A stretch of 64,000 nt of DNA from Pempheris klunzingeri. Taxonomy: Eukaryota; Chordata; Actinopteri; Acropomatiformes; Pempheridae. Of the stretch, positions 1 to 64,000 are shown one piece after another. Position 1 is the stretch's first letter. The number at the start of each line of letters is the position of its first letter. Position numbers and translations under genes: made by a program. Location: contig NC_092028.1 in the NCBI RefSeq assembly GCF_042242105.1, positions 14,121,338 to 14,185,337 on the forward strand. The letters run 5' to 3'. The notes below the pieces were generated by a model. It ran no database searches. It worked only from the letters and a program-made list of their open reading frames with translations, and had not been told where the DNA came from.

Positions 1-291
1 AGACTCTGACTCAATCTGAACCAGCTGTTAAAAGGCCTGGAGAATCCCACAAATTGACCTGTACAGCCTCTGGATTCACATTCAGTGACTACTGGATGGC
101 CTGGATCAGACAGGCTCCTGGAAAAGGACTGGAGTGGATCGCTGCTCATTATGATAGTAGCAACATCCTCTACTCTCAGTCAGTCCAAGGCCGCTTCACC
201 ATCTCCAGAGACAACAGCAGACAGCAGGTGTATCTGCAGATGAACAGCCTGAAGACTGAAGATTCTGCTGTTTATTATTGTGCCAGAGACT
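1..291 (+). CDS. IGHV: IGHV family A V segment, 5' end outside window
   Basis: The V exon is cut by the window edge 12 bases after its expected start, so leader and promoter are not visible. What is present is open from FR1 to the RSS, with LTC (first Cys), [12 protein letters not shown] and AVYYCAR. CDR1 is GFTFSDYW and CDR2 HYDSSNI. The RSS is heptamer CACAGAG (292-298), a 23-bp spacer and nonamer ACAAAATCC (322-330). The sixth heptamer base is A where its siblings have T, which should weaken but not abolish RAG cutting. It encodes heavy-chain FR1-FR3 after joining to D-J. Confidence 0.93.
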
Positions 292-511
292 CACAGAGAC
301 TGCAGTTGGTTGAGCAGCTGTACAAAATCCTAAAGCACTCATCTGTGAAACTGGTAGAGCCCAAACTTGATGTATTTTTCTAATGTTTATAATTGATATT
401 ATACATTTTATTTTTGTATAGGCTATAGATTTTTAAATGTTGTTTTATGTTCTCTATGTTAGCCTACATTCCATATATTTCACAACACAAAACACAACAT
501 AGATCACAACA

Positions 512-784
512 AGCCAGCCTCTGTGACTGTGCAGCCTGGTCAGCGTCTGACCATCACCTGTCAGGTCTCTTATTCTGTGAGCAGCTACTTCACAGCTTGG
601 ATCAGACAGCCTGCAGGGAAAGGACTGGAGTGGATTGGAAGTAGAGCTGGATCCACCACATACTACAAAGATTCACTAAAGAACAAGTTCAGTATCAAGA
701 CAGACTCTTCCAGCAAAACAGTGACTCTAAACGGACAGAACGTGCAGCCTGAAGACTCTGCTGTGTATTACTGTGCCAGAGAGC
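512..784 (+). pseudogene. IGHV: IGHV family B, 5'-truncated, RSS spacer deleted
   Basis: The frame is open from [14 protein letters not shown] through [14 protein letters not shown] to YYCAREP, with CDR1 YSVSSYF and CDR2 RAGSTT. Promoter, leader, intron and the first codons of FR1 are missing: A-type downstream sequence (compare 3960-4030) runs straight into FR1 at about 512. At the 3' end heptamer-like CACAATC (785-791) is followed after only 4 bases by ACAAAACCC (796-804), so the 23-bp spacer is gone. It can be neither transcribed from its own promoter nor rearranged normally, but might act as a gene-conversion donor. Confidence 0.93.
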
Positions 785-804
785 CACAATCCTGAACAAA
801 ACCC

Positions 805-1439
805 TTCAGTGTCTGAACACTTGTAACAAACCACCAGAGGAGGAGCCCTCAGACCACTAATGATTTCAGGACTTGTTCATTGTTAAAGAGAGAAACAGAC
901 ATATTCAGAAATGAAAATTAAAAGGAATACTGAACTTGCTCAGCATCTGACAAAACGTGCACATGCATGTTTCTGTAGCTAACGTTAGAGCCTCAAACCT
1001 CCGTATATCATCTCAAAGGACATTACAGTTCCACACAAAGAAAATAGGACACTAAGTGTCATGTAACTGTTGTTATACAGTGTAGCAGCATGTTATTTGT
1101 TGTTTGTTTCTATTAAAATGGATTTAAAAATACACACTTCAGTGTTATTGTAAAACTGATGAACTATTGTTAAAGTCTTAACATGATGCAGACTGGATTA
1201 AATAACTGACTGAAATAATGTTTGTGTTAACCTGTTGCACAAACACTGAAACATGGATTCTTGGATGAATGATTAATACAGTGAATAATCATTCTCCAGT
1301 TTGATCACAGTGACTTAGAGCCAGGTAAAATCCAGTTCCACACTGAGAGGAGGAGTCAATGCAAAACTCATTAGTTCTCCTACCTCTACTTATCTGACTG
1401 CAGAGAGGATGACAGAGAACAGTGGACACACAGTTCAAC
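805..1439 (+). other. B-to-A spacer with A promoter
   Basis: This B-downstream flank (CCACCAGAGGAGGAGCCCTC near 832) passes into the upstream region of the next A gene. The octamer-like ATGCAAAA is at 1359-1366, 81 bases before the leader ATG, followed by a weak TATA-like TACTTAT. No gene is seen in the remainder. Confidence 0.75.
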
Positions 1440-1866
1440 ATGATGGACTACAGGACAGGACTGCTGCTTTTAGCTGTTTGCTGGACAGGTGAACATTTTT
1501 ACACTTGGTGTAACTCAAATTAAAAACATACAACACTTACTTTCATTTTTTCTTGTGCCTTGACAGGTGTTGATGGTCAGACTCTGACTGAATCTGGACC
1601 AGCTGTTAAAAGGCCTGGAGAATCCCACAAATTGACCTGTACAGGCTCTGGATTCACATTCAGCAGCTATTGGATGGCCTGGATCAGACAGGCTCCTGGA
1701 AAAGGACTGGAGTGGATCGCTGCTCAATATAGTAGCACCATCTCCTACTCTCAGTCAATTCAAGGCCGCTTCACCATCTCCAGAGACGACAGCAGACAGC
1801 AGGTGTATCTGCAGATGAACAGCCTGAAGACTGAAGATTCTGCTGTTTATTATTGTGCCAGAGACT
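1440..1866 (+). CDS. IGHV: IGHV family A V gene, intact
   Basis: Leader exon 1440-1488 opens with two adjacent ATGs and encodes a hydrophobic signal peptide ([12 protein letters not shown]). A 78-base GT-AG intron follows, and the V exon is 1567-1866. The split codon (G|GT) gives the mature start [13 protein letters not shown]1 is [11 protein letters not shown]2 QYSSTI, and FR3 has RDDSRQQ. The RSS is CACAGTG (1867-1873), 23 bp, ACAAAATCC (1897-1905). It is nearly identical to the gene at 3401, offset 1,961 bases, so the two are a recent tandem duplication together with the B pseudogene between them. Confidence 0.96.
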
Positions 1867-1905
1867 CACAGTGACTGCAGTTGGTTGAGCAGCTGTACAA
1901 AATCC

Positions 1906-2452
1906 TACAGTACTCATCAGACCTCCAATAGTTCCCTCACACGATTGTCTTGATGTCATCAGTCTATCAATTATGTTAGAAATCATGCTACTGTTTCAGT
2001 GACAGGGATTTAGAGCCTTAGTACTCAAGACTGGTAATGAGCTTTGTTTAGTTGACATTAGAGGGAAATCAGAGCTTGATTCAAACTGTAAATGCAATTT
2101 GGTTTTGCCTACTGAGGTCATTTGAAGTTTAAAATTCATGCTCTGTATCAGCAACATCTCCTAACAACTGTCTTATATTGTTTGTACTGTATGTCACATA
2201 AGAGAAGAAAAGATTTGGACATTTCAAAAATAGTTGGAATTTAATTATAAAGCCCAAAATAACAAATAACAATTTGTCTCACACATGTACAAGGTGCAAC
2301 ACCCTGTCAGAAAGAAAAAACCTCCACAAAAACCTGTTTTCAAATGGAAAAACAGAAAAACCTCAGGTAGAGCAACAGAATCAAGCCCCTCCTACAGTAC
2401 TCGTCTATGAGGCTGGTAAAGCCCAAACATGACGTATTTTTACAATTATATT
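1906..2452 (+). repeat. Spacer with degraded fish interspersed repeat
   Basis: About 2235-2390 resembles a repeat common in percomorph genomes, with TATAAAGCCCAAAATAAC near the start and GAAAAACCTCAGGTAGAGCAAC near the end. The family is recalled from pattern, not searched. The last 60 bases are A-type downstream flank fused to the truncated B gene that follows. Confidence 0.45.
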
Positions 2453-2745
2453 GAAGTGTGAACAGTTGACACAGCCAGCCTCTGTGACTGTGCAGCCTGG
2501 TCAGCGTCTGACCATCACCTGTCAGGTCTCTTATTCTGTGAGCAGCTACTTCACAGCTTGGATCAGACAGCCTGCAGGGAAAGGACTGGAGTGGATTGGA
2601 AGTAGAGCTGGATCCACCACATACTACAAAGATTCACTAAAGAACAAGTTCAGTATCAAGACAGACTCTTCCAGCAAAACAGTGACTCTAAACAGACAGA
2701 ATGTTCAGCCTGAAGACTCTGCTGTGTATTACTGTGCCAGAGACC
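2453..2745 (+). pseudogene. IGHV: IGHV family B, leaderless, RSS spacer deleted
   Basis: The V exon is open from EVCEQ-like codons (GAAGTGTGAACAG) to YYCARDP, with the same CDR1 (YSVSSYF) and CDR2 (RAGSTT) as the pseudogene at 512. The splice acceptor, intron, leader and promoter are absent. A-type flank joins 7 bases inside the V exon. The RSS shows the same lesion as at 785: CACAACC (2746-2752), 4 bases, ACAAAACCT (2757-2765). The shared spacer loss but different 5' breakpoints mean the RSS deletion came first. Confidence 0.93.
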
Positions 2746-2765
2746 CACAACCCTGAACAAAACCT

Positions 2766-3400
2766 CTCAGTGCCTGAACACTTGTAACAAACCACCAGAG
2801 GAGGAGCCCTCAGACCACTAATGATTTCAGGACTTGTTCATTGTTAAAGAGAGAAACAGACATATTCAGAAATGAAAATTAAAAGGAATACTGAACTTGC
2901 TCAGCATCTGACAAAACGTGCACACGCATGTTTATGTAGCTAACGTTAGAGCCTCAAACCTCCATATATCACCTCAAAGGACATTACAGTTCCACACAAA
3001 GAAAATAGGAAGCTAAGTGTCATGTAACTGTTGTTATACAGTGTAGCAGCATGTTATTTGTTGTTTGTTTCTATTAAAATGGATTTAAAAATACACACTT
3101 CAGTGTTATTGTAAAACTGATGAACTATTGTTAAAGTCTTAACATGATGCAGACTGGATTAAATAACTGACTGAAATAATGTTTGTGTTAACCTGTTGCA
3201 CAAACACTGAAACATGGATTCTTGGATGAATGATTAATACAGTTAATAATCATTCTCCAGTTTGATCACAGTGACTTAGAGCCAGGTAAAATCCAGTTCC
3301 ACACTGAGAGGAGGAGTCAATGCAAAACTCATTAGTTCTCCTACCTCTACTTATCTGACTGCAGAGAGGATGACAGAGAACAGTGGACACACAGTTCAAC
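2766..3400 (+). other. B-to-A spacer with A promoter
   Basis: Near-identical to 805-1439. The octamer-like ATGCAAAA is at 3320-3327. Confidence 0.75.
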
Positions 3401-3827
3401 ATGATGGACTACAGGACAGGACTGCTGCTTTTAGCTGTTTGCTGGACAGGTGAACATTTTTACACTTGGTGTAACTCAAATTAAAAACATACAACACTTA
3501 CTTTCATTTTTTGTTGTGCCTTGACAGGTGTTGATGGTCAGACTCTGACTCAATCTGGACCTGCTGTTAAAAGGCCTGGAGAATCCCACAAATTGACCTG
3601 TACAGGCTCTGGATTCACATTCAGCAGCTATTGGATGGCCTGGATCAGACAGGCTCCTGGAAAAGGACTGGAGTGGATCGCTGCTCAATATAGTAGCACC
3701 ATCTCCTACTCTCAGTCAATTCAAGGCCGCTTCACCATCTCCAGAGACGACAGCCGACAGCAGGTGTATCTGCAGATGAACAGCCTGAAGACTGAAGATT
3801 CTGCTGTTTATTATTGTGCCAGAGACT
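3401..3827 (+). CDS. IGHV: IGHV family A V gene, intact
   Basis: Leader 3401-3449, intron 78 bases, V exon 3528-3827. CDR1 (GFTFSSYW) and CDR2 (QYSSTI) are the same as in the gene at 1440; the visible protein difference is TLTQ for TLTE in FR1. The RSS is CACAGTG (3828-3834), 23 bp, ACAAAATCC (3858-3866). All core residues (Cys, Trp, YYC) are present. The pair would give almost the same antibody germline, so it adds copy number rather than diversity. Confidence 0.96.
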
Positions 3828-3866
3828 CACAGTGACTGGAGTTGGTTGAGCAGCTGTACAAAATCC

Positions 3867-4644
3867 TACAGTACTCATCTTTGAGGCTGGTAGAGCCCAA
3901 ACTTGATGTACTTTTATAATGTTTACAATGAATATTATGTATTTAAATTTTTTTTTATAGATTTTTAAATGTTGTTTTATGATCACTATGTTAGCCTACA
4001 TTCCATATATTTCACAACACAAAACACAACATAGATCACTTGTGAGACAGCACAACATTATTGAACTACTAAAAATATCATAGTCCTACCAATTCAAATG
4101 CAACGATGTTTGTAAATCATGTAGATTCTCAAAAATGAAAGAGAAAAATAATGTTGCAGTTTCCTTTACAAACTCACTTGAAGGCAGTCAGTGTCAAGTT
4201 TGTCTTTCCTCTCTTCCTTAAAAGGGAATCTAGAGGAAATAGATCTCAAGATGAACAGCAGGAGGCCTGACTGCTCCTCTGCAGTCTGCAAACACTGAGA
4301 CAAAAAGACTTCATGCAAAATAAGAATCATCAGAGTTACGTTATTTACACTATTTACATGATGCTGGCTGTTGTTACTGTATTTCTGTTTCCAGAAAATA
4401 TAGTGATAAGTGAGAATTGAAATTAGAATATCATGTGGAAAGCAAAGGTGATTCACAGCCATGTTTTCACTCTGCAGTTGTAATAACAGTCAACAGGCTC
4501 TTCTATTGGCTCCATTTAGACCAACACTAATGTGTCATAAGTTTGATTCTATGCAAACTCAGTGACCGTCCTGATTATTCAGCCATTAAACTGTCACATC
4601 AGGCCGTCAGTGGAGTTCACAGCACGTCAGTTTCAACATCAACC
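3867..4644 (+). other. A-to-B spacer with B promoter
   Basis: A-type flank to about 4030 is followed by B-upstream DNA like that at 10050-10850. Octamer ATGCAAAC is at 4551-4558. The TATA box found in the other B genes (TATAAAA) is eroded here to CATTAAA near 4584. Confidence 0.7.
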
Positions 4645-5044
4645 ATGTTTTCTGTAGCTCTGCTGCTGCTGTTGGCAGCTGGATGTGAGTCTCTCTGGAT
4701 TTGTCAAAGTCAACATTTCTTCATTTGCTGTATAACTTGATCATTGGCTACAAAAACATTTTCTTTTTTTAACAGGTGTGAAGTGTGATCAGTTGACACA
4801 GCCAGCCTCTGTGACTGTGCAGCCTGGTCAGAGTCTGACCATCACCTGTCAGGTCTCTTATTCTGTGAGTGACTACTACACAGCTTGGATCAGACAGCCT
4901 GCAGGGAAAGGACTGGAGTGGATTGGAAGCAAATTCACTGGAGCGTCATACTACAAAGATTCACTAAAGAACAAGTTCAGTATCGACATAGTTGCTTCCA
5001 GCAACACAGCGACTCTAAATGGACAGAAAGGGCAGCCTGAAGAC
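4645..5044 (+). pseudogene. IGHV: IGHV family B, 3' end and RSS deleted
   Basis: Leader 4645-4684 (MFSVALLLLLAAG), intron 91 bases and V exon from 4776 are normal, with CDR1 YSVSDYY and CDR2 KFTGAS. At QPED the sequence jumps from GAAGACT straight to the flank AAAACCCCTCAG. This removes AVYYCAR, the heptamer, the spacer and the start of the nonamer, and makes an immediate TGA (5045-5047). Without the second Cys and the RSS it cannot rearrange or fold as a V domain. FR3 is also drifted (IDIVASSNTA, QKGQ). Confidence 0.94.
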
Positions 5045-5047
5045 TGA

Positions 5048-5709
5048 AAACCCCTCAGTGCCTGAACACTTGTAACAAACCACCAGAGGAGGAGCCCTCA
5101 GACCACTAATGATTTTAGGACTTGTTCATTGTTAAAGAGAGAAACAGACATATTTAGAAATGAAAATGAAAAGGAATATAACATTGTTCATTGTCATTGT
5201 AACATATAACAATAATAACTATAGTTTGTTTTGCTTTTATTCCTTCTGGGCTTTACTTTCTCTTAATGTTCTAAAATTACTTATGAACACTCAGTGATAA
5301 AATCAACAGTATAACATAAGAACCAGTGTCATGTAACTGCTGCTATACAGTGTAGCAGCTTGTTATTTGTTGTTTGTTTCTATTAAAATGGATTTAAAAA
5401 TACACATTTCAGTGTTATTGTAAAACTGATGAACTATTGTTAAAGGCTTAACATGATGCAGACTGGATTAAATAACTGACTGAAATAATGTTTGTGTTAA
5501 CCTGTTGCACAAACACTGAAACATGGATTCTTGGATGAATGATTAATACAGTTAATAATCATTCTCCAGTTTGATCACAGTGACTGAGAGCCAGGTAAAA
5601 TCCAGTTCCACATTGAGAGGAGGAGTCAATGCAAAACTCATTAGTTCTCCTACCTCTACTTATCTGACTGCAGAGAGGATGACAGAGAACAGTGGACACA
5701 CAGTTCAAC
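5048..5709 (+). other. B-to-A spacer with A promoter
   Basis: Same class as 805-1439, with a divergent AT-rich middle at 5170-5310. Octamer-like ATGCAAAA is at 5629-5636. Confidence 0.7.
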
Positions 5710-6142
5710 ATGATGGACTACAGGACAGGACTGCTGCTTTTAGCTGTTTGCTGGACAGGTGAACATTTTTACACTTGGTGTAACTCAAATTAAAAACATA
5801 CAACACTTACTTTCATTTTTTGTTGTGCCTTGACAGGTGTTGATGGTCAGACTCTGACTCAATCTGAACCAGCTGTTAAAAGGCCTGGAGAATCCCACAA
5901 ATTGACCTGTACAGGCTCTGGATTCACATTCAGCAGCTACTGGATGCACTGGGTCAGACAGGCTCCTGGAAAAGGACTGGAGTGGGTTTCCGCTATCAGA
6001 TACGAAACTAGCCACATCTACTACTCTCAGTCAGTCCAAGGCCGCTTCACCATCTCCAGAGACAACAGCAGACAGCAGGTGTATCTGCAGATGAACAGCC
6101 TGAAGACTGAAGATTCTGCTGTTTATTATTGTGCCAGAGACT
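5710..6142 (+). CDS. IGHV: IGHV family A V gene, intact
   Basis: Leader 5710-5758, intron 78 bases, V exon 5837-6142. CDR1 is GFTFSSYW with MHWVRQ. CDR2 is IRYETSHI, unusual in the family for its charged RYE. FR2 ends EWVSA instead of EWIA. The RSS is CACAGTG (6143-6149), 23 bp, ACAAAATCC (6173-6181). All core residues are present, so it should be able to rearrange. Confidence 0.96.
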
Positions 6143-6181
6143 CACAGTGACTGGAGTTGGTTGAGCAGCTGTACAAAATCC

Positions 6182-7756
6182 TACAGTACTCATCAGACCT
6201 CCAATAACACTTGGATCATTACCATCCCATTAGGTTCCTATGCAATGGTAAAGTCGTTCAGATGTGCATTGTCACTTTTGAGTGGACACCCAGCAGCCAA
6301 TCAGAATCTAGCAATCACCTTGACCACAGTAAAAGTGTCCTTGTATTATGATGTTCAGACAAGACATTTCATGCATAGGGATAAGTGATAACATTTGCAA
6401 AAAACAAAATAAACAGTACGCATCCATTCAAAAGTGGAAAAATACTGTTACCATGGATCAATAATACATTGTTGCCCATAAAGTTGGAATAAAATGTTTT
6501 TTACCTCTTCTCATGAAATGATTGTGACAATGTGATTTATTCTTAATAAATAAAGTGTATATCTTCTCAACTTTATTGATCAAACTCTTCCAAACATATC
6601 ACAGTGAAACTTAAACCACAATTAACCTTTGCAAACTGTGTATTCAGGCTTTAACAAAACTGGGGGTATTGAACAATTATTCCAACTTTATGGGAAACAG
6701 TGTATATCTGTGACTTGTACAATCAAAACAAATAAACTGCCATCTGCTTTTTCAAGATTTTTAGGTTACGATCCAGGAAAACAAACACATTGTTTCCCAC
6801 TAAAAACAATAATAAATATAGAAATGTTTTTTTAGATGAATATATTGTGTAATAATTCAACTGCAATATTTTATAATGCAAGCAGTTTGCAGGTATTTGG
6901 TATTCTAACCTGTTTCTCTGCTCTTGTACAAAACTCTGATACTGTTATCAAGGAACACTTCCATTTTTAATCCTGTAGAGAGAGGTCTATGGGAACTCTT
7001 CCCTCCGTATACTGTAATCACAATATTAAAAGCTGAGAAACAGAAAAAGAGCTGAGTATTTTAATGTATTTGTGTAGATTTTACTTGACTTCCTCTGCAG
7101 GTGGCATCACTACAGTGGCTGTAGAGGTAGTCAGATATTTTACTTTAGTAAAAGGACAAAGTCTGCTATGGCACTTTTGAGCATGTTGACTGAGAACAAT
7201 CGTCAGAGCACTTTTTTTGAAGCATTAATTTTAACACAAATAGTCATCACAATCCACATCGGCATAATGAGGGACTTTCAGTACGTAAGAGGAATAATTC
7301 ATTTTGCTGAAGTACTATGGGACAGGGTAGGCTGAATGCACTGGCTATGCTGTCTATTGAGCGGAATGTCATCCAGAATGATCCATGATCTTAAGACTTG
7401 TGTATAATTTGATGTTACACCATCTCATGGCATGAAAGAAAATCCTTGACAAAAAACATTTTTTGTTGTTAATCTAATATCAGTGCACATTTTAACCATA
7501 ACCTTTCAAATTCCACTGGCCCGCTTGTGGGCCATGCAGGGTAGGTTTAGAGTTAGGGTCAATGAAGTCTATTACATGCATGTTATAAAGGGTTAGGGGT
7601 TGGGTGTAAAGTTAAGCAGTTAAAGATAATTCTAGTAAGAAATTATGGATCTCCTCCCTGTGAGGAGGAGTCAATGCAAAACTCAGATGTCTTCCACCTC
7701 TACTTATCTGACTGCAGAGAGGATGACAGAGAACAGTGGACACACAGTTGAACATA
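6182..7756 (+). other. Long spacer: relic of family C flank, then A promoter
   Basis: From about 6340 to 7030 the sequence follows the downstream flank of the C genes (12660-13020): ACTGCCATCTGC at 6738, GATCCAGGAAA and ATATTGTGTAATAATTCAAC match in order. No C-type V exon precedes it, so a C gene has been deleted here. The next 600 bases show no recognisable content. Octamer-like ATGCAAAA is at 7674-7681. Confidence 0.6.
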
Positions 7757-8196
7757 ATGGACTGTAGGACAGGACTGCTGCTCTTAACTATCTGCTGGGC
7801 AGGTGAAGATATCCACAGACCTAAACCTTACACAGTTTATATTTGTGTCAACAGCATATTTCGCTTGATGTGTATTCATTCTCTTGACAGGTGTTGATGG
7901 TCAGACTCTGACTGAATCTGAACCAGCTGTTAAAAGGCCTGGAGAATCCCACAAATTGACCTGTACAGCCTCTGGATTGTCATTCAGCAGCTACGCTATG
8001 AACTGGGTCAGACAGGCTCCTGGAAAAGGACTGGAGTGGATCGCTTACATCAGCAGTGGCAGTAGCAGCAAATACTACTCTCAGTCAGTCCAAGGCCGCT
8101 TCACCATCTCCAGAGACAACAGCAGACAGCAGCTGTATCTGCAGATGAACAGCCTGAAGACTGAAGATTCTGCTGTTTATTATTGTGCTCGATACT
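7757..8196 (+). CDS. IGHV: IGHV family A V gene, intact
   Basis: Leader 7757-7802. The first of the two usual start codons is ATA here, so translation must start at the second ([15 protein letters not shown]). Intron 88 bases, V exon 7891-8196. CDR1 [11 protein letters not shown]2 ISSGSSSK, V end CARYS. The RSS is CACAGTG (8197-8203), 23 bp, ACAAAATCC (8227-8235). It opens the A-B-B-C-D block that recurs at 31-38 kb. Confidence 0.95.
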
Positions 8197-8235
8197 CACA
8201 GTGACTGGAGTTGGTTGAGCAGCTGTACAAAATCC

Positions 8236-9044
8236 TAAAGTATCTTTCAGCCCAAGTATGAAGCATTCTTCAAAGTACACTTTATTTTTATTTTTGATTT
8301 ATGTATATATTTGTATGTATTTTTTATACTACATAATATTACATTACATATATACATGCATATCTTTAAATAATGCATTATATGAAATCATAACTATTGT
8401 TTCTGAGAAATATGATTATTAAATATTAATACAATAAACAAAAAGAATAAATATCACTTGTTCATACAAGTTCTTCTATCAATTAAGAAACACTAATGTC
8501 TGTAATCTAAGTTGAAAACATAATGCTACAGCTTCTTTTATAAGGCTAGAGAGCAAGTAGATGAATAAATAAATGCTGCAATACAAAAAAGCTGTTCACT
8601 CATTGTTGATGATGAATCTGATATAGGAGAGATTCAGAGTGAATCAATTCTTTCAGGAAAACAGCTCACATCATATTTAAAGTGGGTTTGAAATGTGAAA
8701 ACATGCCAAACACACTGGCACACATGGCTTATAGCAAGCAACATTCTTGGTGTTTGCTGCTTTTGTTTCTGTGTGTGCACACCATCATAGTTGATGCAAA
8801 GCTGATTTTAATCAGTATGTTTCCCATTATCCATGATTCATGATAATATTCACATTAAGAACAAGAATAATGATTATTAATGGTCATATGATGTTTTCAT
8901 TATGAATTCTTCTCAGTTAGACCAACGCTGATGTTTCACATGTTGATTCTATGCAAACTCAGTGACCTTCCTCATTACTCAGCTATAAAAACTTCACATC
9001 AGGCCGTCAGTGGAGTTCACAGCACGTCAGTTTCAGCATCAACC
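8236..9044 (+). promoter_or_regulatory. A-to-B spacer with B promoter
   Basis: This is the type copy of the spacer that separates most A-B pairs. It is AT-rich and holds an inverted repeat (ACTTGT-tcat-ACAAGT near 8457), a conserved GATGCAAAG near 8794 and, at the end, the B promoter: octamer ATGCAAAC (8951-8958) and TATA box TATAAAA (8984-8990). Confidence 0.8.
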
Positions 9045-9466
9045 ATGTTTTCTGTAGCTCTGCTGCTGCTGTTGGCAGCTGGATGTGAGTCTCTCTGGAT
9101 TTGTTCAAACATTTTTCATTTGCTGTATAACTTGATTGTTTGTTCCAAAACATTTTCTTTTTTTAACAGGTGTGAAGTGTGAACAGTTGACACAGCCAGC
9201 CTCTGTGACTGTGCAGCCTGGTCAGAGTCTGACCATCACCTGTCAGGTCTCTTATTCTATGAGCGGCTACTACACAGCTTGGATCAGACAGCCTGCAGGG
9301 AAAGGACTGGAGTGGATTGGAGTGAAATACACTGGAGGTTCATACTACAAAGATTCACTAAAGAACAAGTTCAGTATCGACTTAGACTCTTCCAGCAACA
9401 CAGCGACTCTAAACGGACAGAATGTGCAGCCTGAAGACTCTGCTGTGTATTACTGTGCCAGAGAGC
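9045..9466 (+). CDS. IGHV: IGHV family B V gene, intact
   Basis: Leader 9045-9084 (MFSVALLLLLAAG), 85-base GT-AG intron, V exon 9170-9466. The phase-1 split codon T|GT gives mature [15 protein letters not shown]1 YSMSGYY, CDR2 KYTGGS. The core is [16 protein letters not shown] and YYCARE. The RSS is CACAGTA (9467-9473), 23 bp, ACAAAAACC (9497-9505). The extra Cys pair just before FR1 (C-VK-C) is a family trait, so mature B domains may carry an N-terminal free cysteine depending on signal cleavage. Confidence 0.95.
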
Positions 9467-9618
9467 CACAGTAACACAAACCATCAGTAGACCTGAACAA
9501 AAACCCCTCAGAGCCTGAACACTTGTAGCATGAAGCCACCAGAGGAGGAGCCCTCAGACCACTAATGATTTCAGGACCTGTTCACTGTTAAAGAGACAAA
9601 CAGACATCTACAAAAGAA

Positions 9619-9673
9619 TATTGTGCCAGAGACTTACAGTGACTGGAGTTGGTTGAGCAGCTGTACAAAATCC
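9619..9673 (+). pseudogene. Orphan 3' end and RSS of a family A gene
   Basis: Only the last codons of an A gene (TATTGTGCCAGAGACT) and its RSS remain: TACAGTG (9635-9641), 23 bp, ACAAAATCC (9665-9673). They are fused to B-downstream flank on the left and followed by A-type downstream flank. The first heptamer base is T, not C, which should abolish cutting. The copy at 32901 has the same structure. Confidence 0.85.
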
Positions 9674-10941
9674 TAAACTACTCATCTTAGAGGCTGGTAG
9701 AGCATTAAGTATTTTTAGTACTTAATTGTATCTTTCATTTTTCATATTATTTTTTAAATCTTGTTTTATATTCTGTACTTTACTGAGAAATATTATCAAA
9801 CTTTGTTATCAACTTTGATTGACTTCTCTTACTAATAGGAGATACTCACATCTGGTGTTCTCATTGATCTTAACTGAGTGATGCTTGAACCCTGGACTCA
9901 ACAAAAGCTTAATGTAACACTCATGCTGCTCATGTACACTGGATATTGTGATAGCTGAAGCTTTTCTACCCTAAAAAAGTCAGGCGTTAACTTGATTTCT
10001 CATCAGCAGTGACTGCAGCTCCATCCGTCAGTGTCAGTTTATCTCAGCAGACAAAAGTAGATCTCAAGATGTACAGCAGAAGGAAGGAGCTGCTCCTCTA
10101 CAGTCTGTAAACCCAGACGCCTTAAACCAGAACCAAACCTGAAAACCAGCAGCATTAGACTTTTTACATGATCTTGGCTACTGTCACTCAATTTCTGTTA
10201 ATAATCATATCAATCACATAATCAATAAGCACACTAAGTAATCTGCAGTTACAAAAAAAAGCTGTGTTGTTAGGGTCTGATGAAGAAGGGATTCACAGTA
10301 AATAAATTCTTTCTAACAGGTGACATCATATTTTAAGTGGGTTTAAAATGTAAATATGAAGCCATGTTTAAAAATGGCCCATAGAAAGCAACATTCCTGG
10401 TGGTTGCTCCTTTTGTTTCCATGTGTGCACATAATCATAGTTGCTGCAATTCTGGTTTAAATGAATATGATTCATATGATCCATGATTCATGTTTATGTT
10501 TACATTAAGAATAGTAAAATGATCCTTTTGTTTGCAATTTTAAGTATTTGTATGTTACATCACATGCAACACATTATGGAATAAAAGATTTATAAACTGT
10601 TTAATGTTATAATTATCTATCTTCTACTGAATGCAAAAAAAAAAACAAAGTTAACAGGTTGTTTCCTTTCTATAAATTCAGGAACAATTTCAAAATGTTA
10701 TAATTGAGTGTGTAATGAAATTAAAATATCATATTTAAAGCTGAGGTGATTCACAGGCATGCTTTCACTGTGCAGATATAATAACAGTCAACAGACTCTT
10801 CTATTGGCTCCACTTAAACCAACACTGATGTTTCACATGTTGATTCTATGCAAACTCAGTGACCTTCCTCATTACTCAGCTATAAAAACTTCACATCAGG
10901 CCGTCAGTGGAGTTCACAGCACATCAGTTTCAGCATCAACC
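9674..10941 (+). promoter_or_regulatory. Spacer with B promoter
   Basis: A-type downstream flank passes into B-upstream DNA of the older type also seen at 4040-4640. The promoter is octamer ATGCAAAC (10848-10855) and TATAAAA (10881-10887). There is no gene. It is nearly identical to 32958-34225. Confidence 0.75.
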
Positions 10942-11356
10942 ATGTTTTCTGTAGCTCTGCTGCTGCTGTTGGCAGCTGGATGTGAGTCTCTCTGGATTTG
11001 TTCAAGTCAAAAGTTCTTCATTTGCTGTATAACTTGATTGTTTGTTCCAAAACATTTTCTTTTTTTAACAGGTGTGAAGTGTGAACAGTTGACACAGCCA
11101 GCCTCTGTGACTGTGCAGCCTGGTCAGAGTCTGACCATCACCTGTCAGGTCTCTTATTCTGTGAGTGACTACTACACAGCTTGGATCAGACAGCCTGCAG
11201 GGAAAGGACTGGAGTGGATTAGTCGCGACAGCGACGTTAAAGATTCACTAAAGAACAAGTTCAGTATCGACTTAGACTCTTCCAGCAACACAGTGACTCT
11301 AAACGGACAGAATGTGCAGCCTGAAGACTCTGCTGTGTATTACTGTGCCAGAGAGC
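10942..11356 (+). CDS. IGHV: IGHV family B V gene, short CDR2
   Basis: Leader 10942-10981, intron 90 bases, V exon 11072-11356. CDR1 is YSVSDYY. CDR2 is contracted: EWISRDSDVKDSLKN lacks about four codons of the usual IGxxxTGxSYYKDS loop and its bases are CpG-rich. Frame and core residues are kept. The RSS is CACAGTA (11357-11363), 23 bp, ACAAAAACC (11387-11395). Its duplicate at 34226 has the same short loop, so the contraction predates the block duplication. Confidence 0.94.
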
Positions 11357-11395
11357 CACAGTAACACAAACCATCAGTAGACCTGAACAAAAACC

Positions 11396-12042
11396 CCACA
11401 GAGCCTGAACACTTGTAGCATGAAGCCACCAGAGGAGGAGCCCTCAGACCACTAATGATTTCAGGACCACTTTCTTTAGATTTCATAAATGTTTCTTAAT
11501 ATAATTTAAAAGCATATATTCATATCACTTAAAATCCACTGATTTTATAAAATCTCTGATACATCATTGTATGTAAATATCACCTTTAAAGTGACTTTGT
11601 TTTGAAAGCTTGCAATCTAATTACAGTAGAAATGAATCCTCAAAAAGATTCTCTTCTATGAAACCCTTTGAAAACACACTTTATCTGAATCTTGACTGCG
11701 TTAGTAATTAACTGCCTTTCTAGCTGAATCAGAAGTCTTCAGCCAAGTTCATGGTGATGTTAATTAATTAGTCAAACTACAGGAAAATAATTTTCATTAA
11801 CAATCAAAAGTGTTTTTGTCAGTGATTCAAGTTCCACCTTCTCTTTGTGTGAGATGAAGAGAAACACCTCAACATTTCATCCTCACTTTGAGTCATTTAA
11901 TATACTTCAGTCAGCTGATTTACCATCAACAGTATGTAAATTTGCCACACTGTGTGGTGCCTTATAAAGAGCTGAAGAGTGTGAGCATGAGTGTCAGTGA
12001 GAGGACAGAGCAGCCCACATAAGTTCCGCTTCAGCATCAACT
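11396..12042 (+). promoter_or_regulatory. B-to-C spacer with C promoter
   Basis: The C promoter has octamer variant ATGTAAAT (11934-11941) and TATAAAG (11963-11969). The rest is non-coding and matches 34680-35331. Confidence 0.75.
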
Positions 12043-12491
12043 ATGTTCCCTGTAACTCTGATACTTTTGCTGGCAGCTGGATCCTGTGAGGAGCTTTCAC
12101 TGGATTCACACTAATACACACATTAGCTACATAGAAAAGTCAGATGAATGATGGAGATAATGTTGATTTATGTTTCCACAGGTGTGAACAGTATTGATCT
12201 CCTCCAGCCAGACTCAGTGGCTGTTCAGCCTGGACAGTCTTTGACCATCACCTGTCAGGTGTCTGGTTATTCTCTGACTGATGACAACTATGCAGCAGGT
12301 TGGATCAGACAGCGTGAAGGAAAACAAATGGACTGGATTTTTCATCGTAGGGGTGGAGGAGACTTCTACCAAAATGATGCTCTGAAGAACAAGTTCCTTT
12401 ACCACACACACACCTCTACTCGTTCAGTGACATTAACAGGACAGAATCTGCAGCCTGAAGACACAGCTGTTTATTACTGTGTCCGTCAGCC
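12043..12491 (+). CDS. IGHV: IGHV family C V gene, intact
   Basis: Leader 12043-12085, ending GGATCC-T, 96-base intron, V exon 12182-12491. FR1 is [24 protein letters not shown] and CDR1 GYSLTDDNY. FR2 is WIRQREGKQMDWI, with Q-M-D in place of the common G-L-E before the Trp. CDR2 is HRRGGGD, and FR3 is unusual in its YHTHTSTRS run. It ends YYCVRQ. The RSS is CACAGTG (12492-12498), 23 bp, ACAAATACT (12522-12530). This intron-bearing gene shows the ancestral structure of the fused C genes at 16736 and 29557. Confidence 0.94.
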
Positions 12492-12530
12492 CACAGTGAT
12501 ACAAACCACCAACAGACCCGTACAAATACT

Positions 12531-13991
12531 CATCAACCATGTGACTCAGATACACTCACATGTTGTTAAAGTAAATTTAAATAGATAAATAAATTATTCA
12601 ATAGAGTTACTTTTTTGAAAAATGTGATTTCACCTTACTACAAGGACATGAGGTTTTGTATATGTATACTCATATTATGATGTTTACACAAGACATGAGG
12701 ACTATTTCATGCAATGAACAGTAAGCATCCATTTAAAAAGTGAAGAGATACAGTTACTGCCATCTGCTTTTACAAAATTTTAAGGTTTTGATCCAGGAAA
12801 TGAAACATTTTGATCTCCACTAAAAAGCTAGAAGTGTTTTTCAGATGAATATATTGTGTAATAATTCAACTGCAGTATTTCCAGGTATTTGATATTTTTA
12901 CCTGTTCCACTACTCTTGTATAAAACTCTGATATTGTTATTAAAGAACACTTTCATTTCTAAACCTATGGAAACTCTTCCCTCTTTGTACTGTAATCACA
13001 CCAATAACAGCTAAGAAACAGAGGAGGAGTTGAGTGTAAAAGTCCTGCATACAAAATATAGTTTAAACTCCCACAAATAAAAGTATTCATTGTGCAGAAT
13101 GGCCCATTTCAGAATCATCTATATTTTATTACTGGAAGATATTAGTGATGCATTTCTGTGTTCATCACATTTAATGTTATTGGTTCTCCATAACAAATTC
13201 AAAGCATTTACAGGGACAGTTGGTATAAGTAGGCTAACTGGGCTAAACCCTTCCTATGTTCTACAATATAGATGAAAAAATATAGTCAAAAAAATCCCCT
13301 TAGAACTGTTTTAGAATTTCATTGAACGTAGAGCAGCAAAGTATAAAAAGCCCAAATAGCTTCTGTTCATCTTGGTGGTTTTATGTGAGTGAGCCCCTTC
13401 ATTTATTGATCCTTTGGGTTACAGCCATTCAGCCCACAGGCCACTGGCTTTTGACCAGTGACAGCAGACGCACAGAGTAATGGTGTGTACAGTGAGGTGC
13501 TAATGTTACGTCATTTGTGCTCGGGCGGCAATGGTGGGCATTTAATGAATGAGGTGAGCTATTGAGAAAAATTGGAAGTGAAAAGATTGGATTATCTCTA
13601 CAACACGAAAACACATTTTATAATTATATACAGATGAATATTTTCATGATCACAGTATTCCTGAACTTATGTGTTGAACAATAAACCAAATTTAAGCCAT
13701 TATGTTACTAATATTAGTCAGTCAAATTTTAGAAAAAGAAATGTCATAGATCCATTAAGAAAAATATAATGACTGAGTGGAATAGATATGGAGATACAAA
13801 TGTTTCATATCACTTCATATCATTTGCTAGCTGTCAGATTGTTTAAATGCTGTTTCATCTTGTTTTATGCTGTGGTAAAGTCCCTTGAATTTGACTTGAA
13901 AAGCAGAATGTGATGTAGGAGGAGCTAAGTGTGAAAAAGATCATATTTAAAGGTGGATTTGTGGATTTGAAAGCATGAGCACACTCTGAAC
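12531..13991 (+). other. C-to-D spacer
   Basis: C-type downstream flank, then AT-rich DNA without recognisable genes. A TATA-like ATTTAAAG lies near 13945, about 45 bases before the D start. I see no octamer upstream of D. It is highly similar to 35820-37280. Confidence 0.6.
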
Positions 13992-14347
13992 ATGGCTTAC
14001 AGAAAGCTTACACTCGTAGTGGTTTCTCTGTTTGTTTTGACTGGTGGTGATAGTCAGACCATAACATAGTCTGAACCAGCAGTTAGAAAACCTGGAGAAT
14101 CCCACAGACTCACCTGCACAACATCTGGATTTAGCTTTAGTAGCTCAGTTTGGAACTGGGTCAGACAGGCTCCTGGAAAAGGACTGGAGTGGATCGCTTT
14201 CATACACACAGCTAGTAGTCCTATCTATTACTCCCAGTCAGTCCAGGGTAGATTCACCATCTCCAGAGACGACTCCAGCAGTAAAGTCTATCTGCAGATG
14301 AACAGTCTGAAGACTGAGGACACAGCAGTGTATTACTGTGCCAGAGG
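13992..14347 (+). pseudogene. IGHV: IGHV family D V gene, one nonsense codon
   Basis: A single exon runs from ATG ([19 protein letters not shown]) into FR1 without a leader intron. TAG at 14067-14069 stands where the copy at 37281 has GAG (Glu), just after DSQTIT. The remainder is intact: CDR1 GFSFSSSV with WNWVRQ, CDR2 [10 protein letters not shown]3 RDDSSSK, YYCARG. The RSS is still good: CACAGTG (14348-14354), 23 bp, ACAAAAACT (14378-14386). It could rearrange but would not give protein; it may be a recent knock-out or an allele. Confidence 0.93.
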
Positions 14348-14386
14348 CACAGTGAGAGACAATAACAGGATAGTGTTACAAAAACT

Positions 14387-15031
14387 ACTTCCTCTATTTA
14401 CCACCACCACTTGGAACTGCATCAAATTTAATAAAGTAAATATGATGACATTTGAAAACGTTTTTTGCCAAATAAATTCTACCAAGTTGACTCTAGACTC
14501 CATGCTGAACCACAACAGCTCATATTTAGACAATTAAGTTTATATTTTGATTTTGGAAAAACAGTAACAGTAACTTTATGAGTTTTAAACCCAATTACAG
14601 CAGCATTACTGTAACACACAATGATTGAATTACAGTCGCATTTTAGGCAATGAAATCATATATCCAAATATGTTGAACGCGAAAGTTAACGTCCAATACA
14701 AGTTCACATTACAATCCCATTAATCAACTTCAGTCTGGCCAAAGGAGAAAAAAACAGCATAGTAAGTCTTGGCTCATAAATAATTAAAGCGTGTTGATTA
14801 CTTTTAGAGCAAAACTAAAATGCTACACAGAATTCATTCATTTGACTGGAATCTAAATTTACTATTTGTTTACTTTATTTGTCCAAGTTCAATACATAGT
14901 AGGCAGAAATGATGTCCACTCCAATTCTCTCCTCTCTGTGAGGAGGAGTCAATGCAAAACTCAGATGTCTTCCACCTCTACTTATCTGACTGCAGAGAGG
15001 ATGACAGAGAACAGTGGACACACAGTTGAAC
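14387..15031 (+). other. D-to-A spacer with A promoter
   Basis: D-type downstream flank and an A promoter with octamer-like ATGCAAAA (14952-14959). No other content is recognised. It matches 37676-38320. Confidence 0.7.
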
Positions 15032-15472
15032 ATGATGGACTGTAGGACAGGACTGCTGCTCTTAACTATCTGCTGGGCAGGTGAAGATATCCACAGACCT
15101 AAACCTTACACAGTTTATACTTGTGTCAACAGCATATTTCACTTGATGTGTATTCATTCACTTGACAGGTGTTGATGGTCAGACTCTGACTCAATCTGGA
15201 CCAGCTGTTAAAAGGCCTGGAGAATCCCACAAATTGACCTGTACAACCTCTGGATTCACATTCAGTGACTACGCTATGAACTGGGTCAGACAGGCTCCTG
15301 GGAAAGGACTGGAGTGGATCGCTTATATAGACACAGCTAGTCGTCCTATCTATTACTCCCAGTCAGTCCAGGGTAGATTCACCATCTCCAGAGACGACTC
15401 CAGCAGTAAACTCTATCTGCAGATGAACAGTCTGAAGACTGAGGACACAGCAGTGTATTACTGTGCCAGACG
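15032..15472 (+). CDS. IGHV: IGHV A/D mosaic V gene, intact
   Basis: Leader 15032-15080, 88-base intron, V exon 15169-15472. Leader, FR1, CDR1 (GFTFSDYA) and FR2 are family A. From CDR2 (IDTASRPI) onward the gene is family [31 protein letters not shown]. The switch lies near 15300-15330 in the conserved GLEWIA codons. The RSS is D-type: CACAGTG (15473-15479), 23 bp, ACAAAAACT (15503-15511). It is fully open and should be functional. The downstream flank is not D-type beyond about 15530. Confidence 0.95.
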
Positions 15473-15769
15473 CACAGTGAGAGACAATAACAGGATAGTG
15501 TTACAAAAACTACTTCCTCTGTTTACCACCACCATTGGCAACATTCAGTTTTCTCACTATCGCTTATTTTATAATACTGATACTGTGATAAATTACACTG
15601 ATATATATTCTGAGTAGTGACTGAATCTTGAAGTTCTATTTTGTCTCATTTGACTCAATTTTAAAGTGATTTACGACTGACACAAATATAGTGGGAAAAG
15701 AAATAGATTTCCTTAAATTTCTTTTTAAGAAAATCGTGAAACATGAAAATGTAGTTTTGTGTTATTGGT

Positions 15770-15950
15770 AAATAAATCGTAAATGGTCTGTATTTGTATC
15801 GTGCCTTTCGAGTCAGTTCGACTACTCAAAGTATCACATCCTTTTCATCCAGTCACACGTCATTCAAACAAAAGGAATCTAGGTTGTAGGAGACTATTTT
15901 TTCGCACTCATCAACACTCAACACAATTGATGAACGAGCCACAGAGGCTA
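15770..15950 (+). repeat. Degraded fish interspersed repeat
   Basis: The block opens with AAATGGTCTGTATTTGTAT and continues with CCTTTCGAGTCAGTTCGACTA, the pattern of a repeat widespread in fish. It is absent from the paralogous spacer at 28700-28760, so it inserted here after the duplication, or was lost there. Family recalled from pattern only. Confidence 0.45.
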
Positions 15951-16119
15951 AAAGATGTATAAAAAGACACATGTCTTTATAACTACATGCATGAAGACCA
16001 TTTATGTGACACAAACATTTACACTTCAGTTACATCTACAAATAAAAAACTTCCACCTGATTTGAAGGTTGTACACAAAATTATGAAAATAGTTACCTTG
16101 CACATCACCAAATCTACAA

Positions 16120-16245
16120 AAACATCCAAAAGTGCTGTAATGTAGCTAATGCAGATGTGACAAAGAACTCTTTTCCAGCTGAACTCAGATACATCAAGTC
16201 TCCTGCTTCTTTGAAATCTCATTTTAAAACTTTTGTCTTTGTGAA
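16120..16245 (+). mobile_element. LINE 3' coding fragment (L2/CR1-like), degraded
   Basis: On the + strand the text resembles the very C-terminus of fish L2/CR1-type reverse transcriptases (SFPAEL, then ASLKSHLKTF). The duplicate at 28950-29075 is better preserved. The remainder of the element is absent. Confidence 0.4.
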
Positions 16246-16735
16246 AACTTTTGTTTAATATATCTTTTTATTTATACTACTACTTCTTTTTAATTCCTAT
16301 GTGCTTATGTCTCTGATATTACTGTCATTTTATTTAATTTTTATTTTATTTATCTAAAATTAAAAAGTTCTGCATCATATGATATTCAGTTTTTGTACAT
16401 TAACCGTCACTAATTTCATGAGTTTTAAGACATATTTATACAGTAAATCATATCATAGCAGCGCCACAGGTTTGTTAAATTATCTGTCTAGATGGTGAGT
16501 GTGTATAAGATCTTTCATAGAAATATGTTCTGTAAAAAATGCTTTAAAAAGGCATTCTCTACCAGTCGGCTCTAGAGGACACAGTGTTAACACCTTCAGT
16601 TAATTCTAATGATATTCAAAAGATTATTCAACAACATGCAAATAAAGGGCACTCATAAGGAAGTGAAGTGTATTTCTCTGTGAGTGTCAGTGAGAGGACA
16701 GAAGAGCTCACATCAGTTCAGCTTCAACATCAACC

Positions 16736-17088
16736 ATGTTCTCTGTAGCTCTGATGCTGCTGGTTTCCTTTTCCACAGGTGTGAACAGTATTGATCTCCT
16801 CCAGCCAGACTCAATGGCTGTTCAGCCTGGACAGTCTTTGACCATCACCTGTCAGGTGTCTGGTTATTCTCTGACTGATAACAACTATGCAGCAGGTTGG
16901 ATCAGACAGCGTGAAGGAAAACAAATGGACTGGATTTCCCATCAGTGGGGTGGAGGTACGCTTCATCAAAATGATGCTCTGAAGAACAAGTTCAGCTACA
17001 GCAGAGACACTTCTGCTCGAACAGTGACTCTAAAAGGACAGAATCTGCAGCCTGAAGACACAGCTGTTTATTACTGTGTCCGTCGGCC
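16736..17088 (+). CDS. IGHV: IGHV family C V gene with fused, intronless leader
   Basis: One exon encodes MFSVALMLLVSFSTG followed by VNSIDLLQPDSMAV. The first 27 bases match a C/B leader exon. The next 16 (GTTTCCTTTTCCACAG) are the polypyrimidine tract and AG of the old intron, now translated as the signal-peptide core. Everything downstream is normal: CDR1 GYSLTDNNY, FR2 REGKQMDWI, CDR2 HQWGGGT, YYCVRR. The RSS is CACAGTG (17089-17095), 23 bp, ACAAATACT (17119-17127). It has the only octamer type here that is a perfect ATGCAAAT apart from family E. The frame stays open past the RSS by chance. Confidence 0.95.
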
Positions 17089-17127
17089 CACAGTGATACA
17101 AACCACCAACAGACCTGCACAAATACT

Positions 17128-18263
17128 CATCAACCATGTGACTCAAATACACTCACATGTTCTAAACGTGAACATTATTCCATGTAGATCTAATGTGACT
17201 TCCACTGCAGCTGACATCTGTATCAAACAACTTTGCCTTAATATAAGAGCTTTAGGGAAGTAATGTTTCCTGTTTCATTGGGTAGAAAATGACATCTGAC
17301 AAAGCTCACTTCAACTGGAGCTTTATCTCATCACAGATACACAAATAGGATCCATTTTCCTTTTGTAATTTCACCAATATTAAAAGAAAATAGCTTTAAA
17401 CTTTTACACCATCAGTTAAAGATTGACATTGTACTGAAGAAAGTAGCTGCCAGGACTTTGATGCTTCACAGTTTCCTCTGCTGTTTTAGAGATTCTCTGC
17501 TCATGGAAATGTATCTGTGTCACACGTTCCCTATTTAAACCTGTAGAGGGAGGTCTATGCAAACTCTTCCTCTCTTATAAACACACCATCAGTCACTTGT
17601 GGCACAAAACTGGGACAGTTTTTAACATTTTAGAAACACTGAGTCCAGAGAGCTCTGAACTACAGTGTTTATCACAGAATGGACAATAAAATGATCAGGA
17701 GTTTATCATTTCTAGTTACTATTCATGGTGAGAAAATGTATTCTGACTAAAATGTCCAACCTGTGATTTACAATTTATTAATTATTATTATTATTATTAT
17801 TATTAGCATCAAGTTTATTATTGATAATAGGATGAATAGAGATTATTGTAGATGATTTGGCTCATCTGTTGCCCAACATGCTTCCAGGGAGTAATGTGAA
17901 ACAATGATGCCAACAAACCAATTTTGAATAAACCTTGTTGGAAAATGAGCCAAATTTGGGAACTAAAATTAACATGTTGAAGATGTATTAAAAGCAAGAT
18001 GGGAAATTAGGTTGATTTTAATACTAAGTGACATTTTGCATAAAAGAAATGAAAACATGCCAAACACACTTTAAATTGACTGACTTAGAGGAATAAATCC
18101 TGAACAATGATTCAGCATTTTCACCAAACAAAGACTGAAAGCTAAGTCCAGTCTACTTCTCTCCTCCCTGTGAGGAGGAGTTAATGCAAAACTTAGATGT
18201 CTTCCACCTCTACTTATCTGACTGCAGAGAGGATGACAGAGAACAGTGGACACACAGTTGAAC
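17128..18263 (+). other. Spacer with ATT microsatellite and A promoter
   Basis: An (ATT)n tract lies at about 17776-17805, shorter in the duplicate at 30586-30607. Octamer-like ATGCAAAA is at 18184-18191. The rest is non-coding. Confidence 0.7.
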
Positions 18264-18706
18264 ATGATGGACTGTAGGACAGGACTGCTGCTCTTAACTA
18301 TCTGCTGGGCAGGTGAAGATATCCACAGACCTAAACCTTACACAGTTTATATTTGTGTCAACAGCATATTTCACTTGATGTGTATTCATTCTCTTGACAG
18401 GTGTTGATGGTCAGACTCTGACTGAATCTGAACCAGCTGTTAAAAGGCCTGGAGAATCCCACAAATTGACCTGTACAGCCTCTGGATTCTCATTCAGCGG
18501 CTACCATATGAACTGGGTCAGACAGGCTCCTGGAAAAGGACTGGAGTGGATCGCTTTCATCAGCAGTGGCAGTAGCGACACATACTACTCTCAGTCAGTC
18601 CAAGGCCGCTTCACCATCTCCAGAGACAACAGCAGACAGCAGCTGTATCTGCAGATGAACAGCCTGAAGACTGAAGATTCTGCTGTTTATTATTGTGCCA
18701 GACACT
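18264..18706 (+). CDS. IGHV: IGHV family A V gene, intact
   Basis: Leader 18264-18312, intron 88 bases, V exon 18401-18706. CDR1 GFSFSGYH with MNWVRQ, CDR2 ISSGSSDT, V end CARHS. FR3 uses QQLYLQ. The RSS is CACAGTG (18707-18713), 23 bp, ACAAAATCC (18737-18745). Its positional duplicate is the gene at 31051, but the two CDR1 and CDR2 differ completely while the frameworks agree. That is what selection or gene conversion on the loops would leave. Confidence 0.96.
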
Positions 18707-18745
18707 CACAGTGACTGGAGTTGGTTGAGCAGCTGTACAAAATCC

Positions 18746-19555
18746 TACAGTATCTTTCAGCCCAAGTATGAAGCATTCTTCAAAGTACACTTTATCTTTC
18801 TTTTTGATTTATGTATATATTTGTATATATTATTGTATACTACATAATATTGCATTACATATATACATGCATATCTTTAAATAATGCATTATATGAAATC
18901 ATAACTATTGTTTCTGATAAATATTATTATCAAACATTAATACAATAAACAAAAAGAATAAATATCACTTGTTCATACAAGTTCTTCTATCAATTAAGAA
19001 ACACTAATGTCTGTAATCTATGTTGAAAACATAATGATACAGTTTCTTTTATAGGGCTAGAGAGCAAGTAGATGAATAAATAAATGCTGCAATACAAAAA
19101 AGCTGTTCACACATTGTTGATGATGAATCTGATATAGGAGAGATTCAGAGTGAATCAGTTCTTTCAGGAAAACAGCTCACATCATATTTAAAGTGGGTTT
19201 GAAATGTGAAAACATGCCAAACACACTGGCACACATGGCTTATAGCAAGCAACATTCTTGGTGTTTGCTGCTTTTGTTTCTGTGTGTGCACACCATCATA
19301 GTTGATGCAAAGCTGATTTTAATCAGTATGTTTCCCATTATCCACGATTCATGATAATATTCACATTAAGAATAAGAATAATGATTATTTATGATTATAT
19401 AATGTTTTCATTATGAATTCTTCTCAGTTAGACCAATGCTGATGTTTCACATGTTGATTCTATGCAAACTCAGTGACCTTCCTCATTACTCAGCTATAAA
19501 AACTTCACATCAGGCCGTCAGTGGAGTTCACAGCACGTCAGTTTCAGCATCAACC
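18746..19555 (+). promoter_or_regulatory. A-to-B spacer with B promoter
   Basis: Same class as 8236-9044. Octamer ATGCAAAC 19462-19469, TATAAAA 19495-19501. Confidence 0.78.
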
Positions 19556-19985
19556 ATGTTTTCTGTAGCTCTGCTGCTGCTGTTGGCAGCTGGATGTGAG
19601 TCTCTCTGGATTTGTTGAAGTCAAAAGTTCTTCATTTGCTGTATAACTTGATTGTTTGTTCCAAAACATTTTCTTTTTTTAACAGGTGTGAAGTGTGAAC
19701 AGTTGACACAGCCAGCCTCTGTGACTGTGCAGCCTGGTCAGCGTCTGACCATCACCTGTCAGGTCTCTTATTCTGTGAGTGACTACTACACAGCTTGGAT
19801 CAGACAGCCTGCAGGGAAAGGACTGGAGTGGATTGGAAGTGCAGCTGCTGGATACACCACATCCTACAAAGATTCACTAAAGAACAAGTTCAGTATCGAC
19901 TTAGACTCTTCCAGCAAAACAGTGACTCTAAACGGACAGAATGTGCAGCCTGAAGACTCTGCTGTGTATTACTGTGCCAGAGAGC
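19556..19985 (+). CDS. IGHV: IGHV family B V gene, intact
   Basis: Leader 19556-19595, intron 90 bases, V exon 19686-19985. CDR1 YSVSDYY, CDR2 in the longer class (AAAGYTT). The core is complete. The heptamer is CACAGTG (19986-19992), the optimal form and unlike the CACAGTA of its siblings, with 23 bp and ACAAAAACC (20016-20024). On sequence alone this is the best RSS of any B gene here, so it may be over-used. A LINE tail begins 74 bases past the nonamer. Confidence 0.95.
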
Positions 19986-20098
19986 CACAGTGACACAAAC
20001 CATCAGTAGACCTAAACAAAAACCCCTCAGAGCCTGAACACTCGTAGCATGAAGCCACCAGAGGAGGAGCCCTCAGACCACTAATGATTTCAGGACCT

Positions 20099-22984
20099 TT
20101 CATTCATTCATTCATTCATTTTCAACCGTTTATCCGGGGTCGGGTCGCGGGGGCAGCAGTTTTAGCAGAGATGCCCAAACTTCCCGGGCCCCAGACACCT
20201 CCTCCAGCTCATCCGGTGGGACCCCAGGCCAGCCGAGAGACGTAGTCCCTCCAGCGTGTCCTGGGTCTTCCCCGGGGCCTCCTTCCGGTGGGACATGCCC
20301 GGAAAACCTCCCCAGGGAGGCGTCCAGGAGGCATCCGAAACAGATGCCCGAGCCACCTCAGCTGGCTCCTCTCGATGTGGAGAAGCAACGGCTCTACTCC
20401 GAGCCCCTCCCGGATGATCGAACTCCTCACCCTATCTCTAAGGGTGAGTCCGGCCACCCTGCGGAGGAAACTCATTTCGGCCGCTTGTATCCGAGATCTT
20501 GTTCTTTCGGTCATGACCCAAAGTTCATGACCATAGGTGAGGGTAGGAACGTAGATCGACCGGTAAATCGAGAGCTTTGCCTTTTGGCTCAGCTCCCTCT
20601 TCACCACGACGGACCGATACAGCGACTGCATTACTGCAGACGCTGCACCGATCCGCCTGTCGATCTCATGCTCCATCCTTCCCCCACTCGTGAACAAGAC
20701 CCAGAGATACTTGAACTCCTCCACTTGAGGCAAGGACTCTCCACCGACCCGGAGATGGCAAACCACCTTTTTCCGGTCGAGAACCATGGCCTCGGACTTG
20801 GAGGTGCTGATTCTCATCCCAGCCGTTTCGCACTCGGCTGCAAACCGCCCCAGTGCACACTGGAGGTCTCGGCCTGACGAAGCCAACATGACAACATCAT
20901 CCGCAAAAAGCAGAGATGCTATCATGCGGTCCCCAAACCGGACCCCCTCCGGCCCCTGGCTGCGCCTAGAAATTCTGTCCATAAAAATAATGAACAGAAC
21001 CGGTGACAAAGGGCAGCCCTGCCGGAGTCCAACATGCACCGGGAACAGGTCTGACTTACTGCCGGCAATGCGAACCAGACTCCTACTCCGGTCGTACAGG
21101 GACCGGACAGCCCTTAGCAAAGGGCCCCGGACCCCATACTCCCGAAGCACCCCCCCAAGATGCCACGAGGGACACGGTCGAATGCCTTCTCCAAGTCCAC
21201 AAAGCACATGTGGACAGGTTGGGCAAACTCCCATGAACCCTCGAGCACCCGATGGAGAGTGTGGAGCTGGTCCAGTGTTCCGCGACCAGGACGGAACCCG
21301 CATTGTTCCTCCTGAATCCGAGGTTCGACTATCGGCCGTATCCTCCTCTCCAGTACCCTGGAATAAACTTTCCCGGGGAGGCTGAGGAGTGTGATCCCCC
21401 TATAGCTGGAACACATCCTCCGGTCGCCCATCTTAAAAAGAGGGACCACCACCCCGGTCTGCCATTCCAGAGGCACTGTCCCCGACCGCCAGGCGATGTT
21501 ACAGAGACCTGTCAACCAAGACAGTCCCTGTACATCCAGAGACTTGAGGTATTCAGGGCGGATCTCGTCCACCCCTGGTGCCTTGCCACCGAGGAGCTTT
21601 CTGACCACCTCGGCGACTTCGGCTTGGGTGATGAACGAGTCCACTTCTGAATCCCCAGCCTCTGCCTCCTCAATGGAAGACCTGGCGGTGGGATTGAGGA
21701 GATCCTCGAAGTATTCCTTCCACCGCCCGACGACATCCCCAGTCGAGGTCAACAGCTCCCCACCCTCACTGTAAACAGTGTTGGTGGGGTCCTGCTTCCC
21801 CCTCCTGAGGCGCCGGACGGTTTGCCAGAATTTCCTCGAGGCCGACCGGTAGTCCTCCTCCATGGCCTCCCCGAACTCCTCCCAGGCCCGAGTTTTTGCC
21901 TCCACAACCACCCGGGCTGCAGCACGCTTGGCCTGCCGGTACATGTCAGCTGCCTCAGGAGTTCCACGAGCCAATAAGGCCCGGTAGGACTCCTTCTTCA
22001 GCTTGACGGCATCCCTTACTTCCAGTGTCCACCACCGGGTTCGGGGATTGCCGCCACGACAGGCACCAGAGACCTTACGGCCACAGCTCCGAGCGGCCAC
22101 GCCGACAATGGAGGTGGAGAACATGGTCCACTCGGACTCAATATCTCCAGCCTCCCCCGGGATCTGTGAGAAGCTCTCCCGGAGGTGGGAGTTGAAAACC
22201 GCAGCGACAGCGGGTTCCGCCAGACGTTCCCAACAGACCCTCACGATACGCTTGGGCCTGCCGAGTCTCTCCGGCTTCCTCCCCTGCCAGCGGATCCAAC
22301 TCACCACCAGGTGGTGATCAGTTGACAGCTCAGCCCCTCTCTTCACCCGAGTGTCCAGAACACACGGACGGAGGTCAGATGACACGACAACGAAGTCGAT
22401 CATCGACCTCCGGCCTAGGACGTCCTGGTGCCACGTGCACCGATGGACGCCCTTGTGCTCGAACATGGTGTTCGTTATGGACAGTCTGTGACTAGCACAG
22501 AAGTCCAACAACAGAACACCACTCGGGTTCAGATCGGGGAGGCCGTTCCTCCCAATCACGCCTCTCCAGGTCTCACTGTCGCTGCCCACGTGGGCGTTGA
22601 AGTCCCCCAGTAGAACAATGGAGTCCCCAGTCGGCGCACCATCCAGCACCCCTCCCAGGGACTCCAAGAAGGCCGGGTACTCTGCACTGCTATTCGGCCC
22701 ATAGGCCGAAACCACAGTGAGAGACCTGTCCCCGACCCGAAGGCGCAGGGACGCGACCCTCTCGCTCACCGGGGTAAACTCCAACACATGGCGGCTGAGC
22801 TGTGGGGCTATAAGCAAGCCCACACCAGCCCGCCGCCGCACACCGCGGGCAACACCAGAGAAATGGAGAGTCCAGCCCCTCTCGAGGAGCTGGGTTCCAG
22901 AGCCCAAGCTGTGAGTGGAGGTGAGCCCGACTATATCTAGCCGGTACCTCTCAACCTAACGCACAAGCTCCGGCTCCAGCTCCA
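20099..22984 (-). mobile_element. RTE-clade LINE, Rex3-like, 5'-truncated
   Basis: Read on the minus strand, the element has an apurinic endonuclease domain ([17 protein letters not shown] near 22600, [17 protein letters not shown]) and a reverse transcriptase ([32 protein letters not shown] near 20900). A C-terminal WLGHLFRM...GRPRTRW region and a (GAAT)n-type 3' tail (20099-20120) follow. The first part of the endonuclease is missing. It is dead by an early TAG near 22949, a frameshift at the seven-C run 21150-21156 and another near 20220. No target-site duplication is visible. Flanks are B-downstream on the left and A-upstream on the right. Confidence 0.88.
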
Positions 22985-23139
22985 GAAAACATTTATGCTC
23001 TGGTTTCACCAAACAGTAACTGACAGTTAAATCCAGTTCCTCCCTGTGAGGAGGAGTCAATGCAAAACTCAGATGTCTTCCACCTCTACTTATCTGACTG
23101 CAGAGAGGATGACAGAGAACAGTGGACACACAGTTGAAC
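22985..23139 (+). promoter_or_regulatory. A promoter
   Basis: Octamer-like ATGCAAAA 23060-23067, preceded by the CTCCCTGTGAGGAG motif that marks most A promoters. The LINE junction is at the left edge, 75 bases before the octamer. Confidence 0.75.
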
Positions 23140-23582
23140 ATGATGGACTGTAGGACAGGACTGCTGCTCTTAACTATCTGCTGGGCAGGTGAAGATATCC
23201 ACAGACCTAAACCTTACACAGTTTATATTTGTGTCACCAGCATATTTCACTTGATGTGTATTCATTCTCTTGACAGGTGTTGATGGTCAGACTCTGACTG
23301 AATCTGAACCAGCTGTTAAAAGGCCTGGAGAATCCCACAAATTGACCTGTACAGCCTCTGGATTCACATTCAGTGACTACTGGATGCACTGGGTCAGACA
23401 GGCTCCTGGAAAAGGACTGGAGTGGGTCGCTTTCATCAACAGTGGCAGTAGCAGCAAATCCTACTCTCAGTCAGTTCAAGGCCGCTTCACCATCTCCAGA
23501 GACAACAGCAGACAGCAGGTGTATCTGCAGATGAACAGCCTGAAGACTGAAGATTCTGCTGTTTATTATTGTGCCAGAGACT
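23140..23582 (+). CDS. IGHV: IGHV family A V gene, intact
   Basis: Leader 23140-23188, intron 88 bases, V exon 23277-23582. CDR1 GFTFSDYW with MHWVRQ, CDR2 [10 protein letters not shown]2 end EWVAF, V end CARDS. The RSS is CACAGTG (23583-23589), 23 bp with one substitution (GTTGATTG for GTTGGTTG), ACAAAATCC (23613-23621). The gene and its 3' flank pair with the gene at 57864 and its flank, a duplication of about 2.3 kb. Confidence 0.96.
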
Positions 23583-23621
23583 CACAGTGACTGGAGTTGA
23601 TTGAGCAGCTGTACAAAATCC

Positions 23622-25742
23622 TACACTCATTATCACTGGGCTGATAAACACACACTAACTCATGGGATTGTCTTTTCTTTGAGCATCAGGAAATTACATA
23701 TGTGGTCAATTTATGTGAAACAAAATTCAGAATCAGCCAGGAGGAGGTCAACATTTAGACTCAGACCAAAATACATTAATTGCACCAAAGCACTGATCCT
23801 GATACAAATATATGAAGAAAAGTATTTTAACGTCATAGAGAGAAAAATCCTAAATATTTTTCAAAGCTCTGATCAGGCTGCATCACTGGGACTATACCAA
23901 ATATAAAAGATAACAATAAAAAAATGTTCAATAGGATAGTCTTACATAACTACTTCTTCTGTTTATCCCCAACAGCAAATTATCACATAATGAACCATAA
24001 CAGCTTCATTTATAATGATGACAGGAAGATACGTTGATTTCCAGACAGTAAATCATGTTTGTTCTTTTCAGATTCAGTATTTACCCCAAAGAAAGTCAGC
24101 AGGCAGCTGTTGGTTCATGTAGATTATTATTCAGTCATAACCTGTGTTACATTAGAATTGAATATTACAACAAAATGTCTTCAATGTTAATTAGAACTTT
24201 GAATCATAAAGTGTCTCATATGTTTCTCAAACGTTTTACAGGTCAGTCTGACCTGACAGACTGGTGTCTCCTCTATTGTTTTAAGAAGCAGATGTAATAT
24301 CTTGATTGTAAGAAACAGAAAGTTCTTTTTTTCTAAACATATTCCTGCTAGATACATGCCTACGCAGACAACGCTGATGGCTGTTGGAGACTGACGCACG
24401 GACCTAGTGTCCAGTCAAACAATGGTTACGTGTGATACTGTGATAGTCTACCCTTTAAAATCTGTTGGAAAACCCAGTTCTTGACTCCTCTGGCCAGAAC
24501 CTCCCCCCAAGGTCTGCCATGAGCCCAGCGCTGTATGGCATTATATTTCACCTGTGAATCTGAATTAAAGGCGCTTCTGAGACCCGACTGAAACCTCCGG
24601 CTGATCTGTGAATAATCTCCGGCTGTCCATTAAAAGAATGCAAGTGTTTCTTCACCTGCCTGAATACAAAAGATGGATTTAAAGGAATAGTTCAGGATTT
24701 TAGGAAAAAACATGAATTTGTTGTGCTTGTATCTCTGATGTCTGTATGAGGCTAGCTCAAAACTAGAAACATTGAATGGATTTTACACCTTGTTTTTTGT
24801 AAGGATTGAAAATATGAGATGTGATGGGTTTAAGGAATAGTTCAACATTTAATAATTTGGTTATTTTTAGATGAGATGATTGATACCACTCTCATGTCTG
24901 TGCATTAAATATGCTGCTACAGCCTGCAGCCGGTTAGCATACAGTCTATACTGGCTAGCTTTGCTTAACATGAACACCGTTAACAGGGAGAAACAGGTAG
25001 TATGGCTCTGTCTTTACGTAGCAAATTCTACCTTCCAGCACCTTTACAAGCAGAGAGTTGCCAAACAACCAGCAAAGAGACCAGGAAGTAACTTGTCCCA
25101 GCCAAGACATAAACATTTCCAATTGGCAAAGATGTGTACTATTTCCTCCTCGGGGGCAATGACTTCCTGTGGTCTCCACCATACGGTTGACAGGGAACTG
25201 CCACAGACACCAACAATAACAATAAACAGTGGTCAAGTTCCAATAATGCTTTTATGGACAAAGATTTAATATTATTACTTCATCCAGACAGCTCTGGTGT
25301 TCTCCCGTGTGCAGGTGATTGAGACTGGGAGCAATGAACATTCTGTCGCTGAATGTAAATGTAAATCTGTTCGTCAGGCTCATCAAAAGGAACTTTTGGT
25401 ATCCGGTCATGTGAACTTCTGTGGGTCACAGTTGGGTCAGGGGATCACCCTGTTGTTGTTTTCTATTAAAATGGTTGTAAAACTGATGAAGTATTGTCAG
25501 AGTCTTTACACGACTGTTTAATAACCTACTTAAATAATGTTTAAATCAACCTATTGCACAGACGCTTGGAGGAAGGACTCATGTACAGAAAACATTTATG
25601 CTCTGGTTTCACCAAACAGTAACTGAGAGTCAAATCCAGTTCCTCCCTGTGAGGAGGAGTCAATGCAAAACTCAGATGTCTTCCACCTCTACTTATCTGA
25701 CTGCAGAGAGAATGACAGAGAACAGTGGACACACAGTTGAAC
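23622..25742 (+). other. A-to-A spacer with interspersed repeats and A promoter
   Basis: No V gene or fragment. The paralogous spacer is 58340-59913. This copy carries about 510 extra bases at 24144-24654 that are absent there, bounded by CCTG on both sides. Octamer-like ATGCAAAA is at 25663-25670. Confidence 0.65.
24676..25060 (+). repeat. Interspersed repeat, two related units (MITE-like)
   Basis: Two units begin AAAGGAATAGTTCA and AAGGAATAGTTCAAC (24680 and 24833). They continue with GATTGATACCACTCTCATGT, CAGCCGGTTAGCATAC and a CCAGCACCTTTACAAGC end. This is the pattern of a non-autonomous repeat that is common in percomorph fish. The copy at 58850-59225 is the same insertion, duplicated. 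Confidence 0.55.
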
Positions 25743-26188
25743 ATGATGGACTGTAGGACAGGACTGCTGCTCTTAACTATCTGCTGGGCAGGTGAAGATA
25801 TCCACAGACCTAAACCTTACACAGTTTATATTTGTGTCAACAGCATATTTCACTTGATGTGTATTCATTCTCTTGACAGGTGTTGATGGTCAGACTCTGA
25901 CTGAATCTGAACCAGCTGTTAAAAGGCCTGGAGAATCCCACAAATTGACCTGTACAGCCTCTGGATTCACATTCAGTGACAACCATATGAGTTGGATCAG
26001 ACAGGCTCCTGGAAAAGGACTGGAGTGGATTGCCTGGATTCACAGTGGCAGTGGTAGCAGCATCCACTACTCTCAGTCAGTCCAAGGCCGCTTCACCATC
26101 TCCAGAGACAACAGCAGACAGCAGGTGTATCTGCAGATGAACAGCCTGAAGACTGAAGATTCTGCTGTTTATTATTGTGCCAGAGACT
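25743..26188 (+). CDS. IGHV: IGHV A/F mosaic V gene, 22-bp RSS spacer
   Basis: Leader 25743-25791, intron 88 bases, V exon 25880-26188. CDR1 GFTFSDNH with MSWIRQ, CDR2 IHSGSGSSI (one codon longer than most A). The body is family A, but from the heptamer on it matches the F gene at 40785: CACAGTG (26189-26195), then ACACAGGAGGGAGC..., with a spacer of only 22 bases and nonamer ACAAAAACC (26218-26226). Both heptamer and nonamer are good. A 22-bp spacer is normally tolerated. Confidence 0.95.
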
Positions 26189-26226
26189 CACAGTGACACA
26201 GGAGGGAGCAACGCTGTACAAAAACC

Positions 26227-26608
26227 TAAAATGTCAAAACAAGTCAAAACTTGGGCTTCAGCTTCAGCTCAACATCATCAGCACACTCACAGAAACACTC
26301 TTAATAAAACTGCTCTTTAGACAAGTTTTTGTGTGGCTCTGGCTTTTGGGGAGCAATAAATATTCTGTTAAGTGAGAATATGAATGCACCAAAAAAAAAC
26401 CTTTAGATTTCAATTTAGTAAATGTTCACAACACAATTCCAAGCTATGACTACTTGTGACACAACAGTCCATCCTTCTTTTATACCCCATCAGTGTCCTT
26501 CTCTATGCAAAGTGAACTTCCTCACAGTCTGCTATAAAGACTTGGTATCATGCTGTCAGTAGCAGCAGAAGAAGAGAAGCTCCCATCAGATCACCTTCAG
26601 TACCAACA
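26227..26608 (+). promoter_or_regulatory. Spacer with variant B promoter
   Basis: F-type downstream flank, then a B-subtype promoter with ATGCAAAG (26505-26512) and TATAAAG (26533-26539). It differs from the main B promoter but matches the promoter relic near 41520-41590. Confidence 0.72.
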
Positions 26609-27050
26609 ATGTTGTCTGTAGCTCTGCTGCTGCTGCTGGCTGCTGGATCCTGTGAGTCTCACTGAGGCAGAGACACTGACAGTATGATCACAGCACGCTG
26701 ACTGTTCACTGTTATCAGTGATTCAATATTCACCATGTTTTCCTCCACAGGTGTCAAGTGTGAACAGTTGACACAGCCAGCCTCTGTGACTGTGCAGCCT
26801 GGTCAGAGTCTGACCATCACCTGTCAGGTCTCTTATTCTTTGAGTGGCTACTACACAGCTTGGATCAGACAGCCTGCAGGGAAAGGACTGGAGTGGATTG
26901 GAAGGCAATGTGCTGGCTGCACAGCATCCTACAAAGATTCATGAAAGAACAAGTTCAGTATCAACTTAGACTCTTCCAGCAAAACAGCGACTCTAAACGG
27001 ACAGAATGTGCAGCCTGAAGACTCTGCTGTGTATTACTGTGCCAGAGACC
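26609..27050 (+). pseudogene. IGHV: IGHV family B subtype, nonsense codon in FR3
   Basis: Leader 26609-26651 (MLSVALLLLLAAGS) is distinct from other B leaders. Intron 99 bases, V exon 26751-27050. TGA at 26942-26944 replaces the CTA of DSLKN right after CDR2. Without it the frame would reach YYCARD. CDR1 is YSLSGYY. CDR2 (RQCAGCT) holds two Cys, which could have formed a loop disulphide. The RSS is good: CACAGTA (27051-27057), 23 bp, ACAAAAACC (27081-27089). Confidence 0.94.
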
Positions 27051-27089
27051 CACAGTAACACAAACCATCAGTAGACCTGAACAAAAACC

Positions 27090-28033
27090 CCTCAGAGCCT
27101 CAACACTTGTAGCATGAAGCCACCAGAGGAGGAGCCCTCAGACCACTAATGATTTCAGGACCTGTTCACTGTTAAAGAGACAAACAGACATCTAGAAATG
27201 AAAAAGTAAAAGGAATATAACATTGTTCACTATAATATATATTAATGATAATAACATTATTATCAAATATACTATCTAGTGGCAACATTTTCTAAAAAGT
27301 CTCTTCTTTGTCTGACTCTCAGTATTTATGTAAATTATTAACAGCATTATTTCAGCTCACAGCAGTGTTTAAAAAAGCTTTTCATCTGACAAGAAATGAA
27401 ACATAACACTAATCTACCTGCAGACAGGATGAGAAACCTTTTAGTTGTTGCTTTAATTTTGGTTTTACACAAAGTAACATATTTATACGTGGTTCCACTC
27501 AATTTATTTTTATTGACTGAAAAACACAGGTATTCATGGCTGCTTTGTACCAACTGGTCATATGTTTTTTCTGAATTTGTTTTTAGTTTACTGCTTAAGT
27601 CACTTATTAATGGGGATTTTGCCCCTTGATGTCATGAAAAGATGCGACTTAGGAACACTTTGTCATAAAATAAAGAGTATAACATTTGTTAAAGTGATAA
27701 TTGTTGTTTTTTTTCTATTAAAATGTATCTTAAAATTGATGAACTATTGTCAGAGTCTTTACATGATGCAGGCTGTGCTTAATAAATAAATGAAATAAAT
27801 CATTTGTAAACTTTTTGCACAACTGATGCTGAAACATGCATGAAGGACTAGTGGAGGAAAGAATCATGTTCAGGAAAGATTTATTCTTTCACTTTCACCA
27901 AACAAAGACTGCCGTTCAAGTCAAATCCAGTTCCTCCCTGTGAGGAGGAGTCAATGCAAAACTCAGATGTCTTCCACCTCTACTTATCTGACTGCAGAGA
28001 GGATGACAGAGAACAGTGGACACACAGTTGAAC
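27090..28033 (+). other. B-to-A spacer with A promoter
   Basis: This is the long form of the B-to-A spacer, repeated at 46791, 54256, 56932 and 63426. Octamer-like ATGCAAAA is at 27954-27961. A hydrophobic reading frame near 27430-27630 is not conserved between copies, so I treat it as non-coding. Confidence 0.7.
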
Positions 28034-28474
28034 ATGATGGACTGTAGGACAGGACTGCTGCTCTTAACTATCTGCTGGGCAGGTGAAGATATCCACAGAC
28101 CTAAACCTTACACAGTTTATATTTGTGTCAACAGCATATTTCACTTGATGTGTATTCATTCTCTTGACAGGTGTTGATGGTCAGACTCTGACTGAATCTG
28201 GACCAGCTGTTAAAAGGCCTGGAGAATCCCACAAATTGACCTGTACAACCTCTGGATTCACATTCAGCAGCTACGCTATGAACTGGGTCAGACAGGCTCC
28301 TGGAAAAGGACTGGAGTGGATCGCTTTCATACACACATCCAGTAGTCATATCTATTACTCCCAGTCAGTCCAGGGTAGATTCACCATCTCCAGAGACGAC
28401 TCCAGCAGTAAACTCTATCTGCAGATGAACAGTCTGAAGACTGAGGACACAGCAGTGTATTACTGTGCCAGAGA
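28034..28474 (+). CDS. IGHV: IGHV A/D mosaic V gene, intact
   Basis: Leader 28034-28082, intron 88 bases, V exon 28171-28474. Family A up to GLEWIAF, family D from CDR2 (IHTSSSHI) through RDDSSSK and [15 protein letters not shown]1 GFTFSSYA. The RSS is D-type: CACAGTG (28475-28481), 23 bp, ACAAAAACT (28505-28513). It is the duplicate of the mosaic at 15032, with the same crossover and different CDRs. Two open copies suggest the hybrid works. Confidence 0.95.
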
Positions 28475-28513
28475 CACAGTGAGAGACAATAACAGGATAG
28501 TGTTACAAAAACT

Positions 28514-29556
28514 ACTTCCTCTATTTACCACCACCATTGGCAACATTCAGTTGTCTCACTATCGCTTGTTTTGTAAAACTGAGTGTGATTAATTATCACT
28601 GATTTAAATTCTGAGTAGTGACTGAATATTGAAGTCTTATTTTGTTTCATTTGACTCAATTTTAAAGTGATTTATGACTGACACAAATATAGTGGGAAAA
28701 GCAGAAAATCAGAAAATATGAAAATGTTATTCTGTGTTTTTTCCCTGGAAGTGATGTTAACAGACGTATAAAAAGACACATGTCTTCATAACGACATGCA
28801 TGAAGACCATACATGTGACACAAACATTTACATCTACAAATAAAAAGCTTCCACCTGATTTGCAGGTTGTACACAAAATTATGAAAATAGTTTTCCTGCA
28901 CATCAACAAATCTACAAAAACATCCAAAACTGCCAAAGAAAAAAAATGTTGTAATGTAGCTAATGCAGATGTGACAAAGAACTCTTTTCCAGCTGAACTC
29001 AGATCCATCAAGTCTCCTGCTTCTTTGAAATCTCATCTTAAAACTTTTGTCTTTTGTCTTCTTTTTATTTATACTACGTCTGTCCCTATCTTATTACATT
29101 TGTATTCTTTTTAATTCCTATGTGCTTATCTCTTTGATATTATTGTCATTTTATTTTATCTTTATTTTATTTATTTAACATTAAAAAGTTCTGCATCATA
29201 GGATATTCAGTTTTTGTACATAAACCGTCACTAATTTCATGATTTTTAAGACATATTTATACAGTAAATCATATCAAAGCAGCGCCACAGGTTTGTTAAA
29301 TTATCTATCTAGATGGTGAGTGTGTATAAGATCTTTCATAGAAATATGTTCTGTAAAAAATGCTTTAAAAAGGCATTCTCTACCAGTCGGCTCTAGAGGA
29401 CACAGTGTTAACACCTTCAGTTAATTCTAATGATATTCAAAAGATTATTCAACAACATGCAAATAAAGGGCACTCATAAGGAAGTGAAGTGTATTTCTCT
29501 GTGAGTGTCAGTGAGAGGACAGAAGAGCTCACATCAGTTCAGCTTCAACATCAACC
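28514..29556 (+). promoter_or_regulatory. Spacer with LINE fragment and C promoter
   Basis: Paralogue of 15512-16735. Perfect octamer ATGCAAAT at 29457-29464, 100 bases before the start codon. Confidence 0.72.
28950..29075 (+). mobile_element. LINE 3' coding fragment (L2/CR1-like), degraded
   Basis: Translates as NSFPAELRSIK then LKSHLKTFVF, like the last residues of L2/CR1-type reverse transcriptases. Same relic as at 16120. Only the tail is present, and the call rests on motif memory. Confidence 0.45.
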
Positions 29557-29909
29557 ATGTTCTCTGTAGCTCTGATGCTGCTGGTTTCCTTTTCCACAGG
29601 TGTGAACAGTATTGATCTCCTCCAGCCAGACTCAATGGCTGTTCAGCCTGGACAGTCTTTGACCATCACCTGTCAGGTGTCTGGTTATTCTCTGACTGAT
29701 GACAACTATGCAACAGGTTGGATCAGACAGCGTGAAAGAAAACAAATGGACTGGATTTCCCATCAGTGGGGTGGAGGTACGCTTCGTCAAAATGATGCTC
29801 TGAAGAACAAGTTCAGCTACAGCAGAGACACTTCTGCTCGAACAGTGACTCTAAAAGGACAGAATCTGCAGCCTGAAGACACAGCTGTTTATTACTGTGT
29901 CCGTCGGCC
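29557..29909 (+). CDS. IGHV: IGHV family C V gene with fused, intronless leader
   Basis: Same single-exon structure as at 16736: MFSVALMLLVSFSTG runs directly into VNSIDLLQPDSMAV, with the former intron tail as signal-peptide codons. CDR1 GYSLTDDNY, FR2 WIRQRERKQMDWI (Arg for Gly in the turn), CDR2 HQWGGGT, YYCVRR. The RSS is CACAGTG (29910-29916), 23 bp, ACAAATACT (29940-29948). The frame is intact. The Arg at the FR2 turn is unusual and may affect folding or VH-VL pairing. Confidence 0.95.
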
Positions 29910-29948
29910 CACAGTGATACAAACCACCAACAGACCTGCACAAATACT

Positions 29949-31050
29949 CATCAACCATGTGACTCAAATACACTCACATGTTCTAAACGTGAACATTATT
30001 CCATGTAGATCTAATGTGACTTCCACTGCAGCTGACATCTGTATCAAACAACTTTGCCTTAATATAAGAGCTTTAGGGAAGTAATGTTTCCTGTTTCTTG
30101 GGGTAGAAAATGACATCTGACAAAGCTCACTTCAACTGGAGCTTTATCTCTTCACAGATACACAAATAGGATCCATTTTCCTTTTGTAATTTCATCAGTA
30201 TTAAAAGAAAGTAGCGTTAAACTTTTACACCATCAGTTAAAGATTGACATTGTACTGAAGAAAGTAGCTGCCAGGACTTTGATGCTTCACAGTTTCCTCT
30301 GCTGTTTTAGAGATTCTCTGCTCATGGAAATGTATCTGTGTCACACGTTCCCTATTTAAACCTGTAGAGGGAGGTCTATGCAAACTCTTCCTCTCTTATA
30401 AACACATCATCAGTCACTTGTGGCACAAAACTGGGACAGTTTTTAACATTTTAGAAACACTGAGTCCAGAGAGCTCTGAACTACAGTGTTTATCACAGAA
30501 TGGACAATAAAAATTTGTAGTTACTATTCATGGTGAGAAAATGTATTCTGACTAAAATGTCCAACCTGTGATTTACCATTTATTAATTATTATTATTATT
30601 GTTATTATTGATAATAGGATGAATAGAGATTATTGTAGATGGTTTGGCTCATCTGCTGCCCAACATGCTTCCAGTGAGTAATGTGAAACAATGATGCCAA
30701 CAAACCAATTTTGAATAAACCTTGTTGGCAAATGAGCCAAATTTAGGAACTAAAATTAAAATGTTGAAGATGTATTAAAAGCAAGATGGGAAATTAGGTT
30801 GATTTTAATACTAAGTGACATTTTGCATAAAAGAAATGAAAACATGCCAAACACACTTTAAATTGACTGACTTAGAGGAATAAATCCTGAACAATGATTC
30901 AGCATTTTCACCAAACAAAGACTGAAAGCTAAGTCCAGTCTACTTCTCTCCTCCCTGTGAGGAGGAGTTAATGCAAAACTCAGATGTCTTCCACCTCTAC
31001 TTATCTGACTGCAGAGAGGATGACAGAGAACAGTGGACACACAGTTGAAC
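29949..31050 (+). other. Spacer with A promoter
   Basis: Paralogue of 17128-18263, with a shorter ATT tract near 30586. Octamer-like ATGCAAAA is at 30971-30978. Confidence 0.7.
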
Positions 31051-31490
31051 ATGATGGACTGTAGGACAGGACTGCTGCTCTTAACTATCTGCTGGGCAGG
31101 TGAAGATATCCACAGACCTAAACCTTACACAGTTTATATTTGTGTCACCAGCATATTTCACTTGATGTGTATTCATTCTCTTGACAGGTGTTGATGGTCA
31201 GACTCTGACTGAATCTGAACCAGCTGTTAAAAGGCCTGGAGAATCCCACAAATTGACCTGTACAACCTCTGGATTCACATTCAGCAGCCACTGGATGCAC
31301 TGGGTCAGACAGGCTCCTGGAAAAGGACTGGAGTGGATCGCTGCTGATGGTGGTGGTAGCAGCAAATACTACTCTCAGTCAGTCCAAGGCCGCTTCACCA
31401 TCTCCAGAGACAACAGCAGACAGCAAGTGTATCTGCAGATGAACAGCCTGAAGACTGAAGATTCTGCTGTTTATTATTGTGCCAGACACT
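31051..31490 (+). CDS. IGHV: IGHV family A V gene, intact
   Basis: Leader 31051-31099, intron 88 bases, V exon 31188-31490. CDR1 GFTFSSHW with MHWVRQ. CDR2 is glycine-rich and one codon short (DGGGSSK). V end CARHS. The RSS is CACAGTG (31491-31497), 23 bp, ACAAAATCC (31521-31529). It is the positional duplicate of the gene at 18264. Confidence 0.96.
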
Positions 31491-31529
31491 CACAGTGACT
31501 GGAGTTGGTTGAGCAGCTGTACAAAATCC

Positions 31530-32327
31530 TACAGTATCTTTCAGCCCAAGTATGAAGCATTCTTCAAAGTACACTTTATCTTTCTTTTTGATTTATGTAT
31601 ATATTTGTATATATTTTTTTTATACTACATTACATATATACATGCAAATCTTAATAATGCATTCTATGAAATCATAACTATTGTTTCTGGAAAATATTAT
31701 TATTAAATATTAATACAATAAACAAAAAGAATAAATATCACTTGTTCAAACAAGTTCTTCTGTCAATTAAGAAACACTAATGTCTGTAATCTATGTAAAA
31801 GCATAATGCTACAGTTTCTTTTATAAGGCTAGAGAGCAAGTAGATGAATAAATAAATGCTGCAATACAAAAAAGCTGTTCACACATTGTTGATGATGAAT
31901 CTGATATAGGAGAGATTCAGAGTGAATCAATTCTTTCAGGAAAACAGCTCACATCATATTTAAAGTGGGTTTGAAATGTGAAAACATGCCAAACACACTG
32001 GCACACATGGCTTATAGCAAGCAACATTCTTGGTGTTTGCTGCTTTTGTTTCCGTGTGTGCACACCATCATAGTTGATGCAAAGCTGATTTTAATCAGTA
32101 TGTTTCCCATTATCCATGATTCATGATAATATTCACATTAACAATAAGAATAATGATTATTAATGATCATATGATGTTTTCATTATGAATTCTTCTCAGT
32201 TAGACCAACGCTGATGTTTCACATGTTGATTCTATGCAAACTCAGTGACCTTCCTCATTACTCAGCTATAAAAACTTCACATCAGGCCGTCAGTGGAGTT
32301 CACAGCACGTCAGTTTCAGCATCAACC
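31530..32327 (+). promoter_or_regulatory. A-to-B spacer with B promoter
   Basis: Same class as 8236-9044. Octamer ATGCAAAC 32234-32241, TATAAAA 32267-32273. Confidence 0.78.
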
Positions 32328-32748
32328 ATGTTTTCTGTAGCTCTGCTGCTGCTGTTGGCAGCTGGATGTGAGTCTCTCTGGATTTGTTCAAACATTTCTT
32401 CATTTGCTGTATAACTTGATTGTTTGTTAAAAAACATTTTCTTTTTTTTAACAGGTGTGAAGTGTGAACAGTTGACACAGCCAGCCTCTGTGACTGTGCA
32501 GCCTGGTCAGCGTCTGACCATCACCTGTCAGGTCTCTTATTCTCTTGGCTACCACACAGCTTGGATCAGACAGCCTGCAGGGAAAGGACTGGAGTGGATT
32601 GGAATGAAACACACTGGAGCGTCATACTACAAAGATTCACTAAAGAACAAGTTCAGTATCGACTTAGACTCTTCCAGCAACACAGTGACTCTAAACGGAC
32701 AGAATGTGCAGCCTGAAGACTCTGCTGTGTATTACTGTGCCAGAGAGC
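32328..32748 (+). CDS. IGHV: IGHV family B V gene, 25-bp RSS spacer
   Basis: Leader 32328-32367, intron 87 bases, V exon 32455-32748. CDR1 is one codon short (YSLGYH), CDR2 KHTGAS. The V exon is intact. After heptamer CACAGTA (32749-32755) a two-base insertion makes the spacer 25 bases before ACAAAAACC (32781-32789). RAG tolerates one base better than two around 23, so rearrangement should be poor. Functional exon, doubtful signal. Confidence 0.94.
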
Positions 32749-32900
32749 CACAGTAATACACAAACCATCAGTAGACCTGAACAAAAACCCCTCAGAGCCT
32801 GAACACTTGTAGCATGAAGCCACCAGAGGAGGAGCCCTCAGACCACTAATGATTTCAGGACCTGTTCACTGTTAAAGAGAGAAACAGAAATCTACAAAAG

Positions 32901-32957
32901 AATATTGTGCCAGACACTTACAGTGACTGGAGTTGGTTGACTAGCTGTACAAAATCC
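32901..32957 (+). pseudogene. Orphan 3' end and RSS of a family A gene
   Basis: Duplicate of the orphan at 9619: the last A codons, heptamer TACAGTG (32919-32925), 23-base spacer, ACAAAATCC (32949-32957). The spacer differs in GACTAGC for GAGCAGC. Confidence 0.85.
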
Positions 32958-34225
32958 TAAACTACTCATCTTAGAGGCTGGTAGAACATTAAGTATTTTT
33001 AGTACTTAATTGTATCTTTCATTTTTCATATTATTTTTTAAATCTTGTTTTATATTCTGTACTTTACTGAGAAATATTATCAAACTTTGTTATCAACTTT
33101 GATTGACTTCTCTTACTAATAGGAGATACTCACATCTGGTGTTCCCATTGATCTTAACTGAGTGATGCTTGAACCCTGGACTCAACAAAAGCTTAATGTA
33201 ACACTCATGCTGCTCATGTACACTGGATATTGTGATAGCTGAAGCTTTTCTACCCTAAAAAAGTCAGGCGTTAACTTGATTTCTCATCAGCAGTGACTGC
33301 AGCTCCATCCGTCAGTGTCAGTTTATCTCAGCAGACAAAAGTAGATCTCAAGATGTACAGCAGAAGGAAGGAGCTGCTCCTCTACAGTCTGTAAACCCAG
33401 ACGCCTTAAACCAGAACCAAACCTGAAAACCAGCAGCATTAGACTTTTTACATGATCTTGGCTACTGTCACTCAATTTCTGTTAATAATCATATCAATCA
33501 CATAATCAATAAGCACACTAAGTAATCTGCAGTTACAAAAACAAGCTGTGTTGTTAGGGTCTGATGAAGAAGGGATTCACAGTAAATAAATTCTTTCTAA
33601 CAGGTGACATCATATTTTAAGTGGGTTTAAAATGTAAATATGAAGCCATGTTTAAAAATGGCCCATAGAAAGCAACATTCCTGGTGGTTGCTCCTTTTGT
33701 TTCCATGTGTGCACATAATCATAGTTGCTGCAATTCTGGTTTAAATGAATATGATTCCCATGATCCATGATTCATGTTTATGTTTACATTAAGAATAGTA
33801 AAATGATCCTTTTGTTTGCAATTTTAAGTATTTGTATGTTACATCACATGCAACACATTATGGAATAAAAGATTTATAAACTGTTTAATGTTATAATTAT
33901 CTATCTTCTACTGAATGGAAAAAAAAAAACAAAGTTAACAGGTTGTTTCCTTTCTATAAATTCAGGAACAATTTCAAAATGTTACAATTGAGTGTGTAAT
34001 GAAATTAAAATATCATATTTAAAGCTGAGGTGATTCACAGGCATGCTTTCACTGTGCAGATATAATAACAGTCAACAGACTCTTCTATTGGCTCCACTTA
34101 AACCAACACTGATGTTTCACATGTTGATTCTATGCAAACTCAGTGACCTTCCTCATTACTCAGCTATAAAAACTTCACATCAGGCCGTCAGTGGAGTTCA
34201 CAGCACGTCAGTTTCAGCATCAACC
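32958..34225 (+). promoter_or_regulatory. Spacer with B promoter
   Basis: Paralogue of 9674-10941. Octamer ATGCAAAC 34132-34139, TATAAAA 34165-34171. Confidence 0.75.
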
Positions 34226-34640
34226 ATGTTTTCTGTAGCTCTGCTGCTGCTGTTGGCAGCTGGATGTGAGTCTCTCTGGATTTGTTGAAGTCAAAAGTTC
34301 TTCATTTGCTGTATAACTTGATTGTTTGTTCCAAAACATTTTCTTTTTTTAACAGGTGTGAAGTGTGAACAGTTGACACAGCCAGCCTCTGTGACTGTGC
34401 AGCCTGGTCAGCGTCTGACCATCACCTGTCAGGTCTCTTATTCTGTGAGTGACTACTACACAGCTTGGATCAGACAGCCTGCAGGGAAAGGACTGGAGTG
34501 GATTAGTCGCGACAGCGACGTTAAAGATTCACTAAAGAACAAGTTCAGTATCGACTTAGACTCTTCCAGCAACACAGTGACTCTAAACGGACAGAATGTG
34601 CAGCCTGAAGACTCTGCTGTGTATTACTGTGCCAGACACC
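34226..34640 (+). CDS. IGHV: IGHV family B V gene, short CDR2
   Basis: Leader 34226-34265, intron 90 bases, V exon 34356-34640. It has the same contracted CDR2 (SRDSDV) as the gene at 10942 and the same CDR1. It differs in QRLTITC for QSLTITC and in V end CARHP. The RSS is CACAGTA (34641-34647), 23 bp, ACAAAAACC (34671-34679). The frame is intact and the core complete. Confidence 0.95.
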
Positions 34641-34679
34641 CACAGTAACACAAACCATCAGTAGACCTGAACAAAAACC

Positions 34680-35331
34680 CCTCAGAGCCTGAACACTTGT
34701 AGCATGAAGCCACCAGAGGAGGAGCCCTCAGACCACTAATGATTTCATGACCACTTTCTTTAGATTTCATAAATGTTTCTTAATATAATTTAAAAGCATA
34801 TATTCATATCACTTAAAATCCACTGATATTATAAAATCTCTGATACATCATTGTATGTAAATATCACCTTTAAAGTGACTTTGTTTTGAAAGCTTGCAAT
34901 CTAATTACAGTAGAAATGAATCCTCAAAAAGATTCTCTTCTATGAAACCCTTTGAAAACACACTTTATCTGAATCTTGACTGCGTTAGTAATTAACTGCC
35001 TTTCTAGCTGAATCAGAAGTCTTCAGCCAAGTTCATGGTGATGTTAATTAATTAGTCAAACTACAGGAAAATAATTTTCATTAACAATCAAAAGTGTTTT
35101 AGTCAGTGATTCAAGTTCCACCTTCTCTTTGTGTGAGATGAAGAGAAACACCTCAACATTTCATCCTCACTTTGACTCATTTAATATACTTCAGTCAGCT
35201 GATTTACCATCAACAGTATGTAAATTTGCCACATTGTGTGGTGCCTTATAAAGAGCTGAAGAGTGTGAGCGTGAGTGTCAGTGAGAGTGAGAGGACAGAG
35301 CAGCCCACATAAGTTCCGTTCAGCATCAACT
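34680..35331 (+). promoter_or_regulatory. B-to-C spacer with C promoter
   Basis: Paralogue of 11396-12042. ATGTAAAT 35218-35225, TATAAAG 35247-35253. A GTGAGA repeat near 35280 is extended by one unit here. Confidence 0.74.
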
Positions 35332-35780
35332 ATGTTCCCTGTAACTCTGATACTTTTGCTGGCAGCTGGATCCTGTGAGGAGCTTTCACTGGATTCACAC
35401 TAATACACACATTAGCTACATAGAAAAGTCAGATGAATGATGGAGATAATGTTGATTTCTGTTTCCACAGGTGTGAACAGTATTGATCTCCTCCAGCCAG
35501 ACTCAATGGCTGTTCAGCCTGGACAGTCTTTGACCATCACCTGTCAGGTGTCTGGTTATTCTCTGACTGATAACAGCTATGCAACAGGTTGGATCAGACA
35601 GCGTGAAGGAAAACAAATGGACTGGATTTTTCATCGTTGGGGTGGAGGAGACTTCTACCAAAATGATGCTCTGAAGAACAAGTTCCTTTACCACACACAC
35701 ACCTCTACTCGTTCAGTGACATTAACAGGACAGAATCTGCAGCCTGAAGACACAGCTGTTTATTACTGTGTCCGTCAGCC
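35332..35780 (+). CDS. IGHV: IGHV family C V gene, intact
   Basis: Leader 35332-35374, 96-base intron, V exon 35471-35780. CDR1 GYSLTDNSY, CDR2 HRWGGGD, the same YHTHTSTRS stretch in FR3, V end YYCVRQ. The RSS is CACAGTG (35781-35787), 23 bp, ACAAATACT (35811-35819). Duplicate of the gene at 12043, offset about 23.29 kb. Confidence 0.95.
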
Positions 35781-35819
35781 CACAGTGATACAAACCACCA
35801 ACAGACCTGCACAAATACT

Positions 35820-37280
35820 CATCAACCATGTGACTCAGATACACTCACATGTTGTTAAAGTAAATTTAAATAGATAAATAAATTATTCAATAGAGTTACT
35901 TTTTTGAAAAATGTGATTTCACCTTACTACAAGGACATGAGGTTTTGTATATGTATACTCATATTATGATGTTTACACAAGACATGAGGACTATTTCATG
36001 CAACGAACAGTAAGCATCCATTTAAAAAGTGAAGAGATACAGTTACTGCCATCTGCTTTTACAAAATTTTAAGGTTTTGATCCAGGAAATGAAACATTTT
36101 GATCTCCACTAAAAAGCTAGAAGTGTTTTTCAGATGAATATATTGTGTAATAATTCAACTGCAGTATTTCCAGGTATTTGATATTTTTACCTGTTCCACT
36201 ACTCTTGTATAAAACTCTGATATTGTTATTAAAGAACACTTTCATTTCTAAACCTATGGAAACTCTTCCCTCTTTGTACTGTAATCACACCAATAACAGC
36301 TAAGAAACAGAGGAGGAGTTGAGTGTAAAAGTCCTGCATACAAAATATAGTTTAAACTCCCACAAATAAAAGTATTCATTGTGCAGAATGGCCCATTTCA
36401 GAATCATCTATATTTTATTACTGGAAGATATTAGTGATGCATTTCTGTGTTCATCACATTTAATGTTATTGGTTCTCCATAACAAATTCAAAGCATTTAC
36501 AGGGACAGTTGGTATAAGTAGGCTAACTGGGCTAAACCCTTCCTATGTTCTACAATATAGATGAAAAAATATAGTCAAAAAAATCCCCTTAGAACTGTTT
36601 TAGAATTTCATTGAACGTAGAGCAGCAAAGTATAAAAAGCCCAAATAGCTTCTGTTCATCTTGGTGGTTTTATGTGAGTAAGCCCCTTCATTTATTGATC
36701 CTTTGGGTTACAGCCATTCAGCCCACAGGCCACTGGCTTTTGACCAGTGACAGCAGACGCACAGAGTAATGGTGTGAACAGTGAGGTGCTAATGTTACGT
36801 AATTTGTTCTCGGGTGGCAATGGTGGGCATTTAATGAATGAGGTGAGCTAGTGAGAAAAATTGGAAGTGAAAAGATTGGATTATCTCTACAACACGAAAA
36901 CACATTTTATAATTATATACAGATGAATATTTTCATGATCACAGTATTCCTGAACTTATGTGTTGAACAATAAACCAAATTTAAGCCATTATGTTACTAA
37001 TATTAGTCAGTCAAATTTTAGAAAAAGAAATGTCATAGATCCATTAAGAAAAATATAATGACTGAGTGGAATAGATATGGAGATACAAATGTTTCATATC
37101 ACTTCATATCATTTGCTAGCTGTCAGATTGTTTAAATGCTGTTTCATCTTGTTTTATGCTGTGGTAAAGTCCCTTGAATTTGACTTGAAAAGCAGAATGT
37201 GATGTAGGAGGAGCTAAGTGTGAAAAAGATCATATTTAAAGGTGGATTTGTGGATTTGAAAGCATGAGCACACTCTGAAC
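35820..37280 (+). other. C-to-D spacer
   Basis: Paralogue of 12531-13991. No gene and no octamer are evident before D. Confidence 0.6.
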
Positions 37281-37636
37281 ATGGCTTACAGAAAGCTTAC
37301 ACTCGTAGTGGTTTCTCTGTTTGTTTTGACTGGTGGTGATAGTCAGACCATAACAGAGTCTGAACCAGCAGTTAGAAAACCTGGAGAATCCCACAGACTC
37401 ACCTGCACAACATCTGGATTTAGCTTTAGTAGCTCAGTTTGGAACTGGGTCAGACAGGCTCCTGGAAAAGGACTGGAGTGGATCGCTTTCATACACACAG
37501 CTAGTAGTCCTATCTATTACTCCCAGTCAGTCCAGGGTAGATTCACCATCTCCAGAGACGACTCCAGCAGTAAAGTCTATCTGCAGATGAACAGTCTGAA
37601 GACTGAGGACACAGCAGTGTATTACTGTGCCAGAGG
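37281..37636 (+). CDS. IGHV: IGHV family D V gene, intronless leader, intact
   Basis: A single exon from [32 protein letters not shown] is split nowhere. The stretch TCTCTGTTTGTTTTGACTG before GGTGATAG looks like a former intron end (polypyrimidine tract with the AG lost). CDR1 [10 protein letters not shown]2 [17 protein letters not shown]2 [10 protein letters not shown]3 [15 protein letters not shown]. The RSS is CACAGTG (37637-37643), 23 bp, ACAAAAACT (37667-37675). It is the intact counterpart of the nonsense copy at 13992. The open frame beyond the RSS is chance. Confidence 0.94.
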
Positions 37637-37675
37637 CACAGTGAGAGACAATAACAGGATAGTGTTACAAAAACT

Positions 37676-38320
37676 ACTTCCTCTATTTACCACCACCACT
37701 TGGAACTGTATCAAATTTAATAAAGTAAATAAGATGACATTTGAAAACGTTTTTTGCCAAATAAATTCTACCAAGTTGACTCTAGACTCCATGCTGAACC
37801 ACAACAGCTCATATTTAGACAATTAAGTTTATATTTTGATTTTGGAAAAACAGTAACAGTAACTTTATGAGTTTTAAACCCAATTACAGCAGCATTACTG
37901 TAACACACAATGATTGAATTACAGTCGCATTTTAGGCAATGAAATCATATATCCAAATATGTTGAACGCGAAAGTTAACGTCCAATACAAGTTCACATTA
38001 CAATCCCATTAATCAACTTCAGTCTGGCCAAAGGAGAAAAAAACAGCATAGTAAGTCTTGGCTCATAAATAATTAAAGCGTGTTGATTACTTTTAGAGCA
38101 AAACTAAAATGCTACACAGAATTCATTCATTTGACTGGAATCTAAATTTACTATTTGTTTACTTTATTTGTCCAAGTTCAATACATAGTAGGCAGAAATG
38201 ATGTCCACTCCAATTCTCTCCTCTTTGTGAGGAGGAGTCAATGCAAAACTCAGATGTCTTCCACCTCTACTTATCTGACTGCAGAGAGGATGACAGAGAA
38301 CAGTGGACACACAGTTGAAC
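37676..38320 (+). other. D-to-A spacer with A promoter
   Basis: Paralogue of 14387-15031. Octamer-like ATGCAAAA 38241-38248. Confidence 0.7.
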
Positions 38321-38761
38321 ATGATGGACTGTAGGACAGGACTGCTGCTCTTAACTATCTGCTGGGCAGGTAAAAAAGTTAGACTATTTTGACTCTTAAT
38401 GATAATTTGAATTATGTACATACAGTGATTAATATAATTGTTCTTGTTTATGTGACAGGTGTTGACAGTCAAAGTCTGACACAATCTGAACCAGCTGTTA
38501 AAAGGCCTGGAGAATCCCACAAATTGACCTGTACAACCTCTGGATTTACACTTAGTAGCTACTGGATGGGCTGGGTCAGACAGGCTCCTGGAAAAGGACT
38601 GGAGTGGATCGCTGCTGATACCGCTGGTAGCACAAATTATTATGCTCAGTCAGTCCAAGGCCGCTTCACCGTCTCCAGAGACGACAGCAGACAGCAGGTG
38701 TATCTGCAGATGAACAGCCTGAAGACTGAAGATTCTGCTGTTTATTATTGTGCCAGAGACT
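38321..38761 (+). CDS. IGHV: IGHV family A V gene, divergent subtype, intact
   Basis: The leader 38321-38369 is standard, but the intron (89 bases, donor GTAAAA) and the FR1 start (GVDSQSLTQ) differ from other A genes. V exon 38459-38761. CDR1 GFTLSSYW with MGWVRQ, CDR2 [24 protein letters not shown]. The RSS is CACAGTG (38762-38768), 23 bp, ACAAAATCC (38792-38800). At the matching place the 15-kb block has the A/D mosaic, so this may be an older A lineage or a second conversion product. Confidence 0.95.
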
Positions 38762-38800
38762 CACAGTGACTGGAGTTGGTTGAGCAGCTGTACAAAATCC

Positions 38801-39751
38801 TACAGTTCTCATCTTTCAGGATGGTAGAACCTAAACATGATGTATTTCTAAAGTATTTATATTAAACTTTATATATATTCTGTTTTATTTTTTCTATATA
38901 TATTTTTTCATATATTTCATATTCTATTCAGACAGGAAGTAGATCTCAAAATGGAACACAAAGGAGCTGATCCTGTGTAGTCTGCAAACACTGAAACATC
39001 TAAAATAATTGAAAATAATGTATATTATTTATTTATTTATTCATTATGATGAGTAAAGAGCTTTAATTGCAGAAGTTCATCTGCAGTTTGTCCTCGCCCA
39101 CCTCAACCTCCCCTCAGCTGGCCTTCCAGCACGGGGGCTAAGTTCCACTTCATATCAGTATACAGTATAACTGCAGTCAATTAGTCCTGTACATTAAGTC
39201 AGTTACCATAAAACCAAATCAACCAATCAGTTACCATAAAAAACAAAGTTTATGCAAACAAATAGCACGGATGCCTCCCCCCAAGCCTGCCCTGACTGGC
39301 AAAACAAATTAACATAAAAGAAAATTAGTCAAAAGCCTGAAAAATATGGGCACAACCCACCCAGTAAGCCCTACTTTGGATTATCCATACGGAATATGCT
39401 GTTTATACAACCTGTATCAAATTCTAATATTCATGTGAACAGCAAATGTCTTTTATATAATAAAATGGTACACAAATAAATGAGGAAATAATGAATAAAA
39501 GAAAACAGTGATCCAGTCTCTGAGTGTGATATTGTTCGATTATGTTGGAGGGACAGCTGACAGCTGTCATTGGAAATATGAACAAATGATGAATGATATG
39601 ACTAAATTACATTGTGTGTGCACATGAGCCACTCCCTCCCCCTGATATGCTGATGCAAATCTCCAGTCTGTGCAGTGTACTTCTGTCCTGCTGACTGGTC
39701 TTGTACTTTGTGTGGAGCCTCACAGGTCACATCTCAGCCATCAGCCTCAGG
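38801..39751 (+). promoter_or_regulatory. Spacer with E promoter
   Basis: AT-rich, with a GC-rich island at 39080-39140 of unknown origin. Perfect octamer ATGCAAAT at 39653-39660, 99 bases before the E start codon. No clear TATA box. Confidence 0.65.
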
Positions 39752-40240
39752 ATGATGAACAAACTCTCTCTTCTGCTGGTTGCTCTCTTTCTGCCCTGTG
39801 AGTTCTGCTTCTGGCTTTTTTATCCTTTATCAGGCAACATGGACTGATAGTCAGTCGGTGATACGAGAAGACTTTCCAGATGACTGTCTCACTCTTCTTC
39901 TGTGGTTCCTCTCTCCTTTCATCTCTTCAGGTTGTACAGGACAGAGTATGGAGTCCATTCCTCCCAATTCAGTAGTAAAAAAGCCAGGGGAGACACTCAG
40001 CCTCTCCTGCAGGGGATCTGGCTTCACATTTAGCTGCTGCAGTATGCACTGGATAAGACAACCTGCAGGAAAAGCTCTGGAATGGATAGGGCGTGTTTAC
40101 AGCGATGCAAGTAGAACAGATTATGCCAGCAGTGTGCAGGAACGAATAGAAGTCACCAGGGACAACAGCAACAGCATGGTGTATCTGAGACTGTCCAACT
40201 TAAAGCCAGAGGACTCTGCGGTGTATTACTGTGCCAAGCA
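39752..40240 (+). CDS. IGHV: IGHV family E V gene, single member
   Basis: Leader 39752-39797 (MMNKLSLLLVALFLP), 133-base intron with donor GTGAGT and acceptor CTCTTCAG, V exon 39931-40240. The mature start is CCTGQSMESIPPNSVVKKPGET. CDR1 (GFTFSCCS) holds two adjacent Cys. FR2 is [17 protein letters not shown]2 VYSDASRT, FR3 RIEVTRDNSNSMVYLRL, YYCAKH. The RSS is CACAATG (40241-40247), 23 bp, ACAAAAACT (40271-40279). It is the most diverged gene here by protein. The heptamer's fifth base is A, mildly suboptimal. Confidence 0.93.
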
Positions 40241-40279
40241 CACAATGGTTAAAGGAAGCAGGGAGGCTTTACAAAAACT

Positions 40280-40784
40280 ACACACAACATTTTTAACAAG
40301 GACCTACAGGTGGCAGCAGAAGATATGAAGTCAGAGATTAAGGCAGTTCCTCTTAAAATACACAAATAAATGCCCACTATTAAAGCAACAGCTGATGTTG
40401 TGGTTTGACTTCCCACTTTTTTAACAACAACAATATTGTTCCCAATATTGATTTTTAACAGCAGGTTGAACATTTTTGCATGGCATATTCAGTGTATGGA
40501 TGGTCCAGTGTATGGATGGTCCACTGAACATAAATAAATAAATAAATATAATTTCAGCATGAATACATGTTGCATCTTCAGCATTAAACTACCAGAATGA
40601 TGCTTAAAATCATAATGTAAAATTATGATTTAATTCATATTTTTTTCCAATGATGTGTGTGATGTGGTGAGTTTCTTTTTGAGGAGGAGGAGTCAATGCA
40701 AACCTCTGATCTCCTCAGTCTCTACATATGTGAAGGACGGGAAAGACTAAATCACTGGCTGGACAGAGACAACTGGCTTTTACG
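40280..40784 (+). promoter_or_regulatory. Spacer with F promoter
   Basis: Two tandem copies of GTGTATGGATGGTCCA lie near 40492-40521. Octamer ATGCAAAC at 40696-40703, preceded by GAGGAGGAGGAG. The rest is AT-rich. Confidence 0.65.
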
Positions 40785-41214
40785 ATGATCAGACCTGATT
40801 AGTTGGTTGTTTTTCTCACCCTGTCAATTAATTGTGCAGGTAAGACAGACCTCCTGGTAAAAACAATATGGCTGCATTCCAGTAACTAATGAGATGTTTG
40901 AATGTCTGTAGGTACTGAGGGTCAAACACTGACTGAGTCTGTACCAGTGGTTAAAAGGCCTGGAGAGTCCCACAGACTGACCTGCACATATTCTGGGTTT
41001 GGCAGCAATTACTGGAATGCTTGGATCAGACAGGCTGCTGGAAAAGGACTGGAGTGGGTTGCAACTATCAGTGATGACGGTAGCAGCATCTACTACTCTA
41101 ACTCCGTTCAAGGCCGCTTCACCATCTCCAGAGACAACAGCAGGCAGCAGGTGTATCTGCAGATGAACAGCCTGAAGACTGAAGATTCTGCTGTTTATTA
41201 TTGTGCCAGAGACT
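40785..41214 (+). pseudogene. IGHV: IGHV family F V gene, nonsense codon in leader
   Basis: The leader exon 40785-40839 keeps phase 1 and a donor (GTAAGA) but reads MIRPD then TAG (40800-40802), then LVVFLTLSINCA. No other ATG is available in frame. Intron 72 bases, V exon 40912-41214 fully open: [22 protein letters not shown]1 [11 protein letters not shown]2 [14 protein letters not shown]. The RSS is CACAGTG (41215-41221), a 22-base spacer and ATAAAAAAC (41244-41252), a weaker nonamer than at 26218. It is probably dead, unless the stop is an allele or assembly error. Confidence 0.88.
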
Positions 41215-41252
41215 CACAGTGACACAGGAGGGAGCAACGCTGTATAAAAAAC

Positions 41253-41524
41253 TAAAATGTCAAAACAAGTCAAAACTTTGCTTTCTGATTTTCGTATTCA
41301 CACCATGAGTTTGAGTTCAACATCGTCAACACACTCACAGAAACACTGTTAAATAAACTACATACTTCAGGCTGGGATTAGTAATCACTCTGTTCATGTA
41401 CATGCTCATCTGACTTGTTTGAAATTTTGTCAAGAATAGAAATATTTAAGTTGCCGTAATTTTTTCTTTCAGATGTCTGAAAATGTCCATAACTCAAATC
41501 CAACACACAACTACTTGTAAAGCA
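41253..41524 (+). other. F-type downstream flank
   Basis: Matches 26227-26460 in order. No gene. Confidence 0.6.
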
Positions 41525-41712
41525 ACAGTTCATCCTTCTCTATCCTAAAGTGAACCCCCTCACAGTCTGCTATAAAGCTTTGGTATCATGTATGTGAGAG
41601 GTGCTGGAGCTTCATACTGCAAAGATTCACTAAAGTTCAGTATTGACTTTGACTATTCCAGCAACACAGTGACTCTAAACGGACAGACCATCAGGAGGCT
41701 TGAACAAAAACC
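41525..41712 (+). pseudogene. IGHV family B subtype relic, two internal deletions
   Basis: A promoter of the 26.5-kb type (CATCCTTCTCT, TATAAAG near 41572, TGGTATCATG) is joined directly to CDR2/FR3 codons (GGAGCTTCATACTGCAAAG, then TTCCAGCAACACAGTGACTC). These are joined at GGACAGACC to the RSS end, leaving only nonamer ACAAAAACC (41704-41712). Leader, intron, FR1-FR2, YYC and heptamer are lost. It marks the B partner of the F gene. Confidence 0.85.
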
Positions 41713-43019
41713 CCTCAGTACCTGAACACCTGTAGCATGAAGCCACCAGAGGAGGAGCCCTCAGACCACTAATGATCTGAAACTATAAGTCTTTAGAGTT
41801 CATGAAAGAGCTCTTATCTAATTTAACAGCAAATGTTTTCAGCAGTTTAAATACTCTACAACAATCACTGATACATAATTATTTGTATATATCACCTATA
41901 AGAGATGGACTAAATGTGTTTAAGAGCTAGTGATCAAACTACAGCAGAAATTAATCCTTGAGAAGTTTCTCTTCCATATTGTTATTAGAAAAAACACAGA
42001 AAAACAATAAAAAAAATAAAGATAAAAAGCAGATGGGCCTTAATTCAAATTTAAACTATCACTACTATTACTACTACTACTAAAGGTAAACTATTGTTGG
42101 CAGCTTTCTGATGGGGCTAATTGGCACAAATGCTCAACATGAATTTAATCACAAATCATTTAAGTTTAGGGAGCATTTAAGTACATTAAAACATATTCAC
42201 CTTTTATTTGTTATTGGTTTGAATATTCTAACATAAATTACATCAAAGAAATTAGGCAGAGAGTAAACAGTGTTCCAACAAACCTCCCCTACGATGGTGA
42301 AGATAGCAGAAACAGGGATTTATTTGACTCGTATCGTGTCTTATGGTACGGGATCATAACATCAGGTACGGAATGAATCTACAGATGATTTGGATCAAAA
42401 TGAGACCACATTTTTCTATGGATGTTGGTTTTTAAGCTGCAGACAGACAGATACAGACTGAATGCCTAATCCCTTCAAGGCTTATGCCTAGTGGACATGA
42501 TAAATCAGACTTTACTGATGATCTTTTGTGCCCATGCAACAGTGTCCCTGAATTTGTTTTTAATGTTTAATATTTTCAAGTCCTCTTCCTCTTTTTTGTT
42601 CCCACAGGGGTTTTCTTTCCTCTGGTGGTCTGGAAAGGGACTTAAGAACTTTTAGTGAAATAAAACAACAGCATAACATAATGAATGGCATTTGTTGAGG
42701 ATTTTTGCTATTGAAAAAATTGACTTTTTGTGTTATGTGAAATTCATAAACTCCTTTCAGAATCTTCACATGATGCAGCCTGTCCTTAATAACCTGCTCA
42801 AACTATATGTTTGTCAACCTATTGTACAGATTATAGTGAAACATGGAAGTGGGACTCTTGGACAAACTTCTATAGTAAACATTCATTCTCCAGTTTCACC
42901 AAACAGTCAAATCCAGTTCCTCCCTGTGAGGAGGAGTCAATGCAAAACTCAAATGTCTTCCACCTCTACTTATCTGACTGCAGAGAGGATGACAGAGAAC
43001 AGTGGACACATAGTTTAAC
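41713..43019 (+). other. Spacer with A promoter
   Basis: B-downstream flank to about 41780, then unassigned AT-rich DNA with a short CTA microsatellite at 42061-42081. Octamer-like ATGCAAAA is at 42940-42947. Confidence 0.65.
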
Positions 43020-43465
43020 ATGATGGACTGTAGGACAGGACTGCTGCTCTTAACTATCTGCTGGGCAGGTGAGGATTTTCTCTCATCTCGATGTGACATT
43101 TTTCATTTGTGCTGCCAACATAACACATTACATGCATATCTTTTTTGGTCTTACAGGTGTTGATGGTCAGACTCTGACTGAATCTGAACCAGTAATCAAA
43201 AGGCCTGGAGAATCCCACAAATTGACCTGTACAGGCTCGGGATTCACATTCAGCAGCTACGATATGCACTGGGTCAGACAGGTTCCTGGAAAAGGACTGG
43301 AGTGGGTTGCCTGGATTGATGATGGCAGTGGTAGCAGCAAATCCTACTCTCAGTCAGTCCAAGGCCACTTCACCATCTCCAAAGACAACAGCAGACAGCA
43401 GGTGTATCTGCAGATGAACAGCCTGAAGACTGAAGATTCTGCTGTTTATTATTGTGCTGGAGACT
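43020..43465 (+). CDS. IGHV: IGHV family A V gene, atypical FR3
   Basis: Leader 43020-43068, intron 88 bases of a different sequence type (acceptor GGTCTTACAG), V exon 43157-43465. CDR1 GFTFSSYD with [13 protein letters not shown]2 [11 protein letters not shown]3 has two rare changes, QGHFTISKD for QGRFTISRD, and the V ends CAGDS rather than CARDS. The RSS is CACAGTG (43466-43472), 23 bp, ACAAAATCC (43496-43504). The frame is intact. The lost Arg residues normally form the FR3 salt bridge and the CDR3 base, so folding may be weaker. Confidence 0.94.
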
Positions 43466-43504
43466 CACAGTGACTGGAGTTGGTTGAGCAGCTGTACAAA
43501 ATCC

Positions 43505-43581
43505 TACAGTACTCATCTTTCAGGCTCATAGAGCTCAAGCATTGACATATTTTGATAGAAATTTTAGCATCTTAAACGCCA
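43505..43581 (+). other. A-type downstream flank
   Basis: Truncated at the Tc1 element. Confidence 0.55.
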
Positions 43582-44415
43582 TATATAGTACCAGTCAAAA
43601 GTTCGAACACACCTTCTAATTCTATTCTTTTTTAAAATTTTCATTATATTCTACAAGGGGCAGCATGGTGGTGCTGTGGTTAGCACTGTTGCCTCACAGC
43701 AAGAAGGTTCCAGGTTCGAATCCCGGTTTGAACCCGGGGTCTTTCTGTGTGGAGTTTGCATGTTCTCCCCATGCTAGCGTGGGTTCTCTCCGGGTACTCC
43801 GGCTTCCTCCCACAATCCAAAGACATGCACATTAGGTTAATTGGTAACTCTAAATTGCCCGTAGGTGTGAGTGTGAAAGGTTGTCTGTCTCTGTATGTGG
43901 CCCTGCGATTGGCTGGCGACCAGTCCAGGGTGTACCCCACCTCTCGCCCAATGTCAGCTGGGATAGGTTCCATCTCCAGCTCCCCCGCGACCCTCATGGA
44001 TAAGCGGTATAGAAAATGAGATGAGATGAGATGAGATTATATTCTACATTGCAGATTTATATTGAGAATATCAAAACTATGAAGGAACACATATGGCATT
44101 ATATAGTCAACAAAAAACTATTAAACAAACCAGAATATGTTTTATGTTTTAGATGCTTCAAAATAGCCACCTTTTCCTTTGATGGCAGCTTTGCACAAAT
44201 TCTCTCCATCAGCTTCATGAGGTAGCCACCTGGAATGGTTCTCAATTAACATGTGGATTTTGTCAAGACTTATTTTGTGGAATTTCTTGCCTTCTTAATG
44301 TGTTTCAGATCATCAGTTGTGTTGTGCGGAGGTAGGGTAGGTATACAGTTCTATACAGTGAATAGCCCTATTTGACTACTATTAAAATCCAAATTACGGC
44401 AAGAACCCCTCAACT
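43582..44415 (+). mobile_element. Tc1/mariner transposon fragment, split by a SINE
   Basis: The left end TAGTACCAGTCAAAAGTTCG and the inner text (AAACCAGAATATGTTTTATG, ATGGCAGCTTTGCACA, TTTCTTGCCTTCTTAATGTG) are typical of fish Tc1-like elements. The right side is cut at CCCCTCAACT near 44415, so the transposase body and the other terminal repeat are missing. The SINE at 43656 interrupts it. Confidence 0.75.
43656..44035 (+). mobile_element. tRNA-derived SINE with 13-bp target-site duplication
   Basis: The head has a pol III B box GGTTCGAATCC (near 43712) and an A-box-like GTGGTTAGCAC. The body carries the fish-wide GTTTGCATGTTCTCCCC, TCCGGCTTCCTCCCACA and TAATTGGTAACTCTAAATTG blocks. The tail is (GAGAT)n at 44018-44035. 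Flanking repeats ATTATATTCTACA at 43643-43655 and 44036-44048 are identical, showing a fairly recent insertion. Confidence 0.85.
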
Positions 44416-44808
44416 GAGTATGGGCAGGAAGCCCCACGGTCAGAATGGAAGACACCTCCCAGAGTGGTTGAGAATGAACGAGCTAAGATCCTGTGGGACT
44501 TCCAGATCCAGACAGACCAGATCCAGACAGACAGCAACATCAGGAAGAAGGAACATGAGAAGCTTGGAAAAAAGGCTGTAAGAGGAGCTGGAAAAGATGT
44601 GGGGATTAAAGGCAACAGTGGTGCCAGTGGTGATCAGAGCACTCATCCACAAACTGGCTCCATCAGACTCCAGGTACTTTATCTGAGGTCTCTGTCCAGA
44701 AGAGTGCAATCATAACAACAGCTAAGATACTGCACAGAACCCTCAAAGTCCCAGGCCTCTGGAAGAGAACCAGAGCTCGAGGAAGACACACCACCATACC
44801 CAGGGTGA
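44416..44808 (+). mobile_element. LINE coding fragment (3' part)
   Basis: The text translates to pieces like VENERAKILWDFQIQT, NIRKKEHEKLGKK and TAKILHRTLKVPGLW, typical of the C-terminal region of fish non-LTR reverse transcriptases. It is the same relic as 51587-52340 but lacks the first about 435 bases. Degraded. Confidence 0.6.
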
Positions 44809-44962
44809 CATGATGCAGACTGTTTGCTTCACCAAACAGTAACTGAGAGTCAAATCCAGTTCCTCCCTGTGAGGAGGAGTCAATGCAAAACTCAGATGTC
44901 TTCCACCTCTACTTATCTGACTGCAGAGAGGATGACAGAGAACAGTGGACACACAGTTGAAC
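44809..44962 (+). promoter_or_regulatory. A promoter
   Basis: Octamer-like ATGCAAAA 44883-44890 with the CTCCCTGTGAGGAG motif just upstream. Confidence 0.75.
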
Positions 44963-45510
44963 ATGATGGACTGTAGGACAGGACTGCTGCTCTTAACTAT
45001 CTGCTGGGCAGGTGAAGATTTTCTCTTATCTCGATGTGACATTTTTCATTTGTGCTGCCAGCATAACACATTACATGCATATCTTTTTTGGTCTTACAGG
45101 TGTTGATGGACAGGTGAAGATATCCACAGACCTAAACCTTACACAGTTTATACTTGTGTCAACAGCATATTTCACTTGATGTGTATTCATTCTCTTGACA
45201 GGTGTTGATGGTCAGACTCTGACTGAATCTGAACCAGCTGTTAAAAGGCCTGGAGAATCCCACAAATTGACCTGTACAGCCTCTGGATTCACATTCAGCG
45301 ACTACTATATGCACTGGATCAGACAGGCTCCTGGAAAAGGACTGGAGTGGGTTTCAAGGATTGAGAGTGGCAGTGGTAGCAGCAAACTCTACTCTCAGTC
45401 AGTCCAAGGCCGCTTCACCATCTCCAGAGACAACAGCAGACAGCAGCTGTATCTGCAGATGAACAGCCTGAAGACTGAAGATTCTGCTGTTTATTATTGT
45501 GCCAGAGACT
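44963..45510 (+). CDS. IGHV: IGHV family A V gene, double acceptor, RSS spacer collapsed
   Basis: Leader 44963-45011, intron 190 bases, V exon 45202-45510. The intron is a head-to-tail join of two A introns. A first acceptor (CTTACAG at 45093-45099) is followed by 14 bases and a second donor at 45114; using that mini-exon would shift frame and hit TGA. CDR1 [11 protein letters not shown]2 IESGSGSSK, core intact. The RSS is broken: CACAGTG (45511-45517), only 5 bases, ACAAAATAC (45523-45531). Coding-competent but unlikely to rearrange. Confidence 0.93.
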
Positions 45511-45531
45511 CACAGTGACTGTACAAAATAC

Positions 45532-46320
45532 TATAGTATCTTTAAGCCCAAGTATGAAGCATTCTTCAAAGTACACTTTATTCCATCTATTTTTTGATAG
45601 ATATACTTGTAAATATTATTTCATACTACATAATATTACATTACATATATACATCCATATCTTAAATAATGCATTATATGAAATCATAACTGTTGTTTCT
45701 GATAAATATTTTATTAAACATTAATACAATAAACAAAAAGAATAAATATCACTTGTTCAAACAAGTTCTTCTATCAATTAAGAAACACTAATGTCTCTAA
45801 TCTATGTTGAAAACATAATGCTGCAGTTTCTTTTATAAGGCTAGTGAGCAAGTAAATGAATAAATAAATGCTGCAATACAAAAAAGCTGTTCACACATCG
45901 TTGATGATGAATCTGATATAGGAGAGATTCAGAGTGAATCAGCTCACATCATATTTAAAGTGGGTTTGAAATGTGAAAACATGCCAAACACACTGGCACA
46001 CATGGCTTATAGCAAGCAACATTCTTGGTTTGCTGCCTTTGTTTCTGTGTGTGCACACCATCATAGTTGATGCAAAGCTGATTTTAATCAGTATGTTTCC
46101 CATTATCCATGATTCATGATAATATTCACATTAACAATAAGAATAATGATTATTAATGATCATATGATGTTTTCATTATGAATTCTTCTCAGTTAGACCA
46201 ACGCTGATGTTTCATATGTTGATTCTATGCAAACTCAGTGACCTTCCTCATTACTCAGCTATAAAAACTTCACATCAGGCCGTCAGTGGAGTTCACAGCA
46301 CGGCAGTTTCAGCATCAAAC
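45532..46320 (+). promoter_or_regulatory. A-to-B spacer with B promoter
   Basis: Same class as 8236-9044. Octamer ATGCAAAC 46227-46234, TATAAAA 46260-46266. Confidence 0.78.
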
Positions 46321-46751
46321 ATGTTTTCTGTAGCTCTGCTGCTGCTGATGGCAGCTGGATGTGAGTCTCTCTGGATTTGTTTAAGTCGATAGTTCTTCAT
46401 TTGCTGTATAACTTGATTGTTTGTTCCAAAACATTTTCTTTTTTTTAGCTGGTGTGAAGTGTGAGCAGTTGACACAGCCAGCCTCTGTGACTGTGCAGCC
46501 TGGTCAGCGTCTGACCATCACCTGTCAGGTCTCTTATTCTGTGAGCAGCTACTACACAGCTTGGATCAGACAGCCTGCAGGGAAAGGACTGGAGTGGATT
46601 GGAAGTGCAGCTGCTGGATCCACCACATACTACAAAGATTCACTAAAGAACAAGTTCAGTATGAGCACAGACTCTTCCAGCAACACAGTGACTCTAAACG
46701 GACAGAATGTGCAGCCTGAAGACTCTGCTGTGTATTACTGTGCCAGACACC
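46321..46751 (+). CDS. IGHV: IGHV family B V gene with shifted splice acceptor
   Basis: Leader 46321-46360 (MFSVALLLLMAAG). The usual acceptor AACAG|GTGTG is changed to AGCTG|GTGTG. An AG three bases upstream (46447-46448) can serve instead, making the V exon 46449-46751 and adding one codon: the junction reads S-G-V-K-C instead of C-V-K-C. CDR1 YSVSSYY, CDR2 AAAGSTT, FR3 SMSTDSSS. The RSS is CACAGTA (46752-46758), 23 bp, ACAAAAACC (46782-46790). Functional if the new acceptor is used. Confidence 0.9.
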
Positions 46752-46790
46752 CACAGTAACACAAACCATCAGTAGACCTGAACAAAAACC

Positions 46791-47729
46791 CCTCAGAGCT
46801 TGAACACTCGTAGCATGAAGCCACCAGAGGAGGAGCCCTCAGACCACTAATGATTTCAGGACCTGTTCACTGTTAAAGAGAGAAACAGACATCTAGAAAT
46901 GAAAAAGTAAAAGGAATATAACATTGTTCACTATAATATACATCAATAATAATAACATTATTATTAAATATACTATGTTTTTCTAAAAAGTGTTTTCTTT
47001 GTCTGACTCAGTATTTATGTAAATTAATAACAGCATCATTTCAGCTCACAGCAGTGTTTAAAAAAGCTTTTCATCTGACAAGAAATGAAACATAACACTA
47101 ATCTACCTGCAGACAGGATGAGAAACCTTTTAGCTGTTGCTTTAATTTTGGTTTTAGGGTTACAAAGTAACATATCTTAAATGTAGTTTTAGACTATTTA
47201 ATTTTATTGACTGAAAAACACAGGTATTCATGGCTGCTTTGTACCGACTGGTCACATGTTTTTTCTGAATTTGTTTTTAGTTTACTGCTTAAGTCACTTA
47301 TTAATGGGGATTTTGCCTCTTGATGTCATGAAAGGGTGCGACTTAGGAACACTTTGTCATAAAATAAAGAGTATAACATTTGTTATGGTGATAATTGTTC
47401 TTTTTTTCAATAGAAATGTATCTTAAAATTGATGAACTATTGTCAGAGTCTTTACATGATGCAGACTGTGCTTAATAAATAAATGAAATAACGTATATAA
47501 TGTAAACATTTTGCACAACTGATGCTGAAACATGCAAGAAGGACTAGTGGAGGAAAGAATCATGTTCAGGAAAGATTCATTCTTTCACTTTCACCAAACA
47601 AAGACTGATGTTAAAGTCAAATCCAGTTCCTCCCTGTGAAGAGGAGTCAATGCAAAACTCAGATGTCTTCCACCTCTACTTATCTGACTGCAGAGAGGAT
47701 GACAGAGAACAGTGGACACACAGTTGAAC
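46791..47729 (+). other. B-to-A spacer with A promoter
   Basis: Same class as 27090-28033. Octamer-like ATGCAAAA 47650-47657. The upstream palindrome has one change here (GTGAAGAGGAG). Confidence 0.7.
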
Positions 47730-48172
47730 ATGATGGACTGTAGGACAGGACTGCTGCTCTTAACTATCTGCTGGGCAGGTGAAGATATCCACAGACCTAA
47801 ACCTTACACAGTTTATACTTGTGTCAACAGCATATTTCACTTGATGTGTATTCATTCTCTTGACAGGTGTTGATGGTCAGACTCTGACTGAATCTGAACC
47901 AGCTGTTAAAAGGCCTGGAGAATCCCACAAATTGACCTGTACAACCTCTGGATTCACATTCAGTGACTACTGGATGAGCTGGGTCAGACAGGCTCCTGGA
48001 AAAGGACTGGAGTGGATCGCTTTCATCAGCACTGACAGTAGCAGCAAATTCTACTCTCAGTCAGTTCAAGGCCGCTTCACCATCTCCAGAGACAACAGCA
48101 GACAGCAGCTGTATCTGCAGATGAACAGCCTGAAGACTGAAGATTCTGCTGTTTATTATTGTGCCAAAGACT
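47730..48172 (+). CDS. IGHV: IGHV family A V gene, intact
   Basis: Leader 47730-47778, intron 88 bases, V exon 47867-48172. CDR1 GFTFSDYW with MSWVRQ, CDR2 ISTDSSSK, V end CAKDS (Lys for Arg). The RSS is CACAGTG (48173-48179), a 23-bp spacer ending GC rather than GT, ACAAAATCC (48203-48211). Paired with the B gene at 48991. Confidence 0.96.
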
Positions 48173-48211
48173 CACAGTGACTGGAGTTGGTTGAGCAGCT
48201 GCACAAAATCC

Positions 48212-48990
48212 TACAGTATCTTTCAGCCCAAGTATGAAGCATTCTTCAAAGTACACTTTATCTTTCTTTTTTATTTATGTATATATTTATATATATAATT
48301 TTATACTACATAATATTACATAACATATATACATGCATATAATGCAATATATGAAATCATAACTATTGTTTCTGATAATTATTATTATTAAATATTAATA
48401 CAATAAACAAAAAGAATAAATATCACTTGTTCATACAAGTTCTTCTATCAATTAAGAAACACTAATGTCTGTAATTCTTGTTGAAAACATAATGCTACAG
48501 TTTCTTTTATAAGTCTAGTGAGCAAGTAGATGAATAAATAAATGCTGCAATACAAAAAAGCTGTTCACACATTGTTGATGATGAATCTGATATAGGAGAG
48601 ATTCAGAGTGAATCAGTTCTTTCAGGAAAACAGCTCACATCATATTTAAAGTGGGTTTGAAATGTGAAAACATGCCAAACACACTGGCACACATGGCTTA
48701 TAGCAAGCAACATTCTTGGTTTGCTGCTTTTGTTTCTGTGTGTGCACACCATCATAGTTGATGCAAAGCTGATTTATGCTAATTCATGATAATATTCACA
48801 TTAACAATAAGAATAATGATTATTAATGATCATATGATGTTTTCATTATGAATTCTTCTCAGTTAGACCAACGCTGATGTTTCACATGTTGATTCTATGC
48901 AAACTCAGTGACCTTCCTCATTACTCAGCTATAAAAACTTCACATCAGGCCGTCAGTGGAGTTCACAGCACGTCAGTTTCAGCATCAACC
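48212..48990 (+). promoter_or_regulatory. A-to-B spacer with B promoter
   Basis: Same class as 8236-9044, but about 25 bases are lost near 48777. Octamer ATGCAAAC 48897-48904, TATAAAA 48930-48936. Confidence 0.78.
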
Positions 48991-49418
48991 ATGTTTTCTG
49001 TAGCTCTGCTGCTGCTGTTGGCAGCTGGATGTGAGTCTCTCTGGATTTGTTCAAGTCAAAAGTTCTTCATTTGCTGTATAACTTGATTGTTTGTTCCAAA
49101 ACATTTTCTTTTTTTTAACAGGTGTGAAGTGTGAACAGTTGACACAGCCAGCCTCTGTGACTGTGCAGCCTGGTCAGCGTCTGACCATCACCTGTCAGGT
49201 CTCTTATTCTGTGGGCAGCTACTACACAGCTTGGATCAGACAGCCTGCAGGGAAAGGACTGGAGTGGATTGGAATGAAATCCACTGGAGCTTCATACTAC
49301 AAAGATTCACTAAAGAACAAGTTCAGTATCGACTTAGACTCTTCCAGCAACACAGCGACTCTAAACGGACAGAATGTGCAGCCTGAAGACTCTGCTGTGT
49401 ATTACTGTGCCAGACACC
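48991..49418 (+). CDS. IGHV: IGHV family B V gene, intact
   Basis: Leader 48991-49030, intron 91 bases, V exon 49122-49418. CDR1 YSVGSYY, CDR2 KSTGAS, V end CARHP. The RSS is CACAGTA (49419-49425), 23 bp, ACAAAAACC (49449-49457). All core residues are present. Confidence 0.96.
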
Positions 49419-49457
49419 CACAGTAACACAAACCATCAGTAGACCTGAACAAAAACC

Positions 49458-49935
49458 CCTCAGAGCCTGAACACTTGTAGCATGAAGCCACCAGAGGAGG
49501 AGCCCTCAGACCACTAATGATTTCAGGACCTGTTCACTGCCAAAGAGAGAAACAGACATCTTTACTAATAGCAATCAACAATAAACTGAACAACAAAGAG
49601 CACTGAACAAAGGACCAGATGTTGATTGCACAACAGAACTTCTTGCAAAATAAATCCTAAGAAGTTGATTTTAGACTTCAAGCTGAAGCACAGCAGCTTA
49701 TCTCAAGACACTGAGGTGTTTTCATACACCTACTTGGCAATGCACCTGAGTCTGGTAGGACTAACAACAGCTCCTCCTCTTAGCTCCAGTCTGACCCACG
49801 TTCATATCCCATGTTTCATTCCCACACCAACTCAGTAATCTGTCTAGTGACGCACTTATTAAGAATTCACATGAGACTTGCACTGGAGGTTAAAGAGGAT
49901 CAGCAGCCCCAATCACTCCAACTTCAACAACAACT
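49458..49935 (+). other. Spacer with relic of D downstream flank
   Basis: After the B flank, about 49620-49725 (AAATAAATCC, AAGTTGATTTTAGACT, AAGCTGAAGCACAGCAGCT) matches the D flank at 37755-37825. No D gene remains, so one has been deleted. No clear octamer before the C relic. Confidence 0.55.
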
Positions 49936-50110
49936 ATGGCCTCCGTGGTTCTGAAGCTGCTGCTGCTGCTGGCAGATGGATCCTGTGAGAATCACAGTGG
50001 ATTCACACCAATAAACACATTAGAAACACTGAGTAGTCAAATTAATGATGGAGATTATATCGATTTCTGTTTCCAGGTGTGAACAGTATCAATCTCATCC
50101 AGACCTCAAT
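49936..50110 (+). pseudogene. IGHV family C relic: leader, intron and FR1 start only
   Basis: Leader exon 49936-49984 (MASVVLKLLLLLADGS), donor GTGAGA, 92-base intron, acceptor TTTCCAG, then VNSINLIQ (V exon from 50077). C homology ends near 50110. FR1-FR3 and the RSS are absent. The intron is retained, unlike the fused C genes. Confidence 0.8.
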
Positions 50111-50606
50111 CATCACGTTTTTACCCCCCACACACACTGCCAATTGTATCATCAGTGCAAAACTCATGTTATGAGTGTAAAAATCACTTCGCCTCCGACC
50201 AGGAACATGATACTGAACAGAACGTCATGTCAGTTATTATTCATCAAAGATATGTGTCATGATACTGCAGTTATGAGCAATAGAAACAAAGCTGAATATG
50301 TTTTTGCTTGTTGATTGTACCTTTTTTTTTGCACCATATGGATTTTATCATTTCTAGGAAGGAAGTCTTATTTAAAAAAAAGCTACAAAGCTTCATGTTT
50401 TGTTTTTTTCATATTTCATGAATCACATTAATTTAGCTGGAATGTTTTGTATCTATTCATCTTGCACTAAGCAAAAATCTATGACCAAGTCAACTCCAAT
50501 TCTCTCCTCCCTGTGAGGAGGAGTCAATGCAAAACTCAGATGTCTTCCACCTCTACTTATCTGACTGCAGAGAGGATGACAGAGAACAGTGGACACACAG
50601 TTGAAC
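50111..50606 (+). promoter_or_regulatory. Unassigned spacer and A promoter
   Basis: No recognisable content before the A promoter. Octamer-like ATGCAAAA 50527-50534. Confidence 0.65.
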
Positions 50607-51052
50607 ATGATGGACTGTAGGACAGGACTGCTGCTCTTAACTATCTGCTGGGCAGGTGAAGATATCCACAGACCTAAACCTTACACAGTTTATATTTGTG
50701 TCAACAGCACATTTCACTTGATGTGTATCCATTCTCTTGACAGGTGTTGATGGTCAGACTCTGACTGAATCTGAACCAGCTGTTAAAAGGCCTGGAGAAT
50801 CCCACAAATTGACCTGTACAGGCTCTGGATTCACATTCAGTGACTACTATATGCACTGGATCAGACAGGCTCCTGGAAAAGGACTGGAGTGGGTTTCAAG
50901 GATTGACAGTGGCAGTGGTAGCAGCAAACTCTACTCTCAGTCAGTCCAAGGCCGCTTCACCATCTCCAGAGACAACAGCAGACAGCAGGTGTATCTGCAG
51001 ATGAACAGCCTGAAGACTGAAGATTCTGCTGTTTATTATTGTGCCAGACACT
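50607..51052 (+). CDS. IGHV: IGHV family A V gene, intact
   Basis: Leader 50607-50655, intron 88 bases, V exon 50744-51052. CDR1 GFTFSDYY with MHWIRQ, CDR2 IDSGSGSSK (long class), FR2 end EWVSR, V end CARHS. The body is close to the gene at 44963, but here the RSS is whole: CACAGTG (51053-51059), 23 bp, ACAAAATCC (51083-51091). The B gene that normally follows is missing. Confidence 0.96.
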
Positions 51053-51091
51053 CACAGTGACTGGAGTTGGTTGAGCAGCTGTACAAAATCC

Positions 51092-51448
51092 TACAGTATC
51101 TTTCAGCCCAAGTATGAAGCATTCTTCAAAGTACACTTTATCTTTCTCTTTTATTTATGTGTATATTTGTATATATTATTTTATACTACATAATATTACA
51201 TTACATATATACATGCATATCTTTAAATAATGCATTCTTTGAAATCACAAATATTGTTTCTGATAAATATTATTATTAAACATTAATACAATAAACAAAA
51301 AGAATAAATATCACTTGTTCATACAAGTTCTTCTATCAATTAAGAAACATTAATGTCTGTAATTCATGTTGAAAACATAATGCTGCAGTTTATTTTCTAA
51401 GGCTAGTGAGCAAGTAAATTAATAAATAAATGAAATACAAAAAAGCTG
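51092..51448 (+). other. Truncated A-to-B spacer
   Basis: The first about 355 bases of the 8236-9044 class, ending abruptly at AAAAAGCTGT where the Tc1 cassette begins. Confidence 0.65.
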
Positions 51449-51586
51449 TATTCTATACAGTGAATAGTCCTGTTTGACTACTGTCCAAATCCAAATTACG
51501 GCAAGAACCCCTCAACTAAGTAAAGAGAAACAACAGTCCTTAAGTACTTTAAGACATGGATAGCTCAGTAGGAAACACTGCTGACT
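51449..51586 (+). mobile_element. Tc1/mariner transposon fragment
   Basis: TTTGACTACTGTCCAAATCC, CAAGAACCCCTCAACTAAG and CAGTCCTTAAGTACTTTAAG follow the 5' part of fish Tc1-like transposons. It joins the same element's text at 44340-44415. No terminal repeats. Confidence 0.65.
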
Positions 51587-52340
51587 GGCATGACACTTAT
51601 ATCAAGCATCCCATATGCAAGGTCCTTGGTGCTATTAGCCCACCTCAGGATGAGTGAAGCCACAACAACAGTTATAACTGCTTTGTAAGGTCCACATCAG
51701 TTGTTGGGGAACCAGGACAACGTGATGAGAAATGGACTACTGTGACAAATCATAGGTGGAAAAGGGCTAAGAATGTGGATCTGTTGGACTGCTACGACCA
51801 AGATCAAAAGCAGCAAGGATCTACCACACCTGACAGGACCCCATGTGCAGGCTTTGTGAAGATGCTCCTGAAACATTGTGTAAGATGCAGGCAGCATACA
51901 TGGGACGCCATAACCAAGTGGCTGACATAGTGTACAGGAACATCTACAGAGTATGGGCGGGAAGCCCCACGGTCAGAATGGAAGACACCTCCCAGAGTGG
52001 TTGAGAATGAACGAGCTAAGATCCTGTGGGACTTCCAGATCCAGACAGACCAGATCCAGACAGACAGCAACATCAGGAAGAAGGAACATGAGAAGCTTGG
52101 GAAAAAAAGGCTGTAAGAGGAGCTGGAAAAGATGTGGGGATTAAAGGCAACAGTGGTGCCAGTGGTGATCAGAGCACTCATCCACAAACTGGCTCCATCA
52201 GACTCCAGGTACTATATCTGAGGTCTCTGTCCAGAAGAGTGCAATCATAATAACAGCTAAGATACTGCACAGAACCCTCAAAGTCCCAGGCCTCTGGAAG
52301 AGAACCAGAGCTCGAGGAAGACACACCACCATACCCAGGG
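51587..52340 (+). mobile_element. LINE coding fragment (3' part), longest copy
   Basis: It translates in pieces to a non-LTR reverse-transcriptase C-terminus: a Cys-rich MCRLCEDAPET near 51845, then ERAKILWDFQIQTDQ, NIRKKEHEKLG, VVIRALIHK and TAKILHRTLKVPGLW. It is frameshifted and has no upstream reverse-transcriptase core. The family within the LINEs is not resolved. Confidence 0.6.
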
Positions 52341-52497
52341 TGACATGATGCAGACTGTTTGCTTCACCAAACAGTAACTGAGAGTCAAATCCAGTTCCTC
52401 CCTGTGAGGAGGAGTCAATGCAAAACTCAGATGTCTTCCACCTCTACTTATCTGACTGCAGAGAGGATGACAGAGAACAGTGGACACACAGTTGAAC
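52341..52497 (+). promoter_or_regulatory. A promoter
   Basis: Octamer-like ATGCAAAA 52418-52425. Nearly identical to 44809-44962. Confidence 0.75.
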
Positions 52498-52940
52498 ATG
52501 ATGGACTGTAGGACAGGACTGCTGCTCTTAACTATCTGCTGGGCAGGTGAAGATATCCACAGACCTAAACCTTACACAGTTTATATTTGTGTCAACAGCA
52601 TATTTCACTTGATGTGTATTCATTCTCTTGACAGGTGTTGATGGTCAGACTCTGACTGAATCTGAACCAGCTGTTAAAAGGCCTGGAGAATCCCACAAAT
52701 TGACCTGTACAGCCTCTGGATTCACATTCAGCAGCTACTGGATGCACTGGGTCAGACAGGCTCCTGGAAAAGGACTGGAGTGGATCGCTTACATCACCAC
52801 TGACAGTAGCGGCAAATACTACTCTCAGTCAGTTCAAGGCCGCTTCACCATCTCCAGAGACAACAGCAGACAGCAGCTGTATCTGCAGATGAACAGCCTG
52901 AAGACTGAAGATTCTGCTGTTTATTATTGTGCCAGACACT
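52498..52940 (+). CDS. IGHV: IGHV family A V gene, intact
   Basis: Leader 52498-52546, intron 88 bases, V exon 52635-52940. CDR1 GFTFSSYW with MHWVRQ, CDR2 ITTDSSGK, V end CARHS. The RSS is CACAGTG (52941-52947), 23 bp ending GC as at 48173, ACAAAATCC (52971-52979). The shared spacer variant groups it with the gene at 47730. Confidence 0.96.
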
Positions 52941-52979
52941 CACAGTGACTGGAGTTGGTTGAGCAGCTGCACAAAATCC

Positions 52980-53789
52980 TACAGTATCTTTCAGCCCAAG
53001 TATGAAGCATTCTTCAAAGTACACTTTATCTTTCTTTTTTATTTATGTATATATTTGCATATATTATTTTATACGACATAATATCACATTACATATATAC
53101 ATGCATATCTTTAAATAAAGCATTATATGAAATCATAACTATTGTTTCTGATAAATATTATTATTAAATATTAATAAAATAAACAAAAAGAATAAATATC
53201 ACTTGTTCATACAAGTTCTTCTATCAATTAAGAAACACTAATGTCTGTAACTCATGTTGAAAACACAATGCTGCAGCTTCTTTTATAAGGTTAGAGAGCA
53301 AGTAATTGAATAAATAAATGCTGCAATACAAAAAAGCTGTTCACACATTGTTGATGATGAATCTGATATAGGAGAGATTCAGAGTGAATCAGTTCTTTCA
53401 GGAAAACAGCTCACATCATATTTAAAGTGGGTTTGAAATGTGAAAACATGCCAAACACACTGGCACACATGGCTTATAGCAAGCAACATTCTTGGTGTTT
53501 GCTGCTTTTGTTTCTGTGTGTGCACACCATCATAGTTGATGCAAAGCTGATTATAATCAGTATGTTTCCCATTATCCATGATTCATGATAATATTCACAT
53601 TAAGAATAAGAATAATGATTATTAATGGTCATATGATGTTTTCATTATGAATTCTTCTCAGTTAGACCAACGCTGATGTTTCACATGTTGATTCTATGCA
53701 AACTCAGTGACCTTCCTCATTACTCAGCTATAAAAACTTCACATCAGGCCGTCAGTGGAGTTCACAGCACGTCAGTTTCAGCATCAACC
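52980..53789 (+). promoter_or_regulatory. A-to-B spacer with B promoter
   Basis: Same class as 8236-9044. Octamer ATGCAAAC 53696-53703, TATAAAA 53729-53735. Confidence 0.78.
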
Positions 53790-54216
53790 ATGTTTTCTGT
53801 AGCTCTGCTGCTGCTGTTGGCAGCTGGATGTGAGTCTCTCTGGATTTGTTCAAGTCAAAAGTTCTTCATTTGCTGTATAATTTGATTGTTTGTTCCAAAA
53901 CATTTTCTTTTTTTAGCAGGTGTGAAGTGTGAACAGTTGACACAGCCAGCCTCTGTGACTGTGCAGCCTGGTCAGCGTCTGACCATCACCTGTCAGGTCT
54001 CTTATTCTGTGGGCAGCTACTACACAACTTGGATCAGACAGCCTGCAGGGAAAGGACTGGAGTGGATTGGAATGAAATACACTGGAGATTCATTCTACAA
54101 AGATTCACTAAAGAACAAGTTCAGTATCGACTTAGACTCTTCCAGCAACACAGCGACTCTAAACGGACAGAATGTGCAGCCTGAAGACTCTGCTGTGTAT
54201 TACTGTGCCAGAGAGC
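53790..54216 (+). CDS. IGHV: IGHV family B V gene, intact
   Basis: Leader 53790-53829, intron 90 bases (acceptor TTAGCAG, an extra AG three bases earlier), V exon 53920-54216. CDR1 YSVGSYY with TTWIRQ, CDR2 KYTGDS and FYKDS. The RSS is CACAGTA (54217-54223), 23 bp, ACAAAAACC (54247-54255). The acceptor could be an intermediate toward the shifted site seen at 46447. Confidence 0.95.
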
Positions 54217-54255
54217 CACAGTAACACAAACCATCAGTAGACCTGAACAAAAACC

Positions 54256-55169
54256 CCTCAGAGCCTCAACACTTGTAGCATGAAGCCACCAGAGGAGGAG
54301 CCCTCAGACCACTAATGATTTCAGGACCTGTTCACTGTCAAAGAGAGAAACAGACATCTACAAATGAAAAAGTAAAAGGAATATAACATTGTTCACTATA
54401 ATATACATCAATAATAATAACATTATTATTAAATATACTATGTTTTTCTAAAAAGTCTCTTCTTTGTCTGACTCAGTATTTATGTAAATTAATAACAGCA
54501 TCATTTCAGCTCACAGCAGTGTTTAAAAAAGCTTTTCATCTGACAAGAAATGAAACATAACACTAATCTACCTGCAGACAGGATGAGAAACCTTTTAGTT
54601 GTTGCTTTAATTTTGGTTTTACTCAAAGTTACATTATATGTGGTTTATTTTTATTGACTGAAAAACACAGGTATTCATGGCTGCTTTGTACCGACTGGTC
54701 ACATGTTTTTTCTGAATTTGTTTTTAGTTTACTGCTTAAGTCACTTATTAATGGGGATTTTGCCTCTTGATGTCATAAAAAGGTGCGACTTAGGAACACT
54801 TTGTCATAAAATAAAGAGTATAACATTTGTTATGGTGATAATTGTTGTTTTTTTTCAATAGAAATTTATCTTAAAATTGATGAACTATTGTCAGAGTCTT
54901 TACATGATGCAGACTGTGCTTAATAAATAAATGAAATAATGTAACTATAAACTTTTTGCACAACTGATGCTGAAACATGCAAGAAGGACTAGTGGAGGAA
55001 AGAATCATGTTCAGGGAAGATTCATTATTTCAGTTTCACCAAACAAAGACTGAGAGTCAAATCCAGTTCCTCCCTGTGAGGAGGAGTCAATGCAAAACTC
55101 AGATGTCTTCCACCTCTACTTATCTGACTGCAGAGAGGATGACAGAGAACAGTGGACACACAGTTGAAC
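54256..55169 (+). other. B-to-A spacer with A promoter
   Basis: Same class as 27090-28033. Octamer-like ATGCAAAA 55090-55097. Confidence 0.7.
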
Positions 55170-55612
55170 ATGATGGACTGTAGGACAGGACTGCTGCTCT
55201 TAACTATCTGCTGGGCAGGTGAAGATATCCACAGACCTAAACCTTACACAGTTTATATTTGTGTCAACAGCATATTTCACTTGATGTGTATTCATTCTCT
55301 TGACAGGTGTTGATGGTCAGACTCTGACTGAATCTGGACCAGCTGTTAAAAGGCCTGGAGAATCCCACAAATTGACCTGTACAGGCTCTGGATTCACATT
55401 CAGCAGCTACGCTATGAACTGGGTCAGACAGGCTCCTGGAAAAGGACTGGAGTGGATCGTTTTAATCAACAGTGACAGTAGCAGCATCTACTACTCTCAG
55501 TCAGTCCAAGGCCGCTTCACCATCTCCAGAGACAACAGCAGACAGCAGGTGTATCTGCAGATGAACAGCCTGAAGACTGAAGATTCTGCTGTTTATTATT
55601 GTGCCAGATACT
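55170..55612 (+). CDS. IGHV: IGHV family A V gene, intact
   Basis: Leader 55170-55218, intron 88 bases, V exon 55307-55612. CDR1 GFTFSSYA with MNWVRQ, CDR2 [10 protein letters not shown]2 ends EWIVL, where nearly all siblings have EWIA. V end CARYS. The RSS is CACAGTG (55613-55619), 23 bp, ACAAAATCC (55643-55651). Confidence 0.96.
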
Positions 55613-55651
55613 CACAGTGACTGGAGTTGGTTGAGCAGCTGTACAAAATCC

Positions 55652-56462
55652 TAAAGTATCTTTCAGCCCAAGTATGAAGCATTCTTCAAAGTACACTTTA
55701 TTCCATCTTTCATTTATTGATTTATATACTTATATATATTTTTTTATGTGACATAATATTACATTACATATAATCATGCATCTCTTTAAATAATGCATTA
55801 TATGAAATCATAACTGCTGTTTCTGAGACATTATTATCAAACATTAATACAATAAACAAAAAGAATAAATATCACTTGTTCATACAAGTTCTTCTATCAA
55901 TTAAGAAACACTAATTTCTGTAATCTATGTTGAAAACATAATGCTGCAGTTTCTTTTATAAGTCTAGTGAGCAAGTACATGAATAAATAAATGCTGCAAT
56001 ACAAAAAAGCTGTTCACACATCGTTGATGATGAATCTGATATAGGAGAGATTCAGAGTGAATCAGTTCTTTCAGGAAAACAGCTCACATCATATTTAAAG
56101 TGGGTTTGAAATGTGAAAACATGCCAAACACACTGGCACACATGGCTTATAGCAAGCAACATTCTTGGTGTTTGCTGCTTTTGTTTCTGTGTGTGCACAC
56201 CATCATAGTTGATGCAAAGCTGATTTTAATCAGTATGTTTCCCATTATCCATGATTCATGATAATATTCACATTAAGAACAAGAATAATGATTATTAACG
56301 GTCATATGATGTTTTCATTATGAATTCTTCTCAGTCAGACCAACGCTGATGTTTCACATGTTGATTCTATGCAAACTCAGTGACCTTCCTCATTACTCAG
56401 CTATAAAAACTTCACATCAGGCCGTCAGTGGAGTTCACAGCACGTCAGTTTCAGCATCAACC
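55652..56462 (+). promoter_or_regulatory. A-to-B spacer with B promoter
   Basis: Same class as 8236-9044. Octamer ATGCAAAC 56369-56376, TATAAAA 56402-56408. Confidence 0.78.
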
Positions 56463-56892
56463 ATGTTTTCTGTAGCTCTGCTGCTGCTGTTGGCAGCTGG
56501 ATGTGAGTCTCTCTGGATTTGTTGAAGTCAAAAGTTCTTCTTTTGCTGTATAACTTGATTGTTTGTTCCAAAACATTTTCTTTTTTTAACAGGTGTGAAG
56601 TGTGAACAGTTGACACAGCCAGCCTCTGTGACTGTGCAGCCTGGTCAGCGTCTGACCATCACCTGTCAGGTCTCTTATTCTGTGAGCAGCTACCGCACAG
56701 CTTGGATCAGACAGCCTGCAGGGAAAGGACTGGAGTGGATTGGAAGTGGACGGGTTGGATACACCACATACTACAAAGATTCACTAAAGAACAAGTTCAG
56801 TATCGACTTAGACTCTTCCAGCAACACAGTGACTCTAAACGGACAGAATGTGCAGCCTGAAGACTCTGCTGTGTATTACTGTGCCAGAGACC
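56463..56892 (+). CDS. IGHV: IGHV family B V gene, intact
   Basis: Leader 56463-56502, intron 90 bases, V exon 56593-56892. CDR1 YSVSSYR (basic end), CDR2 long class GRVGYTT, V end CARDP. The RSS is CACAGTA (56893-56899), 23 bp, ACAAAAACC (56923-56931). Core complete. Confidence 0.96.
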
Positions 56893-56931
56893 CACAGTAA
56901 CACAAACCATCAGTAGACCTGAACAAAAACC

Positions 56932-57863
56932 CCTCAGAGCCTGAACACTTGTAGCATGAAGCCACCAGAGGAGGAGCCCTCAGACCACTAATGATTTCAG
57001 GACCTGTTCACTGTTAAAGAGACAAACAGACATCTACAAATGAAAAAGTAAAAGGAATATAACATTGTTCACTATAATATACATTAATGATAATAACATT
57101 ATTATTAAATATACTATGTTTTTCTAAAAAGTCTCTTCTTTGTCTGACTCAGTATTTATGTAAATTAATAACAGCATCATTTCAGCTCACAGCAGTGTTT
57201 AAAAAAGCTTTTCATCTGACAAGAAATGAAACATAACACTAATCTACCTGCAGACAGGATGAGAAACCTTTTAGCTGTTGCTTTAATTTTGGTTTTACAC
57301 AAAGTAACATATTTCTACGTGGTTCCACTCAATTTAATTTTATTGACTGAAAAACACAGGTATTCATGGCTGCTTTGTACCGACTGGTCACATGTTTTTT
57401 CTGAATTTGTTTTTAGTTTACTGCTTAAGTCACTTATTAATGGGGATTTTGCCTCTTGATGTCATGAAAACGTGCGACTTAGGAACACTTTGTCATAAAA
57501 TAAAGAGTATATCATTTGTTAAAGTGATAATTGTTGTTTTTTTTCTATTAAAATGTATCTTAAAATTGATGAACTATTGTCAGAGTCTTTACATGATGCA
57601 GACTGTGCTTAATAAATAAATGCAATAAATCATTTGGAAACTTTTTGCACAACTGATGCTGAAACATGCAGGAAGGACTAGTGGAGGAAAGAATCATGTT
57701 CAGGAAAGATTCATTCTTTCACGTTCACCATAAAAAGACTGCCGTTCAAGTCAAATCCAGTTCCTCCCTGTGAGGAGGAGTCAATGCAAAACTCAGATGT
57801 CTTCCACCTCTACTTATCTGACTGCAGAGAGGATGACAGAGAACAGTGGACACACAGTTGAAC
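56932..57863 (+). other. B-to-A spacer with A promoter
   Basis: Same class as 27090-28033 and its closest relative. Octamer-like ATGCAAAA 57784-57791. Confidence 0.7.
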
Positions 57864-58300
57864 ATGATGGACTGTAGGACAGGACTGCTGCTCTTAACTA
57901 TCTGCTGGGCAGGTGAAGATATCCACAGACCTAAACCTTACACAGTTTATATTTGTGTCAACAGCATATTTCACTTGATGTGTATTTATTCTCTTGACAG
58001 GTGTTGATGGTCAGACTCTGACTGAATCTGAACCAGCTGTTAAAAGGCCTGGAGAATCCCACAAATTGACCTGTACAGCCTCTGGATTCACATTCAGCAG
58101 CTACTGGATGGCCTGGGTCAGACAGGCTCCTGGAAAAGGACTGGAGTGGATTGCCACTATTGATGTTACTAGCATCTACTACTCTCAGTCAGTCCAAGGC
58201 CGCTTCACCATCTCCAGAGACAACAGCAGACAGCAGCTGTATCTGCAGATGAACAGCCTGAAGACTGAAGATTCTGCTGTTTATTATTGTGCCAGACACT
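57864..58300 (+). CDS. IGHV: IGHV family A V gene, short CDR2
   Basis: Leader 57864-57912, intron 88 bases, V exon 58001-58300. CDR1 GFTFSSYW with MAWVRQ. CDR2 is the shortest of the main A type (IDVTSI, two codons under most). V end CARHS. The RSS is CACAGTG (58301-58307), 23 bp, ACAAAATCC (58331-58339). Followed by another A gene, not by B. Confidence 0.96.
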
Positions 58301-58339
58301 CACAGTGACTGGAGTTGGTTGAGCAGCTGTACAAAATCC

Positions 58340-59913
58340 TACACTCATTATCACTGGGCTGATAAACACACACTAACTCATGGGATTGTTTCGTATGTGA
58401 AACAAAATTCAGAATCAGCCAGGAGGAGGTCAACATTTAAACTCAGACCAAAATACATTGATTGCACCAAAGCACTGATCCTGATACAAATATATGAAGA
58501 AAAGTATTTTAACCTGATGGAGAGAAAAATCCTGAATATTTTTCAAAGCTCTGATCAGGCTGCATCACTGTGACGATACCAAATATGAAAAATTACAATA
58601 AAAAAAATATTTAATAGGATAGTCTTACAAAACTACTTCCTCTGTTTAACCCCAACAGCAAATTATCGCACAATGAACCACAACAGCTTCATTTATAATG
58701 ATGACATGAAGATACGTTGATTTCCAGACAGTAAATCATGTTTTTCTCTTTTCAGATTCAGAATTTACCCCAAAGAAAGTCAGCTGGCAGCTGTTGGTTC
58801 ATGTAGATTATTATTCAATCGTAACCTGCCTGAATACAAAAGATGGGTTAAAAGGAATAGTTCAGTATTTTGTGAAAAAACGCCAATTTGTTGTGCATGT
58901 ATCTCTGATGTCTGTATGAGGCTAGCTCAAAACCAGAAACACTGAATGGATTTTTCAGCATGTTTTTTGTAAGGACTGAAAATATGAGATGTGATGGGTT
59001 AAAGGAACAGTTCAACATTTAGTAATTTGGTTATTTTTCGATGAGATGATTGATACCACTCTCATGTCTGTGCATTAAATATGCTGCTACAGCCTGCAGC
59101 CGGTTAGCATACAGTCTATGCTGGCTAGCGTTGCTTAACAAGAAGACTGTTAACAGGGAGAAACAGGTAGTATGGCTCTGTCTTTACGTAACTTAAATTC
59201 TACCTTCCAACACCTTTACAAGCAGAAAGTTGCCAAACCACCAGCAAAGACACCAGGAAGTAACTTGTCCCAGCCAAGACATAAACATTTCCAATTGGCA
59301 AAGATGTGTACTATTTCCTCCTCGGGGGCAATGACTTCCTGTGGTCTCCACCATACGGTTGACAGGGAACCGCCACAGACGACAACATAACAATCAACAG
59401 TGGTCATGTTCCAATAATGCTTTTATGGACAAAGATTTAATATTATTACTTCATCCAGACAGCTCTGGTGTTCTCCCGTGTGCAGGTGATTGAGACTGGG
59501 AGCAATGAACATTCTGTCGCTGAATGTAAATGTAAATCTGTTCGTCAGGCTCATCAAAAGGAACTTTTGGTATCTGGTCATGTGAACTTCTGTGGGTCAC
59601 AGTTGGGTCAGGGGATCACCCTGTTGTTGTTTTCTATTAAAATGGTTGTAAAACTGATGAGGTATTGTCAGAGTTTTTACACGACTGTTTAATAACCTAC
59701 TTAAATAATGTTTAAATCAACCTATTGCACAGACGCTTGGAGGAAGGACTCATGTACAGAAAACATTTATGCTCTGGTTTCACCAAACAGTAACTGAGAG
59801 TCAAATCCAGTTCCTCCCTGTGAGGAGGAGTCAATGCAAAACTCAGATGTCTTCCACCTCTACTTATCTGACTGCAGAGAGGATGACAGAGAACAGTGGA
59901 CACACAGTTGAAC
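58340..59913 (+). other. A-to-A spacer with interspersed repeat and A promoter
   Basis: Paralogue of 23622-25742, lacking its 24144-24654 block. The repeat copy is at about 58850-59225. Octamer-like ATGCAAAA 59834-59841. Confidence 0.65.
58850..59225 (+). repeat. Interspersed repeat, two related units (MITE-like)
   Basis: Same insertion as 24676-25060, carried along by duplication. AAAGGAATAGTTCAG at 58850 and AAAGGAACAGTTCAAC at 59001 open the two units. Confidence 0.5.
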
Positions 59914-60359
59914 ATGATGGACTGTAGGACAGGACTGCTGCTCTTAACTATCTGCTGGGCAGGTGAAGATATCCACAGACCTAAACCTTACACAGTTTAT
60001 ATTTGTGTCAACAGCATATTTCACTTGATGTGTATTCATTCTCTTGACAGGTGTTGATGGTCAGACTCTGACTCAATCTGGACCAGCTGTTAAAAGGCCT
60101 GGAGAATCCCACAAATTGACCTGTACAGCCTCTGGATTGTCATTCAGTGGCTACCATATGAACTGGGTCAGACAGGCTCCTGGAAAAGGACTGGAGTGGA
60201 TTGCTTTCATCACCAGTGGCAGTGGTAGCAGCAAACACTACTCTCAGTCAGTCCAAGGCCGCTTCACCATCTCCAGAGACAACAGCAGACAGCAGCTGTA
60301 TCTGCAGATGAACAGCCTGAAGACTGAAGATTCTGCTGTTTATTATTGTGCCAGAGACT
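59914..60359 (+). CDS. IGHV: IGHV family A V gene, intact
   Basis: Leader 59914-59962, intron 88 bases, V exon 60051-60359. FR1 TLTQSGP, CDR1 GLSFSGYH with MNWVRQ, CDR2 ITSGSGSSK (long class), V end CARDS. The RSS is CACAGTG (60360-60366), 23 bp, ACAAAATCC (60390-60398). Its upstream DNA matches that of the mosaic at 25743, but it keeps the A-type RSS. Confidence 0.96.
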
Positions 60360-60398
60360 CACAGTGACTGGAGTTGGTTGAGCAGCTGTACAAAATCC

Positions 60399-60737
60399 TA
60401 CAGTGTCTTTCAGCCCAAGTATGAAGCATTCTTCAAAGTACACTTTATCTTTCTTTCATTTTTTGATGTATATATCATTTTATGTGACATGATATTACAT
60501 TACATACATACATGCATATCTTTAAATAATGCATTATATGAAATAAAAATTATTGTTTCTCAGAAATAGTATTATTAAATATTAATACAATAAACAAAAA
60601 GAATAAATATCATTTGTTCTTACAAGTTCTTTTATCAATTATGAAACATTAGTGTCTGTAATTCATTTTGAAAACATAATGCTGCAGTTTCGTTTATAAG
60701 GCTAGAGAGCAAGTAAATTAATAAATAAATGCAATAC
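60399..60737 (+). other. Truncated A-to-B spacer
   Basis: Start of the 8236-9044 class, cut at ATGCAATACAA by the Tc1 cassette, about 10 bases earlier than at 51448. Confidence 0.65.
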
Positions 60738-60838
60738 AATGTTTGACTATTGTTCAAATCCAAATTACGGCAAGAACCCCTCAACTAAGTAAAGAGAAAC
60801 AACAGTCCTTAAGTACTTTAAGACATGGATAGCTCAGT
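60738..60838 (+). mobile_element. Tc1/mariner transposon fragment
   Basis: Same text as 51475-51586 (CAAGAACCCCTCAACTAAG, CAGTCCTTAAGTACTTTAAG). No terminal repeats. Confidence 0.6.
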
Positions 60839-61383
60839 AGGAAACACTGCTGACTTTGGCATGACACTTACATCAAGCATCCCATATGCAAAGTCCTTGG
60901 TGCTATTAGCCCACCTCAGGATGAGTGAAGCCACAACAACAGTTATAACTGCTTTGTAAGGTCCACATCAGTTGTTGGGGAACCAGGACAACGTGATGAG
61001 AAATGGACTACTGTGACAAAGCATAGGTGGAAAAGGGCTAAGAATGTGGATCTGTTGGACTGCTACGACCAAGATCAAAAGCAGCAAGGATCTACCACAC
61101 CTGACAGGACCCCATGTGCAGGCTTTGTGAAGATGCTCCTGAAACATTGTGTAAGATGCAGGCAGCATACATGGGACGCCATAACCAAGTGGCTGACATA
61201 GTGTACAGGAACATCTACAGAGTATGGGCGGGAAGCCCCACGGTCAGAATGGAAGACACCTCCCAGAGTGGTTGAGAATGAACGAGCTAAGATCCTGTGG
61301 GATTTCCAGATCCAGACAGACCAGATCCAGACATACAGCAACATCAGGAAGAAGGAACATGAGAAGCTTGGAAAAAAGGCTGT
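60839..61383 (+). mobile_element. LINE coding fragment (3' part)
   Basis: Copy of 51587-52100, ending earlier, at GAAAAAAGGCTGTAAG. It has the same Cys-rich MCRLCEDAPET region near 61110. Degraded. Confidence 0.58.
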
Positions 61384-61660
61384 AAGTATGGTATATTTGT
61401 CCAAATCAAACACACTTCCTATTTGAGCCAGGTCTGACGATGAAAATCACTGATCCATGTAGAAATGGATTAAATGCCCTACTTAAGTTCCTTCCAAATA
61501 TTATAACTAATATTTGTTTGTGCATTTTAATAGCAAGTCCAAGTCTCATCCATCTGGTTCCTCCCTGTGAGGAGGAGTCAATGCAAAACTCAGATGTCTT
61601 CCACCTCTACTTATCTGACTGCAGAGAGGATGACAGAGAACAGTGGACACACAGTTGAAC
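61384..61660 (+). promoter_or_regulatory. Unassigned sequence and A promoter
   Basis: About 170 bases match nothing else in the window. Octamer-like ATGCAAAA 61581-61588. Confidence 0.68.
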
Positions 61661-62106
61661 ATGATGGACTGTAGGACAGGACTGCTGCTCTTAACTATCT
61701 GCTGGGCAGGTGAAGATATCCACAGACCTAAACCTTACACAGTTTATTTTTGTGTCAACAGCATATTTCACTTGATATGTATTCATTCTCTTGACAGGTG
61801 TTGATGGTCAGACTCTGACTCAATCTGAACCAGCTGTTAAAAGGCCTGGAGAATCCCACAAATTGACCTGTACAACCTCTGGATTCACATTCAGTGACTT
61901 GTATTTGAGCTGGATCAGACAGGCTCCTGGAAAAGGACTGGAGTGGATCGCTTACATCAGCAGTAGCAGTGGTAGCAGCAAATTCTACTCTCAGTCAGTT
62001 CAAGGCCGCTTCACCATCTCCAGAGACAACAGCAGACAGCAGCTGTATCTGCAGATGAACAGCCTGAAGACTGAAGATTCTGCTGTTTATTATTGTGCCA
62101 GAGACT
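61661..62106 (+). CDS. IGHV: IGHV family A V gene, intact
   Basis: Leader 61661-61709, intron 88 bases, V exon 61798-62106. CDR1 GFTFSDLY followed by LSWIRQ (Leu where siblings have Met), CDR2 ISSSSGSSK (long class), V end CARDS. The RSS is CACAGTG (62107-62113), 23 bp, ACAAAATCC (62137-62145). Confidence 0.96.
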
Positions 62107-62145
62107 CACAGTGACTGGAGTTGGTTGAGCAGCTGTACAAAATCC

Positions 62146-62959
62146 TACAGTATCTTTCAGCCCAAGTATGAAGCATTCTTCAAAGTACATTTTATCTTTC
62201 TTTTTTAATTAATGTGTATATTTGTATATATTATTTTATACTACATAATATTACATTACATATATACATGCATATCTTTAAATAATGCATTATATGAAAT
62301 CACAACTATTGTTTCTGATAATTATTATTATTAATAAATATTAATACAATAAACAAAAAGAATAAATATCATTTGTTCAAACAAGTTCTTCTATCAATTA
62401 AGAAACACTAATGTCTGTAATTCATGTTGAAAACATAATGCTGCAGTTTCTTTTATAAGGCTAGAGAGAAAGTACATGAATAAATAAATGCTGCAATACA
62501 AAAAAGCTGTTCACACATTGTTGATGATGAATCTGATATAGGAGAGATTCAGAGTGAATCAGTTCTTTCAGGAAAACAGCTCACATCATATTTAAAGTGG
62601 GTTTGAAATGTGAAAACATGCCAAACACACTGGCACACATGGCTTATAGCAAGCAACATTCTTGGTGTTTGCTGCTTTTGTTTCTGTGTGTGCACACCAT
62701 CATAGTTGATGCAAAGCTGATTTTAATCAGTATGTTTCCCATTATCCATGATTCATGATAATATTCACATTAAGAACAAGAATAATGATTATTAATGGTC
62801 ATATGATGTTTTCATTATGAATTCTTCTCAGTTAGACCAACGCTGATGTTTCACATGTTGATTCTATGCAAACTCAGTGACCTCCCTCATTACTCAGCTA
62901 TAAAAACTTCACATCAGGCCGTCAGTGGAGTTCACAGCACGTCAGTTTCAGCATCAAAC
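62146..62959 (+). promoter_or_regulatory. A-to-B spacer with B promoter
   Basis: Same class as 8236-9044. Octamer ATGCAAAC 62866-62873, TATAAAA 62899-62905. Confidence 0.78.
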
Positions 62960-63386
62960 ATGTTTTCTGTAGCTCTGCTGCTGCTGATGGCAGCTGGATG
63001 TGAGTCTCTCTGGATTTGTTGAAGTCAAAAGTTCTTCATTTGCTGTATAACTTGATTGTTTGTTCCAAAACATTTCCTTTTTTTAACAGGTGTGAAGTGT
63101 GAACAGTTGACACAGCCAGCCTCTGTGACTGTGCAGCCTGGTCAGAGTCTGACCATCACCTGTCAGGTCTCTTATTCTGTGAGCAGCTACCGCACAGCTT
63201 GGATCAGACAGCCTGCAGGGAAAGGACTGGAGTGGATTGGAATGAAATACACTGGAGATTCATACTACAAAGATTCACTAAAGAACAAGTTCAGTATCGA
63301 CTTAGACTCTTCCAGCAACACAGCGACTCTAAACGGACAGAATGTGCAGCCTGAAGACTCTGCTGTGTGTTACTGTGCCAGAGAGC
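62960..63386 (+). CDS. IGHV: IGHV family B V gene, Tyr-to-Cys before the second core Cys
   Basis: Leader 62960-62999 (with MAAG as at 46321), intron 90 bases, V exon 63090-63386. CDR1 YSVSSYR, CDR2 KYTGDS. The nearly invariant AVYYC is AVCYC here (TGT for TAT), putting a spare Cys two residues before the core one. That could mispair. The RSS is good: CACAGTA (63387-63393), 23 bp, ACAAAAACC (63417-63425). The frame is open; expression-level function is uncertain. Confidence 0.94.
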
Positions 63387-63425
63387 CACAGTAACACAAA
63401 CCATCAGTAGACCTGAACAAAAACC

Positions 63426-64000
63426 CCTCAGAGCCTGAACACTTGTAGCATGAAGCCACCAGAGGAGGAGCCCTCAGACCACTAATGATTTCAGGACCTG
63501 TTCACTGTCAAAGAGAGAAACAGACATCTAGAAATGAAAAAGTAAAAGGAATATAACATTGTTCACTATAATATATATTAATGATAATAACATTATTATT
63601 AAATATACTATGTTTTTCTAAAAAGTCTCTTCTTTGTCTGACTCAGTATTTATGTAAATTAAAAACAGCATCATTTCAGCTCACAGCAGTGTTTAAAAAA
63701 GCTTTTCATCTGACAAGAAATGAAACATAACACTAATCTACCTGCAGACAGGATGAGAAACCTTTTAGTTGTTGCTTTAATTTTGGTTTTTCACAAAGTT
63801 ACATTATATGTGGTTTATTTTTATTGACTGAAAAACACAGGTATTCATGGCTGCTTTGTACCGACTGGTCACACGTTTTTTCTGAATTTGTTTTTAGTTT
63901 ACAAATTAAGTCACTTATTAATGGGGATTTTGCCTCTTGATGTCATAAAAAGGTGCGACTTAGGAACACTTTGTCATAAAATAAAGAGTATAACATTTGT
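63426..64000 (+). other. B-to-A spacer, cut by window end
   Basis: Same class as 27090-28033. The next A promoter would lie just outside the window. Confidence 0.7.

Follow-up and report, generated by a model that had tools for sequence, protein, structure and literature searches.

Germline heavy-chain V (IGHV) genes have probably lost their leader intron imprecisely here, through a deletion at TG[C/T]TG that left the end of the intron as coding sequence, with the intronless gene then copied to four places. The genes lie in an immunoglobulin heavy-chain (IGH) V array, of which the window, meaning the whole stretch of DNA analysed (64,000 nucleotides; G000:C17:14121338-14185337 of a 646-Mb genome whose V sequences and locus look fish-like), is a part; for counts, the window was taken together with 140 kb of flanking sequence, giving a locus of 204 kb. 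V-like matches in this locus number 93, fragments included, and all 93 are on the + strand. Divided by best query among families whose names, A to D, were coined in this analysis, they comprise 49 A, 33 B, 8 C and 3 D. Thirteen J-like segments, also on the + strand, lie downstream of the V array (C17:14240031-14293455), and the V genes thus have the position upstream of J segments and the single orientation by which an IGHV gene is recognised. Two J-like sets (C17:14264431-14265987 and 14291899-14293455) are near-identical and lie ~27 kb apart, which suggests that the J region, and perhaps the constant region too, has been duplicated.

The intronless genes belong to family C. When a pattern for the C-family V start was run against the genome with up to three mismatches allowed, it matched at six places, all exact; four are intronless and two (genes 12043 and 35332) have an intron, making the intronless form 4/6. 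The remaining two of the eight C matches are 3' fragments at C17:14200294 and 14226458, each consisting of an FR3 end and RSS adjoining unrelated sequence. A genome search with the exact 25-mer across the junction gave four hits, against none for its reversed control; an earlier sequence-only reading of the window had reported two such genes, and both are as it described, but the genome holds four. Because the four copies have differing flanks, an assembly error was ruled out as the source of the intronless form.

In genes 16736 and 29557, the frame is open from the ATG through the leader and into FR1 without an intron, reading MFSVALMLLVSFSTGVNSIDLLQPDS..., as the sequence-only reading had proposed. 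Where the usual split leader would be, there is an open frame, and it continues in both genes to the second Cys (17075 and 29896), after which comes a 23-spacer RSS. The V-set domain of Pfam is matched at 51.8 bits against a cut-off of 26, and the domain, the second Cys and the RSS (CACAGTG-23-ACAAATACT, directly after the V region) are those expected of an IGHV gene. The two genes are composed as follows.

16636-16643, + strand: octamer ATGCAAAT, at -100 relative to the ATG of intronless gene 16736
16654-16659, + strand: TATA-like CATAAG, by consensus reading weaker than the TATAAA of the intron-containing C genes
16680-16685, + strand: weak candidate 5'UTR splice donor TCT/GTGAGT (score 5.1, approximate donor matrix)
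16736-16757, + strand: leader start derived from the leader exon (MFSVALM..), the best split being after base 22-23
16758-16778, + strand: probable exonised intron end TGCTGGTTTCCTTTTCCACAG, coding L-V-S-F-S-T and the first base of Gly, by its match to the C35332 intron end
16779-17088, + strand: remainder of the leader and V region, open, with the second Cys at 17075 (Pfam V-set 51.8 bits)
17089-17127, + strand: RSS CACAGTG-23-ACAAATACT, heptamer at 17089
29457-29464, + strand: octamer of the second intronless C gene
29557-29578, + strand: leader start of the second intronless C gene
29579-29599, + strand: probable exonised intron end of the second intronless C gene
29600-29909, + strand: remainder of the leader and V region of the second intronless C gene, open
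29910-29948, + strand: RSS CACAGTG-23-ACAAATACT, heptamer at 29910

The leaders of all four intronless genes are identical at 43/43 nt. All four V regions are open and intact in their RSS-proximal sequence; the copies are recent, and intact frames thus tell little about selection. The octamer is perfect in each, lying 100 nt before the ATG in three copies and 573 nt before it in the fourth (V start C17:14210742), where a 468-bp insertion separates the promoter from the ATG within the 5'UTR. The insertion begins with TG, ends with CA and has a 5-bp repeat, AGCTC, in the manner of a solo LTR. It also carries a donor candidate scoring 7.6, and this copy may therefore behave differently from the others.

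The two intron-containing C genes have a 43-nt leader exon, a 96-nt intron of the form GTGAGG...CACAG and the same heptamer as the intronless genes.

12043-12085, + strand: leader exon of the intron-containing C gene C12043
12086-12181, + strand: 96-nt leader intron of C12043
12182-12491, + strand: V exon of C12043, RSS heptamer at 12492
35332-35374, + strand: leader exon of the second intron-containing C gene, C35332
35375-35470, + strand: 96-nt leader intron of C35332, the nearest match to the exonised tail
35471-35780, + strand: V exon of C35332, RSS heptamer at 35781

The last 16 bases of the intronless leader, GTTTCCTTTTCCACAG (16763-16778 and 29584-29599), agree without gaps at 13/16 positions with the intron end of C35332 and at 12/16 with that of C12043, as against 4/16 with the end of the leader exon. 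No shuffle in 100,000 reached 13/16, and the tails of other V genes in the locus reach at most 10/16. In the 204-kb locus, exactly five stretches of this length attain 13/16, one in each of the four intronless copies, the fifth being the C35332 intron end. A match to the 16-mer with three mismatches is nevertheless expected by chance about once in the window alone (mean 1.09; three or more such matches in 13/100 shuffles), and the weight of the match comes from its homologous position. The C12043 intron does end in GTTTCCACAG at 12172-12181, where the sequence-only reading had placed it, but that reading had aligned it with a gap; the ungapped alignment fits best and needs no inserted bases.

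Extending the comparison to 21 bases gives 17/21 for the C35332 intron end and 7/21 for the exon end. When the leader is divided between exon and intron, the best split falls after base 22-23, accounting for 36/43 bases with C35332 and 35/43 with C12043; the split is inside a TG[C/T]TG microhomology common to both sides, which blurs the junction. The sequence-only reading had counted 27 leader-exon bases and then 16 from the intron; by this split, the share of the intron that is now coding is probably nearer 21 bases. Their product would be L-V-S-F-S-T, one residue longer than the VSFST originally read. Between ATG and V codon 1, the intronless genes have 45 nt and the intron-containing ones 141 nt, a net loss of 96 nt, or exactly one intron length; the frame and the 18-residue length of the signal peptide are consequently kept. 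With the intron absent, the flanking exon altered and relatives that retain the intron, the genes show the pattern of imprecise intron loss. The best fit remains the proposal that the leader lost its end along with the intron's donor and branch region, while the intron tail stayed in frame.

V genes typically have a leader intron, and the intron-containing state is accordingly taken as the older one. In the ancestor proposed here, a C-family gene whose leader exon was 43 nt long and whose phase-1 intron measured 96 nt, a single deletion would have fused the leader exon at about its 22nd base with the intron some 21 bases short of its end, at TG[C/T]TG. Most of the intron, its donor included, would have been lost together with the 3' end of the exon, and the polypyrimidine tract and acceptor would then have been read as the codons L-V-S-F-S-T-G. 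The intronless gene would subsequently have been copied to four places, and its FR1 exchanged with intron-containing relatives by conversion.

The last of these steps is suggested by the mosaic composition of gene 16736. Across FR1-CDR1 it differs from C12043 at 2/117 positions, the two intron-containing genes differing from one another at 4/117, whereas in CDR2-FR3a it differs from C12043 at 20/78 and from C35332 at 19/78; the contrast between 2/117 and 20/78 is significant (Fisher P 2e-7). The start of its leader has 3/22 differences from the intron-containing genes. Near-identity with them begins at the last nine intron bases and runs through FR1-CDR1, and at intron positions -10 to -21, 4/12 bases differ. 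Upstream of the ATG, the last 54 nt are 89% identical to C12043 and 56 nt are 82% identical to C35332, and no further similarity was detected at E 0.01 within 900 nt. Genes 12043 and 35332 had been offered as the ancestral state; they do keep the intron, but the differences in CDR2-FR3a and the leader, and flanks that part at 54-56 nt, make this too strong. Given such mosaic identity, they are relatives and not a proven parent. The simplest reading is that FR1 underwent gene conversion when the intronless junction was already in place.

The junction might instead be the product of microhomology-mediated recombination or conversion between two C paralogues, one supplying the promoter and leader start and the other the intron end and V exon; the product would work alike. 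We consider this origin somewhat unlikely. That near-identity is confined to the last nine intron bases through FR1-CDR1, with a diverged leader start and CDR2-FR3a and unrelated flanks past 54-56 nt, is what such an exchange might leave, but the piece on the promoter side is itself of C type, as the 89% identity of the proximal 54 nt to C12043 indicates, and a deletion followed by FR1 conversion accounts for the same pattern. Moreover, the 4/12 differences at intron positions -10 to -21 fit a junction older than the conversion. A deletion with later conversion thus remains our preferred reading.

The predicted leader of the intronless genes, MFSVALMLLVSFSTGVNS, has 18 residues. Its hydrophobic peak is 2.84, compared with 3.12 for the intron-containing C leader and a range of 2.64-3.48 over the seven other leaders compared, and the residues at -3 and -1, judged by eye, are V and S, as in the intron-containing C genes. 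We infer that it is a plausible signal peptide. Transcription usually starts ~30 nt after a TATA box, and the TATA-like box at -82 would place the start ~50 nt before the ATG. The message would need no leader splice, and translation would yield MFSVALMLLVSFSTGVNS.

It is also conceivable, though we think it unlikely, that the intronless copies have no function and were carried along as the locus was duplicated. Their TATA-like box is weaker, one of the four has an insertion in its 5'UTR, and single-exon leaders of chicken TRGV1 were judged unlikely to work by SignalP (PMC10972964). Against this stand open frames and intact RSS-proximal sequence in 4/4, a perfect octamer at -100 in three and at -573 in the fourth, and a leader hydrophobicity within the range of the other leaders compared.

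A poorer prospect is that the fossil acceptor is still used, a 5'UTR donor (the GT at 16680, or the insertion donor of the fourth copy) being spliced to CACAG/GTG with removal of the ATG, leaving the leader untranslated. The donor TCT/GTGAGT at -56 scores 5.1, a branch-like CTGAT occurs in the leader, and the fourth copy has its 7.6 donor; on this approximate donor matrix, canonical donors of the locus score 6.8-8.2. Both intron-containing C genes hold 5'UTR donors of their own (5.6 and 5.7) without evident need of them, the transcription start suggested above would be at or just downstream of the donor at 16680, and the spliced product would be without a signal peptide. We regard this use of the acceptor as improbable. 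The sequence-only reading had itself named splicing from an upstream leader exon as the case that would tell against it; a scan that recovers the known leaders of both intron-containing C genes gave no candidate leader within 1,690 nt upstream of each of the four intronless genes, and an alternative leader exon in that interval was rejected.

Finally, precise RNA-mediated intron loss, with the leader end later substituted toward likeness to an intron end, would explain a net loss of exactly one intron length, but it is very hard to credit and was rejected, because the clean exon-exon junction that precise loss or a retrocopy leaves is absent (exon end 4/16 and 7/21, intron end 13/16 and 17/21) and both the promoter octamer and a germline RSS are present.

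Two A-like genes are likewise intronless, a pair unrelated to the C case and absent from the sequence-only reading.

13992-14386, + strand: A-like intronless gene with a stop in FR1, RSS heptamer at 14348
37281-37675, + strand: A-like intronless gene, open copy, RSS heptamer at 37637

A 32-base pattern from their leader, allowing up to three mismatches, occurs at these two places only in the genome, and in both the usual acceptor CAG reads CTG. Their leader ends score higher, with gaps, against A-family intron ends (25.5) than against exon ends (20.0), a difference to be read with the fact that 91 stretches of the locus equal the best 21-base ungapped score. Over the locus as a whole, 74 matches, the four intronless genes counted in, yield 25 different tails that precede a V start and end in AG. 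In the V frame, 23/25 are open, with a mean hydropathy of 1.67, as compared with 0.73 and 0.85 in the other frames (the latter with stops in 20/25) and -0.08 for random codons; placed behind the first seven leader residues, 17/25, one of which is the intronless tail itself, reach a peak of at least 2.0, but related tails are not independent, and these statistics are thus descriptive. In each of five light-chain-like V genes inspected by eye in two 10-kb stretches of contig 16, a small sample, the end of the leader can be seen, as can a GT donor and an AG acceptor. We put forward only tentatively that V leader introns, being of phase 1 with 3' ends mostly open and hydrophobic, are primed to yield a signal peptide on in-frame deletion, that family C and the A-like pair are two independent cases and that the same route may explain intronless V genes in other loci, chicken TRAV1 and TRGV1 among them.

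Leaders elsewhere in the V array vary in other ways. In the A gene at 44963-45260, a second copy of the intron start is present, and a 14-nt mini-exon candidate (45100-45113) lies between two introns; skipping it would give a normal leader and including it a frameshift to a stop. The B genes 46454 and 53922 have altered acceptors, TTTTAGCTG and TTTTAGCAG, in place of TTTAACAG. At 490 and 2451 there are B-type V regions without a recognisable leader, a form that recurs further upstream in the locus. The leader candidate (40785-40802) of an A-like gene whose V start is at 40914 reads ATG ATC AGA CCT GAT TAG, so that the signal peptide is cut short by a stop, although the frame of the V exon is open.

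Chicken TRAV1 (V-alpha1) and TRGV1 (V-gamma1) genes lack a leader intron (PMC10972964, PMC8456604). As here, leader and V domain occupy one exon in a single V family while other families keep the intron; the chicken genes differ in belonging to bird T-cell receptor loci rather than to an antibody heavy-chain locus, and the passages describing them give no intron-end origin. The poor SignalP scores of single-exon TRGV1 leaders (PMC10972964) are a caution for the intronless C leaders as well. Human TRGV10 and TRGV11 are also described, in a title cited by PMC8456604, as V genes whose leader intron is not spliced. There the intron is still present, whereas the C genes have lost it and read through in an open frame. 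Compared with typical two-exon fish IGHV genes, the intronless genes share the octamer, the V-set domain and the 23-RSS and differ in having no division into exon 1 and exon 2. Imprecise intron loss is a defined class in which an intron is lost together with an insertion or deletion in the flanking exon and the frame is kept (PMC4443532). The account of that class is a plant study; here, the retained intron end codes for a predicted signal peptide in a multigene immune family.

The sequence-only reading had called an exonised splice tract serving as a signal peptide unusual. The intron-end route does make a neat and unusual variant, although chicken V-alpha1 and V-gamma1 set a precedent for the intronless V gene itself (PMC10972964, PMC8456604). 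In the literature covered, which was mostly outside subscription journals, no report was recognised of heavy-chain V genes that lack the intron, nor of a V gene whose signal peptide was recruited from an intron end, and such thin coverage makes this weak evidence of novelty. With intronless TRAV1 and TRGV1 in chicken and imprecise intron loss already described, we judge the novelty to be moderate.

If expressed, the intronless C genes would represent a concrete step in the loss of a V leader intron, in which a splice signal becomes a targeting signal. An intronless V architecture that we had met in the literature only for chicken T-cell receptor loci is now found in an antibody heavy-chain locus. 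Such V genes would escape annotation tools for which a split leader is obligatory, or be mis-called by them, and unspliced reads from these genes would resemble genomic contamination.
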